NCBI GenBank assembly: GCA_024696635.1
Contig: JAILGP010000174.1
Coordinates: forward strand, 1-56,164
Source: Eubacterium sp.
GTDB lineage: Bacteria; Bacillota; Clostridia; Lachnospirales; Lachnospiraceae
DNA length: 56,164 nt
Direction of reading: 5' to 3'
Shown here one piece after another: positions 1 to 56,164 of the stretch; the stretch's first letter is position 1, and every line of letters begins with the position of its first letter. Position numbers and translations under genes: made by a program. The notes beneath the pieces are model-generated. The model did no database searches. It worked only from the letters and a program-made list of their open reading frames with translations, and was not told where the DNA came from.

Positions 1-14
1 ATTTCATAAATATA

Positions 15-437
15 TTACTTAGGCATATTATCAAGATAAGACTGTAAAATTATGGCCGCTGCTATCTTATCTATATACTCCTTACGTTCAGAGGCAAGAA
101 CCCCCATTTCTGCCAGAATACTATCAGCCTCAACTGTTGTAAGTCTTTCATCAACCATCTCATATGGCAGTCCCGTACGACGTGATAATTCCTCTGCAAA
201 AGCAAGAGTCACCTCAACTCTTTCTCCTTCTGTTCCATTCATATTATAGGGCTTACCTATAACAAGCTTCTCAACCTGGTACTCCTCAATAAGTGCCTCA
301 AGTCTCTGATATGTTTTACGAAGCTTGTTTTTTCTTTCTCTCACAACCGTTTCAAGAGGTTGTGCAGTAATCAGTAATCCATCAGATACAGCAACTCCAA
401 CCGTTCTGTCGCCATAATCCAGTCCCATTATCCTCAA
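15..437 (-). CDS. ruvX: Putative Holliday junction resolvase / pre-16S rRNA nuclease RuvX (YqgF)
   Basis: MGLDYGDRTVGVAVSD N-terminus and VDERLTT motif; lies downstream of ireB as in other Firmicutes; TTG start with AGGTG 7 nt upstream. Confidence 0.93.
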   Translation of the reverse strand: MRIMGLDYGDRTVGVAVSDGLLITAQPLETVVRERKNKLRKTYQRLEALIEEYQVEKLVIGKPYNMNGTEGERVEVTLAFAEELSRRTGLPYEMVDERLTTVEADSILAEMGVLASERKEYIDKIAAAIILQSYLDNMPK

Positions 438-479
438 ACTAGTTCACCTACATTTTCTTTACATAAAAATAGACATAGC

Positions 480-518
480 TATATTACTTACAGACACAGC
501 ATACCTGTAAGTAATATA
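480..518 (-). promoter_or_regulatory. Perfect 14-bp inverted repeat (hairpin) in the ireB-ruvX intergenic region
   Basis: tatattacttacag (480-493) / ctgtaagtaatata (505-518), 11-nt loop. Confidence 0.6.
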
Positions 519-597
519 TCAAATCTATTATTAAAAAAGTTGAATAAAACTCATAATCAGTCAAGTCATATAAATCTGATTTCCATACACAAAAACC

Positions 598-873
598 TTA
601 CTTATTTTTCTTTAACTTTTCATCTATATATGTTTCCATGAGAAGTTCAAGAATTTCATCACGATCAACCTTCATAATAAGACTTCTCGCACCTTTATGA
701 CTTGTAATATAAGTTGGGTCTCCACTCATTATATATCCAACTATTTGATAAACAGGATTGTATCCCTTTTCCGCAAGTGCTTCATATACGTCCTTCAGAA
801 TGTCTGAAACCTTAATAGCACTGCCTCTGTCAAGGTTAACGTCCTGTGTGTGTTCGTTGTCATACAGTCCCAT
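598..873 (-). CDS. ireB: IreB family regulatory phosphoprotein (UPF0297)
   Basis: MGLYDNEHTQDVN...SDILKDVYEALAEKGYNPVYQIVGYIMSGDPTYITSHKGARSLI; start set at 873 because AGAAGGA lies a good distance upstream of that ATG. Confidence 0.92.
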   Translation of the reverse strand: MGLYDNEHTQDVNLDRGSAIKVSDILKDVYEALAEKGYNPVYQIVGYIMSGDPTYITSHKGARSLIMKVDRDEILELLMETYIDEKLKKNK

Positions 874-894
874 ACTTCCACTTCCTTCTAATTT

Positions 895-1038
895 CAAACC
901 CTAAACTCAAACCCTAATTTCAAACCCTAAACTCAAAACCTGAACTCAAAACCTGAACTCAAAATCTAAACTCAGACTCTAAATTCCAAACCCAAACTCT
1001 AAATTCCAAACCCAAACTCTAAATTCCAAAATCTCAAC
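895..1038. repeat. Tandem repeat: about 7 copies of a 13-bp unit (caaaccctaaact-like), then a 20-bp unit x2+
   Basis: Direct reading: caaaccctaaact/caaaccctaattt/caaaccctaaact/caaaacctgaact/caaaacctgaact..., then ccaaacccaaactctaaatt x2. Confidence 0.85.
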
Positions 1039-1176
1039 TAAATATAAAACCCAAATTCGAACTTTAAGCATAAACCTGATTTAAGTTTTAAGTAACCCAT
1101 GATATCCAATAATCATAACACAAAAACTCTATCACATGCAAGTCTGCCCAATAAAGGTCCTAATTGCCTAATAAAG

Positions 1177-2523
1177 CTATGCCTCTTTTCCATCAGAACC
1201 TTTTAGATCAGTCTTTTTCCATGCCCTTAAAATTCTAATTGTATATAACAATACAAAAACCATCATAAGTATAAACAAAAGAATTGTATAGAAAACACAG
1301 GCTCCTCTGATTCCGTAGGTAAGTACAGCCTTATCTGATAATAAAAATGCAATTACAGAGGTAATTCCATAGCCAATAAGCATTACATTCTGGCATCTCA
1401 TAACCGTAAGCAGTTGTCCAAACAGACCAGTAAATCCCAAGAATCCACTTCCTAGCATAACCACCATCAGATCAAATTTATAAGGTGAAAGATCTGTATT
1501 ATAAAAAACTGATAATACAGGCACTCCCAAGAGCCAGGCTCCGGTCATACACACCAGAGTTAATCCTACAACCAGCCCTGATTGTACGAATGTAGTTTTA
1601 AGATAGTCCTTATATCTGCCCTCATCCCACATAAGCGAAACCTTATGCAGAACAGGATTAAAGATAAAGGTTACTAAAAGCTGAACCACAAAAACCGGCA
1701 TAACAATATAACCATATATTCCCTGAGTTACATCGTCCATATATCTATCTATAGAATAACGAGGTGCCGCTCCTATATAGGTTGTCATGAAGCCACCCAA
1801 ACAAAGAGGCGCCATAACAAGAAGAAGTTTCCATACTTTCTTCATAGAATAATCTTTTTTCTCAGATATGAATTCCTTAGTAAGTACAATAAAAAGGCCA
1901 CATAAAATATATGTTACTATAGTACTGATAATAGTTGATACAAGAAGATTTCTTGTTATAAAAAGAAGTATAGCCCATAGGATGATAGTTATAATCATTC
2001 TAAGAGACAAACATTTTGCTGCAACATCCAGCCTGTCATTCTTCTGATACTCTGCCTGGAATATATCCTCATAAGCATCTGGGATTTTGAATAAACACAT
2101 CCATATAACTATAGCCGTTTTTTCAGACGAATAAGAATTTCTATTAGCTGACCATAAAACATAAGCAATAGAAATAAGTCCCATGGCAATACATGTAATA
2201 ATACGCGACCTATGATATTCTTTAAAAACATATTCACGGCTCACATCAGATACCTGAAAGGAACGGCTTCCATATTTACCTATATTAAGAAATAAATTAT
2301 TACTTGTATTTCCAATGGTATATATTCCCGCCGCAACAGGCCCAACTGTATGTGCCATAACTATCAGCAGTATTACTGACTGAAAAGAAAGCAGCATACT
2401 ACCAAACATATTCCAGAAAGCAGAACTTCTGTCAATATTTTTACTTTCTGTCAAAAACCTTTTAACTATTTTCATACTATACAATATACACTTTCTAACT
2501 ATGATAATTATCTCAAAATCCAT
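1177..2523 (-). CDS. Polysaccharide/oligosaccharide flippase-like multi-TM membrane protein
   Basis: 448 aa, many hydrophobic helices, Wzx/MATE-like overall character; start may be the internal Met at about 2475. Confidence 0.7.
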   Translation of the reverse strand: MDFEIIIIVRKCILYSMKIVKRFLTESKNIDRSSAFWNMFGSMLLSFQSVILLIVMAHTVGPVAAGIYTIGNTSNNLFLNIGKYGSRSFQVSDVSREYVFKEYHRSRIITCIAMGLISIAYVLWSANRNSYSSEKTAIVIWMCLFKIPDAYEDIFQAEYQKNDRLDVAAKCLSLRMIITIILWAILLFITRNLLVSTIISTIVTYILCGLFIVLTKEFISEKKDYSMKKVWKLLLVMAPLCLGGFMTTYIGAAPRYSIDRYMDDVTQGIYGYIVMPVFVVQLLVTFIFNPVLHKVSLMWDEGRYKDYLKTTFVQSGLVVGLTLVCMTGAWLLGVPVLSVFYNTDLSPYKFDLMVVMLGSGFLGFTGLFGQLLTVMRCQNVMLIGYGITSVIAFLLSDKAVLTYGIRGACVFYTILLFILMMVFVLLYTIRILRAWKKTDLKGSDGKEA

Positions 2524-2609
2524 ATAAACAAATATATATAATCCTAAGATAAGTTCTCATTTATTCAGCTTTACAGGCTATGGGCAAATCATTTATATAC
2601 TTACACTTA

Positions 2610-4529
2610 TTAATCAGTAAGGATATTCTTAGCCTTTTCATATTCATCCCTTTCAAGGAATGGGAACATATCATCAATTGGAGGTGATACAATTTTTCCA
2701 TCAGGAAGAACCTTAGATGAAAGCTTTGGTGAGAATATCTGTTCATCAGATACAACCACATCCACCATAACAGGCCCCTCAGAAGAAAGTGCTTCATTTA
2801 TGATATCGTCTATTCCATCAAGTCTATCTATTCTGAAGAATTTAAAGCCAAATGTATCTGCCAGCTTATCAAATGGAGGGAAGCTCACCCCATTACCCTT
2901 GCAGACTCCAACCAGTCCATTCTTAAAGAGATTATTCTGGGTCTGTCTTATACTATGATAACCATTGTTATTCATGATAAAGAGCTTAAAATCAAGATTT
3001 TCCTCTCTTATTGTTTGGAGTTCTTGTAAGTTCATCATAAGAGATCCATCACCATCAAGGCATATAATTCGTTTATTATAAGCAGAAGAATCATCAGAAA
3101 TACCACCATTTACAGATTCCGAATTTTCCACCTTAAGTCTGCCCTCTTTTATATCTCTTCTGGCAATAGCACCACCCAGAGCAGCAGGAAGACCATAGCC
3201 CATACTTGCACAACCAGAATTTGTAAAGAGTCTTGTTTTGGACTTAATAACTGCACTCTGGAAACCAATTACGCAGGCCGAACCATTTCCAGTTATACAG
3301 GCATCATCCTCTGCCATATCCTCAAAAAGCTTCTTTGCAAAAACATAAGGATTAAGTGGCTGATCAAGATCATAATACTCAGGAAGAACTGCAGGATACT
3401 TCTCATTTAATCCTCTTGAAAATTCAAGCCATGTTTTATGATTATCAAGAGCCTTAGTAGTCCTTGCATACTTACCGCCATCTATACCACGTATAAGAGC
3501 CTGCATCAGATCCTTTACATCTGCATGGACCTTCATATCTGGTCTTACAGTTGGCTTCTCCAATTCATTTGCATCTATATCACATATAATCTTATATGCA
3601 TTCTTAGCCCAGTCCTTAAAATTATAGCCTACGAGACGTATATTAAGTCTTGAAGCCAGCACCAGAATAAGGTCTGCATTTTCAACCGCAAAATTCCCAC
3701 CACGGGTTCCTACTGTACTTGGTCTGCCCACAAAATATTCATTATCATCACTAAGAGTATCATGAGCATTCCAGGCTGTAACAACAGGTATCTCCAGTTT
3801 CTTAACAAGCTCAAGGAATTCACTTTCTCCATCAGCAAGTCTTATACCTGTACCCGCAAGAATAAGCGGTTTCTTAGCCTCAGCAATTTTCTTAAGTATA
3901 TCAGCTGCCATTTCATCTCTTACCTTGTCTGGTTCTTCCTTTGCAAGAAGCTCTGACTCTTCATTACTTCCTGTAAAATGTACCAGATCATCAAGTTCAA
4001 TTCTTGCAGCCTGTACATCAAGTGGAATATCAATCCATACAGGACCTCCTCTTCCATGAGTTGCAAGGAAAAGGGCTTTTTCCAGATGATAGGCAATTTC
4101 TTTTTCATCTGTAACCATAACAGCATATTTAGTCATATTACGAACACTTTCAACAATCTGGTATTCCTGATCTCCCAGCTGTCTAAGTGGAACATCAGTT
4201 GACCAGGTGGTAGTCTCTCTCTTAACCTGTCCGGACACAACAAACATTGGGATAGAATCAAGCCAGCCACCAAGTACACCTGTCATTGCATTTGTACCAC
4301 CAGGACCACTTGTAACATTTACTGCCGCAAGCTTTCCTGTAAGTCTTGTGTAGCCTTCTGCCGCAACAGCACTACCCTGCTCATTATGATTAAATATAAA
4401 TCTAAGTCCTTCCTTATGTCCCAGACTATCATTCAGGTGCATAGCTCCTCCACCTGTTACTCCGAATACTGTGCATATGCCATTGTCCACCAGAAAATCT
4501 GCTACATAATCTGATAATTTCACTATCAT
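2610..4529 (-). CDS. Thiamine pyrophosphate-dependent enzyme, acetolactate synthase large subunit-like
   Basis: N-terminal VFGVTGGGAMHLND and EQGSAVAAEGYTRLTGK, SGPGGTNAMTG, C-terminal ICLDGDGSLMMNLQEL...NNNGYHSIRQTQ TPP-binding motif. Confidence 0.9.
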   Translation of the reverse strand: MIVKLSDYVADFLVDNGICTVFGVTGGGAMHLNDSLGHKEGLRFIFNHNEQGSAVAAEGYTRLTGKLAAVNVTSGPGGTNAMTGVLGGWLDSIPMFVVSGQVKRETTTWSTDVPLRQLGDQEYQIVESVRNMTKYAVMVTDEKEIAYHLEKALFLATHGRGGPVWIDIPLDVQAARIELDDLVHFTGSNEESELLAKEEPDKVRDEMAADILKKIAEAKKPLILAGTGIRLADGESEFLELVKKLEIPVVTAWNAHDTLSDDNEYFVGRPSTVGTRGGNFAVENADLILVLASRLNIRLVGYNFKDWAKNAYKIICDIDANELEKPTVRPDMKVHADVKDLMQALIRGIDGGKYARTTKALDNHKTWLEFSRGLNEKYPAVLPEYYDLDQPLNPYVFAKKLFEDMAEDDACITGNGSACVIGFQSAVIKSKTRLFTNSGCASMGYGLPAALGGAIARRDIKEGRLKVENSESVNGGISDDSSAYNKRIICLDGDGSLMMNLQELQTIREENLDFKLFIMNNNGYHSIRQTQNNLFKNGLVGVCKGNGVSFPPFDKLADTFGFKFFRIDRLDGIDDIINEALSSEGPVMVDVVVSDEQIFSPKLSSKVLPDGKIVSPPIDDMFPFLERDEYEKAKNILTD

Positions 4530-4630
4530 CTGTCTACCTCTCGTTTTTTCAAACTATATGTCATAATTTAAAAATCAAAATACTAATAATTATAAAACCA
4601 GCATATTATCTATGTTTAATATATTTATCA

Positions 4631-6235
4631 CTAATCTACATATAAAGAAGTTGTAACAAACTCAACCTCAAGCCTATCCTTAAGCTCTGCCAGCTTATCC
4701 TTGGCATACTGATTAAGCTCAGCTGTTCTATCCTTTATAAATGTATATTCCATATCAGGATTAATAAAATTAAGCTTGTCATCACTATATCCATCAAAAC
4801 CAGCTACATAAACCTTCTTTAACCCAACCTTTGCCATAACCTTAAGAAGCATTATAAAGGAGTTATCTATAATTTCAGCCTCTTCATCAATAAGGCTGCT
4901 ATAGTTAAGGTTATAATCGAACATAGCTGTACGACTTGTTACATTTGAAGTTCCAATAAGCTCCAGATTCTTTCTCTTCTTTGAAAGGACCGTAGACATC
5001 TGAAGATATCTCTTTGAATTGCTTACAAATACCATATCAGGCTCAAGCCTTGTTGGAACATAGTTAATGGAAATAATTTCTACATTTTCTCTATTCTGTC
5101 CCTCAAGGAAGCTCTTTATCTTATCTTCTTCATCAACTACGGTTTTTCCCGGACCGATTATAAGAAGTGTTTTATCTGTCAGAGCCTGTCCGAGCTTTTC
5201 AAGGCTCTCCGAGTCATCTATATCATTGCTCTGATATTCAAGATAGAGATTTTCCATATATTTCTTATCATAAAGAAGCTTCTTCTCCCCCTCAAGTCTT
5301 GATAAAAGTTCATTTATGGACTTTATTGAAAGAGTCTTCTTGTTCATAAGATCTGCCACATAATTTGGATGGCAGTCATTTGATGCAGCCAGGTAAAAGA
5401 AAAGATTATATCCCCAGGTTGCAGGCTGATAAAAATTCATTATATTTGCATCTATAGCCTCCAGCATCTGGCTGATATGATAATGCTTTCCATAATGCTC
5501 ATTCATATGCATTGCTACAAGCTCTATAGGTGCATTTCCCGCACTCTTACCCATACCATATAAGGTTCCATCCACCAGCATGGTACGCTCTGTATCATAA
5601 GCAAGCATGGCAATACAGTTTGCATAACCCATCTGGAAATTATTATGGCCATGGTATCCAAGTGATATGGATGGATCAAGCCCCTTATCCAGAAGGTCTA
5701 TAAAATGTGTCAGATTATTCTGATGCATAAGTCCATAGGTATCAACCATAGAAACAGCATCAGGTTTCACTTCATTTGCAAGACGAATCAGATCAAGCAT
5801 CTCTTCATCTGTGTAACTTGTAACTGATACCAGCTGGGCGAATACTATATAACCCAGTTCCTTAAGCTGACGGCAAAAGTCCAAAGCCTGAACTCTAAGA
5901 TGTTTCTTGAAGATAACTCTGATTCCATCAATATAGGCTTCACTAGCTGGCTTTATGTGATCTATAGAACATGTGCCATAATCAATCATGCCAAGAGCAA
6001 TCTTGCCCTTCTTATCTACAGCCCCGTAGATTTTCTCCATGCAGTCAGTATCAGGCATGATGCTGCGATTTATATCAAACTCTCTCCTGTCATCCAGAAA
6101 ACCAAGTTCAATATAATCCACATCTGCATCAATAAGTCTTTCATAAATACTAATCAGATTATCATGACCAAAGTTCCAGTCATTAAGATATCCACCATCT
6201 CTGATGGTACAATCAAGAAGCTTTAAGTCTCTCAT
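4631..6235 (-). CDS. DRE-TIM aldolase (HMGL-like/4-hydroxy-2-oxovalerate aldolase-like) with C-terminal Rossmann-like domain
   Basis: LLDCTIRDGGYLNDWNF...GYHGHNNFQMGYANCIA aldolase motifs; C-terminal LLIIGPGKTV...VYVAGFDGY region. Start moved from 6379 to 6235 (GGAAAGGA 8 nt upstream). Confidence 0.85.
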   Translation of the reverse strand: MRDLKLLDCTIRDGGYLNDWNFGHDNLISIYERLIDADVDYIELGFLDDRREFDINRSIMPDTDCMEKIYGAVDKKGKIALGMIDYGTCSIDHIKPASEAYIDGIRVIFKKHLRVQALDFCRQLKELGYIVFAQLVSVTSYTDEEMLDLIRLANEVKPDAVSMVDTYGLMHQNNLTHFIDLLDKGLDPSISLGYHGHNNFQMGYANCIAMLAYDTERTMLVDGTLYGMGKSAGNAPIELVAMHMNEHYGKHYHISQMLEAIDANIMNFYQPATWGYNLFFYLAASNDCHPNYVADLMNKKTLSIKSINELLSRLEGEKKLLYDKKYMENLYLEYQSNDIDDSESLEKLGQALTDKTLLIIGPGKTVVDEEDKIKSFLEGQNRENVEIISINYVPTRLEPDMVFVSNSKRYLQMSTVLSKKRKNLELIGTSNVTSRTAMFDYNLNYSSLIDEEAEIIDNSFIMLLKVMAKVGLKKVYVAGFDGYSDDKLNFINPDMEYTFIKDRTAELNQYAKDKLAELKDRLEVEFVTTSLYVD

Positions 6236-6418
6236 CTTATTATCCTTTCCCTTGTTATTATTGTTATTTTTCTTATTATCATCTTTTATATCTTTATTTT
6301 GATTTACTTTATCTATATCAATGGGACCAGTTTTTTCTTTAAAGATACTTCTTCCCTTATCTATGCCTCTTCCAATCATATTATTCCTATCTTCTTGTTA
6401 ATATATTATTTATAGTCC

Positions 6419-6503
6419 ATTCAAATTCAATTCAAATTCAATTCAAATTCAATTGAAATTCAATTCAAATTCAATTTCAATTCAAATTCAATTCAAATTC
6501 AAT
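6419..6503. repeat. Tandem repeat of 11-bp unit attcaaattca
   Basis: attcaaattca repeated about 7.5x with minor variants. Confidence 0.9.
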
Positions 6504-6532
6504 CTTAAAATACATTTCTAAACACTAGTTTT

Positions 6533-6576
6533 AAATAATAAGCTTTAAATAATAAGCTTTAAATTATAAGCTTTAA
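6533..6576. repeat. 14-bp tandem repeat x3 (aaataataagcttt)
   Basis: 6533-6546, 6547-6560, 6561-6574; one mismatch in the third copy. Confidence 0.92.
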
Positions 6577-6623
6577 TCTATCTATAATAATATATCCATC
6601 AAAATTATTCCATATAATTCTAT

Positions 6624-7280
6624 CTATTTATTATAGTTTTCTATAATTTCAAGCACCTGTCCTGGATTTTCCGCAATACCTATATTAGGATACTCAGCTA
6701 CAGCATCAAGAGATCTAAAACCATAGCCATAGGTTACGCCTATAAAATGGACACCAGCTGTATCCGCTCCAATAGCATCATTATCACTGTCGCCTATCAT
6801 TACAGTTTCATCCAGACTAAAGCCTAAATCATCTATGGTCATCTTAACCACATCCGCCTTAGTAAGATTGGCAGCAATATTGGAACCATGAATCACATCA
6901 AAATATTTAGCAAGTCCCTTATCCTCCAAAAGACTTATAGCCATATCCTCTCTTTTATAGGTGGCCACACCTACCCTGTAGCCCTTATCCAAAAGGTCTT
7001 TCAGAAGCTCCTCCAGTCCCTCATAATAATCAGCCTTATAAATATCCCCCTTAGGATATTCCTGTCTAAAATAAGTCATAGCCTCCATGGCCTCTTCATG
7101 GGATACACCATACAAACGTTCAACCGCAAGGCTTACAGGAGGACCTATAAAGGTTTCAAGTTCTTCCTGATTAAGCTCCCTGTAGCCAAACTTTTTTATC
7201 ATCTTTTTAACAGTTGCAATTACTCCAAGACCTGTATCAAGAAGTGTTCCATCCAGATCGAATATTACAGATTTTATCAT
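6624..7280 (-). CDS. HAD family hydrolase (phosphoglycolate phosphatase-like)
   Basis: VIFDLDGTLLDTG, GVATYKRE, MIGDSDNDAIGADTAG motifs. Confidence 0.9.
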   Translation of the reverse strand: MIKSVIFDLDGTLLDTGLGVIATVKKMIKKFGYRELNQEELETFIGPPVSLAVERLYGVSHEEAMEAMTYFRQEYPKGDIYKADYYEGLEELLKDLLDKGYRVGVATYKREDMAISLLEDKGLAKYFDVIHGSNIAANLTKADVVKMTIDDLGFSLDETVMIGDSDNDAIGADTAGVHFIGVTYGYGFRSLDAVAEYPNIGIAENPGQVLEIIENYNK

Positions 7281-7342
7281 ATTCCAAAACTCTTTCTATT
7301 CATATTTTTATAAAGTAAATCTTTAAAACAAAAACTCAAATC

Positions 7343-7369
7343 CCCGGAGGGTCTTAAGCTCCGGGTTTT
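7343..7369. terminator. GC-rich hairpin cccggag/ctccggg between polC and the HAD gene
   Basis: 7-bp perfect stem; T4 follows on the plus strand, looser U-rich stretch on the minus strand. Confidence 0.5.
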
Positions 7370-7424
7370 GATAATACTAAAGCAATTTTTCATTATAACA
7401 TAAAGATAAGCATATATACTTATC

Positions 7425-7470
7425 AATTCATATATTTATTAATTCGTATATTTATTAATTCATATATTTA
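7425..7470. repeat. 16-bp tandem repeat x3 (aattcatatatttatt)
   Basis: 7425-7440, 7441-7456, 7457-7470. Confidence 0.92.
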
Positions 7471-7483
7471 AATTGGCAATATA

Positions 7484-10400
7484 TTAATTATCTTCTCCAG
7501 TAAGAAAATCAAATGTAAGCTGACTGGTCTTTGGCATATCACCCAGTATCCCCAGCTCCGCCATCTTATCAATAACCGTAGATGAAATCTTGGCTCTATC
7601 CTTAAGCTCCTGCTGTGACAGGAAAAGTCCGGCCTTTGCAGCCTCTTCCATTTGGATTGCCGCAGACTCACCCATCTTATCAATAGCAAGGAAGCTAGGC
7701 ATGATCATTCCATCAACAATCTGGAACTCCTTAGCCTTTGCACTATATATATCCATAGGAGCAAACTTGAAGCCACGAGCATACATTTCCTTAACAATCT
7801 TCATATCCTTAAGAAGGCCCTTTTCTGTGGCTGTCATCTTATTCTTATCCATAGCCCTGTACTGGGCCAGAACTCCATCAAGGTGATGTACTCCCTGGCA
7901 CATAATTTCATAGGAAAATGCATCTGCACGGATACTGAAATAAGCCGCATAATATGCCAGCGGATAGTATATCTTATAATAAGCAACTCTCCAGGACATC
8001 ATAACATAAGCAACGGCATGGGCCTTAGGGAACATATACTTAATCTGCTCACAGCTCCATATATACCAGTCAGGCACACCATTTGCCTCCATCTTAGCCT
8101 TGAAGTCCGGCCATTCGTCGCATTTGCCCTTAGCAACTATACCCTTTCTGACTCGCTCCATTATGGTAAATGCATCTGATGAGTCAAGCCCCTGATTCAT
8201 AAGATAAACCATAATATCATCACGACAGCATATGGCACTGGCCAGCTTACACTTACCTTCCTGAATAAGCTTCTGGGCATTTCCAAGCCAAACGTCTGTA
8301 CCATGAGAAAGACCTGCTATACGGACCAGATCCGAGAAGCTCTGTGGGTCCGCATCGATAAGCATCTGCATGGCAAATTCAGTTCCGAACTCAGGAACAC
8401 CAAGAGAGCCAAGAGGAATACCATCTATATCCTCCGGAGTGATCCCAAGAGGTTCTGTACTCTTAAAGAGCTGCATAACCTTCTTATCATCCAAAGGAAT
8501 ATCTGTAGCCTTAAGACCTGTCAGGTCCTCCAGCCTCTTGATCATGGTAGGATCATCATGACCAAGTATATCAAACTTAAGTAAGTTGTGGTCAATGGAA
8601 TGATACTCAAAATGTGTTGTAATGATATCAACACTCATATCATTTGCAGGCTTCTGTACCGGTGTGAAGCTATAAATTTCTTCATCATCAGGAGTTACTA
8701 TGATACCACCAGGGTGCTGTCCTGAAGTTCTCTTTACTTCTACACAGCCCTTGGAGAGTCTCTCCATTTCAGCCCAGCGTTTTTCTACGCCCCTGTATTT
8801 ACAGTAATCCCTGACAAAGCCCATGGCTGTCTTGTCGGCCACGGTACCTATAGTACCAGCTTTAAAGGAATGGTCTTTTCCGAATATTTCTCCTACATAG
8901 GCATGAGCCCTGGGCTGATACTCACCGGAGAAGTTAAGGTCAATATCAGGCTCCTTATCACCCTTGAATCCCAGGAAAGTTTCAAATGGTATATCCTGGC
9001 CTTCCTTCTTCATCTTGGTTCCACAATTAGGGCATACAGCATCCGGCATATCGCATCCACATTCACCAGCATAGGCCTTAACTCTTTCACTATCGAACTC
9101 CGTGTAGAAACAGTTAGGACAAAGATAATGGGCAGGAAGAGGATTAACCTCTGTGATACCTGACATGGTAGCCGCAAAGGAAGAGCCTACAGAACCACGG
9201 GAACCTACCAGATAACCATCATCATTTGACTTCCAAACCAACTTCTGGGCAACTATATACATAACCGAGTAACCATTACCTATAATGGAATTAAGCTCTC
9301 TGTCAAGTCTATCAACAACAATATCAGGAGGATTAGGTCCATACATTTCATGCATCTTGTCATAGCAGATCTGCCTAAGTATCTGGTCTGAGTTTTCAAT
9401 TCTAGGCGGCGCCTTATCTGGACGTACAGGAGATATCTTATCAATCCACGAAGCAATAAGATTAGAGTTTGTAATAACAACCTCCTTAGCCTTATCCTCT
9501 CCCAGATAGGAAAATTCTTCAAGCATCTCATCTGTAGTTTTGAAATAAAGAGGCGGTTGTTTTTCCATAGCATCCTTAACAAGATTTAAATTAAGGGCTC
9601 CGCCACCACGTTCATCTCTTTCTCTCTTAAGTCTCGCCTCTTCCTCTTCCTTCTTCTTGGCTGACATACCCTTATATTTGGTACTTTCCAATATAATAGC
9701 TCTTGATATGGCATCCTCAGGATCCATAAAATGCACGTCACCCGTAGCAACTACCGGCTTATCATACTTTTCTCCCAGAGCAACTATTTCACGATTTATA
9801 TTCTGAAGGTCTTCGACAGAATTGATTCTATCCATCTTCTCATCATCGATCAGATACTGGTTATTGCCAACCGGCTGTATCTCCAGATAATCAAAAAATC
9901 TGACAAGTCTTTCTATTTCCTCATCCTCAGCTCCATCCAGTATAGCCTGGTAAAGCTGGCCTGATGCGCAGGCTGAGCCCACAATAAGACCTTCCCTGTA
10001 TTTTTCAATAAGGGACATAGGTATACGAGGCTTTCTGTTGAAATAGGTTATATGAGCCTCTGAAATAAGCCTGTAAAGGTTTGTTCTACCTATTTCATTC
10101 TTTATAAATATAATTCCATGATAGCTCTTAGCCTTCTTTATGGAATCAACGGAAGCACTTCCCATCTGGTTCAGGTCATCCACAGTCCTGGCACCTGATT
10201 CATTTATCATACGAAGAAGTCTGACAAATATTTCAGATGTAACCTCTGCATCATCACAGGCTCTATGGTGGTGGGCATTGGTCAGCTTGAAATAATGAGT
10301 CAATCTGTCCAGATTATATCTTCCCAGTTCAGGAAGGAATATATATGCAAGGGTCATTGTATCAAGAGCTGTAAAGTCATATTCCAGTCCAAGTCTTCTT

Positions 10401-12070
10401 GCATTTACCCTGATAAATGTAGTATCAAATGTAGCGTTATGGGCTACCAGCATGGCTCCCTGACAGAATTCCAGGAACCTTGGCATAACCTTGTCAATGG
10501 TATCGGCATCCTTAACCATGTTGTCATTTATGGATGTCAGCTTTTCTATGATATAAGGAATAGGTTCCTCTGGATTAACAAATTCAGAAAATCTTGAGAT
10601 AACATTTCCAGCCCTATCAAGTCTTACCGCGCCAATTTCTATAATCTTACATAATTTGAAGGAAAGACCTGTAGTCTCTATATCGAATACAACATATTCA
10701 CTATCCAGACTCTGACCATGACCATTCATAACAAGAGTCTTTATATCATCTACAAAATAACCCTCGACGCCATAGAGAATCTTGAAATCATCAGGAGCCT
10801 TGGCTTTCTTCAGAGCCTTATTGGCAACAGGGAAGGCCTGGACCACACCGTGATCAGTAATGGCGACCGCCTTGTGGCCCCATTCTACTGCTCTCTGAAC
10901 TGCCTGTTCCACATCCAGCACTGCATCCATTTCACTGTATTTTGTATGAAGGTGGAGTTCCACTCTCTTCTCTGGAGCATTGTCCTGTCTTTTCACCCTA
11001 AAATCTGAACTTTTCTTAATTCCATCTATTTTATTAAGTATAAGCTCCTTAGACCAGCTGTCTCTCTCAGGAATACCCTTAACAAGTATAAAGCTTCCCT
11101 CAGGCATATCCTCCATAATTGCTTCTACATCATCATTTTTTACGAATATTTTAAAGCCTATAGAGTCTGTAAAGTCTGTAACATAGCCTGTAATGATGGT
11201 CTTTTCATTTCTGATAGGCTTGGTTTCTATACTGAAAACCTGTCCCCTGACCACAACAAAATTAGGGCTCTCTTCAACAATGGAACCAACCTCTACTAAT
11301 TCACCCTCTGTATTTTTTCCATAGAAGCAGTCCATGTCGTTGTAATTTTTTCTTCTGTAATCTTCAACTCTTTTCTTATAATCCTTTTTATGTTCAGTCT
11401 TATCTTCTGTTTCTGTAGGACCATATTCAAGAACTACCGCATTATTTTCACGGTCATAGGTCTGCATCATTTTTGATTCCAGTTCATTTTGTTTCTGCTC
11501 TGTAGGTGAGTCACTTACAGGCATTGATTCCAACAGGTCTTCAATCATTCTCTCCTTGATTTTGGGATTCTCCACCAGGCGCACCACCGTATTGGCATTA
11601 ATACTAAACTTGGACATAAGAAGATGGTTAAAAAACTTCTCAATCTCAGCCTTAAGTTCAACTGCCATAAGGCCCTCAGGAATATCTATATTTATTGAAT
11701 TATTCTTTACGTCAAGCTTTCCCTTCTTAACAAGTGTATATGCAACCGGACTTTTAGTCTTTAATTCCTCAAGCATACTATCCATATGTAATTCAATAAG
11801 ATTAGGTAGTGTATACTGAGTTGAAAGAGTATATCTTTCCTCTATCACAACCTTTTTTTCAACATAGGGTCCAAACACAAATACCTTAACAGCCTCTTCA
11901 GCACTTTTTATATAGTCCCACGGCAAAAGATGATTTGATCTTATTCCTATATAAAGTGTATTTGTAGACTTTACAAGATCTATACATGTAACCCAGACAT
12001 CATCATAATAATCAGCCACATCACCAAGATTGATTCCAGGAAAAACATCTTTAAATAATTTTTCTTCCAA
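7484..12070 (-). CDS. polC: DNA polymerase III alpha subunit, PolC type
   Basis: OB, PHP (HLHTKYSEMDAV), exonuclease (VFDIETTGL) and polymerase (PDIDLNFSGEYQ) motifs. TTG start at 12070 preferred (AAAAAAGGAG 9 nt upstream) over the ORF-track start at 12136. Confidence 0.95.
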   Translation of the reverse strand: MEEKLFKDVFPGINLGDVADYYDDVWVTCIDLVKSTNTLYIGIRSNHLLPWDYIKSAEEAVKVFVFGPYVEKKVVIEERYTLSTQYTLPNLIELHMDSMLEELKTKSPVAYTLVKKGKLDVKNNSINIDIPEGLMAVELKAEIEKFFNHLLMSKFSINANTVVRLVENPKIKERMIEDLLESMPVSDSPTEQKQNELESKMMQTYDRENNAVVLEYGPTETEDKTEHKKDYKKRVEDYRRKNYNDMDCFYGKNTEGELVEVGSIVEESPNFVVVRGQVFSIETKPIRNEKTIITGYVTDFTDSIGFKIFVKNDDVEAIMEDMPEGSFILVKGIPERDSWSKELILNKIDGIKKSSDFRVKRQDNAPEKRVELHLHTKYSEMDAVLDVEQAVQRAVEWGHKAVAITDHGVVQAFPVANKALKKAKAPDDFKILYGVEGYFVDDIKTLVMNGHGQSLDSEYVVFDIETTGLSFKLCKIIEIGAVRLDRAGNVISRFSEFVNPEEPIPYIIEKLTSINDNMVKDADTIDKVMPRFLEFCQGAMLVAHNATFDTTFIRVNARRLGLEYDFTALDTMTLAYIFLPELGRYNLDRLTHYFKLTNAHHHRACDDAEVTSEIFVRLLRMINESGARTVDDLNQMGSASVDSIKKAKSYHGIIFIKNEIGRTNLYRLISEAHITYFNRKPRIPMSLIEKYREGLIVGSACASGQLYQAILDGAEDEEIERLVRFFDYLEIQPVGNNQYLIDDEKMDRINSVEDLQNINREIVALGEKYDKPVVATGDVHFMDPEDAISRAIILESTKYKGMSAKKKEEEEARLKRERDERGGGALNLNLVKDAMEKQPPLYFKTTDEMLEEFSYLGEDKAKEVVITNSNLIASWIDKISPVRPDKAPPRIENSDQILRQICYDKMHEMYGPNPPDIVVDRLDRELNSIIGNGYSVMYIVAQKLVWKSNDDGYLVGSRGSVGSSFAATMSGITEVNPLPAHYLCPNCFYTEFDSERVKAYAGECGCDMPDAVCPNCGTKMKKEGQDIPFETFLGFKGDKEPDIDLNFSGEYQPRAHAYVGEIFGKDHSFKAGTIGTVADKTAMGFVRDYCKYRGVEKRWAEMERLSKGCVEVKRTSGQHPGGIIVTPDDEEIYSFTPVQKPANDMSVDIITTHFEYHSIDHNLLKFDILGHDDPTMIKRLEDLTGLKATDIPLDDKKVMQLFKSTEPLGITPEDIDGIPLGSLGVPEFGTEFAMQMLIDADPQSFSDLVRIAGLSHGTDVWLGNAQKLIQEGKCKLASAICCRDDIMVYLMNQGLDSSDAFTIMERVRKGIVAKGKCDEWPDFKAKMEANGVPDWYIWSCEQIKYMFPKAHAVAYVMMSWRVAYYKIYYPLAYYAAYFSIRADAFSYEIMCQGVHHLDGVLAQYRAMDKNKMTATEKGLLKDMKIVKEMYARGFKFAPMDIYSAKAKEFQIVDGMIMPSFLAIDKMGESAAIQMEEAAKAGLFLSQQELKDRAKISSTVIDKMAELGILGDMPKTSQLTFDFLTGEDN

Positions 12071-12100
12071 ATAAAACAACTCCTTTTTTAACTGATAACG

Positions 12101-12150
12101 AAAACAAATTCTGATCAAATCATCATCATATTTCAACCAGAATTTGTTTT
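12101..12150 (-). promoter_or_regulatory. Perfect 13-bp inverted repeat in the polC 5' leader
   Basis: aaaacaaattctg (12101-12113) / cagaatttgtttt (12138-12150), 24-nt loop. Confidence 0.7.
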
Positions 12151-12208
12151 ATACTTTCAAATATTATTATTCACAAACAATTTAATACTTAATTATGCCT
12201 TATTACCC

Positions 12209-13273
12209 TTAGTTTTCCTGCCAATTATCCAATTCTTCCTTTAGCTCACTAAGCAGCTTATCCTGTGGTACCTTTCTAAGTATCTGTCCCTTCTTAAATA
12301 TAAGTCCCACTCCATCTCCGCCGGCTATTCCAAGGTCAGCTTCTCTAGCCTCTCCCGGACCATTAACTGCACAACCCATTACTGCCACCTTTATATTAAG
12401 GTGCTTGTAGTTACTAATAAGCTTTTCCGTTTCATTTGCCAGCCCAATAAGATCAATATGTGTTCTTCCACAGGTTGGACATGATACCAGAGTTATGCCA
12501 TCATTTCTAAGCCCCAGGGTTTTTAATACAAGCTTTGCTGTTTTAACCTCTTCCACAGGGTCTCCTGTAAGGGATACTCTTATTGTATCTCCAATTCCCT
12601 TATTCAGGATAATTCCAAGACCCACAGATGATTTGATATTGCCGCTCCACAAGGTTCCTGCTTCTGTGATTCCAACATGAAGAGGATACTTAGTCTGCTC
12701 AGCTATAAGGTCATGAGTCTTAACAGACATAAGAACATCAGAAGACTTAATACTGATGACGATATTATCATAGTCCTGCTCTTCTATCATTCTCACCTTA
12801 TCCAGGGCGCTGGCTACTATTCCTTCAGCCGTCACGCCTCCATACTGGTCTATAAATTGCTGTTCAAGGGAACCACTGTTAACTCCAACTCTTATAGGTA
12901 TATCTCTCTTTTTAGCAGCATCCACAACTGCCTTAAGATTATCTGCAGATCCAATATTTCCAGGATTGATACGTATCTTATCAGCACCTGATTCAATAGC
13001 CATGATAGCTAGCTTATACTGGAAATGTATATCAGCCACAAGTGGAACATGAGTTCTTTCCTTAAGCTTTTCAAATGCTCTGGCAGCCTCTTCTGTATTG
13101 GCTGTACACCTTACAATATCACAACCAGCCTCTTCCAGCTTAAGTATCTGATCTACTGTAGCATCTATATCAGAGGTTTCTGTGTTAGTCATAGACTGTA
13201 TGGCAATAGGACTGCCTCCACCTATAACAACATCTCCAATTTTAATCTTCTTAGTATCTTGTCTATATGTCAT
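12209..13273 (-). CDS. ispG: (E)-4-hydroxy-3-methylbut-2-enyl-diphosphate synthase
   Basis: GGGSPIAIQSMTNTETSD; SCPTCGRTHIDL; MGCAVNGPGEAREADLGIAGG; GGAGG upstream of the ATG at 13273. Confidence 0.96.
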   Translation of the reverse strand: MTYRQDTKKIKIGDVVIGGGSPIAIQSMTNTETSDIDATVDQILKLEEAGCDIVRCTANTEEAARAFEKLKERTHVPLVADIHFQYKLAIMAIESGADKIRINPGNIGSADNLKAVVDAAKKRDIPIRVGVNSGSLEQQFIDQYGGVTAEGIVASALDKVRMIEEQDYDNIVISIKSSDVLMSVKTHDLIAEQTKYPLHVGITEAGTLWSGNIKSSVGLGIILNKGIGDTIRVSLTGDPVEEVKTAKLVLKTLGLRNDGITLVSCPTCGRTHIDLIGLANETEKLISNYKHLNIKVAVMGCAVNGPGEAREADLGIAGGDGVGLIFKKGQILRKVPQDKLLSELKEELDNWQEN

Positions 13274-13289
13274 GTCTGCCTCCACCTAA

Positions 13290-14351
13290 TTATCCATGTA
13301 AAACATTTCCCAGATCATTAAAGAATACAAAAATCATGAGCAGCATTAAAAGAACCACACTTACCGCCGTAACCACCAGTTCCTTATCCTTTGGAACAGC
13401 CTTTCCTGAGATGGCTTCTATAAGAACAAATACTATTCTTCCTCCATCCAAGGCAGGAATAGGAAGAAGATTCATTACTCCCAGATTGGCACTGAACAGT
13501 ACTGCAAGATTAACAAGATTCAGGATTACCACAAGAAATTGCACTGCAGCCGTTTCGTCCTCAGTTTCTTCCTTAGCCGTCTCGATTACATCATTTACAA
13601 CCTTGCCCATTCCCACAGGACCCATAAGACTATCCTTTCCTGCCTTACCAGTCACCAACATCTTCAGGGAATATACCACAGCCTTTATCTGAAATCTGAC
13701 CTCATAAACAGAGTATTGCATTTCTTCCACAATACCGGTTGCCATCCTTCCTCTGCTCATGAAACCAAAATAATAATTGCCACTTTCCTCATCCAGTCTT
13801 CTTGTGATTGTAGCATTATATTCCTTGCCGTCTCTAAGATATGTTATGTCAACTGGTTTATCTACGTCATTAACCATAGAATAAAGAGTAATCTCGCGAT
13901 AATTATAGATTCTCTGACCATCCAGCTTTATAATCTTATCACCCTCTTGAAAGCCAGCCTCCTCTGCCGCACTTCCAACACTTACAGAATCCAGTACCGG
14001 CTCATCAATTACATAATAATGACAGATTATTATGGAAAGGAGAAATGCAAGAACAAAGTTAAAAAAGGGACCCGCAAAAAGTACAGACAGCCTGGCCAGA
14101 ACTGATTTAGAATTAAACCCATTGGCATCATCGGATTCTTCAGCCATTCCCTCCATAAGACAATATCCTCCAAGAGGAAGTGCCCTGAGAGAATAGGCAG
14201 TATCCTTCTTTCTCCAGGTCGAAATCACAGGACCCATTCCTATAGCAAATTCATTTACCTTTATTCCATTCATCTTGGCAAAGATAAAATGTCCGAACTC
14301 ATGAACGAACACTATAACGCCAAACATAAGAATCATTGCAATAATATTCAT
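13290..14351 (-). CDS. rseP: RIP metalloprotease RseP (site-2 protease) with PDZ domain
   Basis: FVHEFGHFIFAKMNGIKVNEFAIGMGP (HExxH), NLLPIPALDGGRIV. Confidence 0.95.
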   Translation of the reverse strand: MNIIAMILMFGVIVFVHEFGHFIFAKMNGIKVNEFAIGMGPVISTWRKKDTAYSLRALPLGGYCLMEGMAEESDDANGFNSKSVLARLSVLFAGPFFNFVLAFLLSIIICHYYVIDEPVLDSVSVGSAAEEAGFQEGDKIIKLDGQRIYNYREITLYSMVNDVDKPVDITYLRDGKEYNATITRRLDEESGNYYFGFMSRGRMATGIVEEMQYSVYEVRFQIKAVVYSLKMLVTGKAGKDSLMGPVGMGKVVNDVIETAKEETEDETAAVQFLVVILNLVNLAVLFSANLGVMNLLPIPALDGGRIVFVLIEAISGKAVPKDKELVVTAVSVVLLMLLMIFVFFNDLGNVLHG

Positions 14352-14358
14352 AAATTAA

Positions 14359-15507
14359 TCAAACCTTATATTTTTCTCTTAGTAATTGATCTGTCCAGTC
14401 TCTTGTTTCAAGTATGTCACTTAAAGATGCATCCTTTATGACCTTATGCTGGGACATAGCATATTCAATCATATCATAAATCTGCAGGAAACTAATTTTG
14501 CCCGCAAGAAATGCAGCGTTGGCATGTTCATTAGCTTCGTTCATTACTGTTGGCATAGAGCCACCTATATTACTTGCTTTGATGGCAAGAGGTATACCTC
14601 GGAAGGTTTCATAATCAGGCCTCTCTATAACTATACTACGAATTTTTTCAAAATCCAGTCTGTCACCTGCAAGAAATCTTCTTTCAGGATAATAAAATGC
14701 ATATTGGATAGGAAGCTTCATATCAGGAGTACCAAGCTGGGCTATAATTGCTCCATCCTGGTATTCTACCGCAGAATGAATAATGCTCTGAGGCTGTATT
14801 AAAACCTCTACATCCTTAATATCCGTATTAAAAAGCCAGTGTGCTTCGATTACCTCAAGTCCCTTATTTACCATGCTGGCACTATCTATGGTAATCTTGG
14901 CTCCCATTGACCAGTTTGGATGTTTAAGAGCCTGTTCTACGCTTACATTTTCAAGCTCCTCCCTTGTTCTTCCCCTGAACGGGCCTCCCGATGCAGTAAG
15001 AAGAATTCTGGCAATCTTATTCTGACTGTTTCCCTGAAGACTCTGGAATATGGCACTATGCTCACTATCCACAGGAAGAATCTTAACTCCCTTTTCTCTT
15101 GCCCTTTTCATCACAAGATGCCCTGCAGTTACCAGAGTTTCCTTATTGGCCAGAGCTATATCCTTGCCCGCCTCAATAGCCGCAAGAGTAGGTTCTACTC
15201 CTATCATTCCCACAATAGCTGTAAGAAGCATCTCGGAATCAGGATGGGTACTCACTTCAATAAGCCCCTTCATTCCACTCATAACCTTAACAGACGTATC
15301 TGCAAGCTTTATTCTAAGAGCCTCAGCATCTTCTTCACTTGAAACAGAAACAAGCTCAGGTTTGAATTCCCGGGCCTGTTTCTCTACTAAATCAATATTC
15401 TTTCCACATGACAAGGCTACAACATGGATATCACCATTTGCTCTTACTATGTCAAGAGCCTGTGTTCCGATAGATCCAGTGGAGCCTATTATTGATATAT
15501 TTTTCAT
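14359..15507 (-). CDS. dxr: 1-deoxy-D-xylulose-5-phosphate reductoisomerase
   Basis: ISIIGSTGSIGTQALDIVRAN, ALANKETLVTAG, PVDSEHSAIFQ. Confidence 0.96.
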   Translation of the reverse strand: MKNISIIGSTGSIGTQALDIVRANGDIHVVALSCGKNIDLVEKQAREFKPELVSVSSEEDAEALRIKLADTSVKVMSGMKGLIEVSTHPDSEMLLTAIVGMIGVEPTLAAIEAGKDIALANKETLVTAGHLVMKRAREKGVKILPVDSEHSAIFQSLQGNSQNKIARILLTASGGPFRGRTREELENVSVEQALKHPNWSMGAKITIDSASMVNKGLEVIEAHWLFNTDIKDVEVLIQPQSIIHSAVEYQDGAIIAQLGTPDMKLPIQYAFYYPERRFLAGDRLDFEKIRSIVIERPDYETFRGIPLAIKASNIGGSMPTVMNEANEHANAAFLAGKISFLQIYDMIEYAMSQHKVIKDASLSDILETRDWTDQLLREKYKV

Positions 15508-15510
15508 TAT

Positions 15511-16344
15511 TTACCTCATACCTGCTACAAATACGACCAGATAATAAATAATAGGTGCTGTAAAAATTATACTATCAAACCTATCCAGCACACCACCATG
15601 TCCCGGAATCAGTTTTCCATAATCCTTAATATCATTATTCCTCTTTATTGCAGAAGCAGCCAGATCTCCTATTACAGCAGGAATGGCACCCAATGCACAG
15701 ATAATAAAAAGAGCTATTTCCACATGAGGTATGGACTCAATTCTGGTTTTAAGGAAAATTCCATAAATAAGTCCCAGAAGACCTGCTCCAACAATACCGC
15801 CTATAAGTCCCTCAACACTTTTCTTAGGACTGAGTTTAGGTGACATCTTATGCTTTCCAAATAGCATTCCTGTACAATAGGCAAGGGTATCATTTCCCCA
15901 TGAGCATATGAATATAAGCACTACAAAATAGCCACCCTCATCCATCACTCTAATCTTATAGATATATGAAAGCATCACGCTGACATAGAAAAATGACATA
16001 AATGCCGCCATTATTTCTCTGTCATGATACTTAGGAAATCTAATAACATACGCTGCCAGTATCGCAAGAAGATATGTGATCATAAGTGGAAGCGTAAGCC
16101 TTCCTAACTGAAATCCTTTGACTTCAACATTCCTAAATATCAACATAGCATAATATATGGCAGTCCAGACATAAGCCAGAACCGCTGGAGATCTTTTTTC
16201 TATTTCATAAACCTTGCATAGTTCATACACTCCCACCAGGGAAAGCGCCATAATAGTTAGTCCTGTAAAAGGACCTCCCAGCCACAGCACCAGAATTGTA
16301 ATCGCTACAAGTACAATGCCACTGATAAGTCTTGTTTTAAACAC
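15511..16344 (-). CDS. cdsA: Phosphatidate cytidylyltransferase
   Basis: C-terminal GDLAASAIKRNNDIKDYGKLIPGHGGVLDRFDSI signature. Confidence 0.95.
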   Translation of the reverse strand: MFKTRLISGIVLVAITILVLWLGGPFTGLTIMALSLVGVYELCKVYEIEKRSPAVLAYVWTAIYYAMLIFRNVEVKGFQLGRLTLPLMITYLLAILAAYVIRFPKYHDREIMAAFMSFFYVSVMLSYIYKIRVMDEGGYFVVLIFICSWGNDTLAYCTGMLFGKHKMSPKLSPKKSVEGLIGGIVGAGLLGLIYGIFLKTRIESIPHVEIALFIICALGAIPAVIGDLAASAIKRNNDIKDYGKLIPGHGGVLDRFDSIIFTAPIIYYLVVFVAGMR

Positions 16345-16367
16345 TACTTTAGTTCTCCAATCTAAAT

Positions 16368-17111
16368 TTATGCCTCTGCGCCACCAAATCTTCTATCACG
16401 GCCATTGTAATAATCTATAGCCTTCTTCAAAGCCTCTTTATCAAAATCTGGCCAAAGGGTATCACAGAAATAAAACTCCGAATAAGATATCTGCCAAGGC
16501 AGGAAATTGGATATTCTAAGCTCCCCGCTGGTTCTTATAAGCAGATCAGGATCTGGAATATCCCCTGTATCTAGTCTGGATGAAACAAGTTCTTCATTTA
16601 TATCTGAGATGTCAAGCTTTCCATCCTTTACATCCTGGGCTATATTCTGAATTGCTCTTGTGATTTCATCCCTTCCACCATAATTAAGGGCAACATTGAA
16701 CTGAATTCCCGTATTATTCTTAGTGGCTTCTTCCAGATCTTCTATAGCCTTTATTATATCCTTATCAAGCCGGTCTCTTCTTCCAATAACACGAACTCTC
16801 ATATTGTTCTTCATAGACTTATCTATAGAGCGTCTTAGAAAGTCTCTAAGAATTGTCATTAGACCTGTAACCTCTTCCACAGATCTTTTCCAGTTTTCAG
16901 TAGAAAATGCATATACCGTAAGATACTTTATACCAAGATCCCATGCATCCTCAATTACCTGTTCAAGATTATCCGCTCCGGCCTTATGACCAAAGTTACG
17001 TGGCATAAGACGTTTCTTGGCCCATCTGCCGTTTCCGTCAAGTATTATGGCAACATGCTGAGGTATCTTATATTCCTCATTATCTGTCTTTTTATTAGAT
17101 GTATCAGACAT
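16368..17111 (-). CDS. uppS: Isoprenyl transferase (undecaprenyl diphosphate synthase)
   Basis: IPQHVAIILDGNGRWAKKR, GHKAGADNL, DLLIRTSGELRISNFLPWQISYSEFYF. Confidence 0.96.
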   Translation of the reverse strand: MSDTSNKKTDNEEYKIPQHVAIILDGNGRWAKKRLMPRNFGHKAGADNLEQVIEDAWDLGIKYLTVYAFSTENWKRSVEEVTGLMTILRDFLRRSIDKSMKNNMRVRVIGRRDRLDKDIIKAIEDLEEATKNNTGIQFNVALNYGGRDEITRAIQNIAQDVKDGKLDISDINEELVSSRLDTGDIPDPDLLIRTSGELRISNFLPWQISYSEFYFCDTLWPDFDKEALKKAIDYYNGRDRRFGGAEA

Positions 17112-17129
17112 TATATATAGTCCTCCAGA

Positions 17130-17672
17130 TTATACAGTCATTATATCCTTTGTCTTACTCTCAATAAGACCATCGACCTTCTTTATAAACTTATCTGTAA
17201 TCTTCTGGATTTCATCTTCCTCATCTGCCTGCTGGTCCTCAGAAATTTCTCCTGCCTTACACTGCTTCTTAACAGCTTCATTTGCATCACGTCTTGCATT
17301 TCTGATTACAACCTTAGCTTCCTCGCCCTTCTTCTTTATATCCTTGGCAAGCTCCTTACGTCTTTCCTCTGTAAGCTCAGGGAAGTTAAGGATAACATTC
17401 TTTCCATCATTATTAGGAGTAATTCCAAGATCTGATCCCAGGATAGCCTTCTCAATTTCCTTAACCATCTTTGCTTCCCATGGAGTGATCTTTACAATTC
17501 TTGCTTCAGGAACAGAAACATTGGCAACACCCTGGATATTAGTCATTGTTCCGTAATACTCAACCTTGATTTTATCAAGAATATGTGGGTTGGCACGGCC
17601 AGCTCTTATTGTTGAATACTCTGTCTCAAGGTTCTCGATAGTTTTCTGCATTTTCTCTTCATATGGTTTCAT
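17130..17672 (-). CDS. frr: Ribosome recycling factor
   Basis: YSTIRAGRANPHILDKIKVEYYG; standard RRF length and order. Confidence 0.96.
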   Translation of the reverse strand: MKPYEEKMQKTIENLETEYSTIRAGRANPHILDKIKVEYYGTMTNIQGVANVSVPEARIVKITPWEAKMVKEIEKAILGSDLGITPNNDGKNVILNFPELTEERRKELAKDIKKKGEEAKVVIRNARRDANEAVKKQCKAGEISEDQQADEEDEIQKITDKFIKKVDGLIESKTKDIMTV

Positions 17673-17772
17673 CTTATAAACCTCCCTAATACTTTTATTA
17701 TTTTCATAAATTTATGTTTCTTTTATTTTATGCACTTATCATTTTATTAAATTCATATTTTATATACGTATT

Positions 17773-17868
17773 TTAATTTTGTTTTTGATTTTATTTTTAA
17801 TTTTGTTTTTAATTCTAATCTTAATTTTGTTTTTAATTCTAATCTTAATTTTGTTTTTAATTTTACTT
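17773..17868. repeat. 24-bp tandem repeat x4 (ttaattttgtttttaattctaatc)
   Basis: 17773-17796, 17797-17820, 17821-17844, 17845-17868; the middle two are identical. Confidence 0.95.
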
Positions 17869-17880
17869 ATAAGCTTTTAT

Positions 17881-18582
17881 CTAAGCTTTTATCATAGTAC
17901 CGATTTTCTCTCCAGATACAGCTTTTATTATAGATCCCTCCTCATTAAGTCCGAAAAGAAGCATAGGCATATGATTCTCCATTGCAAGTACTGCGGAAGC
18001 AAGATCTATAACTCCAAGCTTCTTATCTACAATGTCAGACATCTTCATTGTGTCAAACTTCTTAGCGTCAGGATTCTTCTCAGGATCACTGTCATATACT
18101 CCGTCGATAGACTTTGCTGAAAGTATGATATCACACTTTGTTTCGATAGCTCTAAGTACAGTTGCCATATCTGTTGAAAAATATGGATGACTTGTTCCGC
18201 CAGCAAAAAATACAACATATCCCTCTTCCATATATTCTATTGCCTTATCTCTGACAAATGTTTCTGTAAGATCTCCTATGGCATAAGGAGATGTAATTTT
18301 ACACTTCATTCCTGCCCTTCTAAATGCATCTGCCGCATAGATACAATTCATAACAGTGGCAAGCATACCAATCTGATCAGCCTTTACCCTGTCCATTTCA
18401 TTTGAACTGCGGCCTCTCCAGAAGTTTCCACCACCTATTACTATTCCAACCTGGATTCCCTTATCAACAACCTTTTTTACTTCCAGGGCCACTCTTGTAA
18501 CCTCTTCATCAGAAAAGCCATGATGAGCATCTCCAGCCAGTGCTTCTCCACTGAGTTTAAGTAATATCCTATTAAGTTCCAT
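17881..18582 (-). CDS. pyrH: UMP kinase
   Basis: LLKLSGEALAG, VIGGGNFWRGR, AGGTSHPYFSTDMA. Confidence 0.96.
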   Translation of the reverse strand: MELNRILLKLSGEALAGDAHHGFSDEEVTRVALEVKKVVDKGIQVGIVIGGGNFWRGRSSNEMDRVKADQIGMLATVMNCIYAADAFRRAGMKCKITSPYAIGDLTETFVRDKAIEYMEEGYVVFFAGGTSHPYFSTDMATVLRAIETKCDIILSAKSIDGVYDSDPEKNPDAKKFDTMKMSDIVDKKLGVIDLASAVLAMENHMPMLLFGLNEEGSIIKAVSGEKIGTMIKA

Positions 18583-18640
18583 TTTATTACTATCTCCTTA
18601 TAAAAGATTAATATTTTAAATTATACATAAATAAGCATCA

Positions 18641-18700
18641 AAATAAGGCTTATTCAAATAAAACTTATTTAAATAAAACTTATTTAAATAAGACTTATTC
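18641..18700. repeat. 15-bp quasi-palindromic tandem repeat x4 (aaataaaacttattt)
   Basis: aaataaggcttattc/aaataaaacttattt/aaataaaacttattt/aaataagacttattc. Confidence 0.95.
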
Positions 18701-18717
18701 ATTGTTCAATAATAAAA

Positions 18718-19233
18718 TTAATCCAGGCTTTCTATTTTCTCACTAAAATATTGATTAACATCCACCTGGGCATAGGTCTGTTCACACATACCATTCACTA
18801 TGGCACCACTGTTAATCTGAACATCTCTGGATTTAATATTTCCAACTACAACAGCAGTTGAATCAACCACCACGTCTCCCTTTACATCCACATCTCCCTT
18901 TACAGCTCCAGCTATAACGGCAGAGATAGCAGAGATATTACCCATGGTAACAGATCCGGCGCCGATTTTAACCATGCCCTTGGAAATGATTTCGCCCTCG
19001 ATATGAGCTCCACTTGTATAAAGTTCACCTGCGTTAATATTACCCAGTACACGGCCTCCGACCACCAGCTTTCCAGAGCAGCGGATATTTCCTTCTACCC
19101 TGCCTTCCATTTCTATATCACCATCAACATCAATATCACCACTGATAGTAGTTTCTCTTGTAATATATGTAGTATTCTCACTGAGGCCGGTAAGTTCTTC
19201 CTCACCCTTCAGTTCAAGTTCCAGTTGACTCAT
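18718..19233 (-). CDS. Bactofilin (polymer-forming cytoskeletal protein)
   Basis: Repeating beta-helix pattern: TTISGDIDVDGDIEMEGRVEGNIRCSGKLVVGGRVLGNINAGELYTSGAHIEGEI; GGGAGG upstream of the ATG at 19233. Confidence 0.85.
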   Translation of the reverse strand: MSQLELELKGEEELTGLSENTTYITRETTISGDIDVDGDIEMEGRVEGNIRCSGKLVVGGRVLGNINAGELYTSGAHIEGEIISKGMVKIGAGSVTMGNISAISAVIAGAVKGDVDVKGDVVVDSTAVVVGNIKSRDVQINSGAIVNGMCEQTYAQVDVNQYFSEKIESLD

Positions 19234-19408
19234 TATCATTCCTCCCCGACAAAATCATTCTCAGGTCAAATTAACCTCGTCCTCTTATTCTAACATAGAA
19301 AGGATTAAGTTAAAACCAGATAATTAAAACATCAAACAAATAATTATTTTTTAATTTTATTGATTATTTTTGATTTCAAGCAATTTATTTAAGATTTTTT
19401 TATTATTT

Positions 19409-19549
19409 TTGTTATATTTTTACAATTAATTTATAACTCGTTAACAGTTTGTTCATTTTTTAGGTTTATATTCTAATCATAGATTTTTCATAACTCTCTC
19501 ACCCTATGAATAGTGTATCTAAGGCACCTCGTTTCGAGGTGCTTTTTTC
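19409..19549 (+). ncRNA. Candidate plus-strand small RNA (promoter TTGTTA-N17-TATAAC to intrinsic terminator)
   Basis: -35 19409-19414, -10 19432-19437, terminator 19524-19548; no protein-coding support. Confidence 0.35.
19524..19548 (+). terminator. Plus-strand intrinsic terminator
   Basis: gcacctcg-ttt-cgaggtgc perfect 8-bp stem followed by T6 on the plus strand only. Confidence 0.8.
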
Positions 19550-19555
19550 TTTCTA

Positions 19556-21007
19556 TTATTCCGATATTCTATTTCTCACATTATCCAATGTTTCTATAAG
19601 TTCCTTTTCCGGTTGTGGAGTCACCAGACTTACTAATACTATAACCAGAAGTGTAATAAGCATAGATGGAAGTACTGAATTGACCCCCAGAATATCACAA
19701 AGACTGGCTCTACCCTCATTATGTACAAATAAAGTTGCATATTTAAATACAGGGACACTTATCATTCCTGTAACAAGACCTGCCATGCACCCATATCTGT
19801 TCATTCTTTTCCAGGAAAGAGATAATGTAACTGTAGGGGCCATAGAGCATCCTAAGGTCGCTATAAATACGAGTATAGCGTTTAGTGTAAGCTGCTTAAT
19901 ATATGCATTTACCAAAAATATAACTATACAGATAACTATAGAACAAACAAGCAAATTAATCCTGTCCTTTTTTCTGTTAAGTCTAACAAGCCTGCCCTTA
20001 TTTAATATATCCTCATACACACATACTATACAAAGATGAAGAGTTCCCTCTATAGTTACAAGGAATCCAATAACAAACAATACTATTAATAGAAATGCCA
20101 TAGAATTCCCTGCACTTCCGGATTCCTTAAGTCTGTCAAAAAGAAGACTGACATATTCAGAAAGGGAGCTTGTAAGTCTTGCAGGATATAGATAACCACG
20201 CGTTATTCCTCCAAAGCAGGCTGCGGCAATGAATTCTATTACCACAAATACCATCATGATTCTTCTTCCCCTGATTATGTATCTTGCCTTTTTTACCGTG
20301 AAAAATGTACTTAAAAAGAATGGTGTTCCTGCAGCCAGAAAACCCATTGAAATAAGAGAGATATAATCCTGAACCGTAAGAAATTTGCCATCATGATAAA
20401 GCACATTCATATAATCACTGACACTTCCGGTTATATCTATGGACATCATATTTTTGACAAGCTGATCTATTCCCACAGAAAAATACATATAGCTTGTAAG
20501 AATGACAAGTATCAGAAGTAATACTACAGCCTTATAAGGAGCAGATTTTGCTATTCCTCTCATACCAAAATACCCCACCTCAAAGGCTATAAGCATAATA
20601 ATTATAAATGAAATAATATTCTGATTACCCCCATAAATTTTGACTAATATATAGCCTAATTCCTTAAGCATAAATGCTATTATAACAATGGATAAAATAA
20701 GTATCTCCATAGCAGAAAAGACTCTTATATAATCTGTAGTACCCCCAAACCTTGAGCTTAAGTATCCAGGCAAGGACATAATCTCCTTGTCTCGTCTGGC
20801 ATATCTCATAAGCTTAAAGGAATGGTTACTCCATATAAGCATCATACAAAGGAGTACACCAAAATACTCCCAGAATATACCCGCCCCAAAAAGGTAGAGG
20901 TAAAACGGAAGTAGAATAACACCGGCAAAACCAGTTATAAATAAAGTTGATACAAGTCCCAGTTCAATAGGATTTAGATTTCCCAGTGAGAAGGTGCGTA
21001 TCTTCAT
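19556..21007 (-). CDS. Sodium:solute symporter (SSS) family transporter
   Basis: Many TM segments; MSLPGYLSSRFGGTTDYIRVFSA and MAPTVTLSLSWKRMNRYGCMAGLVTGM are SSS-like. Confidence 0.75.
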   Translation of the reverse strand: MKIRTFSLGNLNPIELGLVSTLFITGFAGVILLPFYLYLFGAGIFWEYFGVLLCMMLIWSNHSFKLMRYARRDKEIMSLPGYLSSRFGGTTDYIRVFSAMEILILSIVIIAFMLKELGYILVKIYGGNQNIISFIIIMLIAFEVGYFGMRGIAKSAPYKAVVLLLILVILTSYMYFSVGIDQLVKNMMSIDITGSVSDYMNVLYHDGKFLTVQDYISLISMGFLAAGTPFFLSTFFTVKKARYIIRGRRIMMVFVVIEFIAAACFGGITRGYLYPARLTSSLSEYVSLLFDRLKESGSAGNSMAFLLIVLFVIGFLVTIEGTLHLCIVCVYEDILNKGRLVRLNRKKDRINLLVCSIVICIVIFLVNAYIKQLTLNAILVFIATLGCSMAPTVTLSLSWKRMNRYGCMAGLVTGMISVPVFKYATLFVHNEGRASLCDILGVNSVLPSMLITLLVIVLVSLVTPQPEKELIETLDNVRNRISE

Positions 21008-21669
21008 CAGTCCCTAGTCTCCATAATGATCATATAATCCTGGCAGGAAATAATTCCCTTTTCCTGCTTTAGTTCGTTGCTGACCCCACGGGAATTATCG
21101 GCTGCCAGCCTAAAGTTTTCTATCTCATATTTGAAGCCCTTTTCAGTAAGGTCTCTAAGCTGGTCTCCATAGGGAAGTACCGAAACATAATGTCTCTTAT
21201 AATCACCGTCCCTATAATAGAAGCTTATATTTTTTGATATTTCAACCTCTCCACGAGCCACCCTTATACGATTTTTCTCATCAAGAATATATGCCTCAAT
21301 TTCTTCCTCTGCTGCAAGACGGAGCATTCTTATACAGGAAAGCTCATGGTCAAGCCTCCCGCCTGTTACCCCTATCATATATATTCTATCCGGTTTCATA
21401 TCAATAGCCATTCTAAGAGAATGCTCAGTATCCGAATCATCCTTTATAGGATTCAAAACCTGCTTATTATCAAGCTGACTTAGCTTCTTATCCTCTCCCT
21501 CCAGAAGAGAATCATAATCTCCCACTGACAGGGATATAGGAAGCCCCGCCTCCATAGCCGTAAGAGTTCCTCTGTCAACTCCTATTACAAAGGGATCCTC
21601 TATAGACTTATAAAGATTTATAAGCTGGTCCTTATTAACATTTCCACATGCAACAATTATTATTTCCAT
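21007..21669 (-). CDS. thiN: Thiamine diphosphokinase
   Basis: VIGVDRGTLTAMEAGLPISLSVGDYDSL, KDDSDTEHSLRMA, GVTGGRLDHELSCI. Confidence 0.92.
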   Translation of the reverse strand: MEIIIVACGNVNKDQLINLYKSIEDPFVIGVDRGTLTAMEAGLPISLSVGDYDSLLEGEDKKLSQLDNKQVLNPIKDDSDTEHSLRMAIDMKPDRIYMIGVTGGRLDHELSCIRMLRLAAEEEIEAYILDEKNRIRVARGEVEISKNISFYYRDGDYKRHYVSVLPYGDQLRDLTEKGFKYEIENFRLAADNSRGVSNELKQEKGIISCQDYMIIMETRD

Positions 21670-21671
21670 TA

Positions 21672-22331
21672 TTATTTTCTGTCCATTATATTTTTAAACT
21701 GAATCACATTATCACCTGTGTTGGGACCAAATATAGCCGAACCAGCAACTATAACATTGGCTCCTGCATCCAGTATACTTTCAAGATTATCAAGGCTTAC
21801 TCCTCCATCCACCTCTATATCAAGATTCAAGCCTCTTTCATCTGATATTCTTCTTAATTCTCTCAATTTTTGGTAGGTAGCTTCTATAAAGCTCTGGCCC
21901 CCAAATCCAGGATATACACTCATAGCAAGGACCATATCCACCTGGTCAAGAATATCTTCAATGGCCGATACAGGTGTGTCAGGACTTATAGCTACACCAG
22001 CCCTTATTCCTAAGTCTCTGATTTTTGCCAGGTCGCCCCTTATATCATCTGTTGCTTCATAGTGGATTGTAAGTCCCCATATTCCAAGCTTAAAGAATGT
22101 CTCAAGATATCTTATAGGATCTATTATCATGGCATGAACATCCAGCTTTGCATTCGGCACAGCCTTTTTCACATACTTTATAACAGGAGGCCCAAATGAT
22201 ATATTAGGCACAAAATTTCCATCCATTACATCCACATGAATTACATCCGTACCTGCCTCTGTTGCTATTTTAAGTTCCTTTTCCATATGTCCAAAATCTA
22301 CAGACAGCATAGACGGCGCCAGTATATTCAT
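21672..22331 (-). CDS. rpe: Ribulose-phosphate 3-epimerase
   Basis: ILAPSMLSVDFGHM, HVDVMDGNFVPNISFGPP, VYPGFGGQSF, DGGVSLDN; AAGGAGGG upstream of the ATG at 22331. Confidence 0.96.
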   Translation of the reverse strand: MNILAPSMLSVDFGHMEKELKIATEAGTDVIHVDVMDGNFVPNISFGPPVIKYVKKAVPNAKLDVHAMIIDPIRYLETFFKLGIWGLTIHYEATDDIRGDLAKIRDLGIRAGVAISPDTPVSAIEDILDQVDMVLAMSVYPGFGGQSFIEATYQKLRELRRISDERGLNLDIEVDGGVSLDNLESILDAGANVIVAGSAIFGPNTGDNVIQFKNIMDRK

Positions 22332-22400
22332 CTCATAGCCCTCCTTCTTCAACATTATATATAACTACTTTATGTCACATTTCCTTTATTAAAACAAGCA

Positions 22401-22425
22401 GCGGCATCTACAAAGTAGAAGCCGC
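22401..22425 (-). terminator. Hairpin terminator candidate between prkC and rpe
   Basis: gcggcatctac-aaa-gtagaagccgc (one mismatch), then TGCTTGTTTTAAT in the minus direction. Confidence 0.6.
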
Positions 22426-22467
22426 CGATTATTTTAATAATAAATTATTGTTCCGGTTTAAAACAAA

Positions 22468-24750
22468 TTACTCACTTTCATAAGACAAAGTAAGAGACTT
22501 GCTATACATATTAGAGACATCATTTCCTTCAGCATCCACTACTGTAAATGAAACCGTTCCATTGTTATATTGGAGTCCTTCGGCTGCTCCGTTTACCTCA
22601 AATGTACTTCCCATCTGTGTTACTGTATATACCTGATGATAACCATCGTTATCATTTACGTATACAGATACAGTAACATTTGTAGAAATAAGTGTTTCAT
22701 CTGCTGTTGAAATAGTACCTGTTACAGTTCCCTTATATGTCTTTGATTCAGGACCATTACTTATTACTATATCAACTACCGTACCTTCTTTAACCTCAGT
22801 ATTGGCAGCCACAGACTGTCTTATAACCTGTCCCTCAGGAACATTTGAATCAAATTCATAAGTTACATTTCCAACTACAAGACTGTTTGCTTCAAGACTT
22901 CCTCTTGCTACAGCCTCTGTAAGTCCGGAAAGATCAGGAACACCAACTGTTTTTTCCTCCTGTCCCTGGCTGATATAAATTGTAATAGCCTCACCAGCCT
23001 TAAGCTTGCTTTCCGCAGCAGGATCAGTTTTTATAGCATGTCCATTTTCAATTTCTTCATCAAATTTATAGGATCTGGTTGGTTTAAAGCCCTGCTGTTC
23101 AAGTGTATTATAAGCAGTATCTTCATCCATACCTCTTACATCTGCAACAGTAAGTTCTTCCGCTCCAGCACTTACTGTTATTATGATCTTAGTATCCTTT
23201 GGAATATCTGTCTTAGGTTCTACATTCTGACTTATAACATAGCTTTGCTTAACATCAACGGAATATTCTTCTATAAATTCAAAATTATTAAGTCCAGCTT
23301 CCTTAAGATCCTTTTCAGCAGCCTTTTCACTAAGTCCGACTACATCTATCATGGATACACTGGCTACCGCTTCTGTAGTGGTTTCCGTCTCCGTCTCAGC
23401 TTCTGCTGTGGTTGTTACAGATGCACCCTCTGTGGTTTTCTCATCGTCACCACCCCTGCTTCCGAAGTCAAACCAGCCCATCATATTTCCTATAAGCACA
23501 AATACTATGATGGCTACTATAACTGCAGCAGCTATACCACCTATCATTACAGCTTTTTCAAGCTTTGGATCAACATCCTCTTCATCAGTATCTCTGTCAT
23601 CTACATCATCATAATCATCTTCCACCTTTTTAACACCATTCTTACTTGTTTTTCTAGGTGGAGCCTGCACCTGCGGTTCATCATCATAATAATCTTCATC
23701 CTGCTGATTAAGTAGAGCTTCTATTCTACTTCTATCAGGTCTGACCTCTGACGATTCAGGTTTCCTGGCCTGACCATTCGCATTACCAGCATAATGACCA
23801 GCCCCCTGATTTGTTCCATCCTCATAACCTCTTCTTGAACTTCCGTTCTTGATTTTAGCCATATCCTCCGGTGTAAACTGATGGGTAGGCGCTCCAGTTA
23901 CAGTTGAAGGAGCAACAATAATATCTATATTTGGATTATCTCTTACTCTATTAAGATCTGCAATAAGAGCAGCTGCTGTAAGATATCTTCTTTCAGGCTT
24001 CTTCTGAGATGCTTTCATAATAATCTTCTCGAAGCTTGGATAAATATCTGCATATAGCTGTCTTGGAGGTATCATATCATTCTGAATATGCATAAGAGCT
24101 ATAGCAACATTGGTATCCCCTTCAAAAGGAACCCTGCCGGTAACCATTTCATACATGGTAATACCAAGTGAATATATATCACTTCTCTCATCACTGTATC
24201 CGCCCCTTGCCTGTTCTGGTGATATATAGTGAACAGATCCTATACCAGTTGTGGACATAGTTGTTGATGTAGCAGCCTTGGCAATACCAAAATCAGTAAC
24301 CTTAATGTTACCACTCTTTGATACTATGATATTCTGTGGTTTTATATCTCTATGAATAACATGATGGTCATGAGCAGCCTCAAGTCCTGAAGCAATCTGA
24401 ATTGAAAAATCAATAGCCTGAGCCATACTTAGTCGTCCATTCAGATTGATATATTCCTTAAGTGTTATGCCCTCAACAAGCTCCATAACAATGAAATATC
24501 TTCCATCGTCTTCGCATACATCATATACACTTACAATATTAGGATGTGTAAGACCTGCTGATGATTGAGCCTCTGCTCTGAACTTTGAAACAAAATTCTG
24601 ATCAGAACTATAGTCAGATTTTAATACCTTGATTGCAACAAATCTTCTAAGTCTCTCGTCCTTAGCACGATAGACTGTAGACATTCCACCGGTACCGACT
24701 ACATCTATTATTTCATATCTATCATCAAGTATTGTTCCTGGTTTTAACAT
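22468..24750 (-). CDS. prkC: PASTA-domain Ser/Thr protein kinase (PrkC/Stk1/IreK type)
   Basis: VGTGGMSTVYRAKDERLRRFVAIKVLK, HRDIKPQNI, DFGIAKA; TM; three PASTA-like repeats and a C-terminal beta-rich tail. Confidence 0.95.
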   Translation of the reverse strand: MLKPGTILDDRYEIIDVVGTGGMSTVYRAKDERLRRFVAIKVLKSDYSSDQNFVSKFRAEAQSSAGLTHPNIVSVYDVCEDDGRYFIVMELVEGITLKEYINLNGRLSMAQAIDFSIQIASGLEAAHDHHVIHRDIKPQNIIVSKSGNIKVTDFGIAKAATSTTMSTTGIGSVHYISPEQARGGYSDERSDIYSLGITMYEMVTGRVPFEGDTNVAIALMHIQNDMIPPRQLYADIYPSFEKIIMKASQKKPERRYLTAAALIADLNRVRDNPNIDIIVAPSTVTGAPTHQFTPEDMAKIKNGSSRRGYEDGTNQGAGHYAGNANGQARKPESSEVRPDRSRIEALLNQQDEDYYDDEPQVQAPPRKTSKNGVKKVEDDYDDVDDRDTDEEDVDPKLEKAVMIGGIAAAVIVAIIVFVLIGNMMGWFDFGSRGGDDEKTTEGASVTTTAEAETETETTTEAVASVSMIDVVGLSEKAAEKDLKEAGLNNFEFIEEYSVDVKQSYVISQNVEPKTDIPKDTKIIITVSAGAEELTVADVRGMDEDTAYNTLEQQGFKPTRSYKFDEEIENGHAIKTDPAAESKLKAGEAITIYISQGQEEKTVGVPDLSGLTEAVARGSLEANSLVVGNVTYEFDSNVPEGQVIRQSVAANTEVKEGTVVDIVISNGPESKTYKGTVTGTISTADETLISTNVTVSVYVNDNDGYHQVYTVTQMGSTFEVNGAAEGLQYNNGTVSFTVVDAEGNDVSNMYSKSLTLSYESE

Positions 24751-24762
24751 ACTTTACCTCTT

Positions 24763-25482
24763 CTACACTGAAACTATTATTACGGAAATGTTATCATTTC
24801 CACCATAATAATTTGCTTTGCTAATTAATGATGTTACTGCATCATCCAGATCCTGGTTATCTTGAACGATATCCCTGATCTCATCATCCTCTACCATGTT
24901 GGATAAGCCATCCGAACAAAGGAGGATTCGGGTCCCTTCTCTCATATCTACCTCGAAAAAGTCCGGCATTGCCTCTTCTCTCGAACCCATTGCTCTAGTT
25001 ATTATATTCTTCTCCGGATGATTCCGGCCTTTATTTCTATCCAGTTGACCATTACGGATAAGTTCTTCCACCAAAGAATGATCCATGGTTATCTGCTTTA
25101 TATCGTCATCAACAATATAGAGTCTACTGTCCCCTATATTGGCAACATAAAGAGTCTTATTCATGACCACAGCGGCAACCATAGTAGTTCCCATTCCGAA
25201 CTTTTCCTTATCCTTGTCCGCTTCCTTATACAGTTCATTACTGGCATACACGAAGGCTCGCTTCAGAAGTGATATAGGACTTCTGATAGTGGACTTTCTT
25301 ATAAAGTCTATAACAACACTAATAGCATATCTGCTAGCAAAATCCCCGGCTGCATGTCCACCCATACCATCTGCTACAATATAGAGATTAGGAAGTGGTC
25401 CCACCGGTGTATCACTTACAAATATACTATCCTGATTATTACTTCGTTTTTTGCCCTTATCTGTTCTACCAATAGATATCAA
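24763..25482 (-). CDS. PP2C-type Ser/Thr phosphatase (Stp)
   Basis: TDKGKKRSNNQDS, VADGMGGHAAGDFAS, NIGDSRLYI, GNDNISVIIV. Confidence 0.95.
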   Translation of the reverse strand: MISIGRTDKGKKRSNNQDSIFVSDTPVGPLPNLYIVADGMGGHAAGDFASRYAISVVIDFIRKSTIRSPISLLKRAFVYASNELYKEADKDKEKFGMGTTMVAAVVMNKTLYVANIGDSRLYIVDDDIKQITMDHSLVEELIRNGQLDRNKGRNHPEKNIITRAMGSREEAMPDFFEVDMREGTRILLCSDGLSNMVEDDEIRDIVQDNQDLDDAVTSLISKANYYGGNDNISVIIVSV

Positions 25483-25485
25483 TGG

Positions 25486-26508
25486 TTATACTCCGTATTT
25501 TCTTCTAAGTTGTCCACAGGCAGCATCTATGTCACTGCCCATACCTTTCCTAATAGTAACATTAATTCGATTTTTTTCAAGTATTTTCTGAAAGTCCCCA
25601 ACATTCTTCCTATTGGAACGCTTATATTCTCTTTCCTCAACAGGGTTAACAGGAATTAAATTAACATGGTATCCTCGCCCCTCCAAAAGTCTGGATAAAA
25701 GCTCTGCCATCTCCGGACTATCATTAACCCCTTCCATAAGACTGTACTCTATAGTTATTCTTCTCCCGGTCCTTTCAAAATAGTAATCCGTGGCAGCAAG
25801 TGTTTCTTCAATAGAATACTTATTTGCTATAGGCATGATAGTCTTTCTAAGCTTATCCGTAGGAGCATGAAGTGAAAGGGCAAATGTAATGCCCAGGCCT
25901 TCATCAGCAAGTCTTCTTATATTAGGAACTATTCCACAGGAGGATACGGTAATATTTCTGATACTCAGGTCGTAGCCTTCCTTACTTGTTATTATATGTA
26001 TGAATCTAAGCAGATTATCATAATTCTGAAGAGGCTCACCTGTTCCCATAACTACTATATTAGATATGTCCTCTCCCGTATCATTTATAACTGTATATAT
26101 CTGTCCAAGCATCTCTCCAGCTGTAAGATTTCTTATACAGCCTCCAATAGTAGAAGCACAAAAGGAGCAGCCCATGGCACAGCCCGCCTGAGAAGATATA
26201 CAAACAGAATTACCATGATTATATCTCATAAATACAGTCTCTATCATCTGACCATCCTGCATCCTGAGCAGGTACTTTCTTGTACCATCCTGTTTTGATT
26301 CCTGATGAGTAACATATTGGACCTTAACCATATCCTGTTCCAGGCGTTTTCTCATATCCTTGGATATATTAGTCATCTTATCCGCATCCATCACATGCTT
26401 CTTATGCAGCCATTCATAAATCTGCTTAGCCCTAAATCCAGGCCAGCCGGCTTCTTTACAATATTCAGTTAATTGTTCCATATACATGGAAGTAATTTCT
26501 ACTGCCAA
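25486..26508 (-). CDS. rlmN: 23S rRNA (adenine2503-C2)-methyltransferase
   Basis: CISSQAGCAMGCSFCAST, VVMGTGEPLQNYDN, RKGMGSDIDAACGQL. Confidence 0.96.
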   Translation of the reverse strand: MAVEITSMYMEQLTEYCKEAGWPGFRAKQIYEWLHKKHVMDADKMTNISKDMRKRLEQDMVKVQYVTHQESKQDGTRKYLLRMQDGQMIETVFMRYNHGNSVCISSQAGCAMGCSFCASTIGGCIRNLTAGEMLGQIYTVINDTGEDISNIVVMGTGEPLQNYDNLLRFIHIITSKEGYDLSIRNITVSSCGIVPNIRRLADEGLGITFALSLHAPTDKLRKTIMPIANKYSIEETLAATDYYFERTGRRITIEYSLMEGVNDSPEMAELLSRLLEGRGYHVNLIPVNPVEEREYKRSNRKNVGDFQKILEKNRINVTIRKGMGSDIDAACGQLRRKYGV

Positions 26509-26597
26509 AGCAAGCCCTCTTTCAAATTAAAATCACAGCCTTCATATAATACTTTTTAAGCCTTAATATGTCAAATTTTCTATCTATGGCCTATTTA

Positions 26598-28025
26598 TTA
26601 TATATTACAAGCCTTCCTCAAAATAGCATAATAGAAGCCATCACTTCCATCTATTCCCTGAAGAAATGTCTTATCCTCCACAAGAACAAAATCATTTCCT
26701 TCTTCCGATTCCAGAAACGCCTTCACAACCTCTCCATTTTCAGAAGGATTAATAGTACAGGTAGAATAGCATATACTTCCATTATCCTTCACATAATGAG
26801 AAGCATTCTTCAATATACCAAGCCCCTGTTCAGCCAAAAACCTTATAGATTCCTCTGTAACATGGTATTTGATATCATTTTTCCTTCCAATTATTCCAAG
26901 TCCCGAACAGGGAACATCTGAAAGAACCACATCGAATTTATCCCTTGCTTCAAGCCCTTCCACCTGCTTATCCAGAATATTTGCATCTCTTATTTCTATA
27001 TTTATTCCACTTATATATTTATTGTCAGAAGCTATTTTCTTATTGTCAGAAGCTATTTTCTTATTATCAGAATACATTTCCAAATCATCAACCCGGGAAG
27101 CTTCCTGATCCATAACCAAAAATGGAATTCCCATTCTCTGGGCATTTTCTTCAATCAGACTAATTTTCTTCTGAGAAATGTCCCTGGAAAGAATAATTCC
27201 GGAATCTGACAATTCATAAGCCAAAAGACTCTTTCCCCCAGGAGCACTGCAAAGATCAAGCACCTTATCTCCTGGCTTTATCCCGGCATGCTCTATGGCA
27301 TAAACCGAAGTCTCGTCCTGCACAATAAAAAGTCCATCCCTGTAGCCCGGAAGTCTGGAAATGCTATCGTAGCCACTTATTCTAAGGCATCTGCCAGAAA
27401 TAAGTCCATCCTCAACCTTAATCCCCTTTTCTATAAGCCTTTTCTTATATTCATCGGTGGATATCTTATATTGATTTACCCTGATAACAGTATCATGCTC
27501 CCTATACTGATCTTCAAGTATAAGTCTGGTCTTTTCCTTTCCGTAGCTTTCTGTAAGAAGCCTGCATATCCACATAGGTGTTGAATACCTGCTTTCCTGG
27601 TTACTTACCAGATAGGAATCCAGCTTGCCCTCCTCATATACTCTGTCCACATTTCTAAGGAGTCCATTTACATAACCACTTAAGCCCTGATAGCCCTTGC
27701 TCTTGGTCATTTCCACAGCTTCAGCAATCACCGCCCTGTTAGGAATCTGATCCATATATCTTATCTGATAAATTCCCATCCTAAGTATTATCCTTATATC
27801 AGGCTTTATCTTCTTATTTGAACCCTTGGCCGAAAACTTGTTTATAAGAAAATCCAAGGAAAGCTTTCTTTCTGTAACACCCTCCACAAGTCTTGTTAAA
27901 AATGCCCTGTCTCTCTTATCCTCAAACTGATGTATGCGAAGGGCATTGCCAAGCAGGTCATTAACATATAAATTGTCATCTTCCACCTTCTTTAATATAT
28001 CGAAGGCAACCTCTCTTACATTCAT
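26598..28025 (-). CDS. rsmB: 16S rRNA (cytosine967-C5)-methyltransferase with internal repeat-encoded insertion
   Basis: NusB-like N-terminus; VLDLCSAPGGKSLL, LSDVPCSGLGIIGRK, YSTCTINPSENG. Confidence 0.94.
   Translation of the reverse strand: MNVREVAFDILKKVEDDNLYVNDLLGNALRIHQFEDKRDRAFLTRLVEGVTERKLSLDFLINKFSAKGSNKKIKPDIRIILRMGIYQIRYMDQIPNRAVIAEAVEMTKSKGYQGLSGYVNGLLRNVDRVYEEGKLDSYLVSNQESRYSTPMWICRLLTESYGKEKTRLILEDQYREHDTVIRVNQYKISTDEYKKRLIEKGIKVEDGLISGRCLRISGYDSISRLPGYRDGLFIVQDETSVYAIEHAGIKPGDKVLDLCSAPGGKSLLAYELSDSGIILSRDISQKKISLIEENAQRMGIPFLVMDQEASRVDDLEMYSDNKKIASDNKKIASDNKYISGINIEIRDANILDKQVEGLEARDKFDVVLSDVPCSGLGIIGRKNDIKYHVTEESIRFLAEQGLGILKNASHYVKDNGSICYSTCTINPSENGEVVKAFLESEEGNDFVLVEDKTFLQGIDGSDGFYYAILRKACNI
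27019..27070. repeat. 21-bp in-frame tandem repeat in rsmB (encodes SDNKKIA)
   Basis: ttattgtcagaagctattttc x2, then a partial third copy. Confidence 0.95.
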
Positions 28026-28049
28026 ATATTTCCTCTATAAGATAGATGG

Positions 28050-29009
28050 TCATCCCAGCTTCTGACCTACCTTAACTAAATATCCATTTAAAAACGCCAC
28101 TGTATCCATGGCCTTTTTGCCTTCAGGCTGAAGCTTTGTTATCTTAAGCCCCTTGTCCAAACATTTAACCACGAAGAATTTCTTTGTTACCTCAACAATA
28201 GTTCCAGGTTCAGCAGAACTGATAGCCTCACCAGCCTCTGTCTTATCCGATTCATCCAGTTCAACTATATCTGCCCCAAGTAATTTCATACTCTTACCAT
28301 CCAAAGAGGTAAATGCACATGGCCATGGATAGAGACCTCTTATAAGCCTTTCTATCTTTTCAGCAGGCTGATCAAAGGATATATGTCCCATTTCCTTAGT
28401 AAGCTTGCCTGCATAGGTACTTTCCCGGTCATTTTGAGGAATTCTGTTTGCGCTTCCATTTTCAATATCGGTCATTGTTTTTACAACAAGGTCCGCTCCC
28501 ATCACTGAAAGCTCCTTTGTTAGTGACTCTGTTGTATGTTTACCTATTGGAGTTGAAGCCTGACTTATGATATCTCCAGTATCCAGCCCCTTAGCCATAT
28601 ACATGATGGTAACACCAGTCTCTTCCTCTCCATCTATTATGCTTGATTCAATAGGAGATGCCCCACGATATTTAGGAAGAAGGGATGCATGAATATTGAT
28701 ACAGCCATATTTAGGAATATTAAGAACCTCTTCTGAAAGAATCTGTCCATAAGCAGCAACCACAATTATATCCGGGCAAAGCTGCTTTAACTGACTGACA
28801 CTATCCTCTGCCCTAAGCTTTTCAGGCTGGTACACATCAAGCTCCAGCTCCAGTGCTGTTTTCTTAACATCTGATGCAATAAGCTTTTTTCCTCTTCCCT
28901 TTTCCTTATCAGGCTGAGTATATACACCCACCACCTGGTGACCCGCCTCATAGATTTTTCTAAGGGGAAGACTTGCAAATTCGGGAGTACCCATATATAC
29001 AACTCGCAT
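28050..29009 (-). CDS. fmt: Methionyl-tRNA formyltransferase
   Basis: VVYMGTPEFASLPL, INIHASLLPKYRGASPI, ETGVTIMYMAKGLDTGDI. Confidence 0.96.
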   Translation of the reverse strand: MRVVYMGTPEFASLPLRKIYEAGHQVVGVYTQPDKEKGRGKKLIASDVKKTALELELDVYQPEKLRAEDSVSQLKQLCPDIIVVAAYGQILSEEVLNIPKYGCINIHASLLPKYRGASPIESSIIDGEEETGVTIMYMAKGLDTGDIISQASTPIGKHTTESLTKELSVMGADLVVKTMTDIENGSANRIPQNDRESTYAGKLTKEMGHISFDQPAEKIERLIRGLYPWPCAFTSLDGKSMKLLGADIVELDESDKTEAGEAISSAEPGTIVEVTKKFFVVKCLDKGLKITKLQPEGKKAMDTVAFLNGYLVKVGQKLG

Positions 29010-29014
29010 AAAAA

Positions 29015-29040
29015 ATCTCCTATATCAATCTCCTATATCA
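29015..29040 (-). promoter_or_regulatory. 13-bp duplication that duplicates the fmt Shine-Dalgarno
   Basis: atctcctatatca x2; minus strand reads GATATAGGAGATTGATATAGGAGATTTTTTATG. Confidence 0.8.
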
Positions 29041-29144
29041 ATCCATTTTATTTTTTAATCTGAATTTTTAATTATGTTTTAAATTCTATTTTGATTTTAT
29101 CTTAGTTTTAATCTTAGTTTAAATTATCTTTCTATTACTCTATC

Positions 29145-29669
29145 TTAGTCTTCTTGGTCCTCGTCGTAATCCTCATCATCGTAATATTCATCATCATCAG
29201 GATTAACAGGTTCAACCTTATAGAGACCATCTATAGCAAGATCCTTATAAAGAACACCATCAAGATGATCTATCTCATGACAAAGAGCCCTTGCAAGAAG
29301 CTCCTCTCCTTCTACAGTAATAGGATTCATGTTCCTATCAAGAGCCTTTACTATTACATGGGCAGGTCTTGCCACCTCACCCTGAAGTCCAGGAAGACTA
29401 AGACATCCCTCTGGCCCAATCTGTTCTCCATCACTTTCAACGATTTCAGGATTAACAAGAGCAAGAGGATTGCCATCCATAACATCTATAACCACAATTC
29501 TTCTGAGAACTCCCACCTGGGGAGCTGCAAGCCCAACACCATTTGCCTCATACATAGTATCAAACATATCATCGATAAGCTGGCTCAGTCTTTCCGTCAT
29601 CTCCTTAACCGGCTTACACTTTTTTCTAAGTACTTCATCGCCATCTTCTCTGATTATTCTGATTCCCAC
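29145..29669 (-). CDS. def: Peptide deformylase
   Basis: [31 protein letters not shown]. Confidence 0.96.
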
Positions 29670-29719
29670 GCTTTTTACCGCCTTTCTCTTTTTATAAGTA
29701 ATTGTTTTATATTATTAAT

Positions 29720-31837
29720 TTATATTATTCTCATAGGATTAAAATCATACTGAATCTCCAGATCCTTGGTTCTGGCAGGATTTAATCCCCTGAAACCACT
29801 TACCTGATTATATACCATTTCCAGAAATGTATTATATGAATTATCAGCCTCTCTGGTCACATCTATCAGCCTGTCATATCTTTCTGACTTAACATATATT
29901 ACCAGCCTATAAACATTATTAATTCTGTAAATCATAGCCTGAGCAGGGCCTACCATATCAAAAATCACAGCCTCCTGCCCATCATTTGCACTTTCCTTTT
30001 CAATGGCATTCATATATTTCTTCATATCTGCAGATATCATATTTGCAGCACTTATAAGAACCTCTTCATCTGAACAGCTTATCAAAACAGCCAGAAGTTC
30101 AAATACAGGAGGAAAATGCAAAAGCTTTCTATAAGACATCTCATATTCAAAGAAGGATTTATAATCCTGGGCTGCTGCTGTTGTTATAGCATAATGCTCC
30201 GGCTGATAGGTCTGTATTACAACCTGCCCCGGAATCTGACCTCTTCCCGCTCTTCCCGCAGCCTGCGTAAGAAGATCGTAGGTTCTTTCAGCAGCTTCAA
30301 AATCACTATCAAAAAGTCCCAGGTCTGCAAGTATATTTCCGACTACTGTCACCTTAGGAAAGTCATGACCCTTAACTATCATCTGGGTTCCTATAAGACA
30401 CTGGGCCTTTCCTTCTCGGAACTTCTTAATTATAGTTCCATGACTACCCTTGGTAGTGGTTGTATCCCTATCCATTCTTAGCGTCTTAATATCAGGAAAA
30501 AGCTTCTGAACCGCCTCCTCCAGCATTTCTGTTCCTGCACCACATCCACCTATAAGATTAGACTGGCAGGACGGACATCTGTTGGGCATATAGTCCACAT
30601 AACCACAATAATGGCACATAAGCTTATTTTTTCCATGTAAAGAAAGAGATACATCGCAATTAGGACACTTGATTACAGTACCACAGCTTCTACAGGAGAC
30701 AAAAGAATTATAGCCCCTTCTATTAATAAAGAGCATAGCCTGCTCCCCTCTTTCAAATGCATCTTCAAGCTTTGTAGCAAGTGAACGGGAAATAATATTT
30801 CTATTTCCAGCCTTAAGCTCTGCCCTGAGATCCACTATCTCAACCTCAGGCAGAAGAGCTCCCTTAACCCTCTCTGTCAAAGTCAGAAGCTTATATTCTC
30901 CATTTATAGCCTTGTAATACGAACCAATGGATGGAGTTGCTGAACCCAGTACAACCTTAGCACCCTCCAGCCTTGCCCTTTCAATAGCAACCTCTCTGGC
31001 ATGGTATTTGGGTGTCTGTTCGCTTTTATAGGCCCCATCATGTTCTTCATCTATTATGATAAGTCCCAGATTCTGAAAAGGAGCAAAAAGGGCAGAACGA
31101 GGTCCTATCATTATATGAGTTTCCCCGTCCCTGGCCTTCATGAATTCTCTATACTTCTCCCCCTTGCTAAGCTGGGAATTAAGAATTGAAATTGAATTTT
31201 GAAAATAAGAACTGAATCTGGCCACCGTCTGATAGGTAAGGGCGATTTCCGGAACCAGAACTATAACTTCCTGTCCCCTGGCAATCACCTCTTCGGCCAT
31301 TTTTATGTAAACCTCAGTTTTACCACTACCTGTTACTCCATGCAGAAGATATATATTTGTCTCAGAAGATTGATCTATGTTCTTCAAATCCCCTACAAAT
31401 GTATCTACAGCTGCCTGCTGTTGGGCCTCCAGGCTATCAATAGGACTAAACTCAGGAATAGTTTCCCTTATATCCACCTTAGCTTTAGTTTCCCTTACCT
31501 TCTGCTTAACAGGCATTACTGTTTTGAGGGCAGTTATCATGGTTCCTCCATAATTTTCCCTCATCCAGGCCGCCAGTTGTATCAGCTTACTTTCAACACT
31601 GATAGCCCCCCTGGCAACCTCTATAATATTTTTAATCTTATTTATATCGTAATTTGGTTCTAAAGCAAGTCCTATAACATAACCGGTTCTCTCACTGTTT
31701 CCTTTTCCAAATGGAACCTTCACAACAGAACCAACCTTTACATCGTTATACAAATTCTCTGGAATTCTATATCTAAAAGGTCTGTCAACGCTCGATTCAG
31801 AAATATCGATTATTATATCCGCATATCTTTCCGACAT
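29720..31837 (-). CDS. priA: Primosomal replication protein N' (helicase PriA)
   Basis: GVTGSGKTEVYI, DEEHDGAYKSEQTPKYHARE, CysX2Cys zinc-binding clusters, AGRAGRG. Confidence 0.96.
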   Translation of the reverse strand: MSERYADIIIDISESSVDRPFRYRIPENLYNDVKVGSVVKVPFGKGNSERTGYVIGLALEPNYDINKIKNIIEVARGAISVESKLIQLAAWMRENYGGTMITALKTVMPVKQKVRETKAKVDIRETIPEFSPIDSLEAQQQAAVDTFVGDLKNIDQSSETNIYLLHGVTGSGKTEVYIKMAEEVIARGQEVIVLVPEIALTYQTVARFSSYFQNSISILNSQLSKGEKYREFMKARDGETHIMIGPRSALFAPFQNLGLIIIDEEHDGAYKSEQTPKYHAREVAIERARLEGAKVVLGSATPSIGSYYKAINGEYKLLTLTERVKGALLPEVEIVDLRAELKAGNRNIISRSLATKLEDAFERGEQAMLFINRRGYNSFVSCRSCGTVIKCPNCDVSLSLHGKNKLMCHYCGYVDYMPNRCPSCQSNLIGGCGAGTEMLEEAVQKLFPDIKTLRMDRDTTTTKGSHGTIIKKFREGKAQCLIGTQMIVKGHDFPKVTVVGNILADLGLFDSDFEAAERTYDLLTQAAGRAGRGQIPGQVVIQTYQPEHYAITTAAAQDYKSFFEYEMSYRKLLHFPPVFELLAVLISCSDEEVLISAANMISADMKKYMNAIEKESANDGQEAVIFDMVGPAQAMIYRINNVYRLVIYVKSERYDRLIDVTREADNSYNTFLEMVYNQVSGFRGLNPARTKDLEIQYDFNPMRII

Positions 31838-33371
31838 CTTCTTCCTCCAGTATTTCTCTTATAAGGTCCCTTTCATCCATATGATGCTTAACACCATTTA
31901 TTTCCTGGTAATCCTCATGGCCCTTTCCCGCAAGGATGATAACATCTCCCTCCTGAGCATTCATAATAGCATAACGGATAGCCTCCTTACGGTCAATAAT
32001 ATCTATATATTTACCGCCTGTAGGCTTAAGCTTTGATAATATGTCATCTATTATAGCCTGAGGATCTTCAGTTCTTGGATTATCACTGGTTACTATGCTG
32101 AAATCGGAGTATTTACCTGAAACCTCTCCCATTTCATATCTTCTTGCTTTAGACCTGTCTCCTCCACACCCAAATAATGTTACTATTCTCTTAGGATTAT
32201 ACTCTCTGATTGCACCAAGCAAGGACTGCAGAGCCATGCCATTATGGGCATAATCTATCATAAGTGTAAATTTATCGGAGATAGGAATCATCTCCACTCT
32301 TCCTCTTACCTTTATACATTCAAGTATTCTCTGGATTTCTTCGAAGCCTACTCCCATGCAGTCCGCAAGAACTATAGCAGCAAGACTATTATATATACTG
32401 AAATCACCAGGAAGGTCCACTCTTATCCTTCCCTCAAGAGTTCCATCAACATCAAATTCTATACCAAGAAGGCCATCCTCCTTATAGAGTTTGTGACCTA
32501 CCGCTATATAATCACTATATTCACTCTTTCCAAAGGTTATAGGATTAGCTGTACTTCCTTCCATCATGTATTCTGTTGCAGGATCATCCAAATTATAGAT
32601 TGCAGTCTCACACATCGAGAAAAGCTTCTTCTTACATTCCTTATATTCTTCGAAATCTGCATGTTCATCCGGTCCTATATGATCCGGTGACAGATTAGTA
32701 AATATTCCATAATCAAAGGCAACTCCCGCAACCCTGTCCAGCTTAAGACCCTGAGAAGAAACCTCCATTACAACACAGTCCAGTCCATTATCAACCATTC
32801 TTCTAAAGGTTTCATGAAGAACTATAGACTCAGGTGTTGTATTCTTAGCATCATAGCAATCCTTTCCATCATCTATCTCTATGGTTCCCACTATACCTGT
32901 TCTAAGTCCTGAAAGCTCCAGCATTTCCCTTATCATATAGGACGTGGTGGTCTTGCCCTTAGTTCCTGTTATACCTATTACTGTAAGCTCATCAGAAGGA
33001 TTGCCATAAAACTCTGAGCTCATGACACCCATGGCATATCTGACATTATCCACCTTAAGAATACATACCTTATTAGAATCCAGTTCTTCAAATTCCCCAT
33101 TCAAAGCCATCTCTGCTTCTAATATATCTGCCAGCTGGTCCTCCTCTTTCTCTGTAACTATAGCAACTGCCCCTTTTCTGATCACCTCTGGTATAAAATT
33201 CGAGCCATCAAACTTTGCACCAGGTACAGCAAAGTAAAGTATACCTTCACCTGCTTTTCTTGAATCATTTGTTATATCCGCTACGTCTATAGAAGTTTCG
33301 CCACAAATTATCTCATATTTAAGATCACGGATCATCCTACTAAGTAACATACCCCTTATCTCCTTACTCAA
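31797..33371 (-). CDS. murE: UDP-N-acetylmuramoyl-L-alanyl-D-glutamate--2,6-diaminopimelate ligase
   Basis: ITGTKGKTTTSYMI, TNLSPDHIGPDEH, SDNPRTEDP (DAP-type DNPR motif). Confidence 0.94.
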   Translation of the reverse strand: MSKEIRGMLLSRMIRDLKYEIICGETSIDVADITNDSRKAGEGILYFAVPGAKFDGSNFIPEVIRKGAVAIVTEKEEDQLADILEAEMALNGEFEELDSNKVCILKVDNVRYAMGVMSSEFYGNPSDELTVIGITGTKGKTTTSYMIREMLELSGLRTGIVGTIEIDDGKDCYDAKNTTPESIVLHETFRRMVDNGLDCVVMEVSSQGLKLDRVAGVAFDYGIFTNLSPDHIGPDEHADFEEYKECKKKLFSMCETAIYNLDDPATEYMMEGSTANPITFGKSEYSDYIAVGHKLYKEDGLLGIEFDVDGTLEGRIRVDLPGDFSIYNSLAAIVLADCMGVGFEEIQRILECIKVRGRVEMIPISDKFTLMIDYAHNGMALQSLLGAIREYNPKRIVTLFGCGGDRSKARRYEMGEVSGKYSDFSIVTSDNPRTEDPQAIIDDILSKLKPTGGKYIDIIDRKEAIRYAIMNAQEGDVIILAGKGHEDYQEINGVKHHMDERDLIREILEEEDVGKICGYNNRYF

Positions 33372-33379
33372 CTGGATTT

Positions 33380-33422
33380 ATAATAAAACAAAAGAAAGCG
33401 AACATAGTATCATATGTCCGCT
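33380..33422 (-). terminator. Intrinsic terminator downstream of rpoZ
   Basis: Minus strand AGCGGACATA-tgatac-TATGTTCGCT (one internal G-U/wobble pair) followed by TTCTTTTGTTTTATT. Confidence 0.75.
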
Positions 33423-33440
33423 TCTCTAAGTTTACTTTAC

Positions 33441-33677
33441 TTACTCGTCGTCTCCAACTATCTTTATCTTGCCTTCATAAAGCTCCTCAACTGCAATAGA
33501 AAGAGGTTTCTTTCCTTCTTCGGCATCGATAAGCGGTTCGCTACCTGCTATTATCTGTCTTGCTCTCTTTGCAGTTGCAAGTACAATAGAATATCTACTT
33601 TGTACTACAGGCTGTTCTCCTGGTTCAACGTCTTCATTAACTACTGCCATCAGGTCACTATATGATGGATGTATCAT
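33441..33677 (-). CDS. rpoZ: DNA-directed RNA polymerase omega subunit
   Basis: SRYSIVLATAKRARQIIAG...KPLSIAVEELYEGKI. Confidence 0.92.
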   Translation of the reverse strand: MIHPSYSDLMAVVNEDVEPGEQPVVQSRYSIVLATAKRARQIIAGSEPLIDAEEGKKPLSIAVEELYEGKIKIVGDDE

Positions 33678-33775
33678 ATCAAATTCCTCCGATCTTAACT
33701 TATACTTAATTAATTGTATTTATTCTCTCTAATTAATCTCACAACTAATCTTTATACAACAAATTTAATGGATTG

Positions 33776-34390
33776 TCAAACCTCTTCAAGCTGTTTCTTG
33801 ATATCAATCAGGAACTGTGTACAGTTTTCTTTACGGCAGGCTTCACTGACAACCACTGAATTTACTGCATCCACACAGGTTTCAAGATCATCATTAACTA
33901 CTATAAATTCATACTGTTCCATGGAAGAGGCTTCTTCAGCTGCTCTCTTAATTCTTTTTTCAATAACTTCAGGAGTCTCTGTTCCTCTGGATACAAGCCT
34001 GTCCCTAAGAGTATCAATGTCCTTAGTAGTTATAAATATAAGGATAGCATTTGGATACTGAGCCTTGATATTCATAGCACCCTGAACTTCTATTTCAAGA
34101 ATAACATTCTTTCCAGCGGCAATCTCATCCTCAACAAATTTCCTTGGAGTTCCATAAAAGTTCTCAACATACTGAGCCCATTCAATAAGACCATTATAAT
34201 CAATAAGCGACTTAAACTCTGCTTCAGTCTTGAAATAATAATCCTTTCCATCCACCTCGCCCTCTCGAGGTTTCCTTGTTGTTGCTGAAATCGAAAGGCT
34301 GTAGTCATACTTTTCTATAAGTCTTTTTACAACTGTACCCTTACCTGCGCCGGAAAAACCGGAGATTACTATTAGTCTTCCTTTATTCAT
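33776..34390 (-). CDS. gmk: Guanylate kinase
   Basis: GRLIVISGFSGAGKGTVVKRL, SISATTRKPREGEVDGKDYYF. Confidence 0.96.
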   Translation of the reverse strand: MNKGRLIVISGFSGAGKGTVVKRLIEKYDYSLSISATTRKPREGEVDGKDYYFKTEAEFKSLIDYNGLIEWAQYVENFYGTPRKFVEDEIAAGKNVILEIEVQGAMNIKAQYPNAILIFITTKDIDTLRDRLVSRGTETPEVIEKRIKRAAEEASSMEQYEFIVVNDDLETCVDAVNSVVVSEACRKENCTQFLIDIKKQLEEV

Positions 34391-34502
34391 AATACTTATC
34401 CCTCTATTTTAAATTTACAAATTCAAATATATAAACAAGAACCATAATCTGAATATTTCTATAAATTTTTATATAAATATTTCTATAAATATATCTTATA
34501 TT

Positions 34503-35468
34503 TTACTCCAGATTCTGAACCTGCTCACGAACCTTTTCTATGCAGGTTTTCATATTGATACCAATATCTGTTACGGATAAGGTATCAGACTTGGAAAGTG
34601 TTGTATTGGCCTCGCGGTTCATCTCCTGAACTATAAAGTCAAGTCTGCGGCCGATTGAGCTATTAGAATTATTAGAATTATTTGAATTATTTGAATTATT
34701 TGAATTATTTGATTCTTCAGTTACTTCTTCAGCCCCATCTGACTGGCACGCATCAGAAAGCATATCTCTAACAGCCTTGATATGGCTATGAAGTCTTACA
34801 AGTTCCTCATCAACAGCAACTCTGTCGGCATAGATTGCAACCTCCTGTACTATACGGCTTTCATCAATATCTGTGACTTCCAGAAGATTCTTAACCTTTT
34901 CTGTAAGCTTTACCTGATACTCCTCTATAACCTTAGGGGCAAGCTGGTCTACCTTACATGTATAAGCCTCCAGTTCATCCATCTTAGCAACAAGGTCCTT
35001 TGCAAGATTCGCTCCTTCCTTGGCTCTTGATTCCTTAAACTGCTTTCCCGCTTCATCAAGAACCTTCTCTATAACCTGATATTCCTCATCTTCAACAAAA
35101 TAATTTTCTTCCACTGTGAAAACATCAGGAAATCTTGAAATAATTGTTGGCTTATAGTCTTCGCTTATTCCAAAGTCCTCTTCCATTTTCTTAAAATGTG
35201 CCATATACTGGTCCAGAATATCTTTATTATACTTAACAACCGTACCAGAGGATTGAAGGTTACTATAAGTTATAAATACATCAACCTTTCCTCTTTCCAC
35301 ATATTTCTTAAGTCTCTTTCTGATTTCAGGTTCAAATCTGCTTATACTACGTGGCAGCTTTACACTTATATCACAATATCTGTGATTAACCGACTTGATT
35401 TCAATAACAACTCTTCTTGCTTCGTCAGAATATTCAGCCCTGCCAAAGCCTGTCATACTGTATACCAT
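34503..35468 (-). CDS. YicC family endoribonuclease/stress protein
   Basis: MVYSMTGFGRAEY; IKSVNHRYCDISVKLPR; GRRLDFIVQEMNREANT. Confidence 0.93.
   Translation of the reverse strand: MVYSMTGFGRAEYSDEARRVVIEIKSVNHRYCDISVKLPRSISRFEPEIRKRLKKYVERGKVDVFITYSNLQSSGTVVKYNKDILDQYMAHFKKMEEDFGISEDYKPTIISRFPDVFTVEENYFVEDEEYQVIEKVLDEAGKQFKESRAKEGANLAKDLVAKMDELEAYTCKVDQLAPKVIEEYQVKLTEKVKNLLEVTDIDESRIVQEVAIYADRVAVDEELVRLHSHIKAVRDMLSDACQSDGAEEVTEESNNSNNSNNSNNSNNSNSSIGRRLDFIVQEMNREANTTLSKSDTLSVTDIGINMKTCIEKVREQVQNLE
34661..34711. repeat. 9-bp in-frame microsatellite in yicC (encodes Asn-Asn-Ser repeats)
   Basis: Minus strand (AATAATTCA/T)n encoding SNNSNNSNNSNNSNNSNS. Confidence 0.95.
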
Positions 35469-35611
35469 ATTATTTTTTCCTTATTTTCAAATAAATCATT
35501 AAATCAACATTTTTATCCGGCAGGAATTTCTATTATCAATATATTTTAATTCCGCACCACCTTTCAATTCTATAACAGAATGGGATAAATATCAATTAAG
35601 ATTATAAAATA

Positions 35612-36952
35612 TTACCTCTTATTACTCCTTCTCCATATCATCCTTTTTTCAGCCTCTTTAATAAGTTCATCCCTGAAATCCGGATGAGCTATGGATATTA
35701 GGTCTTCCGCCCTTTCCCAGGTGGACTTACCCTCAAGATTTACCACTCCAAATTCTGTGGCAATAAAGTAAACCTGACTTCTAGGAGAGGTTATAATATC
35801 CCCATTAAACTGAGGTGTGATACATGACTTATAGGTTCCATCCTTTTCCTTAAAACGTGAGGCCATACATATAAAGGCCTTTCCACCTCTAGATGCGGAT
35901 GCACCAGTCAGAAAGTCCAGCTGTCCTCCTGTACCACTTATCTGCCTTCCAGCAAAGCTTTCTGATGCCACCTGCCCATAAAGATCCACTGCCACACAAC
36001 CATTTATTGAAACCATGTTATCTATCTGAGCTATAACAAAAGGCCTGTTAACATATTCAATTGGAAATGCAGCTACCGAGGGATTATCATCAAGCCATTC
36101 ATATAAGTCTGTGGAACCCACTGCACAGCCAAATACCCCCTTGCCCTTATCTATTTTCTTCATCCTGTTAGTAAGCTTACCAGAACGATAAAGCTCAAGA
36201 TATGCATCTGAACAAAGCTCTGTATGCATGCCAAGATCCTTTATATCTGATTCAGAAATAAGTGCGCCCACCGCATTTGGAACACTTCCTATTCCAAGCT
36301 GCAGGGTTGCCCCATCAACTATATAAGGAATAATATGACTTGCTATTTCCCAATCTATATCTCTTGGCTGAACTGGAAGAAGATTCTTAAAGGGTTCATG
36401 GACCCCTTCAACTATAATATCCACATCAGATATATGAATACATTCATCATAGCCCCCATGAATCTTAGGCATATTTTCATTTACTTCTACGATTACTATA
36501 TCTGCCTTTTCACATATAGGACCCGCCACACCTGTATTAACAGAAAAATTAAAAAATCCATGCTTATCCATAGGTGCAACACTGACCATTACAACATTTA
36601 CATCTATAAAGAATTCATAATAAGCAGCATTATACTGAAACACCATAGGAATATAGTAACACAGCCCCCTGTCGGAAAGCTTTCTTTCATAAGAGGAACA
36701 GTGCCAGCTATGATATATAAAATGCTCCTTACTTTCATCACATTCAGCCACAGCTATTGGCCCAGGTATAAGATTACCCCTGATTTTTACATCAAAAAGC
36801 TCATCCCTTCTTTTAGCCAGAGCCTGATCTAAAAGTACCGGCATACCAAGAGAGCTGGTGTAGTCAACCCAGTCTCCACTTTTCACAACACTTACCGCCT
36901 CTTCCGGACTCCTTAATTTCGCCCTGTATTCCTTACCATAATCTTTAAGCAT
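35612..36952 (-). CDS. Acetyl-CoA hydrolase/transferase family, probable butyryl-CoA:acetate CoA-transferase
   Basis: GIGSVPNAVG; GTGGQLDFLTGASASRGGKAFICM; 446 aa; substrate inferred only. Confidence 0.82.
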   Translation of the reverse strand: MLKDYGKEYRAKLRSPEEAVSVVKSGDWVDYTSSLGMPVLLDQALAKRRDELFDVKIRGNLIPGPIAVAECDESKEHFIYHSWHCSSYERKLSDRGLCYYIPMVFQYNAAYYEFFIDVNVVMVSVAPMDKHGFFNFSVNTGVAGPICEKADIVIVEVNENMPKIHGGYDECIHISDVDIIVEGVHEPFKNLLPVQPRDIDWEIASHIIPYIVDGATLQLGIGSVPNAVGALISESDIKDLGMHTELCSDAYLELYRSGKLTNRMKKIDKGKGVFGCAVGSTDLYEWLDDNPSVAAFPIEYVNRPFVIAQIDNMVSINGCVAVDLYGQVASESFAGRQISGTGGQLDFLTGASASRGGKAFICMASRFKEKDGTYKSCITPQFNGDIITSPRSQVYFIATEFGVVNLEGKSTWERAEDLISIAHPDFRDELIKEAEKRMIWRRSNKR

Positions 36953-37008
36953 TTGGTCACCCCTAACACATTCAAATACTTCTTAAATATCGTAAATAAA
37001 TTATCCTA

Positions 37009-38853
37009 TTATATTTTTTCCTTAGGCTCAGCCATCATAGAATAATTAGTATGATATATAACATAACCCGGTTTAGCCTGTGGTGGTTTCTTAAGATTTT
37101 TTCTTTCTGTATAATCTATTTCCACCTTTGGAGCCTGTCTTCCACTGGAATAATAGGCCGCCAGTGATGCCGCCTCCTCAAAAACCCTGTCTGGAACACT
37201 CTTGAGCCCCGTATCAGAGGATTTGAGTTTCACGATCACATGAGAGCCTGGCATCTGCTTTGCATGGAACCACAGGTCTCTTCCACTGGCAAATTCAAAT
37301 GAAAGATAATCATTCTGAATATTATTTTTCCCAATATATATATCGTAACCATCTGAAGAAAGAAAATGTAAAGGTTCCCCAGCCTCTACCTTTTTCTCCT
37401 TTTTCTTCTGACTGGTCTTTCTTATATAGCCAGCAAGAGAAAGCTCCCGTCTTATTTCTGTTACATCCGTCTCTGTTTCAGCCAGTTCCAGATTATGTTT
37501 TACAGAAAGAAGATAATCCAGTTCTTCCTTTGTCTTTGCCACAAATTCTGTAAGAGCCGTATTAGTTCTCTTCTTTTTATTATATTTTGCAAAATACTTC
37601 TGAGAATTTTCACTGGCAGAAAGATTCTCATCTAAAGGAATAGTAATTTCCTCATTATCATAGTAATTGAGACAAGTAAAGGATTTTTCTCCACCCTTAA
37701 GTGAATAACCATAGGTATTAAGAAGCTCCCCATATATTCTATATATATCCCTATCCTCAGTATCCTTTAACTGCTGCAGCTGAAGGTCATACTTTTTGCT
37801 GACCCTTTCAATTGCAGTTTTAAGAACCCTTCTTATATCCTCCGACTTGGAATGAATATTTATGGTTTTCTCTTTACTGCTGTAATAATTGATAAGGACC
37901 TTGGACATTGATACTTTTTCAGAATCCGAATCAGAACCCAAATCAGAATCTATAATACTTTCATTATCTAAAGCATTTTCAGATTTTAAAATATTATCCT
38001 GTCTCAAAAATGATATATTTATAGCATGAAAATCCTTTGGCATAGAATCCACATATTTGATATAGGGACTATATTCACCACTTTTCACGCAATCAATAAC
38101 CCTATAAATAGTATCTATAAGCCTATCCTTCTCAAGAGGACTTAAATCATTAAAGCCTGCTCTTGGATCAATTCCCGCTCCATCTGCAATATCTTCAGCT
38201 ATCCCCTTGGAAAAGCCCGAAAGAGATGTATATATAAGCTTTGATATAGGTCCACTCTTCCCCTCAAATATCTTGGACAAATTATCCCTATCATCAACTT
38301 CCTCACTTAAAGGATTCAGCTTGCCCTGAGAATCAGGAAGGGTATATTTCTGTCCAGGGAAAAGTATTCTGACCGAAGTTTCTTTATTCTGAGCCATAGC
38401 TTCCGAAAGATCCGGCATGACCCTTCTCAGACAATCCATTATCATATAATCTGAATCTGCAAGGATAATATTACTCTGACGTCCCATTATTTCCACGATA
38501 AGATGTCTCTCGCACATATCACCCATTTCATCCAGATGTTCAAATACAAAATCATATATTCTATCGAAGCCCGGCTGCTTAATATCTTTAAGTCTTCCAT
38601 TTCCAATATGTTTTCTTAGAAGCATACAGAAAGCCGGCGCCTGCACCGGACCAGGAGGCAGGCTATCTGCAACATAAACTATAGGAAGGGATGCATTTAC
38701 AGACATATAAAGCTTAGTCTGTCCCTTAAAGCCCTTTATTGTAATGGATATAATATCCGTCTCAGGCTGTTGTACCTTAACTACCCTTCCACCAAGACAG
38801 GCCTCTTTTATTTCATTTATAACACTACTTATTACTATTCCGTCATACGCCAT
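37009..38853 (-). CDS. rqcH: Ribosome quality control protein RqcH (NFACT/Rqc2 family)
   Basis: MAYDGIVISSVINEIKEACLGGRVVKVQQPE; ASGRDLWFHAKQMPGSHVIVKL. Confidence 0.93.
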   Translation of the reverse strand: MAYDGIVISSVINEIKEACLGGRVVKVQQPETDIISITIKGFKGQTKLYMSVNASLPIVYVADSLPPGPVQAPAFCMLLRKHIGNGRLKDIKQPGFDRIYDFVFEHLDEMGDMCERHLIVEIMGRQSNIILADSDYMIMDCLRRVMPDLSEAMAQNKETSVRILFPGQKYTLPDSQGKLNPLSEEVDDRDNLSKIFEGKSGPISKLIYTSLSGFSKGIAEDIADGAGIDPRAGFNDLSPLEKDRLIDTIYRVIDCVKSGEYSPYIKYVDSMPKDFHAINISFLRQDNILKSENALDNESIIDSDLGSDSDSEKVSMSKVLINYYSSKEKTINIHSKSEDIRRVLKTAIERVSKKYDLQLQQLKDTEDRDIYRIYGELLNTYGYSLKGGEKSFTCLNYYDNEEITIPLDENLSASENSQKYFAKYNKKKRTNTALTEFVAKTKEELDYLLSVKHNLELAETETDVTEIRRELSLAGYIRKTSQKKKEKKVEAGEPLHFLSSDGYDIYIGKNNIQNDYLSFEFASGRDLWFHAKQMPGSHVIVKLKSSDTGLKSVPDRVFEEAASLAAYYSSGRQAPKVEIDYTERKNLKKPPQAKPGYVIYHTNYSMMAEPKEKI

Positions 38854-38875
38854 AATATTAACTACCTTAAAATAT

Positions 38876-38900
38876 GAGGCCAGTTCATCGAACTGACCTC
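38876..38900 (-). terminator. Hairpin terminator candidate downstream of glgA
   Basis: Minus strand GAGGTCAGTTC-GAT-GAACTGGCCTC followed by ATATTTTAAG. Confidence 0.55.
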
Positions 38901-38997
38901 TTAACTAACACGTCAATCATTTTCTTTTACAAAACATTTTATACAAATCAACTTACAAGCTAACTTATATATAAAACCACAAATAATCAAATGTGAA

Positions 38998-40434
38998 TTA
39001 AATCTCAGAATAAAGCTGCTGATAAATCTTTGCACTTTGATCCCAGCTATAATCCTGTTCCATAGCCCTCTTCATCATTGCCTGCCAAGCTTCCTTATCA
39101 TCAAAATATATATGCTTTGAATAATTAATAGTATTCAGAAGCTCTCTTGCATCATAATTAGCAAAGCTGAATCCGGTTCCCGTTCCCTCGAATTCATTAT
39201 AAGGCTGAACTGTATCCTTAAGTCCACCTGTTTCACGAACTATAGGAAGTGAACCATATTTAAGAGCCATAAGCTGTGTAAGACCACAAGGCTCAAATCT
39301 TGATGGTACAAGGATTGAATCACATCCAGCATAAATCTTATGAGATAATTCATCACTGAAATAAATATTTGCTGACAGCTTTGCAGGATGGAAGCCCTGA
39401 TAATATCTGAACATTTCCTCGTAACGTCTGTCGCCAGTACCAAGTACAACAAGCTGAGTTCCATCAGTCATGATATCATTCATGATATGGTCTATAAGAT
39501 CAAGTCCCTTCTGATCTGTAAGTCTTGAGACAATACCCATAACATAAGCATTCTCATCCTCAGGAAGTCCAAGCTCCTTCTGAAGTGCTATCTTATTCTT
39601 AACCTTATTCTTTTTATAATTCTTTGTTGTATATTTGCATGCAATTTTTTCATCCTTTGCAGGATTGAATACATCATAATCAATACCATTTACTATGCCC
39701 CAGAGTGACTGCCATCTAGCCTGAAGTAGTCCATCAAGTCCTTCTCCGTAATATGGTGTCTGAATCTCATGTGCATATGTATTAGATACTGTGGTTATCT
39801 TATCTGCATAAACAAGTCCGCCCTTAAGCATGCTGGCATCCTTATTCATTTCAAGCTTATCAGGTGTAAAGAGATAATCTGGAAGTCCAGAATATTCCTG
39901 AATAGTCTTAATATCCCACTTGCCCTGGAACTGGAGATTATGAATTGTCATAACCGACTTGATTCCCTGATAAAATGGGTTAGATGCAAATAATGTCTTG
40001 AGATATACAGGTACAAGTCCTGACTGCCAGTCATGGCAATGAACAATGTCAGGTCTGAAGCCTATACTTGGAAGGATAGAAAGAGCAGCCTTACAAAAAT
40101 AACAATACTTCTCTATATCCCACTTAACATCTCCATAAATATTAAAACCGTTGAAGTAATACTCATTATCAATAAAATAAATAGGTACCCCTTCATATTC
40201 CATATACATAACTCCGACATACTGCTGCTTCCAACCTATATCCATATGAAAATGAGTTATATATTTCATATTCTTCTTATACTTATCAGGAAGACACATA
40301 TAATTAGGTATGATAACCCTGACATCATACTCACTTCTATCAAACTTCTTAGGAAGCGTACCAACTACATCAGCAAGACCACCGGTCTTAATAAATGGAA
40401 CACACTCTGATGCAATATAAGCAACTTTCTTCAT
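38998..40434 (-). CDS. glgA: Glycogen synthase (ADP-glucose)
   Basis: MKKVAYIASECVPFIKTGGLADVVG; PSRFEPCGLTQL; GGGAGG 9 nt upstream of the ATG at 40434. Confidence 0.95.
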   Translation of the reverse strand: MKKVAYIASECVPFIKTGGLADVVGTLPKKFDRSEYDVRVIIPNYMCLPDKYKKNMKYITHFHMDIGWKQQYVGVMYMEYEGVPIYFIDNEYYFNGFNIYGDVKWDIEKYCYFCKAALSILPSIGFRPDIVHCHDWQSGLVPVYLKTLFASNPFYQGIKSVMTIHNLQFQGKWDIKTIQEYSGLPDYLFTPDKLEMNKDASMLKGGLVYADKITTVSNTYAHEIQTPYYGEGLDGLLQARWQSLWGIVNGIDYDVFNPAKDEKIACKYTTKNYKKNKVKNKIALQKELGLPEDENAYVMGIVSRLTDQKGLDLIDHIMNDIMTDGTQLVVLGTGDRRYEEMFRYYQGFHPAKLSANIYFSDELSHKIYAGCDSILVPSRFEPCGLTQLMALKYGSLPIVRETGGLKDTVQPYNEFEGTGTGFSFANYDARELLNTINYSKHIYFDDKEAWQAMMKRAMEQDYSWDQSAKIYQQLYSEI

Positions 40435-40602
40435 ATTAAGATACCTCCCAAATATAATTTTTTCGCCCATAGCTAAGCTATTATCAATGGCAATATATGC
40501 ATTATAAACAGGCCTTGAATCATATAAAATCTATGATATTCCAACCTACCTATTAGTCTTTTTATTATACCAAATTATAAGGGCTTTGAATACTCTAAAG
40601 TT

Positions 40603-41262
40603 CTAATTATTACCTGTGCCCAGCCTGATTTCAATATACTTCTTTATCAGGTCTACGCAGCCACTTATACCAAGCTTAGAAGGGTCCAGTGAAAGGTCAT
40701 AATTCTTCACGTCAGTCCATTCACTTCCTGTATACTTGAAGAAGTAATCTGCTTTTCTTTCGTCCACCTTAGCAAGATAATTTCTAAGTTCATCCTCTGG
40801 CATATAATGTCTGGATTGTGCTCTCTTCATCTTGAAGCCTATAGGAGCATGAATGAATACATTTATCACATTAGGATTATCCTTAAGGATATAATTTGCG
40901 CATCGTCCTACTATCACACAGGACTCCCTTTTAGCAAGCTCTACAATAATCTCAGACTGATAATCATAGATATTCCTAATATCAACCATATCCACATCAT
41001 CTATCTTGGTTGTAAGAACATCATCAATATGAGGAGATGGTAGTGTATCAGTATAGAACTGCTTTGCAACATCATAAAGAGAAGTGTCTTTAATTCTATC
41101 ATCAGAAGCCACCTTATCATCCGCCATATTTTCACTTCTTGATACAAGCCTCAGCATATCGCTATTATAGCAGCTAACTCCAAGCTCTTCAGCCAGACGT
41201 GTACCAATCTTCTGTCCTCCTGAACAGTACTCTCTGGAAATTGTTACTATAAACCTGTCCAT
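40603..41262 (-). CDS. Cytidylate kinase-like family protein
   Basis: FIVTISREYCSGGQKIGTRLAEELGVSCYN; CVIVGRCANYIL. Confidence 0.87.
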   Translation of the reverse strand: MDRFIVTISREYCSGGQKIGTRLAEELGVSCYNSDMLRLVSRSENMADDKVASDDRIKDTSLYDVAKQFYTDTLPSPHIDDVLTTKIDDVDMVDIRNIYDYQSEIIVELAKRESCVIVGRCANYILKDNPNVINVFIHAPIGFKMKRAQSRHYMPEDELRNYLAKVDERKADYFFKYTGSEWTDVKNYDLSLDPSKLGISGCVDLIKKYIEIRLGTGNN

Positions 41263-41318
41263 ACCTATACCCCCGTATTTATTATGCCTTTTTATATTTT
41301 ATCAGGTAAAAATCACGC

Positions 41319-41410
41319 TTAATCCCATAAGCTGCCAAACCAATGGAATAATCTGCTTTTATCATTAATCCCATAAGCTGCCAAACCAATGGAATAATCT
41401 GCTTTTATCC
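41319..41410. repeat. 46-bp near-perfect tandem duplication
   Basis: ttaatcccataagctgccaaaccaatggaataatctgcttttatc(a/c) at 41319-41364 and 41365-41410; start of a third copy follows. Confidence 0.97.
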
Positions 41411-41452
41411 TTAATCCAGTAAAAGCTTACTTATTTTGTTTCCTGATTATTC

Positions 41453-42178
41453 TTACTCAATATTTGTATAAACATCCTGCACATCATCATCTGCATCCAG
41501 AAGATCAAGTATTCTGTCAAGATTCTTCTGTACATCTTCATCAGTTACAGAAACATAATTCTGAGGGATCATAGTAACCTCAGCTGAAGCCATCTTTATT
41601 CCTTCCTTGTCAAATGCATCTCTTACTGTTGAAAAATCATTTGGTGCAGTTGTAATTTCAAAGGAATCCTCCTCCTCTGAAAAGTCTTCTGCTCCAGCCT
41701 CAATTGCAAACATCATAAGATCATCTGCATCCATCTCTGTATCTTCCTTAGCTACGATGATAAGTCCCTTTTCATCAAACATATAAGATACACAGCCTGT
41801 TACTCCTATGCTTCCGCCGCCCTTTGTAAATGCACTTCTTACATTTCCAGCAGTTCTGTTGTTATTATCTGTAAGACACTTAACTATAATAGCAACTCCA
41901 CCTGGGCCATAGCCTTCATAGGTATTATATGAATAATTTACATTTTCAAGATCACCAGCTGCCTTCTTAATACCACGCTCGATTGTATCATTTGGCATAT
42001 TTGCAGCCTTTGCCTTTGCAATAACATCACGAAGCTTAGCATTATTATCTGGGTTAGGGCCACCCTCCTTAACTGCTACAGCAATTTCACGTCCTATAAC
42101 TGTAAAAGCCTTTCCCTTTGCTGCATCATTCTTCTCTTTCTTAACTCTGATATTTGCAAATTTTGAATGTCCTGACAT
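41453..42178 (-). CDS. YebC/PmpR family protein
   Basis: MSGHSKFANIRVKKEKNDAAKGKAFTVIGREIAVAVKEGG...GGSIG. Confidence 0.95.
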   Translation of the reverse strand: MSGHSKFANIRVKKEKNDAAKGKAFTVIGREIAVAVKEGGPNPDNNAKLRDVIAKAKAANMPNDTIERGIKKAAGDLENVNYSYNTYEGYGPGGVAIIVKCLTDNNNRTAGNVRSAFTKGGGSIGVTGCVSYMFDEKGLIIVAKEDTEMDADDLMMFAIEAGAEDFSEEEDSFEITTAPNDFSTVRDAFDKEGIKMASAEVTMIPQNYVSVTDEDVQKNLDRILDLLDADDDVQDVYTNIE

Positions 42179-42297
42179 AGTATTTTTCCTCTTCTTTCTG
42201 AATTTATATTTTTAAATGTTTTATCTTAAATTTTTATCGGATTAATAATATTCTTAAAATATTCCCGATGTTATTCTTCTTTTATTTAGGGAATAAT

Positions 42298-43089
42298 CTA
42301 ATTATTAGTCTTTGTAATCTTAACCTGTTTAATAAGCCTGTCCTCTATTAAGAGGGATTCAAATGTATATCCCCCATAGTCAATCTTGATGTTTCCCTTA
42401 TCCTCGGGGAAGCCTCCCAGCTTATAAAGCAGGAAGCCATTTAAGGTTTCTATATCTGTATCCGGAAACTCAAGACCTTCTATCTCATCCTCCAGGTCAT
42501 GTAATCTTACCATTCCATCCACAACATAGCCATTACCTATGGTTGCTTCTCTTACTTCCTCAGTTTCAGAGTCATGCTCATCCCATATATTTCCCACTAT
42601 CTCCTCCAGAACATCCTCCAGGGTTACAAGGCCCTCAGTCTGTCCATATTCATCCAGAACAATAGCCATATGCTTCTTTTCCTTCTGCATGGTTTTAAGC
42701 AGTTTTAAAGAATCATAAGCAGGATGAATAAAAAGGGCTTCTTCAACTATCTTACCCGCCGTAAGTTCAGGGCTGGTAAGATAAGCCTTAGTCATGTCCT
42801 TTAGGTGAAGGATTCCAACTATATTGTCGATTTCCTCTTCATAAACAGGATATCTGGAATAACCAGACTCCAGACAATCCTCAATTATGTCACAAATCTT
42901 GTCATCTTTATTTACAGCATAGATTCTGCTCCGGCTGGTCATGATTTCTCTCACCTGCATATCATCAAGATCCAGGATGTTAGATATCATTTCCACCTCA
43001 TCCTCTTGAATAAAACCGGATTTCTGCCCCTCCTCCACCATGGAGAGTATCTCTTCCTCTACCTGTTCTTCGTCTTTTCGTTTAAACAT
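42298..43089 (-). CDS. Hemolysin C/CorC-type CBS-domain protein without membrane domain
   Basis: VREIMTSRSRIYAV, HLKDMTKAYL, IVLDEYGQTEGLVTLEDVLEEIVGNIWDEHD. Confidence 0.9.
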   Translation of the reverse strand: MFKRKDEEQVEEEILSMVEEGQKSGFIQEDEVEMISNILDLDDMQVREIMTSRSRIYAVNKDDKICDIIEDCLESGYSRYPVYEEEIDNIVGILHLKDMTKAYLTSPELTAGKIVEEALFIHPAYDSLKLLKTMQKEKKHMAIVLDEYGQTEGLVTLEDVLEEIVGNIWDEHDSETEEVREATIGNGYVVDGMVRLHDLEDEIEGLEFPDTDIETLNGFLLYKLGGFPEDKGNIKIDYGGYTFESLLIEDRLIKQVKITKTNN

Positions 43090-43098
43090 AAAACTCCC

Positions 43099-44289
43099 TT
43101 AAACAAGATAATTTACAACATTACAAATTTCGCCATCTTTATAATATACTCTTGGAACCCGCCTGGATATATTACATACAGCCTCGTAATTAAAACTATT
43201 AGCCGGCTCTGCCACTTCCTCTACGCTGATAATGTTCTGTCCCTGACTACCGAAAAGTACTACCTGATCTCCAACCTTAACTTCAAAGGTTTCAGTCTCA
43301 ATATCAGTTACATCCACCATTATCTGGTCCATACAGACCCTTCCAATTATTGGAGCATATTTTCCATGAATAAGAACTCTTCCCTTATTAGAAAGGGCTC
43401 TTGGATATCCATCTGCGTATCCTACAGAAACTGTAGCAACCCTGGTAGGCTTAGTTGTAACATAGGACCATCCGTAGCCTACCCCTCTTCCTGCCTCAAG
43501 GGTCTTTACATGTATAACATGCGACTTTAGAGACATAACAGGCTTAAGGTCAATACTTTTATCTATTTCTTCAGATGGATACAAACCATATATTACTATA
43601 CCAAGGCGCATCATGTCAAAACCATTAGAATGTATTTCCATTGCTCCTGCACTATTATCTATATGTTTGAGTCTGATATCCGCTCCTCTTTCTTTCAGCT
43701 GAGAAGTAAACCAGGAAAATGCCTCATACTGCCTTGCTGCATCTGACTTATCAAAATAATCAGCCTTGGCATAATGAGTGAAGATTCCCTCTGCATCAAG
43801 CCCCTCAAGATTATATATCTTATAGGCTTCCTCCACTCCAGCCTCGTTGCACTGAAGTCCTATACGGCTCATACCACTATCTACTTTAATATGAACCAAT
43901 GCCTTTTTTCCATTTTTTATTGCTATTTCTGATAATTCTTCAGCCTCCTGCAGATTATACATAGCTATTCTTATTCTATAATCAATAGCTCTTTTATAAT
44001 CACATTTATCTGTATAACCAAGAATAAGTATAGGTAATTCTATCCCTGCATTTCTTAACTCCACAGCCTCATCCATTGTAGCAACCGCAAAGTAATTAGC
44101 CAGGTCATTAAATTCTCTAGCATATTCAACTGCACCATGGCCATAGGCATCAGCTTTTATAACAAGGCATACAAGACTACTTACAGGGTTCTTTTCTATG
44201 ACCTTTTCTATATTATACCTGGCCGCATCCAGATCTATATCTGCCTCAACCCTTCTATATGCAGTAAATGCATCTAAATTATCATCCAT
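43099..44289 (-). CDS. alr: Alanine racemase
   Basis: VIKADAYGHGAVEYA; VGYADGYPRALSNKG; GRVCMDQIMVDVT. Confidence 0.95.
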   Translation of the reverse strand: MDDNLDAFTAYRRVEADIDLDAARYNIEKVIEKNPVSSLVCLVIKADAYGHGAVEYAREFNDLANYFAVATMDEAVELRNAGIELPILILGYTDKCDYKRAIDYRIRIAMYNLQEAEELSEIAIKNGKKALVHIKVDSGMSRIGLQCNEAGVEEAYKIYNLEGLDAEGIFTHYAKADYFDKSDAARQYEAFSWFTSQLKERGADIRLKHIDNSAGAMEIHSNGFDMMRLGIVIYGLYPSEEIDKSIDLKPVMSLKSHVIHVKTLEAGRGVGYGWSYVTTKPTRVATVSVGYADGYPRALSNKGRVLIHGKYAPIIGRVCMDQIMVDVTDIETETFEVKVGDQVVLFGSQGQNIISVEEVAEPANSFNYEAVCNISRRVPRVYYKDGEICNVVNYLV

Positions 44290-44409
44290 TTTTATTATTC
44301 CTTCTTTCCGATATAAAGAATTGATTTAAAGAATAAATCAAAAAATATTCTGAAAATAATTTTTATTGTTTTACAAGATAGATTTATATATTCAAATTTT
44401 TAAAATTTT

Positions 44410-45492
44410 TTATTCAAAGAATTTATCTATGCCATCAGCCATTCCACTTACCATTTTTTCCTGGAAGGAGGCATCATTCATCTGACTATCCTCTGTTGGA
44501 TTAGTCATAAAGCCCAGTTCAATCAGTGTAGTTGGTACCTTACTCCAGTTATTTCCTGACATGGTATCAGTTTCCCAGACTCCTCGGTTCTTATAACCAG
44601 TTGCTGAACAATAAGAATTAAGAAGGCATTCAGAAAGTCTCTTGCTTTCAGAATACATTTCTTTAACAAATGCATTATCAGGTGTTATGCATATAGTCAT
44701 GGCACCAGACGCCGAGCTGTTATCAGAACCATCCGCATGAATTCTTATGTAAGCATCCGCATTTTTATCATTTGCCACCTGGGCTCTTTCCATACAGGAA
44801 ATAGCTGTATAGTTATCAGTTCTTGTCATGTATACAGTATAGCCTCTGGATTCAAGCTCAGTCTTAAGCTTTTCTGCCATGGTCATATTGAGCTGGTACT
44901 CATAGATACCTGTGGCAACTCCCTTAGTTCCACCTGAATCCTTAGCCTTTGTTTCTGAAGAACCTGGTCCAAGAGGTTCAGTTCCACTTGCAACCTTAGA
45001 AGAATGTCCAGGATCAATTACTATAACCTTACCAGATGCATTTCCTGATTTCTTAGAAGGATCCCCTACAGACCCATCCTCATTGGTATAATCTTCAATC
45101 CAGACTCCATCCTGTCCTACATAGGACTTTCCTATCCATTTAGAAGTATCCATGTAACCCGAGGATGAAAAATGATACCATTTCTTATCTATCTTAAGCC
45201 ACTGGTTCTGTGGATACCAGGCTCCATCCTGATACCACCAGCCCTTATCATTCTTATTCCATGTACCGTAATAGCCCGATGTATACCAGCCTGAGCTGTT
45301 CATCCAGTATCCATCTATATATTCACTCTTGGCATAGGAGCCGTCAGCAAAACTGTACCACCAGCCCCCATCCGACTTAACCCAGCCCTCATCAGCTGCA
45401 TTTATCCTTAGATTAAAAAAGGAAATTATAATAAGAAGGCCTATTAAAGCACCTATTAAGTTTTTAAATGTTATTTTTATTGATTTAGTCAT
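44410..45492 (-). CDS. N-acetylmuramoyl-L-alanine amidase (Amidase_3) with N-terminal choline/cell-wall-binding-like repeats
   Basis: IVIDPGHSSKVA...YIRIHADGSDNSSASG; N-terminal Trp/Tyr-rich GWWYSFADGSY..GYWMNSSGWYTSGYYGTWNKNDKGWWYQDGAWYPQNQWLKIDKKWYHF. Confidence 0.88.
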   Translation of the reverse strand: MTKSIKITFKNLIGALIGLLIIISFFNLRINAADEGWVKSDGGWWYSFADGSYAKSEYIDGYWMNSSGWYTSGYYGTWNKNDKGWWYQDGAWYPQNQWLKIDKKWYHFSSSGYMDTSKWIGKSYVGQDGVWIEDYTNEDGSVGDPSKKSGNASGKVIVIDPGHSSKVASGTEPLGPGSSETKAKDSGGTKGVATGIYEYQLNMTMAEKLKTELESRGYTVYMTRTDNYTAISCMERAQVANDKNADAYIRIHADGSDNSSASGAMTICITPDNAFVKEMYSESKRLSECLLNSYCSATGYKNRGVWETDTMSGNNWSKVPTTLIELGFMTNPTEDSQMNDASFQEKMVSGMADGIDKFFE

Positions 45493-45551
45493 ATATATAG
45501 CCCTCTTTATTTTCAAGTCTTATTTTTATGCCTTACCAAGCCTTTACCCAA

Positions 45552-47468
45552 TTACCTTACCTTAGATAAAGCTCTGATTATGTCTCTAGCCAGAACGGAG
45601 TACTCTCCCATCTCCCCTGCCGCTTCATCTCCGGCACAGGCATGAAGGTTAACTCCAGCGCCTACAAGGTCAAAATCTATAACAGGCGGGTTCTTTGAAT
45701 TTCTAATATCCTGGGCCAAAAGTCCAGCTAAAATTCCCGCCAGAACATCTCCGGATCCACCCTTTGACATACCGGAGTTGCCCTTAGTATTTATATATAT
45801 AAGTTTATTATCTGGAGAAGAATCAGTAATAATTGTTCTTGCATCCTTTAAAACACATATTACTCCATACTTTTCCGAAAGATAGCAGGCAAGCTCCTCC
45901 CTATTTTCCTTGATATATGAAATGGATATATTACCAGATTTTTCTTCGGATGTATGGGCTTCTTTATTATCGGATTTATTATCAGATTTATCTTCTAATA
46001 TTTCTTCCTTATTCCTGATTCCAGACAGGAGTCTACTCATTTCCATCATATGAGGTGTTATGACTACATTTCCCCTTCCCACCTTCCTTGAAAATATAGA
46101 AAGCCAGGTATCTGTATCCTTGGAAATGATATTTAATGCATCTGCATCAAGAATAAGCTCCTTTCCCTTAGTCACATTATCAAGAAGCTCCTTCATAATG
46201 ATTTCAGCCATATATCCAGTTCCTATTCCAGGACCGGCAAGTATAATATCTGCCCATTTGATAGAGCGCCTTAAATTAGTTGAAAAAGTATCAAGTGCCT
46301 CCCTGTCTCCCAAAATAAGATGTTCCTCTATTTCCTCTGTATCATAGGTAAGCATAAGGGCTTCCGGAAGCTTATCTGAAAGCACATCTCTGTTGGCTAT
46401 ATCTGTAACTATCTTAACCAGACCAGCCCCAACTCTGTAAGCTGCTTCCGCAGCAAGATAAAGAGCACCATATACATCCTTTGAGCCAGCTATCACAAGA
46501 ACCTTTCCATAGCTTCCCTTATTGGAATCCTCCTGTCTCTTAGGAATAAGATCATGTATTTCCTCTTTATCATATTCATAAGCAATATATTTACAAAGCT
46601 TATTTGAATCGTCCTTAAGCATGGCATCAAACATATTTCCAAAATCTTTAATAGACTCGGGGTAATAAAGTCCAATATGCTGGCATATCACCTGACCTGA
46701 GTACTTTCTGCCATCACTAAAGAACATACCCTTTTTCATATATTCAAATGTAATTGTCACGTCAGCTCTTACGGCTGTACCAAGTATATTTCCTGTATCA
46801 CTGCTGATGCCACTGGCTATATCTATACTAAGAACCTTTAATGCATCAGCGTATTTAGGTTTAAATTCTAATTTAAAACCATCTTGGAATTTTATTTTAG
46901 ATTTAATTTCTGATTTATCAGACCCATTCTTATAATTATCTTTAGACTCCTGTCTGGATAATTTTCTGGCTATATTTATCCTGTTTATAATCTCAGCCTG
47001 AACACCCTCAACATCTCTTGTAAGTCCAACTCCAAAGATTCCATCCAATATAAGGTCATATCCTTTAATTTTATTAATGTCCTCATCCATGCTGCCACTT
47101 ATAAGCGATCCCGGCTCCAGGAAATCAACTCCCTTTTCTACCGCCTTATTAATCTCCACCTTATAGGATTCTGATTTTCTTCTTATTCCATTTATCTCAT
47201 ATATAGACACATTATATCCCATATCATGCAGCTTCCAGGCAGCGGCAACACCATCCCCGCCATTATTCCCACCTTCAACAAGAGAAAGTATAGAAAGAGA
47301 TTTTTTATCCATAGCTTTATTTAAGGATTTTAATTCAAGGATCTTATCAGCCACTGACACAATCTTATCAGCTGCATTTTCCATAAGAACAAGTCCAGGA
47401 ATCCCTAGGGACTCCTGAGTATATTTATCCACAATCTGTGCCTGTTTTCCACTGAGATAATACTTCAT
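45552..47468 (-). CDS. nnr: Bifunctional NAD(P)H-hydrate epimerase / ADP-dependent NAD(P)H-hydrate dehydratase
   Basis: EGGNNGGDGVAAAWKL; GSYGKVLVIAGSKDVYGAL; NTKGNSGMSKGGSGDVLAGILAGLLAQ. Confidence 0.93.
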   Translation of the reverse strand: MKYYLSGKQAQIVDKYTQESLGIPGLVLMENAADKIVSVADKILELKSLNKAMDKKSLSILSLVEGGNNGGDGVAAAWKLHDMGYNVSIYEINGIRRKSESYKVEINKAVEKGVDFLEPGSLISGSMDEDINKIKGYDLILDGIFGVGLTRDVEGVQAEIINRINIARKLSRQESKDNYKNGSDKSEIKSKIKFQDGFKLEFKPKYADALKVLSIDIASGISSDTGNILGTAVRADVTITFEYMKKGMFFSDGRKYSGQVICQHIGLYYPESIKDFGNMFDAMLKDDSNKLCKYIAYEYDKEEIHDLIPKRQEDSNKGSYGKVLVIAGSKDVYGALYLAAEAAYRVGAGLVKIVTDIANRDVLSDKLPEALMLTYDTEEIEEHLILGDREALDTFSTNLRRSIKWADIILAGPGIGTGYMAEIIMKELLDNVTKGKELILDADALNIISKDTDTWLSIFSRKVGRGNVVITPHMMEMSRLLSGIRNKEEILEDKSDNKSDNKEAHTSEEKSGNISISYIKENREELACYLSEKYGVICVLKDARTIITDSSPDNKLIYINTKGNSGMSKGGSGDVLAGILAGLLAQDIRNSKNPPVIDFDLVGAGVNLHACAGDEAAGEMGEYSVLARDIIRALSKVR

Positions 47469-47492
47469 ATTTTCTCCATTTATTTATCAAGA

Positions 47493-48497
47493 TTAATTAG
47501 CTTTACCAAGAGCATAAAGCTTATTAAAGTCGCCTGTTATTTTAGAGAATGGCCAATACTGACAGCTTCTATCATAGGAAGCAGGGTCATTTACCATGAA
47601 TCCAAGATTATTATATCCATATATAACTATGAAGTGACCTGCACCCGAGTGAGTGAAGTTACCATAGTGACAACTGATTATAAGCATTTCACCATTATCA
47701 AGATGGGCTTTCATGTCTGCCTCTGTATTAGGAATCTCACTGCAATAAAGTCCAAAATCAGAACAGCCCTGAAGGAAAAGCGAATGAGCTGTACCCGCTC
47801 CCCATACATAATGTCCATGATTCGAGCTATAGGCCGCAAGCATTGGAGGTGAAGCATTGGTTATATCCGTAAGGGCCGTGATAACCATAGAGAAACAGGT
47901 AGGTCCACAGGCTGTATTTCTCATAACACCTGAACCATATGGATAATTAGCCCATCTAGGATCATACTGAAGGAAAAGCGGATGATCTGCCGCCAGCTCT
48001 TCAGATGTAAGCTCAAGAACATAATCTCCATCAAAGGAAACCTTATTCATACTACATACCACCTGGATACCATTGTAATAAAGGGCACCCGATACACGGT
48101 TCTTACGAGCATTTTCCTCAGCCTTTTCTATTATAGCTTCTTCCTCTGGAGAAAGTGCTTCATCCATATATACTTCCCCATCCTCAGATACAGCATCAGC
48201 CTGAATAGAAGAACCATCTGATTCATCGATCATATCATCATATTCATTATCTCCAGGCATAAGCTCCTGCACCGCTTCCACATTTTCTTCCTTAGATGCT
48301 TCCCTGTTGGCCTCTGCCTTTCTGTATTCCTCTAAAAGCATGGCATCTATATCCTTGTCAGCCAAAATATACTGAGCAGGCTTTTCTTCTTCAACACTTG
48401 TGTCTGGTTGACTGAAAATTGAAGATATGACAAATACAACCACCATAAGTATAGGCAGTATGATAAATACCATGATCATCTTCTTCTTATCACCCAT
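47493..48497 (-). CDS. Membrane-anchored C39-like peptidase family protein
   Basis: N-terminal TM; LQYDPRWANYPYGSGVMRNTACGPTCFSMVIT; HSGAGHFIVIYGY. Confidence 0.85.
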   Translation of the reverse strand: MGDKKKMIMVFIILPILMVVVFVISSIFSQPDTSVEEEKPAQYILADKDIDAMLLEEYRKAEANREASKEENVEAVQELMPGDNEYDDMIDESDGSSIQADAVSEDGEVYMDEALSPEEEAIIEKAEENARKNRVSGALYYNGIQVVCSMNKVSFDGDYVLELTSEELAADHPLFLQYDPRWANYPYGSGVMRNTACGPTCFSMVITALTDITNASPPMLAAYSSNHGHYVWGAGTAHSLFLQGCSDFGLYCSEIPNTEADMKAHLDNGEMLIISCHYGNFTHSGAGHFIVIYGYNNLGFMVNDPASYDRSCQYWPFSKITGDFNKLYALGKAN

Positions 48498-48532
48498 ATA
48501 AAATCTCCAATCCCATATATGTATTTCTCTAA

Positions 48533-48652
48533 TATTTCAGAATATTTGATATACCAATAAATGCAACATCTTGGATTTAACATTTAACTCTATTATTTCA
48601 AAATATTTGATATACCAATAAATGCAACTACCTAGATTTAAACATTTAATTC
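48533..48652. repeat. About 61-bp imperfect tandem duplication
   Basis: tatttca(g/a)aatatttgatataccaataaatgcaac... present twice. Confidence 0.93.
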
Positions 48653-48671
48653 CATCAATTCTACAAACAAG

Positions 48672-48703
48672 AAAAAGGTACGGTCTATGCAACCGCACCT
48701 TTT
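48672..48703 (-). terminator. Intrinsic terminator downstream of the phenylacetate-CoA ligase gene
   Basis: Minus strand AAAAGGTGCGGT-tgcatag-ACCGTACCTTTTTC. Confidence 0.8.
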
Positions 48704-48735
48704 ATTATAACACAAGTATTTATTTTATTGAACAA

Positions 48736-50055
48736 TTAATCATGAAGCTTTCTCTTATCTACAACTCTTACAGCCTTTCCTTCGCTTCTTACAATGGACT
48801 TAGGAGGTAAGAGATGCATCTTAGGTCTGATACCAAGCATTGCTACCATAGCACCAGTAAGATTCTTTCTTGCAGCTTCAAGATCTGAATCCTCTCTCAT
48901 TTCCTTGAACTGTTCCTCTGAAAGCTCAACGTTAATATCAAATGTATCTTCATTACCAATTCTATCAACAAGAATCTGATAGTTTGGAGTATAGCCTGTC
49001 TTAAGAAGAACTGTTTCAATCTGTGATGGGAATACATTTACACCACGAATGATCATCATATCATCTGAACGTCCCTTTGGCTTACACATCTTAATATGTG
49101 TACGTCCACAGATACATTTTTCTCTCTTAAGTACTACAAGATCACGAGTTCTATATCTGAGAAGCGGGAAAGCTTCCTTATCGAGTGATGAGAATACAAG
49201 CTCACCTTCTGTACCCTCTGGAAGAACTTCTCCTGTTTCAGGGTCAATAACCTCAGCATAGAAATGATCCTCATTAATATGCATTCCTGTCTGAGCTTCA
49301 CATTCAAATGAAACGCCAGGTCCACTTATTTCTGTAAGTCCATAGATATCATAAGCCTTAATTCCAAGACTCTGCTCTATAGCATGACGCATCTCCTCTG
49401 TCCAAGGTTCTGCTCCGAAGATACCAGCCTTAAGATTAATATCATCAGCCGTAAGTCCCATATCATGAAGCTTCTCACCTATATATGCAGCATAAGAAGG
49501 TGTACAGCAAAGAATAGTAGAATTAAGATCTCTCATGAACTGAATCTGTCTCTCAGTATTTCCTGAAGACATAGGTATTGTAAGACTTCCTACCTTGTGT
49601 GAACCACCATGAAGTCCAGGACCACCTGTGAAAAGTCCATAGCCATAGCAAACCTGTACTACATCCTTGTTAGACCCACCAGCAGCTACAATAGCTCTCG
49701 CACAACATTCTTCCCATAAATCAACATCGTGCTGTGTATAAAATGCAACTACTCTTCTTCCAGTTGTTCCTGATGTTGACTGAATACGTACACAGTCCTT
49801 AACAGGCTTTGAAAGAAGTCCATATGGATATGCCTCTCTCAGGTCATTTTTTGTAAGGAATGGCAGTTTACTGATATCATCCATGCATGTTATATCATCA
49901 GGTGTTACACCCTTTTCATCCATAAGATTACGATAGTATTCATTATTCTCATAAACATATTTAACCTGCTTAATAAACTTTTCTTCCTGTAATGCCTTTA
50001 ATTTTTCGACAGGCATTGTTTCGATTTCTTCCTGGTAATACATTTTTTTAGCCAT
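48736..50055 (-). CDS. Phenylacetate--CoA ligase family (AMP-dependent)
   Basis: STSGTTGRRVVAFYTQHD; YGLTEISGPGVSFEC; YRTRDLV; start at 50055 (GGAGGAGG upstream), not 50166. Confidence 0.92.
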   Translation of the reverse strand: MAKKMYYQEEIETMPVEKLKALQEEKFIKQVKYVYENNEYYRNLMDEKGVTPDDITCMDDISKLPFLTKNDLREAYPYGLLSKPVKDCVRIQSTSGTTGRRVVAFYTQHDVDLWEECCARAIVAAGGSNKDVVQVCYGYGLFTGGPGLHGGSHKVGSLTIPMSSGNTERQIQFMRDLNSTILCCTPSYAAYIGEKLHDMGLTADDINLKAGIFGAEPWTEEMRHAIEQSLGIKAYDIYGLTEISGPGVSFECEAQTGMHINEDHFYAEVIDPETGEVLPEGTEGELVFSSLDKEAFPLLRYRTRDLVVLKREKCICGRTHIKMCKPKGRSDDMMIIRGVNVFPSQIETVLLKTGYTPNYQILVDRIGNEDTFDINVELSEEQFKEMREDSDLEAARKNLTGAMVAMLGIRPKMHLLPPKSIVRSEGKAVRVVDKRKLHD

Positions 50056-50072
50056 TACTAAACCTCCTCCGG

Positions 50073-50110
50073 CAAAAATATAGGATGGTGAGATTTTTAT
50101 CACACCATCC
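50073..50110 (-). terminator. Terminator-like hairpin in the leader of the phenylacetate-CoA ligase gene
   Basis: Minus strand GGATGGTG-tgataaaaatct-CACCATCC followed by TATATTTTTG. Confidence 0.65.
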
Positions 50111-50128
50111 GTAATTCTAGCACAAACA

Positions 50129-50157
50129 CTTATATTATAAAAGTAATTTTTTGACAA
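50129..50157 (-). promoter_or_regulatory. Sigma-A-like promoter upstream of the phenylacetate-CoA ligase leader
   Basis: Minus strand TTGTCA (50152-50157)-N17-TATAAG (50129-50134). Confidence 0.55.
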
Positions 50158-50336
50158 TATAGTCAATCATCGGTCAGATTTTTAATATTTTATGTCTATT
50201 TTTCATATATCTGATTTTTATATCAAATATATATATATATGACTCAGATTCTACTCATAATCAAATACATTTTTATAATTATATATTCTCTATATCAAGG
50301 CTGATTTTCAAGTGTATGACTATGCCCTTCTATAAT

Positions 50337-51221
50337 CTAATTATGCTTTGCAATCCACTCTTTAGCAGGTACGCCTTCAAATGTAACATCCCCGAAGAAA
50401 TCTATATGATCTGGGAATCTGTCCTTTTCTGGTGGCAGCTGCATATAATCTCCATAATAGTTTCTAAGGGATGAGTCATAATCACCTGGCACGAAGAATT
50501 TTCTTCCCCTTACAGGTAGCTCAGTTCTGGTTTTATACCATTCCTTCCTGTAAATACTATCTGAAATATAGGTTGCAGAAACATTTGACAGAACATAGTA
50601 AGGACATTTCTTGCTCTTCTTATACCTCTTGGATACCTTCTCATACCTTTTGAAAAGACTTTCAAGCGACATAAGTATTCCCATACGACTGAGTATAAAT
50701 ACACCAAGACGTGCAATAGGATTGGAAGGTACATCATAAGTAATTTTATATCTCTTGCTGGTTGCAAATACATAAAGAAGCTTAAGCTCAAATACCTGAA
50801 GCTTTCCCAGGAATCCTCCTGGATAATTATCCATTACGAAAAGGTCTATAAAAAGATGCTGGCAGTGGGTATGGTCGTAGAACCTTGCCTCTCTGTCATC
50901 CTTTTTTAGTGTTACACGTTCATCAAACATTCTTGCAGTATAGTCCCAGAAATATCCATCTGAAGCCTGTGGCACGTGCAGTTTATATGGTGCCATCTCA
51001 TCTTCATGCTGAAGAAACTTTTCAAAATCTTTTCTCTTAAAATAAATATCGATATCATCATCCCATGGAACAAAATCCTTATGTCTTACTGCTCCAATAA
51101 GTGTCCCCGCCTCAAGATAGTAGGTTATATTATACTTTCTGCAGATATCATCCAGCTTACATAGCATTTCAAATTCATACTTGTGAATCTCATCTACTAT
51201 TCTCTGATCACTTTCTTTCAT
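50337..51221 (-). CDS. licD: LicD family phosphocholine transferase-like protein
   Basis: YYLEAGTLIGAVRHKDFVPWDDDIDIYFKRKDFEKFL is the LicD signature. Confidence 0.92.
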   Translation of the reverse strand: MKESDQRIVDEIHKYEFEMLCKLDDICRKYNITYYLEAGTLIGAVRHKDFVPWDDDIDIYFKRKDFEKFLQHEDEMAPYKLHVPQASDGYFWDYTARMFDERVTLKKDDREARFYDHTHCQHLFIDLFVMDNYPGGFLGKLQVFELKLLYVFATSKRYKITYDVPSNPIARLGVFILSRMGILMSLESLFKRYEKVSKRYKKSKKCPYYVLSNVSATYISDSIYRKEWYKTRTELPVRGRKFFVPGDYDSSLRNYYGDYMQLPPEKDRFPDHIDFFGDVTFEGVPAKEWIAKHN

Positions 51222-51389
51222 TATCCCGCTCCTTTTCCCCTCTTTATAACATGACCTGCTTTATTATTTGAAATAAAGCTTTAAGCCACATCAAAACTTC
51301 TCACATAGGTCAACTCTAACACATACATTTTTCTAATACAATATAAATCAAATCCAATCATCAGAATGGAATCAAATAATTGATATGGG

Positions 51390-51422
51390 AAAAGCGGCAG
51401 CAAGGATCATCCTCACCACCGC
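51390..51422 (-). terminator. Intrinsic terminator downstream of the BCCT transporter
   Basis: Minus strand GCGGTGGTGAGG-ATGAT-CCTTGCTGCCGC (12-bp stem including G-U pairs) followed by TTTT. Confidence 0.75.
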
Positions 51423-51444
51423 ATTATATACCCTTATAATTTAA

Positions 51445-53136
51445 CTATGCCTGTTTTTTCATACTAATATCTGAATTCTTGGATTCAGCTTTGACTTCAG
51501 GTTTACTTTCCGTTACTTCAGGTGCTTCATAGAAGTCTGCCGGTTCCTCATTATTATCAATATATTTTCTAGCATCCTTGATAAAGCTTGCTATTATCAA
51601 AGCAATAACAATACCAACAGGGAAGGCTGCAATTATTGATACTGACTGAATGTTATTCATACTACTATCACTAAAGATAAGAGCTATAGGAAGCAGTATA
51701 AGTAACATAGCCCAGAAAAGCTTCATTTTCTTTGATGCTGTTTCATTTCCCTTCATGTTCTTGTATGAATATGAAGATGCAACAAGTGTGATTGAGTCAA
51801 ATGATGTTGCGTAAAATGCTATCATTGATACAATGAGTACAACAAGTACAAATTGATAACATGGAAGCGTCTTGATAATCTCAATAATTACTGCATAAAG
51901 GTCATAACCATTTGCTTCATAAAGACCGATTGCATCAAACTCTCCACTCATCTGAAGTCCAAGACCGTAATTTCCAAGGATAATGAATGAAATAAGTGTT
52001 GAGAAAAGTCCAAATACATAAGTTCCAAGAATAACCTGCTTTACTGTACGTCCTCTTGAGATATTTCCCATGAAGAATGGAGCGGCTACACACCATACTA
52101 ACCAATATGCCCAGTAGTACATTGTCCAGTTCTGTGGGAATCCATTTTCTCTAAGCGAGTCTGTGTATGTACTAAGAATTGGGAAGTTCTGAACTACAAG
52201 ACCAAGTGATGTAAATCCATTTTCAAGTATGTAAACTGTCTTACCACCAAATGCAAGTACAAATATAAGAAGTACACCAAAGAGTACCATGCAAATCTTT
52301 GAAAGGTTGTTAACACCCTTCATACCTATCATTACTGATGTAGTATAAGTAGCACATGTTATAAGGAGTATTCCGATAGTTACCCACTTTGAATACTCAA
52401 TACCAAAAAGTGTTGTAAGCGCGCTTCCAAGAAGTGGTGTTGCTACACTGAATGTTGTTGCTGTTCCTGCTATAAGAGCAATAACTGCAAGTATATCTAT
52501 GATCTTTCCAGGAATTCCATCTACATGCTTTCCAAGAAGTGGACGACAAGCTTCACTATACTTCTGCTTCTTACTTCCTCTAACGTGAATCATAAATCCA
52601 AAGCAAGCTGCAAGTACTGCATAAAAGCTCCATACGATTGGTCCCCAGTGATAAAGAGGAATTGCATTTGCCCAATCATTTATTGAACCAAGCTCCTGAA
52701 CTCTAGGCTCTTCTGCATAATATATCCATTCACAGAATGAATAGAAAAGAATATCAGCAGCAAGTCCACAACAGAAAACCATGGCTCCCCATGAGAAGAA
52801 TCCATACTTAGGCTTCTCTGTCTTTCCTCCAAGTCTCACCTTTCCAATATCTGAAAACGCGAGATAAAGTGATATAAGAAATATACCAAGAGCTACAATC
52901 AGATAATAAAGACCAAGCTCAGTTCCAAGGAAGTTTCTGATTACTGATAATACATTAGTAGAACCTTCCGGGTTGATAATAAAGATACTGCAAAGAATTA
53001 CAAGAATTATAAGTGGAATAATTGTAGTGGATGGATCGATTTTTCTTTTCTCCTTAGCCACATCCTTTGCAGCCGTTACATTTTCTGTAACTACCTTTTC
53101 ATTACTCTTTCCTTCTGAGTTATGTTTCTTACTCAT
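51445..53136 (-). CDS. BCCT family (betaine/carnitine/choline) transporter
   Basis: FFSWGAMVFCCGLAADILFYSFCEWIYY; HWGPIVWSFYAVLAACFGFMIH; MYYWAYWLVWCVAAPFFMGNISRGRTVKQVILG. Confidence 0.95.
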   Translation of the reverse strand: MSKKHNSEGKSNEKVVTENVTAAKDVAKEKRKIDPSTTIIPLIILVILCSIFIINPEGSTNVLSVIRNFLGTELGLYYLIVALGIFLISLYLAFSDIGKVRLGGKTEKPKYGFFSWGAMVFCCGLAADILFYSFCEWIYYAEEPRVQELGSINDWANAIPLYHWGPIVWSFYAVLAACFGFMIHVRGSKKQKYSEACRPLLGKHVDGIPGKIIDILAVIALIAGTATTFSVATPLLGSALTTLFGIEYSKWVTIGILLITCATYTTSVMIGMKGVNNLSKICMVLFGVLLIFVLAFGGKTVYILENGFTSLGLVVQNFPILSTYTDSLRENGFPQNWTMYYWAYWLVWCVAAPFFMGNISRGRTVKQVILGTYVFGLFSTLISFIILGNYGLGLQMSGEFDAIGLYEANGYDLYAVIIEIIKTLPCYQFVLVVLIVSMIAFYATSFDSITLVASSYSYKNMKGNETASKKMKLFWAMLLILLPIALIFSDSSMNNIQSVSIIAAFPVGIVIALIIASFIKDARKYIDNNEEPADFYEAPEVTESKPEVKAESKNSDISMKKQA

Positions 53137-53193
53137 TTCATTTTCCCTCTCTTTGATTTACACCAAATTTATATTAAGTCTTCAAAGACCTAA

Positions 53194-53922
53194 TTACTTA
53201 TAACCTTCGTAGCTCTTATCATAAGCTACCAGCTCGGCAAAGCTGTCTATCTCAACCACGTCACCCTTATCCATAGGTGTGACTCCAAGCTTAAAACCAT
53301 CAAAATGCTGAAACATAGGCACATCATCCCAATAGAGATGACGATTTCCCGCATGGTCGAATTCGTATTCCAGATATCTTCTAAGCTTGTGACTGTCCTC
53401 TGATGACCATCTTGATATGGAGAAAAGTATCCAGCCTTTATCGCCACCATTTCTGCTGCAGGATGTAACTATTCCCTGATCATTTACCTGCATAAGCCAT
53501 TCATCTGTCCCATCCTCTGTCCAGATACCGCTGTAGCCTGACCTTTCAAAATCAGCATGAAGTATCTCGGGATTACTTATAACCAGATCTCCATCAAGTA
53601 TCATGCACTCTCCCATATCAAGCACTCGTCTTGCAGCATATAAGGAAGAAATGTTATTGTACTCGGTATAAAACTGGTTTGATACAAGATGAATATTCGG
53701 ATATTTATCCTTTAGTTCAACAAACTTCTCCATCATATATCCTGTAACGATATATATATCATTTATCCCATTTACATGAAGGGCATCGATTATTGTATCA
53801 ATCATTCTTACCCCATGAACCTTAACCAAAGGCTTAGGTATATCATTTGTCACAGGTGCAAGTCTTTCGCCCTTTCCGGCAGCCATAATTATTGCATGTT
53901 TTATACTATGCATAGCTTTCAC
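53194..53922 (-). CDS. NTP transferase, phosphocholine cytidylyltransferase-like (LicC type)
   Basis: AIIMAAGKGERLAPVTNDIPKPLVKVHGVRMIDTIIDAL; 4-nt overlap with the upstream gene. Confidence 0.88.
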   Translation of the reverse strand: MKAMHSIKHAIIMAAGKGERLAPVTNDIPKPLVKVHGVRMIDTIIDALHVNGINDIYIVTGYMMEKFVELKDKYPNIHLVSNQFYTEYNNISSLYAARRVLDMGECMILDGDLVISNPEILHADFERSGYSGIWTEDGTDEWLMQVNDQGIVTSCSRNGGDKGWILFSISRWSSEDSHKLRRYLEYEFDHAGNRHLYWDDVPMFQHFDGFKLGVTPMDKGDVVEIDSFAELVAYDKSYEGYK

Positions 53923-55730
53923 ATTCTCTCCTTGGCCAGTTTATAATAATCCTTGGCATATCTATATTGCCTTAGGGAATATTCTCCAAAGTCAACTCCC
54001 AGGCCTCTTTTATATTCACACCAATTACTCCAGAGAAGTCCGCACATTGATATATATACATATATTCTTGTTCGAATATCCTCATCTGTTTTCTGACCAC
54101 CAACAGCAAAATATGTATCAATAAGATTATCCACATGGTCTTTATCATACATTGAATAGATTGAGAACATTGCAAGGTCTACATATCTATCCTGCATGCC
54201 TGCGTATTCCCAGTCTATAAGCTGAATCTTTATATGATCCTTTTTCATATTTTTCCCAGCAGCTTCAGACTTTTCAATTATCATGAAATTATCAGGTACT
54301 GAATCTATATGGGCAAGTCCCATGCTTATATCCTGTCCATCTATATAATCCTTAAGTGAAAGGACCTTTTCCTTTGTATCCTGGTAATCTCTATAAACTG
54401 AACTAGCACCATTCCAGAGCTTTTCGTAATAATCAATATGTGCAAAGATATCAAATGTATGTGGTACTGAAAGCTTCATATCATGGAAATCCCTAAGCTT
54501 CTTCATACACATTTCTATATCACCCTGATCAAGGGGATCACAGTTTCTTGAATTATCTATAAACTTAGTTATCTTATAACCATTATCAGCATTAAGATAT
54601 ACATTATCATCACAGATTCCCTTGCCCTTTATAGCATCATATACATCTGCTTCCATATGTCTATCTATCAGCTTGCTTGTTCCTTCTCCAGGAATTCTCA
54701 TGATATATTTATCATCCTTACAAGTAAAGAGAAATGACCTATTAGTCATACCCTTCTTAAGAACTGTAATATTCTTTATCCCTGATACATTAACTCCCAG
54801 TTCCTCAGCCGCAACCCTTATTGCATCATTTTCAAGGTTTCTGCTTTCGCTATCAAGCTCTCTCAGCTGTTCATAGGTGTTAACCTCTGTTGTCTTTGTA
54901 TGGTCAACTACCTTTGCATTCAAGTACATACGATCCTTCCTAAATGCAGCATCCTCCCAGAAGGATTCATCATTAAGAGGGTTCTTATCCATTTCCAAAA
55001 GCATGTTTTTCAGAATCTCAGTTTCCTCACCACATACATAGGAAATGCCAATCATTCTATTTCCAATCTTGTCCAGGTCATCCCTCTTCTTTTCATCAAC
55101 AACCTTTACAAGTTCTGCTTTTCTGTTAACTCTTATCCAGCTGTCTTCATCCAGCACATCACTGACCATATACCAGGAATAGACTTCCTTTTCAGAAAAT
55201 GGATTATTCTCACTCCATATATCACAGGGAACTATATAAGTCCTATCCAGTCTGTCAGCTGCAAGAGCAAGTGAATGAAGATTATTCTTTGAGGCATAAT
55301 CATTATTGTAGATCATATTAATATCATACTTATCTACCAGGTAGTCGTACTGTTCCATCATAAAACCAACAATCATTGTTATATCCTTGATTCCCACCTG
55401 GTGAAGATGCTCTATAGTTCTTTCTATAAGCGGAACCCCATCAACTGTAAGAAGTCCCTTAGGAGTTTCTGTATTTATTGGAACCATTCTCATTCCATAG
55501 CCCGCAGCAAGTATAACTGCATTCTTTGGGCTACGTTCTTCAATATAATCCCTTCCCTTTTTAGTAAGCTTATTATCCTGATCAAGCATACCTTCCTCTA
55601 TAAGAGAATTAATGGATTTATTTACAGAACCAATAGAATAACCAGATTGTTCCATCAGCTTCCTTTGATTCACAAATCCAAAGCTTTGAATTGTAAGTAA
55701 AATATCCTTATCAATAATAGATATATTCAT
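53919..55730 (-). CDS. Fusion protein: N-terminal winged HTH + LicC-like nucleotidyltransferase + LicA-like choline kinase
   Basis: IQSFGFVNQRKLMEQSGYSIGSVNKSINSLIEEGMLDQ (wHTH); AVILAAGYGMRMVPINTETPKGLL (NTase); MGLAHIDSVPDNFMI...IQLIDWEYAGMQDRYVDLAMF (APH/ChoK). Confidence 0.92.
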   Translation of the reverse strand: MNISIIDKDILLTIQSFGFVNQRKLMEQSGYSIGSVNKSINSLIEEGMLDQDNKLTKKGRDYIEERSPKNAVILAAGYGMRMVPINTETPKGLLTVDGVPLIERTIEHLHQVGIKDITMIVGFMMEQYDYLVDKYDINMIYNNDYASKNNLHSLALAADRLDRTYIVPCDIWSENNPFSEKEVYSWYMVSDVLDEDSWIRVNRKAELVKVVDEKKRDDLDKIGNRMIGISYVCGEETEILKNMLLEMDKNPLNDESFWEDAAFRKDRMYLNAKVVDHTKTTEVNTYEQLRELDSESRNLENDAIRVAAEELGVNVSGIKNITVLKKGMTNRSFLFTCKDDKYIMRIPGEGTSKLIDRHMEADVYDAIKGKGICDDNVYLNADNGYKITKFIDNSRNCDPLDQGDIEMCMKKLRDFHDMKLSVPHTFDIFAHIDYYEKLWNGASSVYRDYQDTKEKVLSLKDYIDGQDISMGLAHIDSVPDNFMIIEKSEAAGKNMKKDHIKIQLIDWEYAGMQDRYVDLAMFSIYSMYDKDHVDNLIDTYFAVGGQKTDEDIRTRIYVYISMCGLLWSNWCEYKRGLGVDFGEYSLRQYRYAKDYYKLAKERM

Positions 55731-55749
55731 AATGTCTATCCTTTGTTTT

Positions 55750-55838
55750 GTTCACGAAAATCCAATCTGTTCATTTACAAGAACGGATTATACGACTATG
55801 TTTTCTTCGTGTCAATAGCAAATTCAATTTTCGTGAAC
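55750..55838 (-). promoter_or_regulatory. lic operon promoter with nested inverted repeats (candidate operators)
   Basis: TTGACA (55810-55815)-N17-TATAAT (55787-55792) on the minus strand; outer 12-bp IR 55750-55761/55827-55838; inner IR 55764-55772/55781-55789. Confidence 0.85.
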
Positions 55839-55914
55839 ATTATTTTTTTTAATCTTCTGAAAATTCATGAAAATATAGTTAAATTGTTATTCATAATCCT
55901 CTATTCTTTCTGTT

Positions 55915-55990
55915 TCTTGCTTTTCTTGCTTTTTTGATTTTCTTGTTTTTATTGCTTTTCTTGCTTTTTATTGCTTTTCTTGCTTTTTTT
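55915..55990. repeat. Low-complexity repeat of ttgcttttc-like units
   Basis: ttcttgcttttcttgctttttt...attgcttttcttgctttttattgcttttcttgc. Confidence 0.85.
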
Positions 55991-55997
55991 CCTGTCT

Positions 55998-56164
55998 GGC
56001 AAACAATTCGCTTAATTTCCGGTCTTTTGTTTGCCTTTTCTCTTTTTCCAAGAAGCTTTCAAACTGTAAAGGCAAACAATTTGCTTAATTTCCGGTCTTT
56101 TGTTTGCCTTTTCTCTTTTTCCAACAAGCTTTCAAGCTGTAAAGGCAAACAATTTGCTTGATTT
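55998..56164. repeat. 73-bp tandem repeat (2.3 copies, runs off the window)
   Basis: 55998-56070, 56071-56143, 56144-56164 partial; each full copy contains the dyad ggcaaacaa/ttgtttgcc. Confidence 0.95.

Follow-up and report, generated by a model that had tools for sequence, protein, structure and literature searches.

Why would a choline kinase carry a DNA-binding domain? The question is raised by a single reading frame of 603 aa in the window (the whole stretch of DNA analysed, 56,164 nucleotides), which an earlier note had divided into a winged helix-turn-helix (HTH), a LicC-like nucleotidyltransferase (NTase) and a LicA-like choline kinase, with the suggestion that choline activation is thereby coupled to transcription.

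A three-module protein heading a phosphocholine gene run

The frame is open on the minus strand from an ATG at 55730 to a stop at 53919, and the plus strand across 53919-55730 is rich in stops. Three Pfam families lie along the protein above their cut-offs: HTH_24 at residues 5-48 (E 1.8e-7; 31.1 bits against a gathering cut-off of 21.9), NTP_transf_3 at residues 71-171 (E 7.9e-14) and Choline_kinase at residues 322-526 (E 8.9e-16). In a sequence search the nearest solved structures, LicC (1jyk, 2.7e-25) and LicA (4r77, 1.2e-22) of Streptococcus pneumoniae, matched separate stretches. The winged HTH was assigned to residues 1-66 (55533..55730, minus strand), the LicC-like domain to residues 69-294 (54849..55526, minus) and the LicA-like kinase to residues 311-603 (53922..54800, minus). 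From 56 sequences AlphaFold produced a model with a mean pLDDT of 91.5 and high confidence for all three modules; its top Foldseek matches were LicA (4r7b/4r77) and LicC (1jyk/1jyl). Residues 5-66 are modelled as a winged HTH, with helices at 5-17, 22-29 and 33-45, a wing and a helix at 57-66, at a pLDDT of about 95. The earlier note had held that its reading would fall if residues 1-70 formed no HTH fold; since HTH_24 is matched and the helices are modelled, that test does not speak against it, and the three-module division holds.

The fusion heads a run of minus-strand genes. It is followed, with an overlap of 4 nt, by a stand-alone LicC-like NTase of 242 aa with a GTG start (53194..53922; 1jyk, E 3.5e-29), then by a BCCT-family (choline/betaine/carnitine) transporter (51445..53136; Pfam BCCT 1.4e-126) and a LicD-family phosphocholine transferase (50337..51221; Pfam LicD 9.7e-35). 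The run is of lic type but has no LicB-type choline permease, in whose place Pfam identifies the BCCT protein, likely a functional substitute. The lic1 and lic2 loci for phosphocholine decoration likewise group a kinase and a cytidylyltransferase with a transporter and LicD; the window locus differs from them in its putative regulator fusion, its BCCT transporter and its dedicated candidate operator. The pneumococcal LicA and LicC, although the nearest solved relatives of the enzyme domains, are separate proteins without an HTH, and uptake there is by LicB.

The order fusion, NTase, BCCT, LicD, PaaK is kept in the closest relatives (76-80% identity). The last of these genes, encoding a PaaK-like phenylacetate-CoA ligase (48736-50166, minus strand), also occurs after LicD in three close relatives. 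A terminator-like hairpin (48703-48673) lies 3' of it, and two 61-bp direct repeats, 88% identical, occupy 48527-48649 between it and a C39 peptidase gene.

The HTH-NTase-kinase architecture recurs in many genera at 35-80% identity; thus, the fusion is not an assembly artefact. The family, for whose spread the earlier note had proposed a search, proved widespread: matches came from 100 of 299 genomes of the organism's own taxonomic family, the strong ones being mostly full length, and from 17 of 196 at the order level (stricter cut-off) and 4 of 300 at the phylum level. Carriers include Fusicatenibacter saccharivorans, Faecalibacterium prausnitzii, Dorea, Butyrivibrio, Anaerococcus hydrogenalis, Streptococcus porci and several lactobacilli, along with MAGs labelled Erysipelotrichaceae, Coriobacteriales and Treponemataceae, labels that may be wrong. 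Two-module HTH-NTase proteins without a kinase were also seen (L099:5388-6317 and L100:4271-5182); neither has a TGTTCA dyad of the kind described below, and one lies close to LicD and further NTase genes.

Active sites of the kinase and the two nucleotidyltransferases

The catalytic and choline-cage residues of LicA (PMC4364537) are all retained: T29, D176, N181 and D194 and the aromatic box Y197, W251, W254 and Y268 are identical in the window fusion. At LicA E213 the fusion has Y. The fused NTase is a different case. Throughout the window's clade it keeps the NTP-binding and metal residues (GxGxR, PK, D107 and E216, in 89-90 of 90 sequences), while D105 has become P (90/90), W136, which presumably contacts choline, S (87/90), D192 E (90/90) and D218 N (83/90). 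The stand-alone group retains all four (D105 in 63, W136 in 71, D192 in 68 and D218 in 71 of 72), and the protein encoded at 53194-53922 has the LicC pocket and metal residues complete. The roles of D105, D192 and E216 in LicC are taken from PMC6697681, whose text mentions an aromatic box alongside D105 and D192.

These counts bear on a rival account of the protein, in which it is an ordinary bifunctional LicC-LicA enzyme producing CDP-choline, with regulation as a minor side role. The preserved NTP and metal residues would suit such an enzyme, as would the fusions of group B, most of which keep T133/W136 and have no adjoining stand-alone NTase in the loci read. In the window's clade, however, the phosphocholine-pocket residues are replaced and an intact LicC-like gene nearly always comes next, which makes this account unlikely. 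That the fused NTase is the pathway's LicC, as the earlier reading implied, finds no support in this clade; the stand-alone protein is likely its CTP:phosphocholine cytidylyltransferase. With the pocket lost in one protein and kept in its neighbour, the window fusion is probably a choline kinase and repressor with an NTase-like sensor or remnant, rather than a LicC-LicA enzyme. Given that group B keeps T133/W136 without a stand-alone NTase, the trifunctional form may be the older one, from which the window's clade would have moved the cytidylyl step to a separate protein.

One relative has gone further. In the fusion L160:3696-5513, LicA T29, D176 and N181 are replaced by L, N and K, and the choline aromatic box, the HTH and the operator described below are intact, a pattern expected of a choline-sensing repressor.

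A paired inverted box at promoters and start codons

Regions upstream of fusions were scored, alignment-free, for TGTTCA-N24/25-TGAACA with at most two mismatches. Of 129 HTH-bearing fusions, 108 have an inverted repeat TGTTCACGAA-N16/17-TTCGTGAACA at their promoter or start codon: 71 of 77 in group A, 32 of 36 in group B and 5 of 16 among distant fusions. About half of the 21 without a recognisable dyad belong to the distant group C. Across 1.44 Mb of fusion loci there were 130 sites scoring at least 11/12, 106 of them at fusion starts; the reversed pattern gave 2. The histogram of spacings has its maximum at 24/25. In four distant fusions (L131, L132, L133, L134) a compact TGTTCA-N5-TGAACA or a variant of it replaces the 36-37 bp dyad. 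Box centres are 30-31 bp apart (about three turns) or 11 bp apart (one turn), which places both boxes on one face of the DNA.

In the window itself, the fusion gene is preceded by a sigma-A promoter matching consensus at 12 of 12 positions (TTGACA-17-TATAAT; 55787..55815, minus strand; −35 at 55815-55810, −10 at 55792-55787). Two candidate operator dyads adjoin it. The upstream one (55804..55839, minus) has a perfect left arm, TGTTCACGAAAAT at 55839-55827, and a degenerate right arm beside the −35; its counterpart in L238 scores 11/12. The downstream one (55749..55785, minus; 37 bp) begins 1 nt past the −10 and consists of a degenerate left arm CGTTCTTGTA, N17 and a perfect right arm TTCGTGAACA, with three mismatches to the full dyad. 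Taken singly, each dyad scores 10/12, a value reached by 11 of 100 shuffles and so not beyond chance; a motif search of the window allowing three mismatches stayed at chance level, and a single half-site with one mismatch was unspecific (12 matches against 27 for the control). The case for an operator here is made instead by the outer arms, exact inverted 13-mers (TGTTCACGAAAAT) that flank the promoter 85 bp apart (about eight turns), and by the footprint in relatives: L161, L162 and L238 share the downstream dyad and the −10 with the window, although the DNA around both has diverged. On these grounds we regard the two dyads as putative operators. Further upstream, at 55998-56164, a 73-bp tandem repeat (95% identical, with inverted GGCAAACAA/TTGTTTGCC) runs past the contig end.

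In orthologues, the first box typically lies about 29-30 nt before the start codon and the TGAACA of its inverted partner includes the ATG. This arrangement might suggest an RNA element, in which TGTTCA and TGAACA pair within the 5' UTR and hide the ribosome binding site or start codon, the HTH being incidental; indeed, most group A genes share their start codon with the right arm (ATGAACA) and have the ribosome binding site between the two arms. Pairing is nevertheless poorly compatible with the sites themselves. Position 7 of the left arm is C in 41 of 56 start-overlapping sites, where its partner is an A fixed by the ATG (a C.A mismatch), and in sites whose right arm does not touch the start codon it reverts to C in 12 of 15, which is the behaviour of a DNA motif. 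Moreover, the window's upstream dyad has its left arm ahead of the promoter, in untranscribed DNA, the distant group has the compact palindrome, and no Rfam match was obtained. We therefore consider an RNA element very improbable.

Presence of the dyad follows presence of the HTH. None of seven fusions lacking the HTH had a dyad by the same criterion, against 108 of 129 HTH-bearing ones (Fisher p 8e-6, uncorrected for kinship and with a small HTH-less sample). L126, L127 and L129, which have 70-90 extra N-terminal residues unrecognised by the HMM, were omitted from this comparison. Four of the HTH-less proteins are close relatives (L207, L211 (Blautia caecimuris), L226 and L231). They keep the NTase-kinase and the following stand-alone NTase, three of them have a BCCT neighbour (the fourth contig ends first), and their genes are positioned behind others; neither an HTH in any nearby frame nor a dyad was found. 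The dyad was likewise absent from the three distant cases. On the tree, HTH was lost about five times, and three to five of the five paired comparisons go in the same direction and none in the opposite one, a set too few by itself for significance.

Some other transcription factor could in principle bind the dyad, leaving the fused HTH for oligomerisation or as a vestige. Binding by the fusion's own HTH is something that we infer, and a small number of choline kinase operons do without it. Yet loss of the HTH coincides with loss of the operator, and the recognition helix (S-LG-VN-S) is the best-conserved part of the HTH domain among relatives, with Q22, R23, G34 and N37 invariant. The operator also persists after transfer between phyla: the dyad is retained in the copies from Streptococcus porci, lactobacilli and the coriobacterial and Treponemataceae MAGs, whose sole common DNA-binding protein is the fusion, so that the cognate regulator appears to travel with the operon. 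A separate factor thus seems improbable, and the fusion is preferred as the protein that would bind these sites.

Candidate targets in trans and a proposed NadR-like scheme

A pattern search of the 3.15-Mb genome for the dyad located exact copies outside coding sequence in two places only, both apart from the fusion. Each sits immediately past a −10, in one case that of a second choline kinase and BCCT pair (on C58), in the other that of a stand-alone LicC-like gene (on C135). A third exact copy (C3:13181) falls inside a 1011-aa ORF and was taken as chance. Among stand-alone kinase operons the dyad was seen only in this genome, in which trans action of the fusion is possible. Elsewhere, trans sites precede a separate BCCT gene (L093) and SSF symporters beside distant fusions (L089, L121). 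At L087:3786-3898, two exact dyads stand before an ABC permease pair in a genome that has a group B fusion elsewhere.

We think it likely that the fusion is an enzyme of the NadR kind acting as its own repressor for a choline regulon, with ligand-set binding to a two-box operator. Its C-terminal domain would phosphorylate choline, and its winged HTH would bind the paired inverted boxes TGTTCACGAA ... TTCGTGAACA, whose centres are about three helical turns apart. These boxes lie across promoters or start codons, both in its own operon and at further choline genes of the genome, and the protein bound there would block transcription; overlap with the −10/+1 region or the start codon is what implies repression. 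DNA binding would depend on a ligand held by the enzyme domains, be it choline, phosphocholine or a cytidine nucleotide, with a sign that the scheme leaves free; the choline cage kept intact in the pseudokinase L160 inclines us towards choline or phosphocholine. In the window's clade the cytidylyltransferase step would have passed to the adjacent stand-alone LicC-like protein, the central NTase-like domain now being probably sensory or structural. Coupling of a regulator to choline activation, as first suggested, is strongly supported by comparison, through the conserved operators, the joint loss of HTH and operator and the trans targets; its sensor function and DNA binding are still what we infer. 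More tentatively, and with somewhat less than even confidence, the retired cytidylyltransferase may have become a nucleotide or CDP-choline sensor and the kinase pocket may double as a choline sensor, with relatives such as L160 as pseudoenzyme repressors. If so, a single polypeptide would read both substrate and product of the pathway and repress through a two-box operator.

NadR of Enterobacterales consists of an HTH, an NMN adenylyltransferase and a ribosylnicotinamide kinase and represses synthesis, salvage and uptake genes; orthologues without the HTH exist as enzymes only (PMC12421817). The fusion's module types follow one another as in NadR (DNA-binding, nucleotidyltransferase, small-molecule kinase), and by comparison across genomes it has a putative operator in front of pathway genes. 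It differs in that its enzymes are of the LicC-like NTase and choline kinase families, not homologues of the NadR ones, its pathway is that of phosphocholine, its putative operator is made of TGTTCACGAA pairs 30-31 bp apart, and its NTase pocket is eroded in the clade. By analogy, therefore, it would work like NadR with unrelated enzymes without being a NadR, and would represent a second independent use of that plan. BirA, which carries an N-terminal winged HTH, has the enzyme-repressor plan proposed here with a different enzyme. This bifunctional biotin protein ligase is described as an enzyme that also represses the genes for synthesis and import in its pathway (PMC7235819).

Enzyme-repressor fusions as such are known; no description of this enzyme pair, operator and regulon came up in the literature searched. 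InterPro has entries for LicCA-type fusions. Searches of papers outside subscription journals brought up neither a LicC-LicA nor an HTH-choline kinase fusion, which is weak evidence of absence, and the words fusion, HTH and BCCT are absent from a 2023 survey of phosphorylcholine genes (PMC10434233). A putative regulator, its operator and its regulon come here in one testable package, and the natural series of trifunctional, NTase-eroded, HTH-less and pseudokinase forms lends itself to the study of how enzymes become transcription factors. Surface phosphocholine affects host-protein binding, and choline is a contested gut nutrient; the literature searched yielded no regulator dedicated to phosphocholine decoration in these gut anaerobes. 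The window also encodes an N-acetylmuramoyl-L-alanine amidase (Amidase_3) with choline-binding repeats (44410-45516, minus strand), a likely user of surface phosphocholine, consistent with phosphocholine on the organism's own surface polymers.
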